DNA of 43,569 nucleotides from a virus, in IMG/VR virus record IMGVR_UViG_3300043673_000017, positions 1 through 43,569 of that record. One strand, written 5' to 3'. Below the pieces are notes generated by a model. That model ran no database searches and was not told the DNA's origin. It saw only the letters and a program-made list of their open reading frames with translations. This document shows, in pieces, positions 1 through 43,569 of this stretch (positions are counted from its first letter, which is position 1; the number at the start of each line of letters is the position of its first letter). The position numbers were made by a program, and so were the translations under genes.

Positions 1-1721
1 CGCATCATGGTATTGCGTACGCGGACATCGCAGCCATTGGTCAGAGAGCCTGCCGTACAGGTATCGTCGCTGGCTTCGCCGAGGTTGTAGATGCTGGTGT
101 TTTCAGTGCCCGAGAATGTGGTGCTCGAAGTCGCGAAAGACTCATACTGCGTATGGTAACCGGGCTGCCCGAGCACATTCCCAACGACGTTATAAGCGCG
201 GTTGAAGGATCGCGCGATATAGGGAACCGTGGTATTCGTCTTGCCGATCTGCCAGCCGATGAGCATGTTGCGGAAAAGAGTTTGCTGGGTGCTCGATCCG
301 TGGATGATATCGGCCCAATCTCCGTTGAAGCTATTTCCTTCCCATAGGTTCATTTCGTTTCCGGCATTGTGATTGGCATAAGTGGCCTGCATGAAAGATG
401 GAGCCGCTGTATAGATATTGTCGATTGAATAGTTGTAGCCGTAGACGTTGCCGGAGTTTCCGCCTCCCACCACAATTGGCGCGGTCACTTGTTGGAAGAT
501 ATTGTTTTCGTCGAGATCGGCAGAGGAGTTTTCCATCTCGATGCCATAGCTCTGCGAAGCACCTCCGCCCACTGAGCCAAAGAAATAACTGTCGCGAACG
601 ACGGTCTGGAACGAAAGCGCAGGCTCGATGTGATACCTGCCCGCGTTCTCGGATCGCACATTCTTAAACCAGCATTGAAAACACTGTTGAGTTCCCATGT
701 TGCCGAAGTCGGTTGGATGACCAGCGGACATGGTTGAACCGTCCATCGTAAGGTTCTCCACTCCGACATTGAGCAAAGTGTCGAACCAGAATGCGCCGGG
801 CGATTGGCCGGAGCGAACGTTGGTAAAGTAAACCCCGGGCGAAATGGTGACGGTGTATGCTCCCCCGCCAAGCGACGTGACTCCGGTGATCTTCGTGTAT
901 TGCTGTTGAGAATGAGTGATTCCAGAGATGATTCTGCCGTCTTCGGCTCCGCCCACTTCAAGAGGGCAATTGGTGGTCGTGTCATCGCAGATGTAGACGC
1001 CACTTGTATCAGAGGTATCGTTGGCCTGATCGAGCGCGAGTAACCCGTTCAAGGGAGGAGTGCCTCCGCATCCCGTAAGGGAGATGGAAGTGGTTCCTTG
1101 CGCGTAGCCTGCAGACCAAGAGTTACAGGCTTGGGTGCCACCGGGAAGGACCGCCGCGCTGCCAAAGCTGATGTCATTTGGCTCAAAGAGGCAGATGCCC
1201 GCTTGCTGCCCTCCAGCGCATCCGGTTCCCACGGTAGGAATCAGTGTCGTTGAATTTGGACCTGCGCCTCGGATAACGACTTTGCTTTGCTGAACCGAGA
1301 GAAAGTCGAAATACCACATTCCGGCTGCGATATTGACGACGTTATGCGTGGCGTCACAGGAAGCAACCGAGGCGCGGAGAGAGTTTCCGTTTGCTACGGC
1401 GTTGCCTGATCCTGCCAGCAAAGACGGCTGAGTTGCGCAGTTCACGGTGTAGTTGGGGATCGTGAATCCTGCCGAGGTCCAGTCTATGGCGCGGGTCGGG
1501 TCGAGGAACGGACTCCACGCCTGCCCCAAAAGTTGTAGAGGGGCATAGAGGGCGAATGCTAGACTTGCCAGCATGAGATTTTTACGGATGTTGTTCTGCC
1601 ACCACAACCTTATATTCAACGTTGACCGCGAGCAGAACCTATCGCGCAAACTCTGCACAAAATGCGGATATGCTGCGCGATGGAGCGTATACCAGGGTTC
1701 GAATTGAATTAGTTTTTTCAT
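1..1721 (-). CDS. Partial right-handed beta-helix protein, secreted/tailspike type (C-terminus off the left edge)
   Basis: About 573 codons are present and no stop is reached before the window edge. The ATG at 1721 gives MKKLIQFEPWY; an in-frame ATG at residue 50 is an alternative start. Residues 49-66 are hydrophobic (LMLASLAFALYAPLQLLG) and could be a signal peptide or anchor. The rest is rich in Gly, Ser, Thr and Asn, with short repeating strands (KVVIRGAGPNSTTLI, VENLTMDGST, NNIFQQVTAPIVVGG) typical of pectate-lyase-like parallel beta-helices. It lies 30 bp downstream of another long beta-helix protein in the same direction, at the distal end of the structural operon where tailspikes or fibres sit. 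A role in binding or cutting a surface polysaccharide is inferred. No catalytic residues were assigned. Confidence 0.75.
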   Translation of the reverse strand, partial: MKKLIQFEPWYTLHRAAYPHFVQSLRDRFCSRSTLNIRLWWQNNIRKNLMLASLAFALYAPLQLLGQAWSPFLDPTRAIDWTSAGFTIPNYTVNCATQPSLLAGSGNAVANGNSLRASVASCDATHNVVNIAAGMWYFDFLSVQQSKVVIRGAGPNSTTLIPTVGTGCAGGQQAGICLFEPNDISFGSAAVLPGGTQACNSWSAGYAQGTTSISLTGCGGTPPLNGLLALDQANDTSDTSGVYICDDTTTNCPLEVGGAEDGRIISGITHSQQQYTKITGVTSLGGGAYTVTISPGVYFTNVRSGQSPGAFWFDTLLNVGVENLTMDGSTMSAGHPTDFGNMGTQQCFQCWFKNVRSENAGRYHIEPALSFQTVVRDSYFFGSVGGGASQSYGIEMENSSADLDENNIFQQVTAPIVVGGGNSGNVYGYNYSIDNIYTAAPSFMQATYANHNAGNEMNLWEGNSFNGDWADIIHGSSTQQTLFRNMLIGWQIGKTNTTVPYIARSFNRAYNVVGNVLGQPGYHTQYESFATSSTTFSGTENTSIYNLGEASDDTCTAGSLTNGCDVRVRNTMM

Positions 1722-1751
1722 TTGATGGAGAACACCGCGTAAGCCACGCCG

Positions 1752-4700
1752 CTAATTAGGCAGTGGTTGGCAGGTTATCTTGCCTCCAAAGGTTGTATCT
1801 GTCGCCTTAATTCTGAAGGCGTTCACGGCGGTTGTTGAGTTAAAGACTCCAGAAGTAAACTCAGGAACTACGCCACCGCCAGCGGTGATATTAGTACCCG
1901 CGGTTCCTTCAACCGTTTTGAAAATTGCGCTTCCGGGTGCATGGAGTGTCACGCGGAAATCCAATGAGCCATTTGAGACAACAGGGTTATTTGAATCGCG
2001 AAGAAAGATTCCTGCTTGGGAAGTTTTCTGCCCCGAAGAACCCGCAGAAGAAGTAGCGAAGCCAAGCGTGTAGGAGTAGCTTGTTCCCGCAACGTAAGTT
2101 GCCCCTCCATCCGTGGACATTTGAATGAAAAATTGATCGCCGCTTGATGACCCAACTAAGTTGCTTCCGCGAATTTCATAATCATTAAATGAGCTGCTTA
2201 TGCAAGACGTGAAATCTAGCTCTGTGGTGGTTCCCGAAGTTGCGGTATGTGATTCTGGGGTGGGATAGCCGCCCCCTGCTGCCTGCCATGTTGCTGCGCT
2301 TGAGCTCGTGGCGGTTGGGACAAAGCCTACAGATGGCGTACCCGTAACTGCAATTCCGTTGATCTTCGCCACAGTTGGATTCGGGTAGGTGCCGCTTAAA
2401 TCTCCGCCAGCTGCGCCCGTTGGTGGGCCGCCGCCACCAGCAATTCCGCAAGCTCCTCCTGCATCTGCCAGTGAGAGCGTTCCAGAGGAAAGGCTGAATT
2501 GAGTACAGTCTCCATTGGTTATTCCCGATGTCGGAATCCAAGCAAGTATGCGATCTGCGCCATTGCCCCAGATATGCCAGTTGGGTGTTGTCGTGGCATA
2601 GCCGAGTTCGCCATTCGCAGCACTCGTATAAGTCGCACCAACCGGCAACTTGAACTGCGTAGCTCCGCTCGCATCGGGAGTGCCTCCGAGCGTTGGCGAA
2701 GTCAGCGTCAATCCGGCAATCGTGGTCGTGGTCGAACCCGATGCAACCGACGTGCTACCAAGGGTAATCGGGAATCCGCTACTCACGCTCAACTGATTAT
2801 TCGTCCCCGCATCCGTAAACGGCACCGAGAGCGTCGTGCCATAGATATTGCTCTGTGCCCATTCATTGTTGGTGCTGGTTGCGTCGAAGGCGAGGCCAAT
2901 GACCCCCGAGGTTCCGTCTACCACGTTATTCTGGAATGCATTCGATCGACATAAAGTGCAATCGAAACCTTTCTGCGTTCCCGTTAAGCCCGTAACCGTA
3001 TTCCCGGTGAGGGAACCTCCCGCCACATCATTTAATTGAAACCCATAGGTTGATCCAACCCCCGGCGTTTTGATCTGCACATTCTTCACAACCGGATATT
3101 GCATATGCGTCAGCAAAACCGAGCCTTGAAACATCTGCATCCCGACCAAGCTGGTATTGATGCCGTGGTCGAGGCTGATCGCCGGATTCTGAAGAGCATC
3201 GCACCAATTCGCACCACCTGTGATAGTGATTTGCAGGTTGCTTGCCGTGGGACCGCCTGAGAGCACAACGCACTGGCCGATATTGTCGAACTTTGGATCG
3301 TTGATGCTGATGTCCTGCATCGCTCCGCTGGCACTCCCGATGCCGATTGAATTGTTCCCGCCTCCTGCTACCTCGAAGTGATCCAAGGTGTAATCGGCGG
3401 AGGGGACTTGGAAATACGCCGCATAGAGAACCAGTCCAGAGCAGCTATTCGCTACGGTATCGTACTTCATCCGGGTGCTCAGACCGTCAGAACCCAAATC
3501 CCATCCGTGAACCGTTCCGCTGGGGCATCCCACTCCAGAGAATCCCCACGACGCTACGCTGTTTGAAAATGCTCCATAGCCAAATGCCGCCGTTCCTTCC
3601 AGACGGAAGGGCCAGATCGAGTCATCCGACCAGACGTTATTCATGATGAATCCGCCCGTATCGACGTTGTTGATGCCGATGGCTCCAGAGGTCGCAGTGA
3701 CAGCACGATTCACGGCAAGATTCGTCATGCCGTTGCCGGTGATCGGCGTCGATAATCCAGATCCGTGGAAGTCCACGATAGTTGCGGTTGCGCTGGACGA
3801 GAACACCATGGGCCAGTTGGTCGCATGGTTCACGGAGGTCTTCAGAGGACACGCGCCCGCAAGCCAGATGCCGTTCGTGGTGATGGCTGGAATGCCTGCT
3901 GCAAATCGATATTGCTTGAAGCAGTCGAAGGTGATCGTTCCGCCGCCTGCTGCAACTGCTGCTGCCAGAGCCGTCGAGAAGCAACTCGTGTTGTCGGTGC
4001 CAGTGTTCGTGCTCAGAACGCCGTCGCCCACGCAGCCATAGTTGTCGATGGGGAAGGTGTTTGCCGGAGTACTGCTGCCTCCAGTGCCGAGACACGCGAA
4101 CGATCCACCATTCGCCGAATACTCAAGACAATGTGCAGTTGAATCGGCATACAGGATGTCATGTCCCGAAGCCGCGCTCGCTGCGGTTCCTTCGGTCGCG
4201 TTAAATGTGCCGCCCTGCCCGCCTGCAACTGCGACGGCAACGGGCTCTGTCGATGTGACTGTGGTGCCGTTATCGCTGAGGGCTGATTGCGCCCCTGTGG
4301 TGGTTGCGTTTGTTGCTTTGCCTATGACGTTGGCCGCTTGCCCTGAGACGGTGCCGGAGCCACCACCACCCGATCCGCACGGCGTTGCAGTCGAACCCAG
4401 CACGCCAGTTGCCCACGTTGCGCAGCCATCCGCAACGCCTGTATTGGTCAGCGAATGACCGGATGCGATGGTCATTCCCAAACTGAAGGTGTGCGCTGCC
4501 GCCCAGATGAAAGCGTGAGACGTGTCTACATCGAGTGTGGTATTCGTAGGAGTCCCACCAACTACAAGCGTGGCTCCGGGGCTGGTGATGGTGTCACCGC
4601 CACCGCCGCCAGAACTCGACAGCGGAGCCCATACGAATGACCCGCCGCCGACGTTATGGGGTTTGCACAAAACCTCGTCGTCAGCAACTCCTGATGCCGT

Positions 4701-6221
4701 GACGCAATCAGTGGTGTTGGTAATCAGGACTGCTGTGCCATAGCTAAGGCCGGGATTGGGTTCGGTGCCGAGAAGATAGCTATTGAAGACTTGCGGAAAC
4801 AGCGGGTCGAGATAGATGGAATTCGTGGTCAGATCAAATCCAAGAGGAGGGCGGACGTAGATCTTATTGGGCGTCGGCACCGCAGAACCGGAGTAGTGAA
4901 TGATCAATCCGACCGAATTGATGTTGGTGGTGGTGTTGATCCGAGTTGCCCCACTAACGCTCATGGAGGCCACTGTGGTTGCGGTGGCTACTTGCGCCCC
5001 GGTGAATCCCGTTGCTCCCGTTGATTGCTGCATAGATGACGACTGGAAGTGTGGAGGATCAAGGGTCGCAGTTCCACTGCTCATTGTTGCCAATGCGTAT
5101 GTAGGGGGAGCCAGCGTGGGGAAACAAAAATTATTCGTATCTACCGCGCTGACGCCTTGGATTGCAAACGCCTGAACATCGATTACATCGGCTGCGGTAA
5201 GGCCAACATCTGCCAGTGAATACTGATCCCACGTTCCGATGTTTGTGTAGGAAAGAGAGCAGATCGATCCCATCGTGATCGTGCCGCTGCCATTCTGTCC
5301 ATTTGCCGAACCGACAATAGATCCCGGCGCAAAATCCCTTCGCGTTATCGTGAATCGATGCGGATAGATGGCGATATAGTTTCCTACCGGGATGGTGACA
5401 AAAGTGGTGATATTGGGATTTGCGTTAGGGACATAGGCGCTCTTCCTCCCCGTCGCGAAGTCGTTCTGCCAAATCACATTGGTAAACCCTGCGGGCGCCA
5501 CGGGAAGAGTCGAGTTGAAATCCACTACTCCCTGATTAACTCCAACTGCGGTGTCTTCCACTTGGAAGGTGGTTGCGGTTGGGGGCGGGATGGTGCAAGT
5601 CCCCCCTAGCGCGCATACCTGCCCGTTGACCGTGGTCTGAGGATGAGTGATTCCCGAATTGTTGAGCGTCCCGGTAACGCCGAATGTCTCGATGCCACCA
5701 GAGGGATTCGAGAACGCGAAATTCAGTCCGTTGAACGGCGCCGGGTTCACATGGTTAAGCAAAGTCTGGCTGAAATTGTTACCGCCATTCGTCTGGATCG
5801 TGGGGCCAACACCCCCGCCTCCACCGCCAACTTGAAGGTCTGTCAAAGTGACCGGAAGCAGGTAGGTCAGAGGTGGAACCCCTCCGCTCATCACCACGTC
5901 GTAGCCTGTGTTTATGGCGGCGTAAAAGAGCCACTGGCCCGGCGCTGCGGTCGAAGGCAGAGAATTATTTGCTGTGAAGGGATTGCCGAGAGGCGTGCCG
6001 CTTGCGTCTTTGAAGATCGTCGCAGGGTTCGTCGTCCCGGTGAGAAATACCGTGACTGTGCAGGAGGGAATTACACCTTGGAGTTTATTGGTGGAGCTGA
6101 GGCCCTGCACTACTGCGGAACGGCCGCCACTCTCGCAGTAACCGTTAAATGCAGCCGTCTGCGCGAATAGCGCAGGCGAGGAGATTACCAGAAATGCGAG
6201 AAAGAGAAGACGCTTCGGCAT
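1752..6221 (-). CDS. Large tail-fibre/tailspike-like beta-helix protein with N-terminal signal peptide
   Basis: This 1,489-aa protein probably starts at ATG 6221, with GAGGA 5 bp upstream; a GTG at 6236 is in frame. Residues 1-21 (MPKRLLFLAFLVISSPALFA) look like a cleavable signal peptide, which is unusual for a virion protein. The N-terminal third is low-complexity, Gly/Thr/Ser-rich. Near residue 720 the motif FPIDNYGCVGDGV opens a pectate-lyase-3-type beta-helix, seen in many phage tailspikes. Near residue 1267, GGDLSGTYPNPTV is a motif common in phage fibres. A beta-rich C-terminal domain ends in CQPLPN. Position at the distal end of the late operon supports host recognition. A secreted host-type protein is the alternative. 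Confidence 0.8.
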   Translation of the reverse strand: MPKRLLFLAFLVISSPALFAQTAAFNGYCESGGRSAVVQGLSSTNKLQGVIPSCTVTVFLTGTTNPATIFKDASGTPLGNPFTANNSLPSTAAPGQWLFYAAINTGYDVVMSGGVPPLTYLLPVTLTDLQVGGGGGGVGPTIQTNGGNNFSQTLLNHVNPAPFNGLNFAFSNPSGGIETFGVTGTLNNSGITHPQTTVNGQVCALGGTCTIPPPTATTFQVEDTAVGVNQGVVDFNSTLPVAPAGFTNVIWQNDFATGRKSAYVPNANPNITTFVTIPVGNYIAIYPHRFTITRRDFAPGSIVGSANGQNGSGTITMGSICSLSYTNIGTWDQYSLADVGLTAADVIDVQAFAIQGVSAVDTNNFCFPTLAPPTYALATMSSGTATLDPPHFQSSSMQQSTGATGFTGAQVATATTVASMSVSGATRINTTTNINSVGLIIHYSGSAVPTPNKIYVRPPLGFDLTTNSIYLDPLFPQVFNSYLLGTEPNPGLSYGTAVLITNTTDCVTASGVADDEVLCKPHNVGGGSFVWAPLSSSGGGGGDTITSPGATLVVGGTPTNTTLDVDTSHAFIWAAAHTFSLGMTIASGHSLTNTGVADGCATWATGVLGSTATPCGSGGGGSGTVSGQAANVIGKATNATTTGAQSALSDNGTTVTSTEPVAVAVAGGQGGTFNATEGTAASAASGHDILYADSTAHCLEYSANGGSFACLGTGGSSTPANTFPIDNYGCVGDGVLSTNTGTDNTSCFSTALAAAVAAGGGTITFDCFKQYRFAAGIPAITTNGIWLAGACPLKTSVNHATNWPMVFSSSATATIVDFHGSGLSTPITGNGMTNLAVNRAVTATSGAIGINNVDTGGFIMNNVWSDDSIWPFRLEGTAAFGYGAFSNSVASWGFSGVGCPSGTVHGWDLGSDGLSTRMKYDTVANSCSGLVLYAAYFQVPSADYTLDHFEVAGGGNNSIGIGSASGAMQDISINDPKFDNIGQCVVLSGGPTASNLQITITGGANWCDALQNPAISLDHGINTSLVGMQMFQGSVLLTHMQYPVVKNVQIKTPGVGSTYGFQLNDVAGGSLTGNTVTGLTGTQKGFDCTLCRSNAFQNNVVDGTSGVIGLAFDATSTNNEWAQSNIYGTTLSVPFTDAGTNNQLSVSSGFPITLGSTSVASGSTTTTIAGLTLTSPTLGGTPDASGATQFKLPVGATYTSAANGELGYATTTPNWHIWGNGADRILAWIPTSGITNGDCTQFSLSSGTLSLADAGGACGIAGGGGPPTGAAGGDLSGTYPNPTVAKINGIAVTGTPSVGFVPTATSSSAATWQAAGGGYPTPESHTATSGTTTELDFTSCISSSFNDYEIRGSNLVGSSSGDQFFIQMSTDGGATYVAGTSYSYTLGFATSSAGSSGQKTSQAGIFLRDSNNPVVSNGSLDFRVTLHAPGSAIFKTVEGTAGTNITAGGGVVPEFTSGVFNSTTAVNAFRIKATDTTFGGKITCQPLPN

Positions 6222-6240
6222 GGAGTCCTCAAACACAGCC

Positions 6241-6277
6241 GAGCCGTCTGCATTCCCTTAAGGCGCTTCGGAATCTC
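6241..6277 (-). repeat. Bipartite repeat element, copy 1 (upstream of the tailspike gene)
   Basis: On the plus strand, GAGCCGTCTGCATTCC and AGGCGCTTCGGAATCTC are separated by 4 bp. The same 16-bp and 17-bp blocks recur at 23451-23493 with a 10-bp spacer. On the minus strand the element lies just upstream of the tailspike start and can pair ATTCC with GGAAT. A promoter, leader or processing signal is possible; function is unknown. Confidence 0.7.
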
Positions 6278-6337
6278 GCTTAGAGTTTACCCTTGGGGTG
6301 CATTTTCCGCTACGTATTTCGTGTAACAGGGTTTAGA

Positions 6338-6937
6338 ATGGACCGCATGAATGAGATTGCGTCAGAGCCCACCGTCGTAGCCGATAAGCCTTCGAAGCCG
6401 AGAAAACGGCGCAAAAAACGCAGCGATAAGGGCAAGCGCAGAGTGTCTGCACGCAGTAATTCCGTGGAGACCGTCGTAGGCGTCACGCTTGCGCATGGGC
6501 AGGAGCCCGTTTTCCGCACAGAGATGCGCCCCAAAGAGCAGCCGTCCGCGCCGCCTATTTCGCCCGCTGGCCCGTCCCCCGCCGTGCTCGAACTCCAGTC
6601 TGATATTGTGGTCCTCGTTCGCCAGCGGTCCGAACTACGCGCGCGCGCATCGGCGGCACAGGCGAAGCTATTTCAGGCGCAAGCCGAAGCGCAGGCCGCG
6701 CAGGGAGATTTGTCGGGCTTGGATCAGGAAGTCCAGTACCGCATGGGGCTGATTGCGCAGTTGGAGAATCGGGCGCCGCAGAGCCCAGTGCTCAACTTCC
6801 CGCAGCCGGGAGCGCTGACGTACACCGGAGATTTGAGCAGCTTCTCCAGCGAGCCTGCTCCGCGTCCAGTTCAGCAGGGCGACCCGAACGATCTCGTAAA
6901 CCGAGGACATGCGGCGATCATGCGTGCGGCGATATAG
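6338..6937 (+). CDS. Hypothetical basic, coiled-coil protein
   Basis: This 199-aa protein is read from ATG 6338 (MDRMNEIASEP); a further in-frame ATG lies three codons on. Residues 20-45 are strongly basic (KPRKRRKKRSDKGKRR), followed by a Pro-rich stretch and a predicted helix or coiled coil rich in Ala, Gln and Arg (about residues 85-145). The C-terminus is Pro-rich. It is the only plus-strand gene within the left-hand structural region and converges on the gene at 6918-7832, overlapping its end by 20 bp. The long clean frame supports coding. I do not recognise the family; the basic segment suggests nucleic-acid binding, which is inference. Confidence 0.6.
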   Translation: MDRMNEIASEPTVVADKPSKPRKRRKKRSDKGKRRVSARSNSVETVVGVTLAHGQEPVFRTEMRPKEQPSAPPISPAGPSPAVLELQSDIVVLVRQRSELRARASAAQAKLFQAQAEAQAAQGDLSGLDQEVQYRMGLIAQLENRAPQSPVLNFPQPGALTYTGDLSSFSSEPAPRPVQQGDPNDLVNRGHAAIMRAAI

Positions 6938-7832
6938 CACGAAATCCGAGGTCTTCTGATGGCTCCAAACCACGCGGACAAGCTACCCGAAACGGGCAAG
7001 GATGAATCCGGTCGAAGCACATCGAGAGATGCGGTTCTGGCGGCTCTTTTTGAGAGTGGATTCTGGTCAGATGTTTTCCTGCGAGAGCGATACGGCTGGG
7101 TGCGTGATCTGGAATATCCGCCGATAGAACATGTAAGTTTTCGGCCAGCACCCCGTCCTCCGTCATAGCGTCCAGCCACTCTTCGCGGCTTGCATCGTCC
7201 TTTTCTCTCTGCACGCGCTCCCATGCTCCGCCAAATGACTCCCCGTCCCGTTTCACGAACCGCAGCACCTTCGCTACCGGATGACGCCAGCCAACCGTGA
7301 ACGGATTCGACCATCGGCCATGTCTGAGGCTTCCAATCGGCACCACAATTACATCCATTGGCACCTGATACGCGGACGTTTCGCCCTGAGTCTCCCAAGA
7401 GTTTCGCAGTTCTACTTCGCGCCACGCATCCCAGCGGTCAACCAGAGCCACCGAACGCAAACCCCGCTCCGAGGCACTTAGGAACGCGCCGCTGCTCCAC
7501 GTAGAACCGTCGGGCAGCCTAGTTGGCTCGGGGCGCTTCCACGGTGCGCTGTCGCTCCGCAGCAGCCAGCACAGGAAGCTCGCAAGCCCACTCACGTGTT
7601 CCGCGAGTCCAAGCAGGTCAGTTTCCGCCGTGTCGAGGCCGATTTCGGTTGCCAGACGCATCGCTTCCTCGGACGCAGCTTCGCCGGGATCTTCGGCGCG
7701 TGACTCGAGGCCGTGCTCGATGGCTTTGCGGAGGATGACTTTAGGGGTGAGCGCGGCAGGTTCCCAGCGCTGGAGATAATGAGCCTGTCTGCGGCAGAAA
7801 TCGTCACTGTGCAGCAGAAACGGGCTGTCCAT
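6918..7832 (-). CDS. Hypothetical protein with C-terminal cysteine cluster
   Basis: This 304-aa protein starts at ATG 7832 (MDSPFLLHSDDFC), with a GAGGA ribosome site 9 bp upstream. It overlaps the upstream gene by 29 bp. The C-terminal CFDRIHPCPFRVACPRG has three closely spaced cysteines, and another Cys lies near residue 13. That spacing resembles the Fe-S or zinc clusters of Cas4/AddB-type PD-(D/E)XK nucleases, but I cannot find a convincing D-(E)xK core, so a nuclease call is not made. It follows the ejection-type proteins and precedes the tailspike. Function unknown. Confidence 0.65.
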   Translation of the reverse strand: MDSPFLLHSDDFCRRQAHYLQRWEPAALTPKVILRKAIEHGLESRAEDPGEAASEEAMRLATEIGLDTAETDLLGLAEHVSGLASFLCWLLRSDSAPWKRPEPTRLPDGSTWSSGAFLSASERGLRSVALVDRWDAWREVELRNSWETQGETSAYQVPMDVIVVPIGSLRHGRWSNPFTVGWRHPVAKVLRFVKRDGESFGGAWERVQREKDDASREEWLDAMTEDGVLAENLHVLSADIPDHAPSRIALAGKHLTRIHSQKEPPEPHLSMCFDRIHPCPFRVACPRGLEPSEDLGFRAISPHA

Positions 7833-9795
7833 CGCGCAAATCCTCAAGCTGCTTGGTCTTCGGTCCCTTGATCACCGCCGCGCCAATCATGGCCTTCACC
7901 AGCGCCGGCGATACGTGGATGCCCTTCGATTCAGCCGCCGCGATGATGGCCGGGAAGTCGCCACGCAATTCAGGCGGAATCTGCGCAATGTCCTTCGCTG
8001 TCGGTTCGGTGAGGAATTTGACCACATCGGGGCGCTCAAGATAGTTCGCAATTGCCGTCTTTCCCGCGCCGTAGATCGCGCGCACGGCCACATCTTTGCC
8101 GATTCCTTCGATATTGCCAGTAATCGCGTTCCGGATAGCGTCGAGGATGACGAACGTGTTGGCCCATGTGCCGCCGCGGTTGCGGATATTGTCGCTGCGC
8201 TTTTGGAGAGCGTCAGCCTTCGCCTGGCGCACTTCATCCGGACCGACTTTCTTGAGGTCTGGCTTTACTTCTACAGGCTTCGGCGAAAGGGGCGACACCT
8301 GCTTGGCTGGCGTTCCCGGCTTTGTCGTCTTCGCCTCTGCCGCATATCCGCGCACGGTATTGATACGCCGAGCCAGTGCCGGATCAAACTTAGCCAACTG
8401 CTCGATACCGGATTGATCCTTGCCGGCGAACGAACCTACTGTCTTGCCGCGCTCCGTGGCGTCGAGAGCCTTCCGGACAGGCGAAGCGCGATCAATGAAG
8501 GTTTCGGCATATTCGCGGTAATACTTGCGCGCTGCCTGAAATTCAGGGAGTTTGCGGTTGTCTTTGGCAATCCCTTCCATCGCATCGGTAATCGACTCCT
8601 GCATCCCCTTGTAGGCGTTGAATACGTCTCCAGCGAGTGTTCCCTTGCGCAACTCGCGTCCAAGCTCTTCGCGGTACCCCTGAAGGTCGCGATAGGTGAG
8701 CGGATCTGACCCGTTCATCCGCTTTTCCATGTCTTTGAGGATGGTTGGTTCGGTGTTCGATCCCTTGATTTTCTCGCTGGCATCTTCAACCAGAGAAGCG
8801 AGTAAATTCTGCGGAGCTGCCTTGTCATCAAGAGCCGCATTGAGGTCGTTGTATTTCTTGTTAGCTTCGGCGTTTACGCGGTCCTCTGTCGCCTCAAGTT
8901 GCGTCTTAATTTCAGGGTCCAGATGCTCGACGCCGCGCTCAAGAGCGACTTTGCGGTCCTTTGCATCTTGCACGGCGGTATCCTGCGCTTCTGCGGCGAT
9001 TGTCTTCTTGCCGTGTTGCGCGACTTGCTCTTTACGCTTCGCGGTTTGCTCCGCGTTCTTTTCGGCGGTCTTCGCCACTTCCGTCGCGTTCGCTTCCTGT
9101 GTGCTCTTGACGAGTTCCTTGGTAGCCTGCGGGCCGGTTCCACTCACTCCGCGCACCGTCTTTTCGCGCGCCGTCTTCGCCGTATCCATCAGCTTCTTGG
9201 TCGCAGGTCCAACGACGCGTCCAGCAGCGTCCAGCACGGCAGTCTGTCCAACTAGCTGCTCTGCCGTCTCTAGCGGCTGATGAATGACAGACTGAGCAAA
9301 CTCTCCACCGGCAGTCTGCTTGCCTCTAAATACATCCGCAGCCATACCGGGAGGACTCGCGCGCAAAATAGTGGACAGAATTCCTTCAACAGTGCTGACG
9401 GGTCGGAGGATGACTCCGAGTCCAGCGGCTCCGATGTTTCCCACCGCCTTTAATCCCTCTTTGCCGTAAGCCGACGCATCGTAGTGGCCGTCTTTCGGTA
9501 AGAGCGATTTATAGTCGTGGGGTTCGATGCGCGTCAGTGGATCGCGCCAATCGCCTGTATCTGTAGCTGCGGGTGGAGGCGGATCCGAACCGGCAGGCTT
9601 CGCAATGTCGGCAAAGTCATCGTTCGGCCGCACGGATGCCAGAGGAGTTTCGATGACAGGATCGGCGAGGTTCGCCCCATTCTTAAATGTCTGCTTTTTC
9701 ACAGAACCGTCAGGGTTATGAACGTCGAACGTCATCTCCGCAGGCGGTTTTTTGGCGATGTCGGCGAAGTCGTCGGTTTGCTGGCTAGGGCTCAA
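7804..9795 (-). CDS. Putative ejection (internal virion) protein, large
   Basis: This 663-aa, Ala/Lys/Glu-rich protein is read from a TTG at 9795 that overlaps the upstream stop by 11 bp. No good ribosome site decides the start. The N-terminal region carries the peptide DDFADIAK twice (near residues 8 and 59). The centre is long, charged and helical, and a hydrophobic Gly/Ala segment occurs near residues 115-150. With the two genes upstream it forms a set of three helical, low-cysteine proteins between tail and fibre genes. This matches the arrangement of podovirus ejection proteins (P22 gp7/gp20/gp16 or T7 gp14-16), injected with the DNA to cross the cell envelope. The assignment rests on context and composition. 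Confidence 0.65.
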   Translation of the reverse strand: MSPSQQTDDFADIAKKPPAEMTFDVHNPDGSVKKQTFKNGANLADPVIETPLASVRPNDDFADIAKPAGSDPPPPAATDTGDWRDPLTRIEPHDYKSLLPKDGHYDASAYGKEGLKAVGNIGAAGLGVILRPVSTVEGILSTILRASPPGMAADVFRGKQTAGGEFAQSVIHQPLETAEQLVGQTAVLDAAGRVVGPATKKLMDTAKTAREKTVRGVSGTGPQATKELVKSTQEANATEVAKTAEKNAEQTAKRKEQVAQHGKKTIAAEAQDTAVQDAKDRKVALERGVEHLDPEIKTQLEATEDRVNAEANKKYNDLNAALDDKAAPQNLLASLVEDASEKIKGSNTEPTILKDMEKRMNGSDPLTYRDLQGYREELGRELRKGTLAGDVFNAYKGMQESITDAMEGIAKDNRKLPEFQAARKYYREYAETFIDRASPVRKALDATERGKTVGSFAGKDQSGIEQLAKFDPALARRINTVRGYAAEAKTTKPGTPAKQVSPLSPKPVEVKPDLKKVGPDEVRQAKADALQKRSDNIRNRGGTWANTFVILDAIRNAITGNIEGIGKDVAVRAIYGAGKTAIANYLERPDVVKFLTEPTAKDIAQIPPELRGDFPAIIAAAESKGIHVSPALVKAMIGAAVIKGPKTKQLEDLRDGQPVSAAQ

Positions 9796-11251
9796 CTGGG
9801 GTGTACCCCGCGTCCGTGATGGCCTGCTTGACCTGATCCTTGGTCATCTTCGCGTACTTCGGCTTTTTCATGGCATCGGCGATACTGACGACACCCTTGC
9901 TCTGCGCGGAACTCTGCGTGTCCCGGAGCGATTGCGTTTTCGGCCCCTGCGGCCCACCGGCAAGCGCGGGCAGTTCCGGCTTCAGCTTGTCGGCTTCCTC
10001 GCGCTGTGTCTTCGCTGCCGAGTCGATGTAATCGAGGTACATCTTGCGCAGCTCGTCTGGCAGTTCGCCGGTCGCAGCCTTCTTGATCCACTGCTCGGTA
10101 TTGAGTTCGAAGCTGCCAATTTTGCGAGCCATGTTGATTTCGGCCTGCGTCTTGCGTCCACCAGCGGCGAGCACGGATGTATAGTCGGTCAAGAGGGCTG
10201 TGTCGGTCGCGGAGTGGTTGCCCGGCTGCGCGTACATGGCTTTGTAGGTATCGGCGAGCGTTTTGGTGTTGTCGGCCTTAGTACTGGCGGTTTTGTATTC
10301 GCCCATGCCTTCGCGGAAACCGACCATCTGCGCCTGAAATTCTTCCGAGCGACCTTGCCGTGAAGCGACCGCCGCAAGTCCGTCGAGGAATCGCTTCTGG
10401 CGGTCTTCCTCTTTGGCGTCCGCATCGGCCTTTTTCTGATCCTGCCCGGCGCGTACCGTCTTCCAAATCTCCTTGATGCTTTGAGGGGTATCTGGTTTGT
10501 CAATATCGGACGCGAGGTATTGTTTTCCTGTCGTCGGATCGCTCACGCCGTAGAGCACCCCTCCGGTTTCAAGTGGCTTCGGCTCCTGTAACTTACTCGC
10601 GGCGGTGTCCTTCGTCGTGGCGTCTGTGTAGGCGCGCAGCGCATCCTCGCGGTTCTTTGTGGGATTGCGCTTGATGTAATCCTGAATGAAGACTTCTTGC
10701 TCGCCCTTGGGGAGGATTCCGACTCTTGAAGCAACCGCCTGATGCCCTTCCTCTGGCGTGAAACCAGCCTGCCCCAACTGCTTCTCCTGCTGGATATAGG
10801 GATTCACCGGTGCCGGGGAACCCTGCGCAATCGCCTTCGCTGATTCTGAATCCTGCGCGTTGCTGGTCGCCTGCTTCGCTGCCAAGTCTTTCTCGCGCGC
10901 ATCGTGATTGGTGATGTGCAGGCGATCCGTTGTGTGCGTCTTCAGCCAGTCGCCCGCGCCAAGTTTCGCGTCCGGGTGCAGAATCTCCCGCATGGCGTGA
11001 ATGTGGTTCTGAATCTCATCCACCGTCGAGTTGTAATCGGTCGCGTTTTCCTTCGGGTCAAGTGTCGAGAGTTTCTGACGCAAGCCCTGAATGGCGATGC
11101 CGTGCGGGACGATGCGCGATTGCATGTCCTTTTGCTTAGCCTGCCTCGACGCTTCGATTTGGCCTTGAAGTTCCGCAGCGCCTTGCGTGTTGCCGCCCGC
11201 CTGATCGACGCCGCTCACGAGTCCGCGAAGGATGTTGGTGAAGGTTCCCAT
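9785..11251 (-). CDS. Putative ejection (internal virion) protein, medium
   Basis: This 488-aa protein starts at ATG 11251, overlapping the upstream stop (TAATG), a sign of translational coupling. It is hydrophilic and helix-rich, with many Gln, Lys and Ala residues, no transmembrane segment and few cysteines. A region near residues 165-200 (PEEGHQAVASRVGILPKG) resembles nothing I can name. Its place between a small Gly-rich protein and the 663-aa protein fits the middle member of a podovirus ejection set. No enzymatic motif such as a transglycosylase EXXE was identified. Confidence 0.6.
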   Translation of the reverse strand: MGTFTNILRGLVSGVDQAGGNTQGAAELQGQIEASRQAKQKDMQSRIVPHGIAIQGLRQKLSTLDPKENATDYNSTVDEIQNHIHAMREILHPDAKLGAGDWLKTHTTDRLHITNHDAREKDLAAKQATSNAQDSESAKAIAQGSPAPVNPYIQQEKQLGQAGFTPEEGHQAVASRVGILPKGEQEVFIQDYIKRNPTKNREDALRAYTDATTKDTAASKLQEPKPLETGGVLYGVSDPTTGKQYLASDIDKPDTPQSIKEIWKTVRAGQDQKKADADAKEEDRQKRFLDGLAAVASRQGRSEEFQAQMVGFREGMGEYKTASTKADNTKTLADTYKAMYAQPGNHSATDTALLTDYTSVLAAGGRKTQAEINMARKIGSFELNTEQWIKKAATGELPDELRKMYLDYIDSAAKTQREEADKLKPELPALAGGPQGPKTQSLRDTQSSAQSKGVVSIADAMKKPKYAKMTKDQVKQAITDAGYTPVEP

Positions 11252-11790
11252 TAGGCTACCGCCCCGGTGAGGTTGCTAGCGATGTCGGCAGCGCCGCCCG
11301 GTGCGCCCGGAAGGCCACCAATGACGCCGGTCGCCGTCGAGGCGATGCTCTTGATGAGGTCATCCCACTTCGCCGCGGTCTGATCCCGCATAGTCTTCGC
11401 ATCGCCGAATGCCGCTTGAGAGCCCTCCATGCCTGCGGAGAGCAGCCCTGCACCCTGCGAACCTAACGACGTAGCAGCGCCGCCTGTGAGGCTCGCAATC
11501 ATGCTCGTGATGTCGGAGTGAACCTTATCGTTGGTCGCTGACGCAGATGCAGCCGTTCCGCCTGAACGCGTTCCCATTTCGGCAGTCGTTTTGTTTGTCT
11601 GCTGGGCGGAGGTCTTCGCCGCTGAGATTTGCGGAGCGAGGAGCTGGGTGATCTTCGAAGCGTCGCCGCTCAAAATTCCGCGCATGAACGTCGAAGAGGC
11701 GGTCGAGTCCTTTTCGCCGAGGTCGGTTGCGAACCCGCTGGAAGACTCAAGGGAGCCGTAGTCTTTCTTCTCGTTGCTGTCAGCGCCCAT
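11251..11790 (-). CDS. Putative ejection (internal virion) protein, small Gly/Ala-rich
   Basis: This 179-aa protein has a polar N-terminal half and a C-terminal half rich in Gly, Ala and Ser (LTGGAATSLGSQGAGLLSAG; ATGVIGGLPGAPGGAADI) that could insert in or line a membrane. Small Gly/Ala-rich proteins of this kind start the ejection set in podoviruses. The next gene starts within its stop codon (TAATG). The ATG at 11790 is preceded by a weak GGAATTGGG. Function is inferred from position and composition. Confidence 0.6.
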   Translation of the reverse strand: MGADSNEKKDYGSLESSSGFATDLGEKDSTASSTFMRGILSGDASKITQLLAPQISAAKTSAQQTNKTTAEMGTRSGGTAASASATNDKVHSDITSMIASLTGGAATSLGSQGAGLLSAGMEGSQAAFGDAKTMRDQTAAKWDDLIKSIASTATGVIGGLPGAPGGAADIASNLTGAVA

Positions 11791-11823
11791 CCCAATTCCA
11801 AAGATATGGCTACCCTCGCTCTC

Positions 11824-12567
11824 TTAAACGCTGTAGTACGGCACCTTGCAGTTTACCCCGTTAATGTTGATTTGTAAGTACCCAAGTGGGGTGGCCGGTA
11901 GCGCCGTCGCCGCTCCCGCTGTCGCGCTGGTTGCCGTCGTCGCCGCCGTCAGAACCGTTGCATCCGGTTGCGTGACCACCCCGGTAAATGTAGGACTTGC
12001 CTTGGGAGCCAGTAGCGCGATAGCGGTCTGGATGGCGGCTATCTCCCCCTCTATAGCTGAGAGGTTCAATGCCCAGAAGTTCGTCCCGTCGAAAAAGACG
12101 ATGGCAAAGTCACCTTGCACAATCGTGACCGCCGCACCGCCGTTAATCGTTCCGCTTGCTGGCGTCAAGGTCACGGTTCCCGCCCCGAGATTCACCGGAA
12201 AGCAGTACCAGGGGATTGTCAGGCCGATGCTCAGAGTCACCGCTACCGGGGCCGCATCGCTGAAGATCAGGATTGAGCCGTTGTCGCTCTGAAGAGTCGA
12301 ATACGCCGTCAGGCCCGTCTGGTTACTGACCGCGCCGCCGGACACGGTTTCATTGATGACTGTAGTATTTTCGGTGACATTCTGGGTTCCGGCCGCGGCT
12401 GTTGTGGTCGTGGTTCCTGTGAATTTATTGACCTTCCCCGTCAGCACGGCGATGGCTTGATTAAGGTCCAGAATCCCCTGAAAGGCGCTGCGGTGCGCAA
12501 TCTGAGCGCCTGCGGATTCGCCACGAATCTCGTTCTCAAAAGGATATTGAACTGCGGTGTTTGTCAT
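11824..12567 (-). CDS. Tail/fibre-associated structural protein
   Basis: This 247-aa Thr/Ala/Gly-rich, beta-type protein has an ATGA overlap with the upstream nozzle-like gene. It carries KASPTFTGVVTQPDA, the PxFTG(V) motif common in phage tail fibres and baseplate-type proteins, near residue 190. The C-terminus GYLQININGVNCKVPYYSV resembles the last strands of many phage particle proteins. The N-terminus (FENEIRGESAGAQIAHR) is polar and may dock to the tail. Likely a virion surface or fibre component; the exact role is not clear. Confidence 0.6.
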   Translation of the reverse strand: MTNTAVQYPFENEIRGESAGAQIAHRSAFQGILDLNQAIAVLTGKVNKFTGTTTTTAAAGTQNVTENTTVINETVSGGAVSNQTGLTAYSTLQSDNGSILIFSDAAPVAVTLSIGLTIPWYCFPVNLGAGTVTLTPASGTINGGAAVTIVQGDFAIVFFDGTNFWALNLSAIEGEIAAIQTAIALLAPKASPTFTGVVTQPDATVLTAATTATSATAGAATALPATPLGYLQININGVNCKVPYYSV

Positions 12568-15500
12568 CCCGCACCACCAGTGGACGCGAAGGGCTGCGTT
12601 TCCTTGTACGGCGATTCACTGCCCCATTCCTTGACATAGCAAATCATCCCGTCAAGGTAAATCTGCATCGTGGGGTCTGTGCTCTGAAATTGCAACCAGA
12701 ACCATTTCCCTTTATTAGGCCCTGGACGCATCCAGAACTTCGTTGCCGCCCCGCCCGTCGATGGCAAGGTAATCGCCGCCGGTCCGTAGCTCCCATTGTC
12801 CGCATCGGCCGCAATGATGGTCAGCGTCACCGGCGCATTCGATTTGTACTCCACGGTCAATTCGCCAATGTGCTGATAACCTCTGCCGCCGAATGCCGGA
12901 GTCAGAACGGTCGCTATCGCGAATTCAGTTCCGCTGCTCGCAAACTTGCGCACAGTCCCATCCGCGCACCCTACAAGCGTGCCCTGCGTGGCGATGTCCT
13001 CATTGGTAGCCCGCGAGGTCACAGGATGTCCGTACAAGTCCCAGACCCATCCCATCGCCTGAATGTCGAAGACCAACGTGCGAGGTACGTTGTCGGTCCA
13101 CACATAATCCCAGTACATGTAGCCGTTGATAATTCTCGCCTGTTGCTTGTCTGGCTGCGAGTCGTCGGGCGGGTAGATGGTGATTCCATTGCGCACAATA
13201 GGGACCGGCGTAGAACCCTCGTGCGTGAACAGCGGGTAAAGTGTCGCATCAGTGATCGATTGCGACTGAAGACCGCCCGGCGAAACGTGCCAGCCATCAT
13301 CCACGCGGAAGAAGATGTTTCCTCCGCCCTCGACGCACAGGCAGCGAGGAATAAATAGCCCACGGTCAATCGATGTCGCTTGAAGGGTCCATTGTGATCC
13401 TTGCGTTCCCGTCGCCGTCGAGAGCGCGTTGTAGAAGTTCGGCATGATGACCCATGCCCGCTTGATGGAGAACAAGACGCCGCGCCCGCCAGACATTGCG
13501 CCATTGACTAGCGGCTCGCCGGGATCGGTTACGTCCTGCTGATTGGTGTCCGGAGCAGAATCGAGGTTTGAACCCTTGCACCAGTAGAGCGTGCCAGGCC
13601 GCAGTGGGTCACCAACGGCAAACGTAAAGTTGATGTTGTCTGTAGGACCAAAGAGGTAAGGCAGCGGTTGCGCGGCCAATATAGGTTCAGGAATCTCATA
13701 CGCCAAATTTGTTCCATCAGGCACCCCAGGAATCGTGACGCTTGTGGTCGAAGTCGGACGTGCAATGAATTCATAAGCCAGCGAGGTTGGGGAGCCAATC
13801 AGGATCGTGGTTCCGGCCAGCCAGCGCAGATTGAACCCCGTAGCGCTTCCGCCGATCGCTCCGCCAGAGATCCACGTAATGACTCCGCCTGAAACATTGA
13901 CGACGCCTTTTTGCGGAAGATCGATCGATGGAAACGGCTCGAAGTTGTCCTCCTCAAGCAACTGCGTGCCAAGTTCCAAGTCAGTCAGTGAATCGGTAAT
14001 TGGCGTGTTGGTGCCGGGGACCGTGCCGAGATCGTCATTGGGACCTGTCCCCACATAAGTAAAGTCTGCTGTTGCCGAGTCGATGCGGTAGTAGTCCACC
14101 ACGTCCACTTGCGGGTCGTTTGACCAGAGAGACGTGATGGTATTGGCCGTAACCGGGATCGTCTCAGCCGTTGACTCCGGAGAAGGATTCGAGAGCGCTC
14201 CGGTCGCTGAAGACCTGTAGACGTAGCGATACTGCACTTCCTGCCGGACATTGATAGGCAGCGGAGGAATGATCGTCGCGCCCGCGCCGGGAGTCGGCGA
14301 AGCGTCGAGAAGAAGAATACGCCCCGAGTGAAACCAGTAGTCATAGTCAATCTCAATCGGCTTGATGCCCGCCGTTGCGAAGTGAACGACCACGGTGGAG
14401 GTAACGAAGTCTCCGCCGGAACCGCTGGTATTTCTGCCGCGCGGTAGCAGCGGAAGGCCAGAAACAACGGAGATCGTTTGACCCGCATTGGCGAGGCCGG
14501 TTGAAACCGAGCCGCCTTGATTGATGGCTGTTGCTGAAACGAGCGAAGCATCCGCGCCGATGCCCCAAATGCAATCATCGTGCGAGGTGAGGACGAATGT
14601 GTAGTTACCCGGCGCCGGGATGTAGATCGAACCCGTCAGGCAGAAGTTGAAGTTGGCATACGCAATGTTTCCGTCGAGCCCCTTGAGCGCTGGCTGGTAA
14701 ACCGCGTTTCCGCCGATCGCCACTGACTCCGGACTCAGGTTCGTCCAGATCATCGGGACTGTGGGGGATCCGATGCCAGGCAGCGCCGGAATTCCGGCCG
14801 TAAAGGTCGCGTCGAAGATGAACGAATTTCCGGAGGTCGATCCGGCAGCTTGCGATGAAGTGCGCGCCGGGCCGGAGCCGCCGGGGTCGCTTGGATTCTT
14901 CCAGATGTACTCGGAGACAGGGCCGCTGAAGGGAGAATCAGGAAAGTAAACGACCGTCAGGTTGCCGAGAATCGAAGTCTTCGTCGGGAGGGCATCTGTA
15001 GTCACGGTGACCGTGAGTGAGAAGTTTCCGGAGTTCGCGGAGAACGTGTTTCCTGTCGAGTTGATGCCGATTTGAAACGATACCGCTCCAAATGGCACCT
15101 GAATGGCGTTTGATACGCCGATGACCGCGCCAACGTCCACGACCGCGGGAACGAAGAGAGGAGCTACGCCAGCCGGGATGACGTTACCAGACCCATCCGT
15201 GAACGCGCCGATGACGACCGTGGCCGTTGCAGGAGGAGTCAAGCCCGAGCCTGCCACCATGACGAAGTGGCCGGGGTTCGTTGAGGCACCGGTCCCAGGT
15301 CCGAGTGACGTTGGAGTCTTAGTCCCGCCATTGATGGTCGCCGAGCCTGTCAGCGCCGTGATGGTGATGAACGAGGCGTTGAGGACATTGATTGCAAACG
15401 GTGCTGTTCCGTCTGGGGTCGGGTCTGGAAAGCCGTTCGATTCGCCGAAATTGTAGGAGGGATTTTGACCTAGATAATTGGTCCACGGAATCGCTGTCGC

Positions 15501-16055
15501 GAGCAAATCGCCGGTTGTGACTTTGTTGGTGTTTTCGGTCGATACTACCGGCGCAAGTTGAGGCTCTTTGATGCCCATTTTCCAAATAACGCCGTCGCTG
15601 CGTATTTTGCTCATACCATTGGTTACGAACGTGGTAGGCGAGCCATCGTAAAGACGCTGTGTCGTCAGCGTCACTGCTCCCTGAGCAGCGGAATCCGCCA
15701 CGTACATAAAGACCTGCACGGAAGCATTGGGGCGGAACGGAACCATTGAGACTTGATGGCCACTTAGGCCCGTCGCCACATCCAAGACGCCGAGAGTCGA
15801 ATTCCAGACCGTCAGTTTCGTGCCGTTGGCAATAATGAGCGAGTACCCGCTGGGGGGTCCGTTGGGCGTCGAGTCATTGAGCCGCGCGATGGTCTGGATT
15901 GCATTTGAGACGGTCAGGATTGCATCGGTGAGCAGGTTACGGAGTTGGAATCCGCCCGTCAGATATGCGCGGACATTGACGCACACCGCCGCGAATCCCG
16001 CAGCAATTCTGTTCACGGGTGCGGTAACGTCAAGCCCTCTGAATTTCAGAGCCAT
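12564..16055 (-). CDS. Tail nozzle-like protein with an inserted PA14-type domain
   Basis: This 1,163-aa protein starts immediately after the stop of the 72-aa gene upstream. The C-terminal half (DPGEPLVNGAMSGGRGVLF, near residue 850, followed by repeated beta strands such as RVDDGWHVSPGG and WDLYGHPVTSRA) resembles podovirus tail stabilisation/nozzle proteins of the T7 gp12/P22 gp10 type, beta-propeller proteins closing the tail tip. Between about residues 440 and 580 lies a PA14-like segment: IPAPGNYTFVLTSHDDCIWG and later IEIDYDYWFHSGRILLL, the usual glycan-binding PA14 signature. The remaining N-terminal part is Gly/Thr-rich. Assignment as nozzle is by resemblance and position; PA14 is clearer. 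Confidence 0.7.
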   Translation of the reverse strand: MALKFRGLDVTAPVNRIAAGFAAVCVNVRAYLTGGFQLRNLLTDAILTVSNAIQTIARLNDSTPNGPPSGYSLIIANGTKLTVWNSTLGVLDVATGLSGHQVSMVPFRPNASVQVFMYVADSAAQGAVTLTTQRLYDGSPTTFVTNGMSKIRSDGVIWKMGIKEPQLAPVVSTENTNKVTTGDLLATAIPWTNYLGQNPSYNFGESNGFPDPTPDGTAPFAINVLNASFITITALTGSATINGGTKTPTSLGPGTGASTNPGHFVMVAGSGLTPPATATVVIGAFTDGSGNVIPAGVAPLFVPAVVDVGAVIGVSNAIQVPFGAVSFQIGINSTGNTFSANSGNFSLTVTVTTDALPTKTSILGNLTVVYFPDSPFSGPVSEYIWKNPSDPGGSGPARTSSQAAGSTSGNSFIFDATFTAGIPALPGIGSPTVPMIWTNLSPESVAIGGNAVYQPALKGLDGNIAYANFNFCLTGSIYIPAPGNYTFVLTSHDDCIWGIGADASLVSATAINQGGSVSTGLANAGQTISVVSGLPLLPRGRNTSGSGGDFVTSTVVVHFATAGIKPIEIDYDYWFHSGRILLLDASPTPGAGATIIPPLPINVRQEVQYRYVYRSSATGALSNPSPESTAETIPVTANTITSLWSNDPQVDVVDYYRIDSATADFTYVGTGPNDDLGTVPGTNTPITDSLTDLELGTQLLEEDNFEPFPSIDLPQKGVVNVSGGVITWISGGAIGGSATGFNLRWLAGTTILIGSPTSLAYEFIARPTSTTSVTIPGVPDGTNLAYEIPEPILAAQPLPYLFGPTDNINFTFAVGDPLRPGTLYWCKGSNLDSAPDTNQQDVTDPGEPLVNGAMSGGRGVLFSIKRAWVIMPNFYNALSTATGTQGSQWTLQATSIDRGLFIPRCLCVEGGGNIFFRVDDGWHVSPGGLQSQSITDATLYPLFTHEGSTPVPIVRNGITIYPPDDSQPDKQQARIINGYMYWDYVWTDNVPRTLVFDIQAMGWVWDLYGHPVTSRATNEDIATQGTLVGCADGTVRKFASSGTEFAIATVLTPAFGGRGYQHIGELTVEYKSNAPVTLTIIAADADNGSYGPAAITLPSTGGAATKFWMRPGPNKGKWFWLQFQSTDPTMQIYLDGMICYVKEWGSESPYKETQPFASTGGAG

Positions 16056-16274
16056 TTACTTTCCGCTTGCCCTCTTGCGGGTGGTTTTCTTCTCTGCATC
16101 GGCGTGAGACTTGTTCGCCTCCGCCACTTTCTGCGCATGCCAGCCGTAGTCGGTTGTGTCTTTTGCTTTGGCTGCCGGTTTGGTAGGGTCGCCGAGTTTC
16201 GAGACTAATCCGTAAGCCCTTTTCGCCACGTCGATGATGGGTTGTGCCGCGCCGTAATCCTTGTCGTCTGCCAT
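16056..16274 (-). CDS. Small basic virion-module protein
   Basis: This 72-aa protein has an ATG overlapping the upstream TAA (TAATG). It is lysine-rich, particularly at the C-terminus (KKTTRKRASGK), with an amphipathic middle (IIDVAKRAYGLVSKLG). It sits between a 493-aa structural protein and the nozzle-like protein. No family recognised. One of several small basic proteins in this late operon. Confidence 0.65.
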   Translation of the reverse strand: MADDKDYGAAQPIIDVAKRAYGLVSKLGDPTKPAAKAKDTTDYGWHAQKVAEANKSHADAEKKTTRKRASGK

Positions 16275-17755
16275 TACCTAGCCTCCACTGTTTCTTGACG
16301 TTTGCCTTCAGAATTGAGAATTTCGGTGAATATTCCGTAGTGCATCCAGCGCTTGTTGCGCTCTCCAGCTGCGCGGAAGAAGTCTTTAAGCAGCGGAAGC
16401 GTTGCAGCAAATTCCTCGCCGCCCTGCTTGAAGCTCGCTAGATGTTGCGAATAATTGAGCACCGCTTCGAAATCGTCGCGCGCCACCTGCACCAGCGTTC
16501 CGCCCGTATCAAGCAACGGCGCATTACCCACCAAAGTAAGCGATACCGATTGCCCCAGCCCCGGGGTCGGCGCTAGCAGATCGATGCCAGCTTGAACCAC
16601 AGCGGGAAGGTTCTGATTCGACGCCTGCCACTCCGGAGCGTACTGATCTATTTCGGCGAGTGCATCAGGATCGACCGCGACTCCGTTAATCGCCGCCTGC
16701 GCCAGCCAGTTCGACTGCTTCATAATCTCGAGGCCTTGCGTGTACCGCTCAAGACAGTAGGCCGCTCGTTGCCGGTCGGTAGCTTCAGATTCAATGCCGA
16801 GCACATCGGCGAGCGCCCCGTACATCGGCAGCCAGCTCCAGTGATCGGGTATGCCCAGCAGGGTTGCCGCAGGAGGAGCGAAGGTTGCGGCCGCATTGAG
16901 TGCCAGGATGTCGAATGCGCCTGCCGTGTCGGGAGCGAGGTCGGTATCGAAGGCAAGCGGGGGTTCGCTGGCTACACTCCATGACTGCGGCATCCCGAAG
17001 TCTTGAAGGTAGCCAGGCTCAAAGAACTGGAATGCCTGCGTGTCTTCCCGAGTCAGCGTCACGGGCTGCGCAAACTGGAGCGCTGCTGAAATAAGCGCGG
17101 AGGTGGTCGGCAGGGAGATTTGAACCGAGTTGCCAGAAATTCCGGTCACAAAGGTGCCCGGCTGGATTCCGGTCCCCGTCAGCACTTGCCCGTTCGCGAT
17201 ACCCAGCGCAGACGCTACAGCCACCATGAGCGCGCCCGAGGACGCCGAGCCCGTGGTAACCGCCATGACAGCCAGGAAACGCGTCCTGCGCTGCTCCAGC
17301 ACGCTATCTGGGAGCACGTTGCGCCGCGTGCCCGGTGTCGCGTTCAAAAGCGGCAGTTGCGCGAGGTTACACGCCGTCGCCTGAATTACTTCCTGGGTTC
17401 GTTTCTGAAGGCAGAATTGAAGGTTGGCGAGGTTGAATTGGTTGGTGCCGGTCCACGTGACTCCGCCGGTCAATTGCGGCTCGAGCAGCATGTAGAGCAT
17501 CTGCGCATAGAGCGTCTGATCGGTTTGAGTACGAAGGCGCGGGGAGCCAGCCAGAGTCCCTGTGTTGATCCATGCTCCGTTTGAATTCGAGGTGACGAAA
17601 TCGGTCTTCCAGCACTCAGTCAGCGAGGACCAAATGCGCAAAGCTTCCGAGAGATAGACCCAGCACTCCGCCGCGCTCCAGAAGGTCGTGGAGTTGAGCC
17701 GCCCCTGGAGGGCAGATACAGCGGCGGTTTTCGTGAGCCACGAGTATGTGGGCAT
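16274..17755 (-). CDS. Hypothetical head-tail/tail structural protein
   Basis: This 493-aa protein starts at ATG 17755 (MPTYSWLTKTAAVSALQGRL) with AGGA upstream. The N-terminus (FWSAAECWVYLSEALRIWSS) looks like the helical adaptor-type start seen in podovirus neck proteins. A Gly/Thr-rich segment near residues 170-210 (TGTGIQPGTFVTGISG) is a small beta-type insert also seen in other proteins of this operon. The C-terminal third is helical. Position between the 415-aa protein and the nozzle suggests a connector or tail component. No catalytic motif seen. Confidence 0.6.
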   Translation of the reverse strand: MPTYSWLTKTAAVSALQGRLNSTTFWSAAECWVYLSEALRIWSSLTECWKTDFVTSNSNGAWINTGTLAGSPRLRTQTDQTLYAQMLYMLLEPQLTGGVTWTGTNQFNLANLQFCLQKRTQEVIQATACNLAQLPLLNATPGTRRNVLPDSVLEQRRTRFLAVMAVTTGSASSGALMVAVASALGIANGQVLTGTGIQPGTFVTGISGNSVQISLPTTSALISAALQFAQPVTLTREDTQAFQFFEPGYLQDFGMPQSWSVASEPPLAFDTDLAPDTAGAFDILALNAAATFAPPAATLLGIPDHWSWLPMYGALADVLGIESEATDRQRAAYCLERYTQGLEIMKQSNWLAQAAINGVAVDPDALAEIDQYAPEWQASNQNLPAVVQAGIDLLAPTPGLGQSVSLTLVGNAPLLDTGGTLVQVARDDFEAVLNYSQHLASFKQGGEEFAATLPLLKDFFRAAGERNKRWMHYGIFTEILNSEGKRQETVEAR

Positions 17756-17761
17756 TCATTC

Positions 17762-18040
17762 CTACTGGATCACCAGCACAACCACTACGTCAGCGGCGGT
17801 TCCGAACAAGAACCAGCCATTCAAATCTTCGGTGTAGCCCTGAGGAGTGCTGAAATCCTTCGAGAGCCCCGCCGCCACCTTTACGCCATTGGTCGCAGAA
17901 ACCAGCGAGTCGCCAACGAAAACATCGTGCGCGCCCGCCTGAATCGTGACCCACTGGAACCCGGCGGGATGTTGTACAACCGGGTCCTTCTTGATGATCG
18001 GGGTTGCAGTCGCGGCCATTGTTACGCCAATTACGTACAT
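17762..18040 (-). CDS. Small capsid-decoration-like protein
   Basis: This 92-aa protein starts at ATG 18040 with a strong AGGAGG 5 bp upstream. It is beta-rich (FQWVTIQAGAHDVFVGDSLV; GWFLFGTAADVVVVLVIQ), has no charged coil and ends in a hydrophobic strand. Small beta proteins of this size in capsid regions are often decoration or stopper proteins. It lies in the connector-tail part of the operon. Assignment is by size, composition and neighbours only. Confidence 0.55.
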   Translation of the reverse strand: MYVIGVTMAATATPIIKKDPVVQHPAGFQWVTIQAGAHDVFVGDSLVSATNGVKVAAGLSKDFSTPQGYTEDLNGWFLFGTAADVVVVLVIQ

Positions 18041-18049
18041 GAAATCCTC

Positions 18050-19297
18050 CTAGTTGTCGGACCCGCCATAGCCGCCTAAATTCTGGCCGCCGTTCATTGT
18101 TGCGTAGGGTGCCCCACTTTGCCATCTGCCAGGGAGCTTATTATTGGTTCGCGATTCCCCGTCAAGGTTCAGATCGATCGACAGCGCGTGGCCGAAGGTG
18201 TAGGCATATTTCTTCTCTTCCATCGACGCCAGCAGCATCATGCCCTTGCCGGACCCCGGCGTTTTCGCTTCCATCTTTGCCGCGGCGTCCATCAAGAGCA
18301 GTTCCCGCGTCTTGTGCTCCAGCATGTCCTCAGAAATAGGGTGCGGCGGAGACATGGAGAAGTCACTTGGCTGTTGCGGCAGAGGCCCGCGGCGGCGGTA
18401 GCTGAAGGAATACGGGGTGTAGTTGCCCTGGTGCGGCCAGAGTTCAAACAACTGCCAACCGGGAGTGGATGTGCCGGGGCGCTGATCGACGCCGGCGGGA
18501 ACCACGTACTCGGGAATCGAGAAGTCCTGCCGTTGCGGGTCGATTGCCGCCAAATCTGCCTGCGTCATGCCCCAGAAATTCATCGGCTGATCATTGGTCG
18601 TATCCCTGATTTCAACGAACTTGCGAAAGTCAACGACCGGCGACACGAAGTAGGCCTGATAAATCATGTACGGCTGGCCCGGCCCGGAGGCCGGTTCCAT
18701 CCACGGACGGTCGAGCGTGATAGTCGCATTCAGGTTGGCAACGAAGGTCGCCGGAGTCCCACCCGCGGCGAGGGTGAATGTCAGTCCGTCGCCGAGTGTG
18801 TAGCCTCCGCCGGGGTTAGTAACGATCGGCGGAATGGTAACCGTTCCGTTGGCGTTTACCGTGATCGAGGCTTGCGCGCCTGCACCTGTACCCCCAACGC
18901 CATTAACGAGGTAGATTCCCGGTGCCTGCCCTGAGCCGGCAGTGAAGATGCTCAAATAGGCAACCGTGTCCGAGTTTCCCACTGCCACAATCGAGTAAAC
19001 CGAGTAAGCGGGATTGCGATATTGCAGCGTCGTCAGTAGCGGAGGCGCGACGTAGTTGTTGACGAACTGCGTAAACGTCGCGTCCCCAATGACGAGATTT
19101 GAGTACGGCGTGGTGGTCGTGGATCCATTCTGGAACACGATGCCAGGGGCAAGCCAGCCTGCGTAGCCCTTCTGAAACGACCAGTCCGTCTGATCGTAGA
19201 TTGCCCCGAGAGCGCGTTTCACTTCCGTCTGCGCACGGGTGAGCGGCGTCTCAGGAACCAGTCCCGTCAGGGCCTTCGCAATGTTGTAGAGGCTCAC
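18050..19297 (-). CDS. Putative adaptor/head-tail connector protein
   Basis: This 415-aa protein starts at GTG 19297, within a GTGA overlap with the stop of the 41-aa gene upstream, so translation is probably coupled. The N-terminus (MSLYNIAKALTGLVPETPLT, then RALGAIYDQTDWSFQKGY) is a helical adaptor-like start typical of podovirus gp11/gp4-type connectors. Around residues 110-190 a Gly/Thr-rich insert (VTNPGGGYTLGDGLTFTL) is present, a cassette common in phage particle proteins. The C-terminal part is helical (EDMLEHKTRELLLMDAAAKM). Function inferred. Confidence 0.6.
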   Translation of the reverse strand: MSLYNIAKALTGLVPETPLTRAQTEVKRALGAIYDQTDWSFQKGYAGWLAPGIVFQNGSTTTTPYSNLVIGDATFTQFVNNYVAPPLLTTLQYRNPAYSVYSIVAVGNSDTVAYLSIFTAGSGQAPGIYLVNGVGGTGAGAQASITVNANGTVTIPPIVTNPGGGYTLGDGLTFTLAAGGTPATFVANLNATITLDRPWMEPASGPGQPYMIYQAYFVSPVVDFRKFVEIRDTTNDQPMNFWGMTQADLAAIDPQRQDFSIPEYVVPAGVDQRPGTSTPGWQLFELWPHQGNYTPYSFSYRRRGPLPQQPSDFSMSPPHPISEDMLEHKTRELLLMDAAAKMEAKTPGSGKGMMLLASMEEKKYAYTFGHALSIDLNLDGESRTNNKLPGRWQSGAPYATMNGGQNLGGYGGSDN

Positions 19298-19419
19298 TTC
19301 TTTCTCGCCGCTCTCTTCCGCTCAATCTTGCGCTCGCCGTAGTGTTCGGCCTTGTTGGGGGTCTTCACCTTGAGGCCATGCGTTTTGAGTCCGTCGCCAT
19401 CGATTCGCTTCTTCGTCAT
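19294..19419 (-). CDS. Small basic protein (41 aa)
   Basis: The frame reads MTKKRIDGDGLKTHG and ends KIERKRAARKK. An AGGAG sits 6 bp before ATG 19419. The stop overlaps the GTG of the 415-aa gene (GTGA). About 17 of 41 residues are Lys, Arg or His. A terminator lies just upstream of it, so it probably has a separate promoter or depends on read-through. Function unknown; nucleic-acid binding is plausible. Confidence 0.65.
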   Translation of the reverse strand: MTKKRIDGDGLKTHGLKVKTPNKAEHYGERKIERKRAARKK

Positions 19420-19431
19420 GCTTCACTCCTC

Positions 19432-19475
19432 AAAAAAGATGGGCAGAGGGCAATAAAACTTTGCCACCTGCCCAT
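19432..19475 (-). terminator. Rho-independent terminator after the capsid/decoration genes
   Basis: On the minus strand, ATGGGCAG at the 5' arm pairs with CTGCCCAT, with a second inner stem GGCAA/TTGCC, followed by CTTTTTT. It lies 20 bp past the stop of the gene at 19495-20091 and just before the 41-aa gene. Confidence 0.8.
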
Positions 19476-19494
19476 GAGCCGCTTTACAGACTGT

Positions 19495-20091
19495 TTACAG
19501 TTGCGAGACCAGAGCCCCGAACTGAATGAGTTCCGCTGAAAGATTCGTGGTGTCGGCAACGATCCCCGAAGCCGCTGCCGCAGTCACGGTAAGGGTTGCC
19601 GGGGTGCCACCTGTGCCCGAAATAGTTGCTGTTGGCGCCGAGGTGTAGCCCTGCCCAAAACTGGTGATCTTGATGGAAATCGTGGTCGCAGTGAGAACGG
19701 TAACCGTTCCGGCCGCCCCTGAACCGCCGCCGCCCGAGAAGACGATCGGAACCACGGTTGCCGGCGTCATGCCGATGCCCGCCGCGTTCTGGACGATGGT
19801 GGCGATTCCCTGTTTGCCTGATGCCATCCAGAGCGCCGTCCAGCCCGACTGCGTGGGAGACGGAGCTCCTGCACGCACATTCAGATTGCCAACCGCTGTC
19901 GGCACAAAGCGCACCGAGTAGTTGCCGCTCAGCGTCGTGCAGTCGGACGGGAAACTGATGTACTCGTTCGCGCCCGGATTGTAGACCACATCCCCGTTTG
20001 CCAGCGAGTAAGACGCAGGGCCGGAAGCGTACAACACTGCCGGCCTGAATTCGCCAACTTGCGCGGATTGGTAGACGTATGCTGTGTTCAT
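19495..20091 (-). CDS. Gly/Thr-rich virion protein, capsid decoration type
   Basis: This 198-aa beta-rich protein starts four bases after the preceding stop. The first 90 residues (FRPAVLYASGPASYSLANGD) look like a compact particle domain. The C-terminal half is Gly/Thr/Ala-rich (FSGGGGSGAAGTVTVLTATT; GQGYTSAPTATISGTGGTPA), the same type of insert as in the 279-aa and 415-aa neighbours. It follows the major capsid gene and ends before a terminator, fitting a head decoration or fibre. Family not named. Confidence 0.6.
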   Translation of the reverse strand: MNTAYVYQSAQVGEFRPAVLYASGPASYSLANGDVVYNPGANEYISFPSDCTTLSGNYSVRFVPTAVGNLNVRAGAPSPTQSGWTALWMASGKQGIATIVQNAAGIGMTPATVVPIVFSGGGGSGAAGTVTVLTATTISIKITSFGQGYTSAPTATISGTGGTPATLTVTAAAASGIVADTTNLSAELIQFGALVSQL

Positions 20092-20094
20092 CCG

Positions 20095-20934
20095 TTACCC
20101 CTGTCTTACTGGAAGCGCCAGATCCACGCGGACGATAGTCGCAGCCGCCGCAAGGTCAAGAATCTGCCCGATGTAGCCGACGTTGGTTTGCGTGCCGGCA
20201 GCGGTCGTGGTTACAACCCCAGCGGTTACCGCATTGGCTTGCGATCCGGACGCGGTGGCGGCAGCGGTGGTCACCAGCAGCGGGGCAATGCCGAGTTCCT
20301 GAATGACAATCCAACAATTTGCCGTTACCTGAGCCGTTGTGACCGAGCACAGCGCGATTCCTCGCACGTCGGTGACGTTCATCGCGGATGCATCGAGCGA
20401 ACTGATGACGTTCGGGCTGATTGCCATCTGCGCAAGCACTGAGCCGGCGCTTAGTCCGGTAATCTCCGTAAGCCCGAAGGTCGGCACGGAAGTGAAGTTC
20501 GCGCCGGGGAAGGTGAGCTGTACGGCGGTGATGACGCCACCTGAAACCGTCGCCAAGCCAACCGCAGCGGTGCCGCCGGAGGTTGTCGAAGTGATGGTGT
20601 AGGTGCCGTCAGTCGTCGCGCCGGAGCCAGCCGCGGCGAGCTGAAGCTGTCCGACCGTCGAGGGGCGAGCCCAACCAACCGGAGCGCCGTACTTGATGTT
20701 GGCGGCAGTGGCTTGACTCGACACACGCACGAAGCGATAGCGGCCAGTGTTGAGCTTTGCACCAAACTGGACGTTCCACTGCGCGATTTCGGCCAACGTT
20801 GCATCGACGTAATCGCCCTGATGCAGCGTGCCGCCGAGATACGGAATCCCGGTAATGGGATCGGTCATGCCAGTGTCGGAAGTGTAGACCGCCAGAGGTC
20901 CGAGGTAATAGGAGAGTGCGGGTGTCTGTGGCAT
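20095..20934 (-). CDS. Structural protein following the capsid gene
   Basis: This 279-aa protein is read from ATG 20934, which overlaps the capsid gene stop (TAATG) and has AAGGAG 10 bp upstream; a longer frame upstream is a capsid-gene shadow. It begins MPQTPALSYYLGPLAVYTSD, then a Gly/Thr-rich insert (SGATTDGTYTITSTTSGGTA) and an Ala-rich C-terminus with a hydrophobic segment (GYIGQILDLAAAATIVRVDL). Likely a head decoration or minor capsid protein from its coupling to the capsid gene. Confidence 0.65.
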   Translation of the reverse strand: MPQTPALSYYLGPLAVYTSDTGMTDPITGIPYLGGTLHQGDYVDATLAEIAQWNVQFGAKLNTGRYRFVRVSSQATAANIKYGAPVGWARPSTVGQLQLAAAGSGATTDGTYTITSTTSGGTAAVGLATVSGGVITAVQLTFPGANFTSVPTFGLTEITGLSAGSVLAQMAISPNVISSLDASAMNVTDVRGIALCSVTTAQVTANCWIVIQELGIAPLLVTTAAATASGSQANAVTAGVVTTTAAGTQTNVGYIGQILDLAAAATIVRVDLALPVRQG

Positions 20935-22205
20935 TACTGTCCCACTCCTTTGAATCCGTAGATGATCATGCCGTGCGTCGGCTGGTCGCCGTACAGGTTG
21001 GTAGCCAGCTTCAGATAACGGATATTCGAAGAGACGTTGTTTGGAATCGGGTTCTCGCGGATGGTGAAGTTCCATCCCGAGCCCGGCTTCGGCGGCAGCA
21101 TGACCATTGCTTCCGGATCGATGAAGTACAAGGCTTCACCGGGGTCAATTGTGGTGGCCGAAGGAATGTTCGAACCGGTCGGAGAGAGCGTTCCGGCTGC
21201 AACTGAGACGCCGTTGACTTTGAAAGTCGGCGTCAGGAACTTGCTCAACTGCGTGGAACCGCCGGAGCCGTCATAAAACTTGGCGGACGAGACGGAACCG
21301 AAAGCAGCGGGGTTCCCGCCCTGCAGGAAGTTGAACGCGATCGAGGAGGGACAGAGAGGATCTTCGTGAATCTTGATGCCGTTGAAGTCAATCGAGCGCC
21401 AGCCGAAGTCTGTTCCTTCCTTTACATCAAGCTGCATGGTGACGGACTGGGTGCGGAAGGAGGTCGCAACCGCGCCCCATCCGAACGGCCCCACAAATCC
21501 GACTTTAGCCTTGGCGCCGAGAACGGAGAGTTGGGCACATGCTCTTTGGAAGACGGGCCATGTAATCGAGCCGGCGGCGCCGGTTGCAGTCCCGCAATAA
21601 TACGGGGTGGCGTTGTAAGCCTGTCCTGTGACGCCGTTGCGCGTCACGCCGCCGGTGAGGAGGTAGTAGTTGCCGAACGGACCCGGATCGACGCCGTTGT
21701 TGAAAACTTCGTCAAAGCCATTCGAAGACTTGTGGCGGTCGTTATTCACGCCAGCAGTCGAGCCGCCAGGGGAGCCGGAGTTCCACTGCCCATGCTGGTA
21801 GGCGTCCATCTCAACCATCGACTCGAGTCGTTTTGCGAGGCAGTAGTTGTCAATCGCTTCCTGCGAGACAAGCTGAGTATCGCCAGCGGCGTTGTAGAGG
21901 TCGTATTCTGTCGGCTCAACCTCGATGTCCGACTCGTAGAAGCGGATGTCGTACTTCGAGTCGTTGACCATCTGCTTGCGCGTGGGGTTGATGGTCGCGC
22001 CGGGCTCTGTTGCCGAACCGTGAGCGTAATCGTAGATGTAGGGATTGCGAACGCCGGTTCCCTGAAACACGATGTCCATCACGCCTGCTTCGCGCATGAG
22101 CGTCAGGAGGGGGTAGTTCGTGCCGAAACAGTCGGCGACAAACCCCTTCCGGATAAGCTCTCGCGATACGGCGTCTCGTTGGTTATAAAGAGGATCCTGT
22201 GGCAT
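20934..22205 (-). CDS. Major capsid protein, HK97-fold type
   Basis: This 423-aa protein lies between the scaffold-like gene and the decoration genes, in the order portal-scaffold-capsid. The N-terminus (MPQDPLYNQRDAVSRELIRK) is followed by an N-arm and the E-loop-like KQMVNDSKYDIRFYESDIEV. The spine-helix region YNAAGDTQLVSQEAIDNYCL and the C-terminal EALYFIDPEAMVMLPPKP and NIRYLKLATNLYGD match the pattern of large podovirus-type capsid proteins. A Gly-rich surface loop (GQWNSGSPGGSTAGVNND) is near residue 140. Assignment rests on position, length and pattern. Confidence 0.8.
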   Translation of the reverse strand: MPQDPLYNQRDAVSRELIRKGFVADCFGTNYPLLTLMREAGVMDIVFQGTGVRNPYIYDYAHGSATEPGATINPTRKQMVNDSKYDIRFYESDIEVEPTEYDLYNAAGDTQLVSQEAIDNYCLAKRLESMVEMDAYQHGQWNSGSPGGSTAGVNNDRHKSSNGFDEVFNNGVDPGPFGNYYLLTGGVTRNGVTGQAYNATPYYCGTATGAAGSITWPVFQRACAQLSVLGAKAKVGFVGPFGWGAVATSFRTQSVTMQLDVKEGTDFGWRSIDFNGIKIHEDPLCPSSIAFNFLQGGNPAAFGSVSSAKFYDGSGGSTQLSKFLTPTFKVNGVSVAAGTLSPTGSNIPSATTIDPGEALYFIDPEAMVMLPPKPGSGWNFTIRENPIPNNVSSNIRYLKLATNLYGDQPTHGMIIYGFKGVGQ

Positions 22206-22222
22206 TGTGCTTCAGTCCTTTC

Positions 22223-22993
22223 CTACGCTACGTTCCGCGAACCTACTGCTTCGCTGGCGCGTTTCATTGCGCCTGCGATCTTGTCCCGTGTTGAAAGTGT
22301 GGAGAATTCGCGCACGCTTTTCGCATCGCGCGGGGCGGGCATTGCTGGGTAATTCGAGGGCAATCCGCCATTGAGTTCCGGATGTCCGGAGGTGTTGGGG
22401 TGCGCTTCCTGCCACGCCTTGACGGCCTTCTCGCCGACTTCGGCTTCGCGCTTGGCGGTGGCTTCGGCCACTTGAGTGCGCTCCATGTCCGAGAGCTTGT
22501 ACGTCTGTTCCATGTAGTCATGCACCGAGAGGCGAGCGGAAGCTGCCTTATCCGCGAGAGTAGCCGGATCTTCAGGCAGAAATTTTCCTGTGATCCGCTG
22601 GTAGCGGTTCATCTCGTTCATGGTCTGGCCCATCTGGGTAAATCCCTTGGTGATCATGCCGGTCAATTCATCCATCGGATTCTTGGCGGATGAATTGATT
22701 GCAGGGAGATCGGGAATCGTGATGCCGGTGAAACCAGCCTTCTTCACTTCGGCGAGCGCGGCAGTCAGTGCGGCGTTGTTCGCTCGCAACTGCGCATTGG
22801 TGGTTTCATTCAGGCCGAACTTTTCGATGTTGTCGTTGATGACGCGATCGAGTGCCTGCGCGTCTTCCAATTTCTTCTGTGCGGCGGCTTGCGATGCAGT
22901 GAGTTCGCCCTTGAAACCATTCACGATGTCAGCCTTCGCGGTGAGGGTTTCTGCGGGTACTCCGAGTTGCGTCAAAAGTTCTTCGACTGTCAT
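22223..22993 (-). CDS. Putative capsid scaffolding protein
   Basis: This 256-aa acidic/helical protein starts at ATG 22993 with CAGGAG upstream. It has coiled-coil segments (ASQAAAQKKLEDAQALDRVI; AQLRANNAALTAALAEVKKA) and a C-terminal charged tail. It lies directly upstream of the major capsid gene, the usual place of a scaffold that guides procapsid assembly and leaves or is cleaved. No protease catalytic triad was recognised. Confidence 0.65.
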   Translation of the reverse strand: MTVEELLTQLGVPAETLTAKADIVNGFKGELTASQAAAQKKLEDAQALDRVINDNIEKFGLNETTNAQLRANNAALTAALAEVKKAGFTGITIPDLPAINSSAKNPMDELTGMITKGFTQMGQTMNEMNRYQRITGKFLPEDPATLADKAASARLSVHDYMEQTYKLSDMERTQVAEATAKREAEVGEKAVKAWQEAHPNTSGHPELNGGLPSNYPAMPAPRDAKSVREFSTLSTRDKIAGAMKRASEAVGSRNVA

Positions 22994-23004
22994 AAATTCT
23001 CCTG

Positions 23005-23268
23005 TTATTGCTGCGGGGGCGCGGGCGATTGCTGCGGCGCGCTCGGGGCAGCCTGCGAAGATTTTTGGATTGCTTGTACGAGGGAGTTGACGGCGTTGTT
23101 CAAGTCTTCCTGTACGGAAGGGTTCTGCCCCGCGACCTGCTTCAACAGCATCGCAACCTTACCCAGAGTGGTCTGGAGAGGATTGGCCTGCTGTCCTTGC
23201 GACGCATCGCCTCCGCCCCCCGGTTGGGGAGCAGAGGCTTGCGGATTGGGCATTGGGTTGGTTGCCAT
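23005..23268 (-). CDS. Small Pro/Gln-rich protein of the capsid module
   Basis: The 87-aa product has disordered Pro/Gln/Gly-rich ends (PNPQASAPQPGGGGDASQGQ; QQSPAPPQQ) around one amphipathic helix (LQTTLGKVAMLLKQVAGQNP, then VQEDLNNAVNSLVQAIQ). It sits 11 bp before the scaffold gene. Similar small proteins occur next to scaffolds in soil phages; role unknown. Confidence 0.6.
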   Translation of the reverse strand: MATNPMPNPQASAPQPGGGGDASQGQQANPLQTTLGKVAMLLKQVAGQNPSVQEDLNNAVNSLVQAIQKSSQAAPSAPQQSPAPPQQ

Positions 23269-23280
23269 GACGGGCCTGAA

Positions 23281-23391
23281 TTACTTCTTGTGCCCGCGCT
23301 TGTGGCCACGACGCTTGCCACCCTTGTGCTTTTTGCCTTCATGCTTCGAGGTCCCCTTGACCATGAAGCCGTGCGATTTGCCCTTAGCCAT
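23281..23391 (-). CDS. Ultra-basic 36-aa peptide
   Basis: ATG 23391 is preceded by AAGGAG 6 bp upstream, which decides the start; a longer frame through the terminator upstream is not credible. The peptide MAKGKSHGFMVKGTSKHEGK continues with KKHKGGKRRGHKRGHKK: about half the residues are Lys, Arg or His and there is no acidic cluster. It lies between a terminator/repeat element and the scaffold genes. A DNA-condensing or capsid-assembly role is plausible by charge; not shown. Confidence 0.7.
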   Translation of the reverse strand: MAKGKSHGFMVKGTSKHEGKKHKGGKRRGHKRGHKK

Positions 23392-23427
23392 GATGTTTCT
23401 CCTTAGTTGAATTTTTGACGCACGCGC

Positions 23428-23457
23428 AAAAACGGCTCGCGCATTTGCACGAGCCGT
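23428..23457 (-). terminator. Rho-independent terminator/attenuator before the capsid genes
   Basis: Minus strand: ACGGCTCG pairs with CGAGCCGT around a 10-nt loop, followed by TTTT. The 5' arm overlaps the end of repeat copy 2. It separates the portal-side genes from the basic peptide, scaffold and capsid genes and may act as an attenuator. Confidence 0.8.
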
Positions 23458-23493
23458 CTGCATTCCAACCAAAGGTAGGCGCTTCGGAATCTC
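23451..23493 (-). repeat. Bipartite repeat element, copy 2 (overlapping the terminator)
   Basis: The same blocks as at 6241-6277, GAGCCGTCTGCATTCC and AGGCGCTTCGGAATCTC, occur here with a 10-bp spacer instead of 4 bp. On the minus strand GACGGCTC forms the 5' arm of the terminator. Both copies precede a late-gene block. Confidence 0.7.
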
Positions 23494-23511
23494 TAGGTAA
23501 AGACGTTACGG

Positions 23512-23829
23512 CTAGTCCTCTGCTTTGTCAACAACTACATTCTCGAACACTTCATCCGTGAGGCGTTCAAGGTCGCTTCCGATGCGGATTTTGCCCGTCT
23601 GCTCGGTCACAACGGAGTTGATTCCGCCCTGCCCCAGATTCATGCAGAGCACTTTGCCGGTGACTTTGCCCTCGTGTAAACGAGACTGCAGATAAGCCAG
23701 CGCCGCGCCGACGCATTCCCGCTTTTTGAGCGTGATGACTTGGCGATAAGTGACGAACTGCTCCTCGCGCGTGACCTCAATCCCTAGTTCGCGCTCAATC
23801 TCCGGTACGCTCTCGCTCACGTTGACCAT
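23512..23829 (-). CDS. Hypothetical protein between portal and capsid genes
   Basis: This 105-aa protein starts at ATG 23829 with AAGGAG 6 bp upstream. It is mixed alpha/beta (VTREEQFVTYRQVITLKKRE; YLQSRLHEGKVTGKVLCMNL) and acidic at the C-terminus. It lies 8 bp after the portal gene and before the repeat element and terminator, so it is the last gene of the packaging unit. Family not recognised. Confidence 0.65.
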   Translation of the reverse strand: MVNVSESVPEIERELGIEVTREEQFVTYRQVITLKKRECVGAALAYLQSRLHEGKVTGKVLCMNLGQGGINSVVTEQTGKIRIGSDLERLTDEVFENVVVDKAED

Positions 23830-23837
23830 GACTCTCC

Positions 23838-25868
23838 TTAGCTCGTGCTATTCACGACGCGAACATTCCCCGACTTTGATCCTTTTTGTTCTGCGTGACC
23901 TGATTTCTTTCCGCTGGTCGGGCGGCCGCCGCCTTTGCCTTGTCCGGGGCCTTCCTCTGGCGGCGGTTCCAACCCCAGCGCCTTTGTCTTCTTGGCGAGC
24001 GTGGCCTGTACGTCGAGTTTCCATTCGGCGTCGGCGATTTGCTCCTGCTTCCAAGCCTCATGGCGCACATCGTAATCTTCAACGCCTACCTTCTCCATCG
24101 TCCCGGCCATGTCGATAGGAATGTTTTTCTGTAAAAAGAACATCGCCAGCATGCGCTCTTGCTGGTGCGTGATGTTGAGCAACTGAGCGGGAGTATTAAT
24201 GACCTTCAGCTTTTCGCAAAACCACTTCGCGCGCTCCATCTTTGAATGGTTGCTGGCCTTGTCTGAATCTTCGCCGGGAAGATGGGACGGCACGAGCGAA
24301 TTAGGATCGTTGTCGAAGGTTTCGAGCCCAACACCTTCCGGCCCCACCATGTCGGTCAAGTCCTGCACGCTGTAATACTGCGCGATGTTGTACTTCAGCA
24401 TGTTGGCATCTTTGGAGTTCGCCACCCACTGATTAAGCGCAATTCCCTTTGCGACCGGACCCAGATTTTCAAGGAACTTATCCATCGAATCGTCGGACAT
24501 GTTGCCTTTGACTTCACGCATGGAGGAGAGGTCTGTCAGGCCGAGAGTGGCTTTGATTCCCCCGCCTAAAAGCTCCACGCCCTTGAAGTCCGCTTCCTCA
24601 ACCTTGACGCCTTCGGGAATCAGCGAGCGCGTCCATTTAGAAGGGTCGCCCTTGCCGCCAATGCGCATTCCTTGCGCATGGAGCAAGTCGAGCTTGTCCA
24701 TCTGCGTACGTGCTACGCCGGTCGATACGTCATGGCCTAGTGGCGGATCTTTCAATACGGCGAGCACAGTGTTGATGTCGGAGATGCGGTCGCGGCGCGC
24801 CACTTCCAAGCCTTTGACGAGGCCGACCAGCGAGTAGCCAAGCGCCGACCACACCCAGTCGTTCACGTCATGCTGCGTGACTGGGATTTCTCCATGCCAG
24901 TCGAAGGAAGTATCGTCGTAAAGCGGAATCGGGCAGCTCGGGGAAGTGATGACGAGGCGGAGTTGCGGATACATCCTGCAGTCGCCAATCTCCGCTTTTC
25001 TTGACTGCGGTAATCCATTCTGAGGATTGGTCGTGATGAGCAAATCGCCCAGTGACGGAACCTGATAGCCCCAGGTTGCGCCATCGACACCCATCTGCTG
25101 CATGTAGCCGGTTTTGTTTACTGCCAAGTCTCGAATGAACGAATAGCGGATTTCGCAGTAGCGCGTCTCCCAATTGTTGCGATCTTCGCCTGTGAATCTA
25201 AACCGATCGTAAAAGTCGAAGCGCCGCGCCATGCCCAGCGTACCGTATGTCTTCCAGTCGTAGCGGGAGATAGGCTGTAACCACTGCTGGAAGGCGGGGA
25301 ATCGTGCGTGGGCTTCGGCAATCCCCATCGGGCGCACGATTGTCCCCGCATAGCAACCCTGAATGTCGTTATTGGCTGGGATCTGCTCAGGGAGGAATTC
25401 TCTCGGTCCAAGAGGATCAAAGACAATCTTCGATTTCCCCCAACCGAACTTGTCGCGCGAGAATTTCTGCCACTTGTATCCGCGCCCGAGAACTGCCCAT
25501 TGAAGAGCCTTGCGCGACATTGGAACGAACTGCGAATCCCAGAAAATGAATTTGAAGATGTCGTTGTAGAGCGCGACGTTCTTTTTCCACTGCTTCGCCT
25601 TCGAGCCCATCGTGGCAATCTGGCGTAGGTCGGTGATGGTTTCTACGAACGTGCGGATGTCGGGCTGAAGGAGATTTGAAGCTAGATCGCGTTCCTGCCC
25701 GATGCCCATCAGCAGGCGAATGTCATTGTTGAGGTTGGTTATTCCCGGCTGCGACTGGACCCAGGAATCGCCATTTTGAACCAGCTCTGAAATCCATCCA
25801 ACTTTGTATTCGCCGGATGCTTCCCGCGCGGGGCATTGCCATTCAAACACCTTGCTTGAATCGGGCAT
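23838..25868 (-). CDS. Portal protein (podovirus-size)
   Basis: The 676-aa protein forms the dodecameric DNA entry/exit ring at a capsid vertex. It follows TerL and one small gene, the usual order. Its ATG shares a base with the stop of the preceding gene (TGATG). Length and features (FKFIFWDSQFVPMSRKALQW; QHDVNDWVWSALGYSLVGLV, a candidate stem/crown helix; GLTDLSSMREVKGNMSDDSM) fit large podovirus portals. The C-terminus is Gly/Lys/Ser-rich and disordered (GQGKGGGRPTSGKKSGHAEQ), as in many soil-phage portals. Assigned from length, position and general pattern. Confidence 0.8.
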   Translation of the reverse strand: MPDSSKVFEWQCPAREASGEYKVGWISELVQNGDSWVQSQPGITNLNNDIRLLMGIGQERDLASNLLQPDIRTFVETITDLRQIATMGSKAKQWKKNVALYNDIFKFIFWDSQFVPMSRKALQWAVLGRGYKWQKFSRDKFGWGKSKIVFDPLGPREFLPEQIPANNDIQGCYAGTIVRPMGIAEAHARFPAFQQWLQPISRYDWKTYGTLGMARRFDFYDRFRFTGEDRNNWETRYCEIRYSFIRDLAVNKTGYMQQMGVDGATWGYQVPSLGDLLITTNPQNGLPQSRKAEIGDCRMYPQLRLVITSPSCPIPLYDDTSFDWHGEIPVTQHDVNDWVWSALGYSLVGLVKGLEVARRDRISDINTVLAVLKDPPLGHDVSTGVARTQMDKLDLLHAQGMRIGGKGDPSKWTRSLIPEGVKVEEADFKGVELLGGGIKATLGLTDLSSMREVKGNMSDDSMDKFLENLGPVAKGIALNQWVANSKDANMLKYNIAQYYSVQDLTDMVGPEGVGLETFDNDPNSLVPSHLPGEDSDKASNHSKMERAKWFCEKLKVINTPAQLLNITHQQERMLAMFFLQKNIPIDMAGTMEKVGVEDYDVRHEAWKQEQIADAEWKLDVQATLAKKTKALGLEPPPEEGPGQGKGGGRPTSGKKSGHAEQKGSKSGNVRVVNSTS

Positions 25869-26329
25869 CAGTTCGTACCAAGAATCCGGGGGTTTTCGAG
25901 TGTGACTTCGGCGGCGCTTTTGGTCGCGTCGTACTTCTCGGCGGCGATGCAGACTTCGACGCGCTTGCGGGCCTCAACTGCTGAGTCGTAGAAGTGATCC
26001 ATGGAGGCGATGAGGCTTTCATTGATAGCGCGATTCCACGGGTCTAGCGTTGAATTTCGTGCTCGGATGTCGTCTTTGATAGCCTGCCGGAAAGGGCGTT
26101 CGGCTTCGAGTCTGCGGAGGCTGGTTTCCTCGCGGTCGCGCAGGGATTGCTCGCGGAAGCGGTCCGACCACTTTTCTATGTCTTTGGCGTGGAGGAGCGT
26201 TATTGCCTCGTACCGGACCCCGAGGACCGACGGGCTACTTCCTTCCGGCGCAAAGCCCAAGATCCTCTTTGTATCTAAATCCCGAAAGACTACCGTTCTT
26301 TCTTTAGGGCCAAGCTGGACGTTGGGCAC
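25868..26329 (-). CDS. Hypothetical helical protein between TerL and portal
   Basis: About 153 aa if started at GTG 26329 (VPNVQLGPKERTVVF); a TTG at 26353 directly after the TerL stop would add 8 residues. The N-terminal third is beta-like, the rest highly charged helix (EETSLRRLEAERPFRQAIKD), with EARKRVEVCIAAEKYD near the end. The stop overlaps the portal ATG. No family recognised. Position suggests a packaging or portal-linked role. Confidence 0.6.
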   Translation of the reverse strand: MPNVQLGPKERTVVFRDLDTKRILGFAPEGSSPSVLGVRYEAITLLHAKDIEKWSDRFREQSLRDREETSLRRLEAERPFRQAIKDDIRARNSTLDPWNRAINESLIASMDHFYDSAVEARKRVEVCIAAEKYDATKSAAEVTLENPRILGTN

Positions 26330-26353
26330 GAAGGAAGTGTAACACCACCACAA

Positions 26354-28438
26354 TTAGTCCATCACGAGAATCCGCTCACACCACTGATCGACATGCTTCT
26401 CTTCTCGCTTCGGGGGTAGGGGGTACCGGCTGGCAATCCTTATCGCGGTGTTTTCGAGATCATGGTTTGTCGTGAACGCCATTGCATTCGAAAAAATATT
26501 GTCGTCGTGCGCTCCAGTTGCGTGCTCCATCATGGCGAGCCCGCGCTCTTTGTACTTACGCATAAAGTCATTTAATTGCCGGATAACTATCGGATCATGT
26601 AGGATCAACCACCCGGTATTAACCGCATCCACGAACCGCTCCAGCAGAATCGACCGCGTGTACGCCCGCGTAAACCAGCCTTCCTGTGATCCTTTGTTGG
26701 GGTCGATATTCCCTTTGGCGTCGTAGCGGTGCATGATGTGGTGATCCAAGAAACCCATGATCTTGAGCTGATGCTGGCATTCGTCACCAGGCTTGCGAAC
26801 CTGCTCGATGATGAACTTTGCCAGCAACGGATTCGAGCTGATGACGTTCTTGTTGCCGTCTGTGCCGTAAAGAACCGCTACAGCGGCGGCAATACGGGCC
26901 ATCTGAGGAGAATTGACGCGCAGGGACGTGAACGCGGCTAACTGGTGGTCGGGCTCATGGCCGTGGTTGTTGATGTGGACCGAGAGCGAAGCCCGGTCTT
27001 CGTTCGGCATATTGAGGCCGTGCGCGGTATCAATCCCGATGGCGGGCTCGATTCCTTGCTCCGGAGGGCGGAAAATCAGCAGTTTATCGAAGCAGTTCTC
27101 ATCTTTTGAATCATCAAAGGGCTTCAGGGGGATCAGGTTCCAGCGGTACTCATTGCCATCGTTCGCTTCCCAGTCGAGCACGATTTCCGCTTCCCGCTCG
27201 TTGATTTGGTCGGGGTCTGGGTAATACGGATGGTTTTCGTTGCCCATCAGGATCGTCTTGCCGGTGATGGCGTAGGCCATGTAGTTCTTTTCGCGCGCGG
27301 CGGTCACGACTTCAATGGTCTCCTGCGTGAAAACGGGGTCATCTTTCGACTGGAAAGCATCTTCGGGGCATGGCGCATATTGACTCAAAAACTGTCTCTC
27401 GGAATGGCTGGCTACCGCTTCTTTGAACAGGCACTCCCAGTAATACTGAAATTCTCTATCCATCTCCCAGTGACGGCCTAAAACCTTGTAGAGATAGTCT
27501 GTCGATCGCACAAACAACTCGCCGCGGCGCCGCATCTTGCGCGTGCGGTCGCTTGGCGCCCAGTCTTTTGGGATGGGATTCGCCCGTAACCAGTCTTCAT
27601 GTGGGTAAAGGTCGCGCGCGCAGGCCGGCGGAATGAAGAATGGCCTGAAGCGTCCACCATCGCCCCAGTTTTCAGAGTAATATTCCCACTTTTCTTTCTG
27701 CCAGGTCGTTGCCGTTGATCCGGTTCCCTCGAGCACCATGAAGAGGGAGCGGGTCGGATGGCAAGCCGGGAAAAGACCTTCTTCAAGCACCTTCTTGGGA
27801 TTCTTGTAGTCGCCAAGCTCAGTGATATGGACGCAGGACGGAGAGGTTCCTTGCGCGATGCCGACTTCCTGCGAGCCCGCCTGTACCGAGAGAAGAGAAC
27901 CATTACTCCAGCGCGGCTCCGTCGTCTTGATGACGGTCTTGACCGGAGGAAGCCAAAACGGAAGCCGCATGTGAGTTGTCTCAATCATGTTGTTCAACTT
28001 TTCTGATTGAGGCACGGAGACAGAGGCCATGACGGCGTAGGTGTTGGGGCGGAACAGGATGCGGTGAAGGAAGAAGAGAGCAACTGCGGTAGAAATTCCC
28101 AACTGCCGGGCCTTGAGGACGAACAACTGAATCGCGACTTGCAGGTTGTCGCACTCCGCCATTGCCTGCAGGAGAATTCGCTGTGCCAGGCGGAACTGGA
28201 AGCGGATGATTCTTTCCTCGGCATCGCGAATCATGCCGTAGCGGGTCATGAAATACTCGGCGGAAGCGAAACAGCAGAATTGCTCGTTTTCGACAAATCG
28301 CCGGATGCGCTTGATTTCCTCGTCTTTGGGAGCTTTGTCGTCCTTCCAGTAATAACTGGATCCAATCTTGGTTCGGCGCACACTGGTAATCGAGTCGATG
28401 TAGGCGGTGAATTCCTCGATTTCGGCGATACTATGCAT
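26354..28438 (-). CDS. terL: Terminase large subunit (packaging ATPase/nuclease)
   Basis: The 694-aa enzyme couples ATP hydrolysis to DNA translocation into the procapsid and cuts the concatemer. The ATPase shows KARQLGIST (Walker A variant, near residue 110), VHITELGDY (Walker B region, near 203) and VLEGTGS (coupling motif). The nuclease domain has GIDTAHG (near 468) and HDDNIFSNAMAF (near 644), acidic residues expected to bind metal. ATG 28438 has only a weak ribosome site. It is followed by a small gene and the portal, and preceded by a TerS candidate. Confidence 0.93.
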   Translation of the reverse strand: MHSIAEIEEFTAYIDSITSVRRTKIGSSYYWKDDKAPKDEEIKRIRRFVENEQFCCFASAEYFMTRYGMIRDAEERIIRFQFRLAQRILLQAMAECDNLQVAIQLFVLKARQLGISTAVALFFLHRILFRPNTYAVMASVSVPQSEKLNNMIETTHMRLPFWLPPVKTVIKTTEPRWSNGSLLSVQAGSQEVGIAQGTSPSCVHITELGDYKNPKKVLEEGLFPACHPTRSLFMVLEGTGSTATTWQKEKWEYYSENWGDGGRFRPFFIPPACARDLYPHEDWLRANPIPKDWAPSDRTRKMRRRGELFVRSTDYLYKVLGRHWEMDREFQYYWECLFKEAVASHSERQFLSQYAPCPEDAFQSKDDPVFTQETIEVVTAAREKNYMAYAITGKTILMGNENHPYYPDPDQINEREAEIVLDWEANDGNEYRWNLIPLKPFDDSKDENCFDKLLIFRPPEQGIEPAIGIDTAHGLNMPNEDRASLSVHINNHGHEPDHQLAAFTSLRVNSPQMARIAAAVAVLYGTDGNKNVISSNPLLAKFIIEQVRKPGDECQHQLKIMGFLDHHIMHRYDAKGNIDPNKGSQEGWFTRAYTRSILLERFVDAVNTGWLILHDPIVIRQLNDFMRKYKERGLAMMEHATGAHDDNIFSNAMAFTTNHDLENTAIRIASRYPLPPKREEKHVDQWCERILVMD

Positions 28439-28488
28439 CTTCGGCCGCCATTTGTTCTGACGCGCGAAGTCTGTCAGTGTCTCTTCGA

Positions 28489-29076
28489 TTATTTGCTCGG
28501 AGTAGATAGCGACACCTCGCTGAGATTGCGACGCCGTTCACTCCAGCCGTCCAGCTTCTCGCTGATGCGCGGGAATGCCTGATCCCATGCTTCATCGGCG
28601 CGATCCAATTCTTCTTCATCGTCTTCCGGAGTGAGTGATTGAAACGCAGACTCCGCCGACTTCATCTTCTTCGCCACCATAGCCACCGTGCTCAGAATCT
28701 TGAGCGGGCTGATCTTGGCCGAGACGCACAATTCCTCCATGCTCAGGAATTCGTAGAACGGTTTGCCGGTGTACGAGCGGCAGTGTTCCAAAAACTTGCG
28801 CACGTCTTTGGAATCAGAAGCGGCGAGGAAGTTGAAGATTTTGATGCGCTCGACTGGCTTGCCATCGATGCCAAAATGTTTATCCAGCGTCTCGGTGATT
28901 TGCGGGACCGCGAGCACTTCCGCCTCAGTGATGCCGAACATTTCGAGCACGCCTTCAGGAAGAGAGTTTTGATTCGAAGCGCCCGGGGGCTTCGATGGGG
29001 AGTTCGGCGTACTCGCGTTTGCTGCCGGGCTCGGGACGATCGCCAACCCTGTAGATTTCGGCTGTTTCGTTTTCAT
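28489..29076 (-). CDS. Putative small terminase subunit
   Basis: Up to 195 aa, directly upstream of TerL, the usual site of the DNA-recognition subunit. The first ~45 residues are Ser/Pro/Asn-rich (AANASTPNSPSKPPGASNQN) and overlap another frame (28955-29170); an in-frame ATG at 28941 (MFGITEAEV), just past that gene's stop, could be the true start, since ATG 29076 has no clear ribosome site. The core is helical (ERIKIFNFLAASDSKDVRKF; LCVSAKISPLKILSTVAMVA, HTH-like), with an acidic stretch (PEDDEEELDRADE). Assigned by position and fold pattern. Confidence 0.6.
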   Translation of the reverse strand: MKTKQPKSTGLAIVPSPAANASTPNSPSKPPGASNQNSLPEGVLEMFGITEAEVLAVPQITETLDKHFGIDGKPVERIKIFNFLAASDSKDVRKFLEHCRSYTGKPFYEFLSMEELCVSAKISPLKILSTVAMVAKKMKSAESAFQSLTPEDDEEELDRADEAWDQAFPRISEKLDGWSERRRNLSEVSLSTPSK

Positions 29077-29170
29077 TGCGTACAGGATACTCCACGTCTG
29101 CCCAGCGTTCGGCGACTTTGACGGCGCGGTCGAGGATGCTCAGCAGGCGGTCTAGTTGCTTGGCGGTCAC
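28955..29170 (-). CDS. Small helical protein overlapping the TerS start
   Basis: This 71-aa frame begins at GTG 29170 in a GTGA overlap with the stop of the 54-aa gene upstream, strong evidence of coupling. It starts with an amphipathic helix (AKQLDRLLSILDRAVKVAER) and ends polar. It overlaps the annotated N-terminus of the TerS candidate by 122 bp in another frame, so either both are read or TerS starts at 28941. Function unknown. Confidence 0.55.
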   Translation of the reverse strand: MTAKQLDRLLSILDRAVKVAERWADVEYPVRNENETAEIYRVGDRPEPGSKREYAELPIEAPGRFESKLSS

Positions 29171-29331
29171 TTTGCCTCATCCTTGATTTGCTTCAACTTA
29201 TCCACGGTGTAGGGTCTCAGCTCTCCCTTGGTAGAGACGCCGCCCAGAGTTACAACATCCTTGACGACAGCCACGGGCAATGTCGTCACATTGATCGCGG
29301 TTGCTACGATCTTGCCGAAAAGTCCGTTCAC
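29167..29331 (-). CDS. Small phage protein (54 aa)
   Basis: The frame begins at GTG 29331 (GTGA overlap with the upstream stop, AGGGAT just before it): VNGLFGKIVATAINVTTLPV and ends KLKQIKDEAK. The hydrophobic centre followed by a charged helix resembles small phage proteins found near structural genes. It is coupled to its neighbours on both sides by GTGA overlaps. Function unknown. Confidence 0.65.
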   Translation of the reverse strand: MNGLFGKIVATAINVTTLPVAVVKDVVTLGGVSTKGELRPYTVDKLKQIKDEAK

Positions 29332-29798
29332 ACATCCCTCCGCTTCCCCGACCCGCGCAGCGACTTCGATACGCCGAGTTGCTGCGGGTCCGGCTTCTTG
29401 ACCACGGTAGGCGCTGGAATCGTCTGCCCTGTCTCGCGGCGGAACTTGTCGGGCGGCATCTCTTCGATAGTGCCGGTGATTTCTTCATAGAGCGCGCCCG
29501 GCTTGTCGCCGACATGCCCGCCAATGCCACCGACCGTAGGCCTGCCGAAGTCGTCAAGCTCGTAGTCTACCCACCACTTCGCGCAGAGTTCATCGGCAAC
29601 GCGGTACTCGACTTTCCACTTTGCCTTGAACTTCGTGTAGCTGGTCGCGTTCAGGGAGCATGTCTTATCGAGGCTCAGGCGAATCGGAATCTTGAGCGCG
29701 TTCGCGATTTCATCAGGCAGGGCCGCGCAGATGCGGTCGGTGATGCCTTCTTTGATTTCCGCAGAACTGAGCGGCAAGGGTACTGCGATAGTTCCCAT
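29328..29798 (-). CDS. Hypothetical phage protein
   Basis: This 156-aa protein starts at ATG 29798, at the last base of the upstream stop. The first 90 residues are mixed alpha/beta (EGITDRICAALPDEIANALK; KFKAKWKVEYRVADELCAKW) with a Trp pair; the rest is Pro/Lys-rich and disordered, ending GKRRDV. It lies in the overlapping gene train upstream of the terminase. No family recognised. Confidence 0.65.
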   Translation of the reverse strand: MGTIAVPLPLSSAEIKEGITDRICAALPDEIANALKIPIRLSLDKTCSLNATSYTKFKAKWKVEYRVADELCAKWWVDYELDDFGRPTVGGIGGHVGDKPGALYEEITGTIEEMPPDKFRRETGQTIPAPTVVKKPDPQQLGVSKSLRGSGKRRDV

Positions 29799-30541
29799 TA
29801 TTCAATTCTCCTGATCGGCACGCCATAGGTCCAGCTTAGGTACTCCATGTTCTCCTCAAAGAGCCATAGTTCTTTGGGATATGCAAACTCGGAGCGGAAT
29901 CCATTCTCGCATTCGATGACGCGGCCCCAGATTTCAACCGTGCCGATGACAGTCACATGGTCGGAATAACTCTTCAGCGCTTCAGTCAAAAGGTCGAGAG
30001 TCTTGAAAGACCAGAAACCGCAAGAGCACGACTTTTGTGGCGCTGGGTGCTCATGATTTTTACATATCGCCTGCTGTGCTTTCTTTGGCTCCCACTCGTG
30101 ATCCGTTCCAAGCGCAGAGAGTTTTGCGGAGTCGATCTGCCAGCCGCGCCATGCGGTCAGAGTGTGCGTGTAATCAGGCATTGGCTTTTGAACCATGCCC
30201 GCTTCGGCGCCGGATAGCTTAGAGATTTTTTCTTTAATCTTGACGTGCTTGTCCTCGACAGGAGGAGCCTCCCCCACAAATCCATTAAAAACCTGTGGCC
30301 ACGGGTACGTCTGCGGTGTGGCGTAGTAATACACGCTGCTGCCGAGGTCCGCATACGAAGCCATCGGATTCTTACCGTAGATCGGAAACTCGGTCGTGCC
30401 GAGATTGTGGTAGTCGCCCTGTTTATTCAGGTCAAATTTATCCATCTTCTCGGCAATAGGAAGCGATGACTTCGCCAAGTCCGCGCCGAAGTTAGGGACC
30501 AGAACGTCGAGATACTCCGCGAGTTTCTTGGGGTCAAACAT
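29798..30541 (-). CDS. Hypothetical protein with HxH/CSCGFW cluster and WGRV-type module
   Basis: This 247-aa protein starts at ATG 30541 with GAGGAG 7 bp upstream; the longer frame is a shadow of the 40-aa gene. Residues about 165-200 contain CKNHEHPAPQKSCSCGFWSF, a probable metal-binding cluster. It is followed by VTVIGTVEIWGRVIECENGF and SEFAYPKELWL, a pattern I recognise from uncharacterised phage and bacterial proteins (CG.WA..... V.G.V..WGRV.EHE.G.RAE.AYP). Function is unknown. It overlaps its upstream neighbour by 8 bp. Confidence 0.7.
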   Translation of the reverse strand: MFDPKKLAEYLDVLVPNFGADLAKSSLPIAEKMDKFDLNKQGDYHNLGTTEFPIYGKNPMASYADLGSSVYYYATPQTYPWPQVFNGFVGEAPPVEDKHVKIKEKISKLSGAEAGMVQKPMPDYTHTLTAWRGWQIDSAKLSALGTDHEWEPKKAQQAICKNHEHPAPQKSCSCGFWSFKTLDLLTEALKSYSDHVTVIGTVEIWGRVIECENGFRSEFAYPKELWLFEENMEYLSWTYGVPIRRIE

Positions 30542-30656
30542 TGACCGGCTCCTCTTCTGGCTGTCTATGAGGCTTGCGATCCGGCTGCTCACGCAGCGGC
30601 TCAGGCAATTCTAGCGGCTCAACGACGATTTCTCTTTGTGGCTCGCCTACATCCAT
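30534..30656 (-). CDS. Small Pro/Glu-rich protein (40 aa)
   Basis: Starts at ATG 30656, sharing a base with the upstream stop (TAATG), with GGAGAAG 6 bp before. The sequence (MDVGEPQREIVVEPLELPEP and onward) is Pro/Glu/Arg-rich with no hydrophobic core, so probably disordered. It overlaps the next start by 8 bp. Confidence 0.5.
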   Translation of the reverse strand: MDVGEPQREIVVEPLELPEPLREQPDRKPHRQPEEEPVNV

Positions 30657-30757
30657 TACTTCTTCTCCAGATTCTTGCGAATGGCTACCAACTCACGCCA
30701 GATGCACACTGCAGTTGCGCCGAGGAAACACAGAACGAGTCCGACGAAGGTTTCCAT
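30656..30757 (-). CDS. Single-pass membrane micropeptide (33 aa)
   Basis: METFVGLVLCFLGATAVCIW followed by RELVAIRKNLEKK: one membrane segment of about 17 residues with a basic cytoplasmic tail. It starts directly after the upstream TAG and overlaps the next ATG. The size and topology resemble small phage membrane peptides (holin-like or inner-membrane modulators), but no function can be assigned. Confidence 0.55.
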   Translation of the reverse strand: METFVGLVLCFLGATAVCIWRELVAIRKNLEKK

Positions 30758-31129
30758 CTACAGCCTCGACTTCTGGCCGCGGCGGTAGGCTTCAAGAGTG
30801 CGTCTCTTCGTATCCGGCGTGGGGCTCGACTGCCATAGGTCCTTCACCTCTTCCGGAACTTCAAGTTCAGGCGCGAGGAACATGCGGCGCTGCCATTCGG
30901 CGAGCACATGCCTAAAGAACGTGTCGAAACTAGATATTTGGGAATCCCAATCCAGAAGCAATGCCCACTGCTCATCGGTCGGCACAATCGGATTCTCGCT
31001 CAGCCAGCTAAACGCCGACGCCAGGACTATTATTGCATCCGACCTGCTGATTCTTTTGGTATCCACTAAACCGCAACTTGTAACTCGGTCTATCATTTCA
31101 TCAGGTAGAACCATCTTCCGGGTGCTCAT
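30758..31129 (-). CDS. Hypothetical phage protein (123 aa)
   Basis: Read from ATG 31129 (MSTRKMVLPDEMIDRV), in an ATGA overlap with the zinc-finger peptide upstream and with GGGGAG 8 bp before it. The protein is helical (SDAIIVLASAFSWLSENPIV; FDTFFRHVLAEWQRRMFLAP), ending in a basic tail. No family recognised; a small-domain DNA or partner-binding protein is possible. Confidence 0.65.
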   Translation of the reverse strand: MSTRKMVLPDEMIDRVTSCGLVDTKRISRSDAIIVLASAFSWLSENPIVPTDEQWALLLDWDSQISSFDTFFRHVLAEWQRRMFLAPELEVPEEVKDLWQSSPTPDTKRRTLEAYRRGQKSRL

Positions 31130-31230
31130 GATTGTTTCTCCCCATGCGCATCCCGCACATGCTTGTGGAACAGGAACAGAGCCTCGAACGCGAGGAAGCA
31201 TTTAGGGCAGATGTATTTTTCGTCGTTCAT
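31126..31230 (-). CDS. C2H2 zinc-finger micropeptide (34 aa)
   Basis: MNDEKYICPKCFLAFEALFL then FHKHVRDAHGEKQS. The cysteines and histidines fit C-x2-C-x12-H-x4-H, the classical C2H2 finger spacing, in a peptide barely longer than the finger itself. It overlaps both neighbours by ATGA. Probably binds zinc and perhaps DNA, RNA or a protein; unverified. Confidence 0.6.
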   Translation of the reverse strand: MNDEKYICPKCFLAFEALFLFHKHVRDAHGEKQS

Positions 31231-31298
31231 TCCCACAACCTCCAGCCAACATACACGCCGCCGATCGCGACGAGAAACAGCCACGCGACAGTCTTCAT
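31227..31298 (-). CDS. Membrane micropeptide (23 aa)
   Basis: MKTVAWLFLVAIGGVYVGWR followed by LWE: a single hydrophobic segment. It is linked to the upstream and downstream frames by ATGA overlaps, which is the main support for such a short gene. Function unknown. Confidence 0.4.
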   Translation of the reverse strand: MKTVAWLFLVAIGGVYVGWRLWE

Positions 31299-31399
31299 CG
31301 TCCCACCATCCACGGCTTGTCTATGCATCCGATTCCGCCCCGTCCGAGGCAGTAGTAGCCGCAGACCGGGCAGCTAATCTCTTCGCTTCGTAATCCCAC
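31295..31399 (-). CDS. Zinc-ribbon-like micropeptide (34 aa), overlapping frame
   Basis: GTG 31399 is preceded by AGAGG 8 bp upstream: VGLRSEEISCPVCGYYCLGR then GGIGCIDKPWMVGR. Four cysteines (CPVC...C...C) suggest a metal site. Its stop overlaps the next start (ATGA). It shares 79 bp with the gene at 31321-31578 in another frame; one of the two tails may not be used. Confidence 0.45.
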   Translation of the reverse strand: MGLRSEEISCPVCGYYCLGRGGIGCIDKPWMVGR

Positions 31400-31578
31400 T
31401 TTGGCGACCTCTTGTACGGTGTTGGCTGTTTGTGCTGCACCAACTTTCCGCCGCAATAACCGGAACACGTGCGAGGCACACCCCAGCGTTTTACGTACCA
31501 CGTGCTCAAATGCCATTCGAATATCCCTTTGCACCACTCACAGCGCAGGCTGAGAACCGGAAGCGCCGGGCGACTCAT
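31321..31578 (-). CDS. Small zinc-binding protein (85 aa)
   Basis: Starts at ATG 31578 in an ATGA overlap with the upstream stop. LRCEWCKGIFEW and later PRTCSGYCGGKL give a C-x2-C...C-x3-C site, a likely treble-clef or zinc-ribbon module similar to HNH-associated fingers. The C-terminus is Ala/Ser-rich and overlaps the 34-aa frame. Function unknown. Confidence 0.6.
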   Translation of the reverse strand: MSRPALPVLSLRCEWCKGIFEWHLSTWYVKRWGVPRTCSGYCGGKLVQHKQPTPYKRSPKWDYEAKRLAARSAATTASDGAESDA

Positions 31579-31802
31579 ACGCGCACCCTCACAGCCCTGA
31601 GCCATACGTAATCCTCGACCGTCAGCGCCAACTCGACCGCACGCGGCTCCGGCTTCCAGTGCTCCGCGAAAGGCGAGCGCGCACTTTCCTGTTGCCGCTC
31701 GTACTCCGCCTGCGCCTGAATCAACTCCTGGTACTGCTCTCGCACGACATTCTTCACGTTCGCCCTCCTTCCCGGTTTGATGCGCGGCCAGAGACGCCTC
31801 AT
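31575..31802 (-). CDS. Hypothetical small basic/helical protein (75 aa)
   Basis: Read from ATG 31802 (MRRLWPRIKPGRRANVKNVV), which overlaps the upstream stop by ATGA; an upstream extension is a shadow of the neighbour. A charged helix (EQYQELIQAQAEYERQQESA) is followed by a small beta-like end. No family recognised. Confidence 0.55.
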   Translation of the reverse strand: MRRLWPRIKPGRRANVKNVVREQYQELIQAQAEYERQQESARSPFAEHWKPEPRAVELALTVEDYVWLRAVRVRV

Positions 31803-32386
31803 GGTTGTGTATTCATTGCATCGCAGGCATCGCACTTCTGCCCAACGTTCTCGCTGGTGATTTCCTTCATACATTTGAGCGGCTTCTCGTGTTGTTCGCT
31901 CGTGTCTGTATTTCCCACGGGTCGCGCAGGGGATCCGCCTTTATCGGCAGGTGGGCGCTTCTCGGGCCGTGAGTTTGGCGGACCCTTTATTAGGCCGAGA
32001 AGTTCGACCGCGACGCCCTTTTGTGTTCCGTGGCTGTAAGTCAACCAACTCCACTTCCCGCCATCCTCGGCATAAATCTCGAACACGTCTCCGGGTTGGA
32101 TCGCCCAACCTGTGTAGCTTTCCTCTGTCGCCGAGGAAGTGCAATAGATTCTCCAGCGAATGCCGTGCGCCTTGGCATAATTGGCTAAATTCTGAATCTT
32201 TGGATCCACGGGGCCGTATTCCACCGCTGGAGGCGCTGACGCTGATTGAATCGCGACAACCGGAACCGGCTTTTTCACATGCGCGATCTTATACGCCACA
32301 AAACCGCCTGCGCCAATAAAAGCCAAGAGGAATACTAGTGTTTCTAGCGACCCTAAACTCTTCGCCTGCTTCACTTGCTCGCCCAT
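31799..32386 (-). CDS. Membrane-anchored hypothetical protein (195 aa)
   Basis: Starts at ATG 32386 with AGAGGTGAG just upstream. Residues about 14-36 (LETLVFLLAFIGAGGFVAYK) form a membrane anchor; the rest is expected on the far side. It includes a beta-rich part (IRWRIYCTSSATEESYTGWA, then GDVFEIYAEDGGKWSWLTYS) of SH3-like look and a Cys-containing tail (QKCDACDAMNTQP). It could be a periplasmic or envelope-active phage protein; not identified. Confidence 0.6.
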   Translation of the reverse strand: MGEQVKQAKSLGSLETLVFLLAFIGAGGFVAYKIAHVKKPVPVVAIQSASAPPAVEYGPVDPKIQNLANYAKAHGIRWRIYCTSSATEESYTGWAIQPGDVFEIYAEDGGKWSWLTYSHGTQKGVAVELLGLIKGPPNSRPEKRPPADKGGSPARPVGNTDTSEQHEKPLKCMKEITSENVGQKCDACDAMNTQP

Positions 32387-32422
32387 CTCACCTCTGCTCC
32401 TGTCCCCACTGCGCACACGCCG

Positions 32423-32689
32423 TCATGCCTTGCACCACTTTTGATGTTGCCCTATCGAACCGCACGAAGGGCAAGCCGTCTTCTGTTCCGCCTTGACCGC
32501 GCGACGGCTCACGGCCGGCATCTCAGGCGTTCGTATGGTCCTTCTGTCGTCATTGGGCATCACTCCCCTCTCGATCTGGCGCACCAGCCATTCATTGACG
32601 CTCAACCCCGCTACATCAGCCAGCGCCTTCACCTGATGGAACTGCGCCTCATCTCGCAACCGTAGCTGGAATTGTGGGCGAAGCTTCAT
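32423..32689 (-). CDS. Ribbon-helix-helix-like protein with C-terminal zinc knuckle
   Basis: This 88-aa protein (MKLRPQFQLRLRDEAQFHQV from ATG 32689; ATG 32710 is an alternative) fits an Arc/HicB-type ribbon-helix-helix: a beta strand, then ALADVAGLSVNEWLVRQIER. The C-terminus ACPSCGSIGQHQKWCKA has CxxC and a later C. As the first gene of the long minus-strand run, facing a divergent plus-strand HTH gene, it is a plausible repressor of this region. Target not known. Confidence 0.65.
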   Translation of the reverse strand: MKLRPQFQLRLRDEAQFHQVKALADVAGLSVNEWLVRQIERGVMPNDDRRTIRTPEMPAVSRRAVKAEQKTACPSCGSIGQHQKWCKA

Positions 32690-33092
32690 CTTTACTCGAT
32701 ACCATATCATTTCATTTCACATCAACGTAGATTTTCTGATTTTTATTTTCGCGGGAACCCCTTCTTATCGGTCCGAGCCCGCTCGCTGACATGGTCGGGA
32801 CAACCTTTCGAGCCCCCGGCAACCTCAGGCAGAGCGCGCCAACCTCGCCGGCATCATGCGCCGATCGCCTGCGAATCATCCGCGAATCCCCAGCAAATGC
32901 ACGATTTCGCCAATTCCGGCTCATTAGCGATAACTTGCTCTGTTTCAGCCTGTTCGCGCTGACAATCTGGCGATTCTGCTGCACTTGCGCATCGCGCGTT
33001 TGTTCCACGTGGAGCTTGAGAAGGCGAGCAGATTGAAAATGGAAGCATCGCCTCATTTACAAGTCGTTGTACACTGTTGAGCGAGGTTCACC
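32690..33092. other. Divergent intergenic region between the minus late run and the plus control module
   Basis: No convincing gene is seen here. The 75 bp next to the minus-strand start are AT-rich (TTTTTATTTTCG, TCATTTCATTTCACATC on the plus strand) and probably hold the promoter of the leftward operon, though no clean -35/-10 pair stands out. The rest is GC-rich and unassigned. Confidence 0.4.
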
Positions 33093-33302
33093 GTGATTCA
33101 GCGACTAGACCGCGATTGGCTCACCCCTGCGCAAGCTGCAGCGTACATGCAGGTGCATCGGAACACGATTGACCGCTGGCTGAGGCGTGGATTCCTGCGA
33201 GCTGGCCAAGCGGAACCTGGCGGCCGCGTTCGAGTGAGCGCTGCGAGTATTGAGAAGATGCTGGAGCGGAACTTCCTGAATTCGCCTGCGATCCGCGAGT
33301 GA
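33093..33302 (+). CDS. Excisionase-family HTH protein (MerR-like helix-turn-helix)
   Basis: This 69-aa protein starts at GTG 33093 with GAGG 8 bp upstream. LTPAQAAAYMQVHRNTIDRW then LRRGFLRAGQAEPGGRVRVS is the standard HTH_17/Xis signature (helix-turn-helix followed by a wing). Such proteins act as recombination directionality factors or small transcription regulators. It opens the plus-strand module that includes a serine recombinase, so either role fits. Confidence 0.8.
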   Translation: MIQRLDRDWLTPAQAAAYMQVHRNTIDRWLRRGFLRAGQAEPGGRVRVSAASIEKMLERNFLNSPAIRE

Positions 33303-33413
33303 TTGGCAGAGAGTGTGCGCGAGGAAGATCACGCAAATATTGCGCCACGCCAAACAGAGTTGTCAAATGGGCCTTTGGAATGTGTTGGTTGATGGCTGTT
33401 ACGCTCGGTAACT

Positions 33414-33493
33414 ACGATAGATGGCGTCTATCGTTGAGGCGAGAATGATAGATAAATGTGATTTAGCGAAAATAAAGCTTGCGTTTAGCGAAA
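33414..33493 (+). promoter_or_regulatory. Operator-like palindrome and spaced direct repeats
   Basis: ACGATAGA-TGGCG-TCTATCGT (33414-33434) is an inverted repeat with 8-bp arms. TTTAGCGAAA occurs at 33462-33471 and again at 33484-33493, 22 bp (about two helical turns) apart. They lie 60-140 bp before the gene at 33553, so protein binding sites that control it are likely. Confidence 0.5.
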
Positions 33494-33552
33494 TGCATGT
33501 TAATGTAGGGGAGTAGTCGATTTGAGCGGTCACCAACTGCATGGAGATAGAG

Positions 33553-33729
33553 ATGACATACACGCTGATCATGATCAATAAACAGGGCGCATCTGAAGAA
33601 ACCTGCAACCACGCCAGCAAAGCCGATGTTCGCCGTCAGATCCGCACTTGGGATGCAAAAGGCATGACCGCCCGCGTTTGCACCAGTGATGGCGATTTTG
33701 TTTACGAGGGCTCAGCGCTTTCGTTTTGA
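33553..33729 (+). CDS. Small hypothetical phage protein (58 aa)
   Basis: ATG 33553 (MTYTLIMINKQGASEETC) has GGAG 9 bp upstream; an ATG at 33541 is less well placed. The sequence is compact alpha/beta: ASKADVRRQIRTWDAKGMTA then RVCTSDGDFVYEG. It follows the operator-like repeats, so it is probably the first gene of this regulated unit. Family not recognised. Confidence 0.6.
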   Translation: MTYTLIMINKQGASEETCNHASKADVRRQIRTWDAKGMTARVCTSDGDFVYEGSALSF

Positions 33730-33780
33730 ACGCAGTTTAACCCGCGGTTCCGACCGTACCTCAGAACAGGAGAATTACAG

Positions 33781-33903
33781 ATGCAATTCCACAATGCCCG
33801 TTTCGCCAATTCTCGCCAGTCCACAGCCTTAACCCTTGACGCAGTCCGCGCCGTCGCACCGTCTGCATTTGCTGATCATGCGCACGATTCCCGCTCCGCT
33901 TAG
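33781..33903 (+). pseudogene. Truncated DUF932 protein (N-terminal 40 aa only)
   Basis: AGGAG lies 9 bp before ATG 33781. The peptide ends LTLDAVRAVAPSAFADHAHD-SRSA and stops at TAG. The block 'rxxAPSxFAxxAHxSRS' is the start of phage/plasmid DUF932 proteins, which usually run on for about 250-350 residues (RYxYIPT... should follow). No continuation in another frame is evident, so this looks like a deletion remnant rather than a single frameshift. A functional short peptide cannot be excluded. Confidence 0.6.
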
Positions 33904-33911
33904 GTGCGGCA

Positions 33912-34178
33912 ATGAACCCGCATCCTTTCAAACCAACCGCCAAACACAAGCAATGCGCCACCTGCGGCGGATGGGCGGACGCAAGCTATCACAACCTCGA
34001 ACTATTCACAGATGCCGACCGCGAACGTGAGAAGGCCCGGCAGATTCAGGAAGCGGCGGAGCTGACTCTGGAAATGAGGCGACCGCTGGCCGATGTTTCC
34101 GAGAAGGCCGGGCAGATGGAACGCGAATCGCCGTTGTTTTACGGGAGAGGAGAAAACCCTACGCTATGGAGCACTTGA
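33912..34178 (+). CDS. Hypothetical protein with N-terminal CxxC (88 aa)
   Basis: MNPHPFKPTAKHKQCATCGG then a charged helix (TDADREREKARQIQEAAELT) and a polar tail. The CATC knuckle suggests metal binding, although only one CxxC is seen. It starts 8 bp after the DUF932 remnant stop and overlaps the next gene by 13 bp. No family recognised. Confidence 0.6.
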   Translation: MNPHPFKPTAKHKQCATCGGWADASYHNLELFTDADREREKARQIQEAAELTLEMRRPLADVSEKAGQMERESPLFYGRGENPTLWST

Positions 34179-34318
34179 AACCGCAACCGATCTTTGTCGC
34201 AGTGAAAACCGCCGTCATGCGCGGTAGCGAGCACGTTGCGACGGCCATTTCAAAGACGTTCGCCAAGAGAATCGCGAACGCACTCAACAAGCACAAACCT
34301 AACTCGGAAGGGGTTTGA
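34166..34318 (+). CDS. Small phage protein (50 aa)
   Basis: MEHLKPQPIFVAVKTAVMRG then EHVATAISKTFAKRIANALN and KHKPNSEGV. The ATAISKTFAKRIANALN helix resembles small proteins repeatedly found in phages beside DUF932-type genes. It ends one base before the recombinase start. Function unknown. Confidence 0.6.
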   Translation: MEHLKPQPIFVAVKTAVMRGSEHVATAISKTFAKRIANALNKHKPNSEGV

Positions 34319-34319
34319 A

Positions 34320-34964
34320 ATGAAATGCTTCGCCTATTTGCGGGTGAGTTCTATCGGGCAAACTACAGGAGATGGCTACGACCGGCAGATTTTAGCCTGC
34401 GAACAGTACGCTGCCAAGAATGGCTTAGAGATTGCCGAAGTCTTCCGCGAGGCCATCACAGGCAAAAGTGATCTGGACGCGCGACCGGCCCTGGGCGAGC
34501 TCTTCGTGGCGCTCGAAGAGAACGGCATCAAGACCGTAATCGTTGAGAAGCTGGACCGCGTAGCAAGGGATCTCATGATTCAAGAGGCCATCGTTGCCGA
34601 CATGCAGCGCCGCGGATACACGCTCATCTCGACAGCGGAACCTGATTTATGCTCGACCGATCCAAGCCGCGTGCTGATTCGGCAAATCTTCGGTGCCATC
34701 AGCCAATGGGAGAAGTCGGTCATCGTTTTGAAGCTGCAGGGAGCACGGCAGAGGAAACGTGCGGCCGATCCTGCCTACCGCGACGGTCGGAAGGCATACG
34801 GAGAGAAGCCTGGCGAGCGGGAGATACTGGACCGCATGACGCTGATGCGGGACGGTGGCGCCATCTTCCAGACCATTGCCGATACCTTGAACGCGGAAGG
34901 CGTTACGACCCGCATGGGTGCCAAGTGGCACGCTCCCACGGTGCAAAAGATTCTTTCGCGTTGA
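34320..34964 (+). CDS. Small serine recombinase (resolvase/invertase family)
   Basis: This 214-aa protein starts at ATG 34320 (GGAAGGGG 6-13 bp upstream); the longer frame runs through the 50-aa gene. MKCFAYLRVSSIGQTTGDGY carries the catalytic YxRVS serine (residue 10), and VIVEKLDRVARD the conserved LDR motif. After the E-helix comes a short recombinase/HTH region (IFQTIADTLNAEGVTTRMGA). Such enzymes resolve, invert or integrate DNA at short sites with a 2-bp crossover. It is much shorter than large serine integrases. No matching crossover sites were confirmed, and its reading frame is intact. Confidence 0.85.
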   Translation: MKCFAYLRVSSIGQTTGDGYDRQILACEQYAAKNGLEIAEVFREAITGKSDLDARPALGELFVALEENGIKTVIVEKLDRVARDLMIQEAIVADMQRRGYTLISTAEPDLCSTDPSRVLIRQIFGAISQWEKSVIVLKLQGARQRKRAADPAYRDGRKAYGEKPGEREILDRMTLMRDGGAIFQTIADTLNAEGVTTRMGAKWHAPTVQKILSR

Positions 34965-35060
34965 TTGTAAAGCTCGTTTGTCTATACAGGCTTGAAGGGT
35001 CGCGCGGTGCGAATGTCTATACATTGTTCGAAATTGACCATCTAACTCTAGGCAAATCTG

Positions 35061-35082
35061 CGGAAGTATGTACTTTACGCAA
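35061..35082 (+). repeat. Left terminal inverted repeat of the transposon
   Basis: Twenty-two bases, perfect inverted copy of 38027-38048. The inner half is TACTTTACGCAA, a motif that also forms both arms of the palindrome in the transposase promoter. The target duplication CAAATCTG precedes it at 35053-35060. Confidence 0.9.
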
Positions 35083-35092
35083 TGATCTATCT

Positions 35093-35344
35093 TTATCGAC
35101 GGTCGTGTTCGACAGCACGCATGAGGGCGTTGTACTTCTCTACATTGACCTTTGTATTGTCATCTTTAGCATCGAGGGTGAGGAAATAGGCGGTCTTCAA
35201 ACCAAATGGGAAGACCACCTTAATATCCGCCGTGAATACGAACGTATAGCTTTTACGTTCGCCCTCTGTGGATGGGCGACTCATCGCACCGACTTGTCTT
35301 ATCCCGAGCTTGGAAAGTTCAGCCCTCAAATCGCCCAGTGTCAT
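35093..35344 (-). CDS. Small cargo protein next to the HicB-like gene, possible toxin partner
   Basis: This 83-aa protein starts 9 bp after the HicB-like stop, so the two are co-transcribed. MTLGDLRAELSKLGIRQVGA begins with a helix that resembles the start of HicA-type proteins, followed by strands (SYTFVFTADIKVVFPF) but without the HicA catalytic His (G-S-H). It ends just before the left transposon end. Either a divergent partner in a two-gene addiction module or an unrelated cargo gene. Confidence 0.55.
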   Translation of the reverse strand: MTLGDLRAELSKLGIRQVGAMSRPSTEGERKSYTFVFTADIKVVFPFGLKTAYFLTLDAKDDNTKVNVEKYNALMRAVEHDRR

Positions 35345-35353
35345 TGTTCGCTT

Positions 35354-35701
35354 TTAAGCAGCAATCGCTAAGCAGTAGGTGAAGTGACATTCCATCACAT
35401 TCACGGGGGCGACTTCGGCTGCTACATCCACAGTCTTAATGATTGGCTCGCCTTGATCAAGTGCTTGATTGAACAGATCCCAATACTCATGCGGTGCGCG
35501 ATGGCAATGCGCGGAAGTATCTGGAACGCCAACCTTTATGCAGAAATACACTACGGCTCGTACAGTGTCATTCAGTTGATTGACAGCGTCATCAACACTG
35601 CTTCCTGTCCCTACTAAATCCAAATCCAAGCAGTGTGCTACGTATTCGCCTTCTACCTGGTGGACGAGGTAATGGAGTTGGCTTGTAAAAGTGAAGTCCA
35701 T
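35354..35701 (-). CDS. HicB-like antitoxin-fold protein (transposon cargo)
   Basis: This 115-aa protein starts at ATG 35701 with GGAGAGG 6 bp upstream, which rules out the longer frame. FTSQLHYLVHQVEGEYVAHC followed by LDLDLVGTGSSVDDAVNQLN matches the HicB partial RNase-H-like fold. The C-terminal part (HRAPHEYWDLFNQALDQGEP) lacks the usual HTH or RHH DNA-binding tail. HicB proteins neutralise HicA mRNA interferases; here the neighbour is not an obvious HicA. Confidence 0.7.
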   Translation of the reverse strand: MDFTFTSQLHYLVHQVEGEYVAHCLDLDLVGTGSSVDDAVNQLNDTVRAVVYFCIKVGVPDTSAHCHRAPHEYWDLFNQALDQGEPIIKTVDVAAEVAPVNVMECHFTYCLAIAA

Positions 35702-35762
35702 GTTTACCTCTCCTCTCCCCGAGAATTCAATCGCGGGTGTTGATGGCCCGTCTGGGCCAAGA

Positions 35763-35800
35763 TGACAATTCGGGGTGCATGTACGGTCAAATACATGCAA
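35763..35800 (-). promoter_or_regulatory. Putative promoter/operator of the HicB-like pair
   Basis: TGCATGTA-N8-TACATGCA (35777-35800) is an inverted repeat with 8-bp perfect arms. Minus-strand TTGACC (35791-35786) lies in its spacer, and TGTCAT follows at a 17-bp distance, a plausible -35/-10 pair 60 bp upstream of the start. Autoregulation by the pair would be typical of antitoxins. Confidence 0.5.
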
Positions 35801-35997
35801 CGAAAACCTTTACGGGGTACGATTTGGAGTAATGGGTTAGGTTGAGAGAAAGGCACACTCTCGCAACCACAATACTCTGAGGGCTATCCACTCTGCAACT
35901 CAAAAATATCCCTCTCGTATCGCACAGTATATCCTGAGTGATTCCAAAAGACCTCACCCAAAGGTGGGATGCGCACGCACACCCCCTAGTTCTGAGA

Positions 35998-36132
35998 TTA
36001 TTTAGGCCACCCACCCGATGGTTTCTTCTTAGACAGGGACCTCTTTACCGCGTCCTGCCACTTGCCCTCAATCTTGAGCGCGTCGGGCTTTGGGCCGGTC
36101 TTTGCGGGTTTCTTCTTGGCAGGTTTACGCAT
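35998..36132 (-). CDS. 44-aa basic protein linked to the transposase
   Basis: MRKPAKKKPAKTGPKPDALK then IEGKWQDAVKRSLSKKKPSG and GWPK. It overlaps the 3' end of the transposase gene by 8 bp, so it is co-transcribed and perhaps coupled. I recall similar short Lys/Pro-rich proteins beside IS1595-type transposases. Function unknown; DNA binding or a transposition accessory role is plausible. Confidence 0.65.
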   Translation of the reverse strand: MRKPAKKKPAKTGPKPDALKIEGKWQDAVKRSLSKKKPSGGWPK

Positions 36133-37087
36133 GGTTTGGGGAGGCCTTATAGGTCAGACGCTTGCCCTCTGCTGATCTTACCGCCAACACCGTGCGCTCG
36201 CCGTCGTTTAGTTTCCGGGCATTCCACATGAAGTCGAACTGCCAGAGATAACGGTGCAAGTATTCCTTGCTCACATTGTGATAGACGCCAATGATGCCGC
36301 GCTTCACAAGGGCGAAGGAGCTTTCAATCGTGTTGGTGTGGACGTCGCCACGGGCGTACTGGCGCATGCTGTGACGAATCCGAGAGTGTCCACCCTCAAA
36401 CGATGGGCCGATGCCCTTGTAGCCCACGTAATCGTCCGTCATGATCCTCGAACGGGGGTCAACAACCCTCTTGATTTCGTCTTTGAGGGTCTTGCCTGTT
36501 ACGTCAGCGATGATCCGGCGGCGAATTTCTCCATCGCGCTGCACCGCGCCAAACACAATGGTTTTTCTATCTGCAGTCTTGCGATTATCGATCCACTTGT
36601 TGCGCGGTTTGCCTCCGACGAAGGTTTCATCGCATTCCACAATTCCGGTCAGTGGCGCGGCTGTTGGAAGGTCTGGAGCCATCGCAAATCGAATGCGGTT
36701 CATCAGGAACAGTGCTGACTTATAGCTGATCTGGCAGTGCCTCTTGATCTCCAGTGCCGATACACCCTTCTTGGATGTGGCCCCGCGCCAGAACGCATAC
36801 GCCCAATGCTTCATCTGGATTCTGGATTCTTCGTACACTGTGCCGATGCGGACCGTGTACTGCTCTTTGCAATCCCGGCAGCGCCAGAGGAAACGCTTGT
36901 TGCGCTCTCCGGTCTTCGCATCGGTCATCTTGTAGACTTCAACACTCCCGCACTTCACACAGCACGGATTCGCACCCCAACGCTGTCTTTCAAAGAATTC
37001 GACCGCAGCAAGCTCATCGGAACAGGCCAATGGAATCTCTGCAATCGTATCTGATTTTGAGAGGTTGTGAGCATCGCGTTTCTTCAT
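36125..37087 (-). CDS. IS1595-family (ISXO2-like) DDE transposase
   Basis: The 320-aa protein has an N-terminal zinc ribbon (CCVKC near residue 43; CRDC near 71) and an RNase-H-like catalytic domain. ECDETFVGG (near residue 149), MTDDYVGYKG (near 217) and HTNTIESSFA (near 253) give the D-D-E residues. It would cut at the terminal repeats at 35061 and 38048. There is no clear ribosome site at ATG 37087; the predicted -10 is about 12 bp upstream, so the mRNA may be nearly leaderless. The frame is intact, so the element may be active. Confidence 0.9.
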   Translation of the reverse strand: MKKRDAHNLSKSDTIAEIPLACSDELAAVEFFERQRWGANPCCVKCGSVEVYKMTDAKTGERNKRFLWRCRDCKEQYTVRIGTVYEESRIQMKHWAYAFWRGATSKKGVSALEIKRHCQISYKSALFLMNRIRFAMAPDLPTAAPLTGIVECDETFVGGKPRNKWIDNRKTADRKTIVFGAVQRDGEIRRRIIADVTGKTLKDEIKRVVDPRSRIMTDDYVGYKGIGPSFEGGHSRIRHSMRQYARGDVHTNTIESSFALVKRGIIGVYHNVSKEYLHRYLWQFDFMWNARKLNDGERTVLAVRSAEGKRLTYKASPNHA

Positions 37088-37098
37088 GATTAAAACTT

Positions 37099-37129
37099 TA
37101 TACTTAGCGCAATGGTTGCGTCAAGTAAA
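37099..37129 (-). promoter_or_regulatory. Transposase promoter overlapping a palindrome made of terminal-repeat motifs
   Basis: On the minus strand TTGACG (-35) and TATAAA (-10) are 16 bp apart. They overlap a 27-bp near-palindrome (37103-37129) whose arms read TACTTAGCGCAA and, reversed, TACTTGACGCAA. The terminal repeats contain TACTTTACGCAA, so all four sites share TACTT-NN-CGCAA. The transposase probably binds here and represses itself. Confidence 0.7.
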
Positions 37130-37217
37130 ATGTTTGACAATTGTTATCGGGGGTGTTCCCGTCACGGTCAATCACCTTGACAGAGGCATAGAGACGAGCG
37201 ACCATATTGAAAGGATG

Positions 37218-37306
37218 TGGTGCGGTAGACGGGATTCGAACCCGCACGGAGTGTACGCTCCAACAGCTCCCAAGGCTGTCGCGGCTGCCAATTTCGCCAC
37301 TACCGC
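37218..37306 (-). tRNA. tRNA with leucine-type body and UGG (proline) anticodon
   Basis: The 89-nt gene folds perfectly: acceptor GCGGTAG/CTACCGC, D arm GCG/CGC with AATTGGCAG loop, anticodon stem ACAGC/GCTGT, loop CTTGGGA, variable arm T-GGAG-CGTACA-CTCC-GT, T arm GCGGG/CCCGT with TTCGAAT, then A73 and an encoded CCA. The long variable arm, A73 and D-loop align position by position with bacterial tRNA-Leu, while the loop is typical of tRNA-Pro(UGG). If LeuRS charges it, it would insert Leu at CCA/CCG codons. It is inside the transposon. tRNAscan may label it Pro or undetermined. Confidence 0.85.
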
Positions 37307-37314
37307 ATTGATAG

Positions 37315-37357
37315 GCGGTCAGCGTTTCTTTCCCTCCTAAGGACAGACGCTGACCGC
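37315..37357. other. Long hairpin between the tRNA and the winged-helix gene
   Basis: GCGGTCAGCGT (37315-37325) pairs perfectly with ACGCTGACCGC (37347-37357). Its loop holds TCCCTCCTAAGGA (37331-37343), identical to the ribosome-site region of the neighbouring gene (37928-37940). No U-run follows on the minus strand, so it is not a classical terminator there; on the plus strand a U-rich tract follows. Confidence 0.6.
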
Positions 37358-37365
37358 TTTCCTAT

Positions 37366-37920
37366 TTATTGAATCGTGGCAGTTTCCTCCTTTACCTGTT
37401 GAGGAATTGTGCGGAATGCATATTTCCCGCGACGCACACAAAGCTCTTCGCGATCCGTGAGGCGCTTCAGCACGCTGTACAAATACGCGCGGTATTTGAA
37501 CTGTGTGCGAACCTGATTCCAGATTTCCGTGGGGGTCAGCCCATGCGGATTCTGGCGCAATAAATCGCGGACGATATCAGTTTTGCTTTTCTGTTCTCCG
37601 ACTTGGATCGGGTCTGCCTGTACCTCAGGTACCGTCAACGGAGTGGCGATTTGTGTATTGGGAAGAGGGAGCTGCGCCTGTTCGGCGGTCTGTTTGCGTG
37701 CTGTCTCCTCGGCCATGATCGCGGCGTAAGCAGTGTTCCACCCGTGGAATTGTTGCTGAGCAATTACAAATGCCTGCTGAGCCTTTTGGAAGTTTGCCTG
37801 CGCCGTCGCTTGAGCAGTTTGAGCGGCCTGAAATGCCTGCTGAGTTTCTTGCAAGTTGACTTGGGCGTCGTGGTGCCGAATGCGCAATTCTTCCAGCAAC
37901 GCGGACTGATCCTTTGCCAA
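37366..37920 (-). CDS. Coiled-coil protein with C-terminal winged helix (transposon cargo)
   Basis: This 184-aa protein is best started at TTG 37920, which has a perfect AGGAGG 10 bp upstream; ATGs further up have none. Residues 15-85 form a long Gln/Ala-rich coiled coil (ETQQAFQAAQTAQATAQANF). The C-terminal 65 residues form a winged-helix-like domain: TDIVRDLLRQNPHGLTPTEI then LYSVLKRLTDREELCVRRGK. It may bind DNA as a dimer or bridge; target unknown. It lies next to the tRNA and right transposon end. Confidence 0.7.
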   Translation of the reverse strand: MAKDQSALLEELRIRHHDAQVNLQETQQAFQAAQTAQATAQANFQKAQQAFVIAQQQFHGWNTAYAAIMAEETARKQTAEQAQLPLPNTQIATPLTVPEVQADPIQVGEQKSKTDIVRDLLRQNPHGLTPTEIWNQVRTQFKYRAYLYSVLKRLTDREELCVRRGKYAFRTIPQQVKEETATIQ

Positions 37921-38026
37921 TTGGTAATCCCTCCTAAGGATTGGACCAATGGTAGCGCATCGCATTCCTTTCTGTCTACTCACCTACCTTTTTCATGTGC
38001 GCATGTGACTATGTGACTATGCTCGG

Positions 38027-38048
38027 TTGCGTAAAGTACATACTTCCG
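38027..38048 (-). repeat. Right terminal inverted repeat of the transposon
   Basis: Perfect inverted copy of 35061-35082 (22 bp), followed by the target duplication CAAATCTG at 38049-38056. It lies 37 bp before the TTG of the Ig-like gene, so it may alter that gene's expression. Confidence 0.9.
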
Positions 38049-38084
38049 CAAATCTGCGCTACTATCGGGATTGGGAGAAGACAA

Positions 38085-38564
38085 TTGTCCCATCATCGCC
38101 ATCCCGATCAGATCGAAAACCTTCAACTTCGCAAGATTATTGAGCAGAACGAACGGATTATCCGGTTGCTTTGCCTGATCGCTGAGGAAGTTGAACCACC
38201 ATTCCTAGCCAGCATCTCAATCCACTTCCAAGGAGCTTCAATGGCAACCCCCGGTCCCGTTACCCTCACAACCGTTGGACAGCAAGTTACCGCGTCCGTC
38301 GTGGGCTTCGATCAGTTCGGCCAGCCCTTCACAGGAACCATCCCGCCGGCGACATTAACGAGCGACGATACAGCGCAAGCCATCGTCACGTTTGACCCCG
38401 CCACGGGCCTTACAACCGCTGTGGCGAATGGTGTGGCGAACATCACCGCGTCACTGACGACCGCGGAAGGGCTCGCTCTCACAGATACGGAATCGGTCAC
38501 AGTGGCGATTCCGATCGTGCCACCTCCGACACCGGTTTTGACGACAATCAAGGTTGCGTTCTAA
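38085..38564 (+). CDS. Ig-like (BIG2-type) domain protein with N-terminal helix
   Basis: Two starts are possible. TTG 38085 follows GGGAG and adds a helix (IENLQLRKIIEQNERIIRLL) to give 159 aa; ATG 38241 has a stronger AAGGAG and gives 107 aa. The common part is a bacterial Ig-like domain: PGPVTLTTVGQQVTASVVGF then ITASLTTAEGLALTDTESVT. Ig domains on phage particles often bind cell surfaces or decorate capsids. The gene lies outside the transposon but just beyond its right end, so its original promoter may have been separated from it. Confidence 0.75.
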   Translation: MSHHRHPDQIENLQLRKIIEQNERIIRLLCLIAEEVEPPFLASISIHFQGASMATPGPVTLTTVGQQVTASVVGFDQFGQPFTGTIPPATLTSDDTAQAIVTFDPATGLTTAVANGVANITASLTTAEGLALTDTESVTVAIPIVPPPTPVLTTIKVAF

Positions 38565-38588
38565 ACCCGTTCTCCCTGCACGGCAGAT

Positions 38589-38615
38589 CCCCGGCTTCGG
38601 TCGGGGTTTCTGTTT
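38589..38615 (+). terminator. Terminator after the Ig-like gene
   Basis: CCCCG-GCTTCGGT-CGGGG followed by TTTCTGTTT lies 25 bp past the Ig-like stop: 5-bp strong stem and a short U-rich tract. Converging minus-strand transcription begins just beyond. Confidence 0.6.
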
Positions 38616-38619
38616 CCAG

Positions 38620-38925
38620 TCATCCCTTTGGCTCCTGCCCACCAATCACATAAAGTAAGCCATCTGCTCGACGTTCATAATCATGTTTTCTGTCCGCAAA
38701 TTTGGCGATGCAGAATTGATCATCATCGGAGTGATCATGACATTCGCCGGAATGTCCGACCTTCCTGCGACACTTCATTCTGTGAAAAGACGGCCCAAAC
38801 CACTGCCAGCACCAATCGGCATCCATCTTCAATCTCTGCTCAGTCAGCGAATACCGGCACCCGCTGCAATATAGACTCTTGGCCGTATCCACTGTTCCGC
38901 CACAATCACATCTCACGACTGTCAT
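38620..38925 (-). CDS. Cysteine-rich zinc-ribbon-type protein (101 aa)
   Basis: MTVVRCDCGGTVDTAKSLYC starts a C-x-C...C-x2-C site (CDCGG...YCSGC), with two further cysteines in a HRMKCRRKVGHSGECHDH module; the latter resembles short C/H clusters of phage proteins. It has AGGAG 6 bp before ATG 38925. It converges on the Ig-like gene. The last gene of the right-hand minus run; function unknown. Confidence 0.65.
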   Translation of the reverse strand: MTVVRCDCGGTVDTAKSLYCSGCRYSLTEQRLKMDADWCWQWFGPSFHRMKCRRKVGHSGECHDHSDDDQFCIAKFADRKHDYERRADGLLYVIGGQEPKG

Positions 38926-39026
38926 TTTGGCTCCTGCCCACGAGTGGCCAGCAATTCATTCGCGAATTGTTTCGAGATTGTGCCTTTGACAAACCCAAAG
39001 TTGAATCTTTTGGATATTAAGACCAT
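38922..39026 (-). CDS. Short possible gene (34 aa)
   Basis: MVLISKRFNFGFVKGTISKQ then FANELLATRGQEPK, ending in an ATGA overlap with the zinc-ribbon gene. There is no clear ribosome site. Its tail GQEPK mirrors the tail of the neighbour because both genes end in the same 16-bp repeat. Uncertain. Confidence 0.3.
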   Translation of the reverse strand: MVLISKRFNFGFVKGTISKQFANELLATRGQEPK

Positions 39027-39040
39027 CAAATCTGATAGTT

Positions 39041-39135
39041 GGGCGAGTAGTGTCAATGGCAGCATGCGGGCCTGCAATTTGAGAGCGGTTCCGGGAAGCC
39101 CTGAGGTGTGGGTTCGAATCCCATCTCGTCCACCA
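39041..39135 (+). tRNA. Non-canonical tRNA-like gene with a 26-nt anticodon loop
   Basis: Acceptor GGGCGAG/CTCGTCC (pair 3-70 is G-U), D arm with TGGC, T arm GTGGG/CCCAT with TTCGAAT loop, A73 and encoded CCA are all regular. Between them the anticodon stem GGGC/GCCC (4 bp) closes a 26-nt loop instead of 7, followed by a normal 5-nt variable loop. G3-U70 is the alanine identity signal. It is followed by a terminator. It may be a decoy, a degenerate tRNA, or one with a 19-nt insertion; no anticodon can be assigned safely. Confidence 0.6.
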
Positions 39136-39160
39136 AGAAGTTTAAGGACCGCTCTCGCCT

Positions 39161-39190
39161 AAGCCGCCGTCACTGGCGGCTTTTGGTTTT
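39161..39190 (+). terminator. Rho-independent terminator after the tRNA-like gene
   Basis: AAGCCGCC-GTCACT-GGCGGCTT followed by TTGGTTTTC: an 8-bp stem and U-rich tail 25 bp past the CCA end. Its orientation supports transcription of the tRNA-like gene from the plus strand. Confidence 0.8.
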
Positions 39191-39546
39191 CACCATCCGT
39201 AATGGTGCTTCAGCCACATTCCGAGCACGGTCAGACCAAAGCCGACCAGCGAGGTGACCAGCACAATGAATACAGCCCAGATTCCTTTGGCTATTGTTTT
39301 TCCGATGGGCCTCAAGATGTCGAATTTCGCTTTGGTCTCTATGACATCTTTAGCTATCGCTTCAATCTTTGTCTTCGAATCTTCTACTGCGGCGGCTATA
39401 AAGCCAACTTGAGATTCGATGGTGGTGAGCCTTTGGTAAATTCCATAGAAATTATCGACGGACGCACCGCTACCGCTCGTGACTGAGATTGAGTCCGGAG
39501 TCGAATCGTCGTCTTTAGGGTTTTTAGGCTGGCGCGGCGATACCAA
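39190..39546 (-). CDS. Coiled-coil membrane protein (118 aa)
   Basis: Started at TTG 39546, with GGGAG 7 bp upstream. A polar head is followed by a coiled coil (IYQRLTTIESQVGFIAAAVE) and one C-terminal membrane segment (IWAVFIVLVTSLVGFGLTVL) ending MWLKHHYGW. This topology resembles XhlA/holin-accessory-type phage membrane proteins; a lysis role is possible but no endolysin is nearby. It overlaps the upstream gene by 23 bp. Confidence 0.6.
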   Translation of the reverse strand: MVSPRQPKNPKDDDSTPDSISVTSGSGASVDNFYGIYQRLTTIESQVGFIAAAVEDSKTKIEAIAKDVIETKAKFDILRPIGKTIAKGIWAVFIVLVTSLVGFGLTVLGMWLKHHYGW

Positions 39547-39838
39547 GCTCGGCTCCCTGTTTGGTCGTGATCCACTCCCAAGTCGATTTGGAGTTGCGAC
39601 CAAAATAATTTTCTGCACGCACAACGATGCCGCTGCCGACCGGATCGACGGTTCCTAAACCAATCCGATCACAAAGCTCCTTGGTTGTGGTCGCGCTGGG
39701 CGCAATCACAAGCCACTCTCCTGTACCAACTTTCAAATAAAGCCAAGGGGAAATAGCCAGAAGTCGTGCTTCCACGGCCGCTGCAGCTGCCGCGTCGGTT
39801 ACAGCAAATACCGCGAAGAGTGCATTAGGAGTTGCCAC
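39524..39838 (-). CDS. Hypothetical phage protein (104 aa)
   Basis: GTG 39838 begins VATPNALFAVFAVTDAAAAA; the start has only a weak ribosome site. The protein is alpha/beta with GEWLVIAPSATTTKELCDRI in the middle. I do not recognise it. Small proteins of similar pattern (EWLV.APG.T..ELS..LG) occur in phages and may be DNA-adjacent regulators; not shown. Confidence 0.6.
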   Translation of the reverse strand: MATPNALFAVFAVTDAAAAAAVEARLLAISPWLYLKVGTGEWLVIAPSATTTKELCDRIGLGTVDPVGSGIVVRAENYFGRNSKSTWEWITTKQGAELGIAAPA

Positions 39839-39927
39839 GGGATGATTCTACCCACAATACCCCAAGAGGGTACAAGTTGAGCTGCCACTTTGGTGCAAAG
39901 AGTTGATTACCCTTGTGCCGATCCGAG

Positions 39928-40095
39928 TCAATACCCTCGTGAAGTCTTCGATGCTTTCTTACGTCTCTTGGGTGCAGAAGGTTCCTTTTCAGGAGGTTTC
40001 ACCTTCAGTACGTCCTTCATCACTTCCTCGAATGGCAGGGGGATGTGAGGAATCGGCTTCGAGTTCGTCGGGTTCGTCTGTTTCTGCTTTTCCAT
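39928..40095 (-). CDS. Small PxxFEEVMKDVLKVKPPEK-type protein (55 aa)
   Basis: This frame starts at ATG 40095 with GAGAGA just before it: MEKQKQTNPTNSKPIPHIPL then PFEEVMKDVLKVKPPEKEPS and a basic tail KRRKKASKTSRGY. The 'IPLPFEEVxxDVLKVKPPxK' core is a recurring small bacterial protein of unknown function. It overlaps the C-terminus of the PIN gene by 107 bp in another frame, so it is the third gene of that cassette. Confidence 0.6.
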   Translation of the reverse strand: MEKQKQTNPTNSKPIPHIPLPFEEVMKDVLKVKPPEKEPSAPKRRKKASKTSRGY

Positions 40096-40693
40096 TCTCT
40101 CTCATCTCTTCTTCGACTTCTTCCAGGAGTTCAGGCATTCCTTGCGCGAACAGTGAATTCTCATCTTCAGCCATTTCCGGCATCGGAGACGCGGGAACTA
40201 TAATCGGATTCCGTCGATACGGTGGGGTTATCAGTAGTTTGTATCCGGCAACGTTTGCGTTCAACGCAAGTAAGCCAGTATGCTTTCCGTCTTCTCTGTA
40301 TCCATCCATCGTCTGCATTTCATCGGCACGATAGATTATTGCGGTGGCCAGATGGATAGCGTCAGGCGTCTTTATCTTGTTCGTAAGAGTGTTATATTTC
40401 TCCCTAATTGTGGACGCGCGATCTGTAACACGCATGTCCGGGGCAAGTTCTTGAACATTTCTCCTTCGTAGCATTCCCGCAAATTTCTGCTTCTCTTCGA
40501 GGGTTAGGCGACCCAAAAATATCTCGGTGCGAATGAGGGTGGAGACCAAGAGATATGCGTTATTTTGGGTGATCAGATCGGCGGCATCCAAGATGCCCTG
40601 CCAAACATCTAGAGGCCACTTGTCCTTTTCATCCTGTAGCCAAGCGATGAAAACGCAAGCATCCCAGTAAATTACTGTTCTACCACTCTTCAT
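39989..40693 (-). CDS. PIN-domain ribonuclease-like protein with acidic tail
   Basis: This 234-aa protein has VIYWDACVFIAWL (first Asp), LIRTEIFLGRL (Glu) and KTPDAIHLATAI (Asp), followed by MDGYRED, the acidic residues of a VapC-like PIN nuclease. The last 65 residues are an acidic tail (EDENSLFAQGMPELLEEVEE), longer than in VapC toxins (~130 aa). ATG 40693 overlaps the upstream gene by 14 bp, indicating coupling. RNA cleavage is inferred from the residues. Its partner is not a typical VapB. Confidence 0.75.
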   Translation of the reverse strand: MKSGRTVIYWDACVFIAWLQDEKDKWPLDVWQGILDAADLITQNNAYLLVSTLIRTEIFLGRLTLEEKQKFAGMLRRRNVQELAPDMRVTDRASTIREKYNTLTNKIKTPDAIHLATAIIYRADEMQTMDGYREDGKHTGLLALNANVAGYKLLITPPYRRNPIIVPASPMPEMAEDENSLFAQGMPELLEEVEEEMRENGKAETDEPDELEADSSHPPAIRGSDEGRTEGETS

Positions 40694-41507
40694 CGCGTAG
40701 CCGTCTCACCCATTCGTCGGATCGAAGTCCACCGGTCAAATTGGGCGCTATTCCTTTCAAATCATTAAGACTCGGGAGGTCGTTGTCTTCTTCGTGAACA
40801 TCAACCTTCTGTGCATCGACGGCGTAGGGCTGCTGATCCCAGTTCTTAAATCTCAGCCGTCCAAAGATAGTCACGTTGCGATCAACACCTGCACGAATTT
40901 CTGTACGAAGGTCCTCTCGGAACGTGCCTCTTATCCACCTAGGGCCGACTATGGGATACAGTTTGAATTTCCTAGTGTTGTGAAGATTGACGTATTCCAG
41001 TCGTCCACTAATTGCCCCAAACGTATATTCATCAGGCCCTAGAATGTTTTGCAGATTGTCTTTGAATTTCTTATCGACAGTCGCTTTCGTTTCAGCCTCG
41101 CTCTTAAAATTCTTCTCGCGCAGAGCAATTCGAACCTCTTCCAACTTTCCGTTCTCGTGCGGGCCGATTTCCCGGTAAGCCTCCAATCGGTGAATTTCTG
41201 GCTTCGTAATCAATCGGCTTTTCTGTCGGATAGTACGGAGTTCTGTGGTGAAACCTTTCATCACGCGCAAGGCTTCCTCTGGTTCAATATTCTCAATAAT
41301 CGGCTCCAGCTCAAGAGTGGAGGGGCTGTTGTGGCGCACGTCAATAACGCGATAATCAATCGCTCGCTGCCTAGACCCCAGCAGAGAAACTTCTGTCTCT
41401 CTCAACGCAACCTTTATTGCCTCAAGCTGTGTGATCAACTCAGAAAAGCGCACGTCGCCATTGTCGGATGCCGCGCCGACTAATTGGATGGTGATTGTGG
41501 CAGCCAT
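40680..41507 (-). CDS. Unknown partner of the PIN protein (275 aa)
   Basis: Read from ATG 41507 with GAGGGGG 6 bp upstream; the longer frame has no support. MAATITIQLVGAASDNGDVR then FSELITQLEAIKVALRETEV: an N-terminal beta-alpha module, a long charged middle, and a strand-rich end (RNVTIFGRLRFKNWDQQPYA). It is linked to the PIN gene by a 14-bp overlap. The pairing suggests it controls or targets the nuclease. I do not recognise the family. Confidence 0.65.
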   Translation of the reverse strand: MAATITIQLVGAASDNGDVRFSELITQLEAIKVALRETEVSLLGSRQRAIDYRVIDVRHNSPSTLELEPIIENIEPEEALRVMKGFTTELRTIRQKSRLITKPEIHRLEAYREIGPHENGKLEEVRIALREKNFKSEAETKATVDKKFKDNLQNILGPDEYTFGAISGRLEYVNLHNTRKFKLYPIVGPRWIRGTFREDLRTEIRAGVDRNVTIFGRLRFKNWDQQPYAVDAQKVDVHEEDNDLPSLNDLKGIAPNLTGGLRSDEWVRRLRDEEW

Positions 41508-41589
41508 CACTTGCCCCCTCGTGGTACACTGATCGCCACAAGTTCGGCACACTGGCGCGGGCCGCCGATAGGACATGGGATGTAGGCAC

Positions 41590-41615
41590 AAAGGTCAGCT
41601 GGCGGGCTGACCTTT
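41590..41615. terminator. Hairpin between two minus-strand units
   Basis: AAAGGTCAGC and GCTGACCTTT form a perfect 10-bp stem around a 6-nt loop. The U-run is short on both strands, so termination is possible but not certain. It separates the PIN cassette from the genes to its right. Confidence 0.5.
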
Positions 41616-41746
41616 CGCCTTTCTACGAGAGCTGAAATTCGCGTTTCTCTCCTTTAGTTCACTTGCGGCTGCCGCGAGTCCCGCAACATCAGCCGCTTTC
41701 CGGTCGTCTTCTTCAATGCTTGGACTGTACGCATAGAGTCAGACTC

Positions 41747-41950
41747 TCACGCTTTCTCCGCTTGCTTTTGGGTGCTCTCGACTATCGCGTCTGCTAATTT
41801 CTGCGGGAACCATTTCAGATTGCTTCCAATTCGGCAGTATGTTCCTTTGAGGTGCAAGCTGTAGGTTTTGCCGCAGTTTGCGCATACATCCTGCCCTGCT
41901 TCAATGTATTCAGCGGTTTCTTTGTTACCGTATTTCCTGTCGTCGCTCAT
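41747..41950 (-). CDS. Small zinc-binding protein (67 aa)
   Basis: ATG 41950 (MSDDRKYGNKETAEYI) has GAGG 8 bp upstream and overlaps the upstream stop by ATGA. VCANCGKTYSLHLKGTYCRI gives CxxC and a later Cys/His, a likely zinc knuckle. Helical C-terminus. Function unknown; typical of early phage genes. Confidence 0.65.
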   Translation of the reverse strand: MSDDRKYGNKETAEYIEAGQDVCANCGKTYSLHLKGTYCRIGSNLKWFPQKLADAIVESTQKQAEKA

Positions 41951-42135
41951 TGGGAAACCTCGGTGTTGATTCGAGATGCGGCATCCTGCCATGCGTCGGC
42001 TTCAGTGTTCCATGTGGCAGACAGAGTGCGTCCTCGTTTATGGCTCAACACTCCCCAGAATGCCGTTGCACCTTCTTGGAAATAAAGACAAACCGCATCA
42101 GGCCATTTCGCTTTTACTTTCTCTTCCGCTGTCAT
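41947..42135 (-). CDS. Small hypothetical phage protein (62 aa)
   Basis: MTAEEKVKAKWPDAVCLYFQ then GVLSHKRGRTLSATWNTEAD. The KVKAxWPDAxC... / AWxDAAxRI pattern recurs in small phage proteins of unknown role. Both ends overlap neighbours by ATGA. Confidence 0.65.
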   Translation of the reverse strand: MTAEEKVKAKWPDAVCLYFQEGATAFWGVLSHKRGRTLSATWNTEADAWQDAASRINTEVSQ

Positions 42136-42761
42136 TGCCCTACCTCATTGTCTGTGCGCGCTTTTTGAGCAGCGATTTCGATATGAATAAAGCTGGCGCT
42201 GCAGAAGTTTCCGCCCAGAGTGTGCGTATAGTGGCCTGTGCTTGGTTCGATTTGCAACGCATCGCCTTTTGCGCATCGCCTGCACATCCCAGCGATAAGA
42301 TTGTCGAGCACGGTTTGCAGCCCCGTCATACTGTCGCACTTGGCCGAAAAGGTGTCGCTCTCCTGCCTCCAATGCGTCACGAGGTCGTAGACGCGCTGAA
42401 GTTCCTGATATTTAGCGTCCTCGTTCTTGAGATACGCGACATCCTCCTTCAGCCTCTCAATCTCTTCCCGCTGTGCCTGTAGCTGCTGCTCCAGAGAGTC
42501 CAAAGTTGGTAGCAACTCTTTCCCGCGATTGCGCAACAGTTCCTCAAGATAAGCGGTTGTTTCGGCATTATTAGACTTGCTGCTGTACTCGCGGATGACT
42601 GCCCACACTTCACGATTCTCGGTCTCGGCCTTGGCTATGCGCTCCTCGACGTCTTCATAGCGCACCCAATCACCGTACTCGTCATCGAGCTCAAGCTCCT
42701 GCCAGCCTTCGCCGCATTTGGTGCCTAAGATCATGCTGTAACGTCGTATCGGTATCTCCAT
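42132..42761 (-). CDS. Coiled-coil early phage protein with C-terminal CxxC (209 aa)
   Basis: Started at ATG 42761 (MEIPIRRYSMILGTKCGEGW). Residues 35-155 are a long coiled coil (LDSLEQQLQAQREEIERLKE). The C-terminus GMCRRCAKGDALQIEPSTGH contains a CxxC and His, resembling a small zinc-binding module found at the end of several phage coiled-coil proteins. Stop overlaps the next start (ATGA). Function unknown. Confidence 0.65.
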   Translation of the reverse strand: MEIPIRRYSMILGTKCGEGWQELELDDEYGDWVRYEDVEERIAKAETENREVWAVIREYSSKSNNAETTAYLEELLRNRGKELLPTLDSLEQQLQAQREEIERLKEDVAYLKNEDAKYQELQRVYDLVTHWRQESDTFSAKCDSMTGLQTVLDNLIAGMCRRCAKGDALQIEPSTGHYTHTLGGNFCSASFIHIEIAAQKARTDNEVGQ

Positions 42762-42766
42762 TGCTC

Positions 42767-42979
42767 TCACGCTTTCTGATACGTTTCGGCATAAGCATTC
42801 CATGCCGCGATTGCCTTGTGTTCGGTGTCTCTTGCGGGTCCGTCGTGTCCGCACGCCAAGCATCCTACCGCCCATTCCTGCTCCGGATTAGCCACCAGAT
42901 GAGCGTCTTTCCATTCCCACATAGCCTCACATTCCTGCAAGTGACATTTAGGGCATGGCAGCAATTTTGTATGAATCAT
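42767..42979 (-). CDS. Lar-like restriction-alleviation family protein (70 aa)
   Basis: LLPCPKCHLQEC and VGCLACGHDGPARDTEHKAI followed by AAWNAYAET match the Lar-family pattern (PCPxCG... C..CG..GP.....AI.AWN), a two-knuckle zinc module. The best-known member, Rac prophage Lar, modulates EcoKI restriction. Anti-restriction function here is by family only. GGAG lies upstream of ATG 42979. Confidence 0.75.
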   Translation of the reverse strand: MIHTKLLPCPKCHLQECEAMWEWKDAHLVANPEQEWAVGCLACGHDGPARDTEHKAIAAWNAYAETYQKA

Positions 42980-42994
42980 GGCTCTCCTGCCTCA

Positions 42995-43192
42995 CTATCG
43001 GGTTGGGGGTGCGGGTAGCGATTGCCAGTGGGTGTAGAGCTTCGGAAATGAACTGATATACCAGCCCGATACAACGTCGTAAGGGTGCAATCTATTGGTT
43101 GTGCGCATATGTTCATCTGCTAAATACGCAAAGTAGAACACGCCGTGACTTGCCGGAGGTAACTGCTCATCAACGTTAATCCACTCGCTCAT
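42995..43192 (-). CDS. DUF551-type phage protein (65 aa)
   Basis: MSEWINVDEQLPPASHGVFY opens and THWQSLPAPPTR closes the typical DUF551 frame (W.xV.xxLP ... TH W.PLP.PP). AGGAG sits 8 bp before ATG 43192. DUF551 proteins are common in phage early regions; function unknown. Confidence 0.8.
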   Translation of the reverse strand: MSEWINVDEQLPPASHGVFYFAYLADEHMRTTNRLHPYDVVSGWYISSFPKLYTHWQSLPAPPTR

Positions 43193-43218
43193 CCTGTTTC
43201 TCCTATCGGGTTGCGGGG

Positions 43219-43434
43219 TCACCACTGCTTACTCCAGAATGGTTCGGTCTGTGTTCGCCCTGCCGCGATCTGATCCAACTGCTTGAGCGAAGCATTTTTC
43301 ACGAGTTGTAGGGCAATCCATCGCGCTGCACTCTCGCCGGGAGTCACATAAAGGTCCGCGCCGGGATAATCCCCTAGTCCTTTCAGCAAGAGAAGTAGTG
43401 TTGCTTTACGCGATTTCTGTTTTGACTTCTTCAC
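43219..43434 (-). CDS. Small hypothetical protein (71 aa)
   Basis: GTG 43434 has AGGAG 6 bp upstream. The first 12 residues are basic (KKSKQKSRKATL), followed by helices (ESAARWIALQLVKNASLKQL) and a Trp-rich end. No family recognised; a small DNA-interacting phage protein is possible. Confidence 0.6.
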   Translation of the reverse strand: MKKSKQKSRKATLLLLLKGLGDYPGADLYVTPGESAARWIALQLVKNASLKQLDQIAAGRTQTEPFWSKQW

Positions 43435-43494
43435 TTACTGCTCCTTTGTGGTTGCGGGGTCACTGGGTCTCCTAGAGGGGCGCTGCTGCGAGTC

Positions 43495-43569
43495 TCATGG
43501 GTGCTCCGGTGGATCTTCGGTATCGTCTGGGCATTCGCCGATTGGATCCAGCGTGCCTCCACAATTGAT
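43495..43569 (-). CDS. C-terminal end of a gene running off the right edge
   Basis: Only the last 24 codons are in the window: INCGGTLDPIGECPDDTEDP then PEHP and a TGA at 43497-43495. The CGG...C spacing suggests the end of a zinc-ribbon protein. Length and start are unknown. Confidence 0.45.
   Translation of the reverse strand: MNCGGTLDPIGECPDDTEDPPEHP

What the first reader, a model, noticed from the sequence alone, without database searches (positions are those of the whole stretch)
37218..37306. Chimeric tRNA: leucine body with a UGG proline anticodon
Acceptor, D arm, long variable arm (T-4bp stem-GT), A73 and CCA align to bacterial tRNA-Leu, but the anticodon loop is CTTGGGA, as in tRNA-Pro(UGG). 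LeuRS largely ignores the anticodon, relying on A73 and the tertiary fold, so this tRNA could place leucine at CCA/CCG proline codons. Other bacterial tRNAs with a UGG anticodon and a non-proline (alanine) identity have been reported; a leucine-bodied one on a transposon would be new to me.
Basis: partly seen in the sequence, partly recalled or inferred. Interest (0 to 1): 0.85.

Follow-up and report, generated by a model that had tools for sequence, protein, structure and literature searches.

The report
Transposon carrying a code-bending tRNA
The odd tRNA is cargo of a complete transposon that landed in a phage; dozens of related transposons carry similar leucine-type tRNAs with a non-leucine anticodon, and their transposase genes use the codon that the tRNA reads as if it no longer meant its usual amino acid, which suggests a jumping gene that bends the genetic code for itself.

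Summary
Positions 37218-37306 (-) hold an intact class II, leucine-type tRNA (A73, A14, A15:U48, CCA) with anticodon UGG. It does not belong to the phage. It sits inside a complete 2988-bp IS1595-family transposon (35061-38048; perfect 22-bp ends; 8-bp target duplication CAAATCTG). Starting from the transposase alone, I recovered many relatives from Acidobacteriota, Planctomycetota, Gammaproteobacteria and viruses that carry such tRNAs. Of 47 aligned tRNAs, 39 have UGG, 4 UGC, and one each AGG, GGG, UUA and UUC; none has a leucine anticodon. Stems covary almost perfectly, so these are maintained genes.

The transposase gene is adapted to its tRNA. In UGG elements, CCA sits at linker positions (81/92 Pro codons) and is avoided at conserved prolines (9/155). 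No other fourfold codon shows this, and tRNA-less relatives show it only weakly. UGC elements show the same pattern for GCA. The simplest reading is that the element's tRNA, probably leucylated, rereads one sense codon in its own transposase. The inserted amino acid is not shown, and why linker positions favour the reread codon is unexplained. Closest known things: allo-tRNAs, tRNA-ProX, and phage suppressor-tRNA recoding.

The parts
37218..37306 (-). class II leucine-type tRNA gene with anticodon UGG (anticodon at 37270-37272), CCA encoded
   Evidence: ARAGORN; Rfam; family model R1 93.4 bits (a training sequence)
35061..38048 (.). complete IS1595-family transposon, 2988 bp
   Evidence: 22/22 terminal inverted repeats CGGAAGTATGTACTTTACGCAA and identical 8-bp target duplications
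35061..35082 (+). left terminal inverted repeat
38027..38048 (-). right terminal inverted repeat
35053..35060 (.). target-site duplication CAAATCTG, left copy
38049..38056 (.). target-site duplication CAAATCTG, right copy
36125..37087 (-). IS1595 transposase (320 aa), 6 of its 9 Pro codons are CCA
   Evidence: Pfam PF12762 E 6.7e-36 and PF12760 E 1.3e-10; codons
37366..37983 (-). cargo ORF of 205 aa with C-terminal stretch conserved in relatives (winged-helix-like by eye, no Pfam family); same place in L035 and L048

Best explanation
The gene is cargo of an IS1595-family transposon inserted in a soil-type phage genome. The transposon carries its own misreading tRNA. The tRNA keeps the features by which bacterial leucyl-tRNA synthetase is known to recognise tRNA-Leu, so it is most likely charged with leucine by the host enzyme (inferred). 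Its UGG anticodon reads CCA (inferred from pairing and from codon data). It competes with the host's tRNA-Pro(UGG), so CCA codons in the transposase become Leu, or Pro/Leu mixed, while CCG, CCC and CCU stay Pro. The transposase gene has adapted: CCA is kept at a few linker positions between domains and excluded from conserved proline positions (shown statistically). Elements with another anticodon apply the same rule to another codon (GCA in UGC elements, shown on four genes). The probable use is to tie transposase composition, and so activity, to the element's own tRNA. That last step is inference.
For: Complete element with ends and target duplication; same module in two Acidobacteria MAGs with other target duplications. 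Recurrence from a transposase-only search. tRNA fold maintained: 99.4% of cells paired, 175 cells with double changes, slid controls about 40%. 47 tRNAs: A73 in 46, U48 in 46, G3:U70 in 0, no Leu anticodon, elbow pair 18:55 covaries (A18:G55 in 7/7, G18:U55 in 38/38). CCA partition z 14.1; the other 31 fourfold codons z 5.3 or less in the same genes; CCA in genes without tRNA z 2.4. CCA 110/282 at columns that are rarely Pro in tRNA-less homologues versus 6/77 at mostly-Pro columns, p 3.6e-8. UGC elements: GCA 25/64 at weakly Ala columns versus 2/33 at Ala columns, p 6e-4; same test on GCA in UGG and tRNA-less genes p 0.64 and 0.24. Sister genes: L352 (UGG) 3/3 CCA versus L351 and L353 (no tRNA) 0/6; L388 3/4 versus L385 0/3; L420 4/4 versus L422 0/2.
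Against: Homologous residues at CCA sites are Pro, Ala or polar, not Leu: Pro still scores best, and Leu is only less disfavoured than at CCB sites (-0.89 versus -2.10 per site). Some elements without a detected tRNA still have CCA at the linker sites (L273, L276, L386, L361). The strong preference for CCA at linker sites, rather than mere avoidance elsewhere, has no demonstrated reason. The sequences share ancestry, and the permutation test does not fully correct for that. The columns called tolerant were chosen after seeing the codons; the independent-column test is weaker but still significant. Expression, charging and decoding are untested.
Confidence: 0.68

Rival explanations
1. The tRNA is charged with proline by ProRS and is simply an extra supply of CCA-reading tRNA-Pro on an unusual class II body; CCA codons in the transposase exploit that supply.
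For: G35, G36 and A73 are known ProRS determinants (general knowledge); close tRNA-less relatives have Pro (CCG, CCC) at the same linker positions; CCA is 32% of Pro codons in UGG elements versus 14% without tRNA.
Against: It does not explain why CCA is excluded from conserved Pro positions. G1:C72 in 37/47 and A15:U48 instead of the Pro-type C1:G72 and G15:C48. The UGC tRNAs lack the AlaRS pair G3:U70, yet GCA behaves the same way. Class II tRNAs with a UUG anticodon in control phage loci do show U1:A72 and G73, as expected of Gln tRNAs.
Confidence: 0.15
2. The tRNA acts on the host or phage (general mistranslation, a toxin-like or stress effect, or replacement of a tRNA cut by a defence system), and the transposase has merely evolved to be robust to it.
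For: Mistranslating tRNAs can be toxic or beneficial in bacteria (PMC10365949); CCA avoidance at conserved Pro sites is what robustness predicts.
Against: Robustness predicts fewer CCA codons, but CCA is more frequent in these transposases (3.7 versus 1.5 per gene) and nearly fixed at linker sites.
Confidence: 0.12
3. A non-translational role (regulatory RNA, processing signal, attachment site) or passive carriage of a captured tRNA gene.
For: tRNA genes are often mobile-element targets; position and strand relative to the transposase vary.
Against: Fold maintained with double changes, invariant non-Leu anticodons and codon choice that follows the anticodon.
Confidence: 0.05

Closest known systems
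allo-tRNAs (Mukai et al. 2017, reviewed in PMC7609411)
   Same: Soil bacteria including Acidobacteria; tRNA identity independent of many different anticodons; an allo-tRNA(UAU) pseudogene overlapped a transposon ORF, and a link to transposable elements was suggested.
   Different: Allo-tRNAs have an 8/4 or 9/3 acceptor domain and Ser or Ala identity; these are 7/5 with leucine-type features, intact, inside complete elements, with matching codon adaptation in the transposase.
tRNA-ProX with ProRSx of Streptomyces and Kitasatospora (PMC11415595, PMC10365949)
   Same: Natural bacterial tRNAs whose body and anticodon disagree and which mistranslate a sense codon.
   Different: Pro body with Ala/Asn/Thr anticodon, A33, and a dedicated synthetase; here the body is leucine-type, most have U33, and there is no synthetase in the element.
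Phages that recode a stop codon in their own genes with a suppressor tRNA (for example PMC10879173)
   Same: A mobile element brings a tRNA that changes how its own genes are read.
   Different: Here mainly sense codons (CCA, GCA), a transposon rather than a phage, and probable ambiguity rather than full reassignment.
IS1595-family insertion sequences and transposons
   Same: Transposase domains, terminal repeats, 8-bp target duplication, passenger genes.
   Different: A tRNA as passenger; no report of this was found in the papers searched.

Membership tests
IS1595-family transposon | IS1595 DDE transposase with zinc ribbon | tested here: met
   PF12762 E 6.7e-36, PF12760 E 1.3e-10; D153, D218, E255 invariant in nine homologues
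IS1595-family transposon | terminal inverted repeats and 8-bp target duplication | tested here: met
   22/22 repeat, CAAATCTG on both sides
bacterial tRNA-Leu body | class II arm, A73, A14, A15:U48 | tested here: met
   window sequence; A73 in 46/47 and U48 in 46/47 of the family
bacterial tRNA-Leu body | charged by LeuRS | not testable with these tools
   needs aminoacylation assay
tRNA-Pro | C1:G72 and G15:C48 with UGG | tested here: not met
   G1:C72 and A15:U48 in the window gene
allo-tRNA | 8/4 or 9/3 acceptor domain | tested here: not met
   7-bp acceptor and 5-bp T stem in the aligned family
tRNA-ProX | Pro body, A33, neighbouring ProRSx | tested here: not met
   Leu-type body, U33, no synthetase ORF in the element
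element-encoded self-recoding tRNA | tRNA plus matching anomalous codon use in the element's own genes | tested here: met
   CCA and GCA partition tests
element-encoded self-recoding tRNA | altered residue found in the protein | not testable with these tools
   needs mass spectrometry

The most novel reading that the evidence does not exclude
A widespread class of bacterial transposons carries a private tRNA that reassigns, or makes ambiguous, one sense codon (CCA, GCA and perhaps others) or a stop codon in their own transposase, so that the element controls the composition and activity of its transposase through a code of its own.
Probability: 0.55. Interest if true: 0.95.

Novelty: new variant of a known kind. 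Interest (0 to 1): 0.86.

Why it matters
If right, small transposons crossing phyla carry their own sense-codon rereading device. That would be a testable natural case of local genetic-code change in otherwise standard-code cells. It would mean that anticodon-based annotation hides these genes as 'tRNA-Pro', and it would give a new kind of control over transposition. The anticodon switch between related elements (UGG, UGC, AGG, UUA) gives a natural experiment on how codon meaning and codon use evolve together.

Tried and rejected
Phage recoding: dropped, because the tRNA lies within a transposon with target duplications; phage genes use CCA normally (63 of 470 Pro codons), and eight phage records that share the terminase show no such tRNA. 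Empty site in phage relatives: flanks joined, no match in eight records, uninformative. CCA simply meaning Leu by homology: not supported, since columns are Pro or polar. A-ending codons being generally favoured in linkers: rejected (14.5% versus 13.6% for other fourfold codons). UGG as an ordinary frequent anticodon error of phage Leu tRNAs: in the control scans, no loci carried an IS1595 transposase, and the class II UUG tRNAs among them have Gln-type ends. Many pattern hits in genomes were group I introns of tRNA-Leu(UAA) or chance. Exact-pattern search in 396 Acidobacteriota genomes found only the known case, so the elements are sparse. In plasmids, one distant transposase hit at 40% identity, not followed further, and in named phages none.

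Full report
What is there. Positions 37218-37306 on the minus strand hold a complete class II tRNA gene. Every stem pairs; the anticodon loop is CTTGGGA with U33 and anticodon UGG; CCA is encoded; A73, A14 and A15:U48 are present. The body matches leucine tRNAs.

Where it sits. The record is a 43.6-kb viral contig with a terminase gene, but the tRNA belongs to a mobile element inside it. Downstream on the same strand lies an IS1595 transposase (36125-37087; DDE and zinc-ribbon domains), upstream a 205-aa ORF. Perfect 22-bp inverted ends lie at 35061 and 38048, flanked by the 8-bp duplication CAAATCTG. The same order (ORF, tRNA, transposase) occurs in two Acidobacteria MAG contigs (L035, L048) with their own target duplications TATTAGAA and TTATTTAA, and a partial element is in L047. 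The element is therefore a recent guest of the phage.

Finding the family. A DNA pattern for a leucine D arm followed by a UGG loop found further examples in viruses and bacteria. IS1595 transposases turned up only in loci with such a tRNA, apart from one unrelated locus at 30% identity, and in none of the control loci with UCG/UUG or other anticodon patterns. To avoid circularity I then searched by transposase alone and looked for tRNAs with ARAGORN, Rfam and a covariance model. Many of the closer relatives carry a class II tRNA; more distant IS1595 relatives mostly do not. Two further cases (L059, L067) lie between a different type of ends; L059 has an IS1-type transposase and anticodon GGG. 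Seven UGG or GGG tRNAs in all, namely those two and L003, L090, L094, L105 and L106, had no IS1595 transposase in the DNA fetched.

The tRNAs are maintained. In 28 aligned genes 99.4% of stem cells pair, with changes on both sides in 21 of 23 pairs; slid controls pair at about 40%. In 47 genes A73 occurs in 46, and the anticodons are UGG 39, UGC 4, AGG 1, GGG 1, UUA 1, UUC 1, with no leucine anticodon. The elbow pair 18:55 covaries (A18:G55 in seven, G18:U55 in 38, G18:C55 in two), which is hard to explain without a folded, used tRNA. The UGC tRNAs lack the alanine pair G3:U70. That element tRNAs keep leucine-type ends is not trivial: class II tRNAs with UUG in control phage loci have U1:A72 and G73, as expected of Gln tRNAs.

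Codon choice follows the anticodon. I aligned 161 transposases. In UGG elements CCA is confined to a few linker columns (22/23, 13/14, 11/15, 7/8, 7/7, 17/20) and nearly absent from conserved Pro columns (2/25, 1/18, 3/25, 0/12, 2/28, 1/24). A within-gene permutation gives z 14.1 for CCA, and 5.3 or less for the other 31 fourfold codons of the same genes; in genes without tRNA CCA gives 2.4. With columns defined only by how often tRNA-less homologues have Pro, the contrast is 110/282 against 6/77 (p 3.6e-8). The four nonredundant UGC genes show the same for GCA (25/64 against 2/33, p 6e-4), while GCA in UGG genes and in tRNA-less genes does not. UGC and UUA elements use CCA at structural Pro sites (for example 2/6, 2/5, 3/6, 2/5), unlike UGG elements. 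Close tRNA-less sisters use CCG or CCC where tRNA-bearing elements use CCA.

What it means. The exclusion from conserved Pro sites implies that CCA is not reliably Pro in these elements. CCG is used at those sites, so it stays Pro. The identity elements point to leucine, as LeuRS of E. coli reads A73 and the core, not the anticodon (established knowledge). Leucine is less disfavoured at reread codons than at their synonyms (-0.89 versus -2.10 and -0.71 versus -1.86 log-odds per site), but the residues in relatives are mainly Pro, Ala or polar, so homology alone does not name the amino acid. Competition with host tRNA-Pro(UGG) should make it a mixture. Why linker codons are driven to CCA, rather than CCA being merely avoided elsewhere, is unexplained; my best guess is that transposase composition and hence activity is coupled to the element's own tRNA.

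Weak points. A few elements without detected tRNA keep CCA at linker sites (L273, L276, L386, L361); they may be recent losses. The genes share ancestry. Many sequences are metagenome assemblies. Two loci first scored as tRNA-less turned out to have the tRNA further away (L408 UGG, L413 UGC); others may remain.

Known relatives. Allo-tRNAs are the nearest in spirit, but their defining 8/4 or 9/3 acceptor is not met. tRNA-ProX is the reverse chimera with its own synthetase. Phage suppressor-tRNA recoding is the nearest functional analogue. I found no paper on tRNA cargo in IS1595 elements or on sense-codon rereading by a transposon, within an open-access library only.

Noticed in passing
window 39041-39135 (+): Second tRNA-like gene outside the transposon (Rfam 41.6 bits, missed by ARAGORN): class I body with G3:U70 and A73 (alanine-type), apparent Cys-like loop CTGCAAT followed by about 19 extra bases in the anticodon arm.
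   Followed up: partly
L350 2651-2726, L389 1138-1205, L417 2676-2748 (all -): A second, small unusual tRNA-like gene directly next to the class II tRNA in three elements; L350's seems to have an AGC anticodon with C33.
   Followed up: partly
L417 2750-2836 (-), in L443 element 3240-6597: Leucine-type tRNA with ochre-suppressor anticodon UUA; the transposase and a cargo ORF of the same element both end in TAA, with about 50 aa of open frame after the transposase stop.
   Followed up: partly
L364 969-1156 (-): tRNA-Sec-like gene with UUA anticodon and a class II gene with UAU next to a distant IS1595 transposase; resembles published allo-tRNAs.
   Followed up: no
L315 4141-4268 (+): Leucine-type tRNA with glutamate anticodon UUC near a distant IS1595 transposase.
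   Followed up: no
L061 7337-7419 (-), L081: Class II tRNA with His anticodon GTG and G-1:C73 in phage tRNA clusters; other phage loci (L163, L179, L155, L196, L211) have class II tRNAs with UUG and Gln-type ends.
   Followed up: no
L059 2177-5995 and L067 4011-5138: A second transposon type (ends GGTAGT..GTCAnTTTGAAA, IS1-type transposase in L059) with leucine-type GGG or UGG tRNA.
   Followed up: partly
transposases without tRNA: Arg codon CGG is also strongly column-partitioned (z 13.5) in the tRNA-less set; not explained.
   Followed up: no
L271, L286, L287, L409: Element tRNAs with C33 in place of the near-universal U33 (anticodons AGG or UGG).
   Followed up: no
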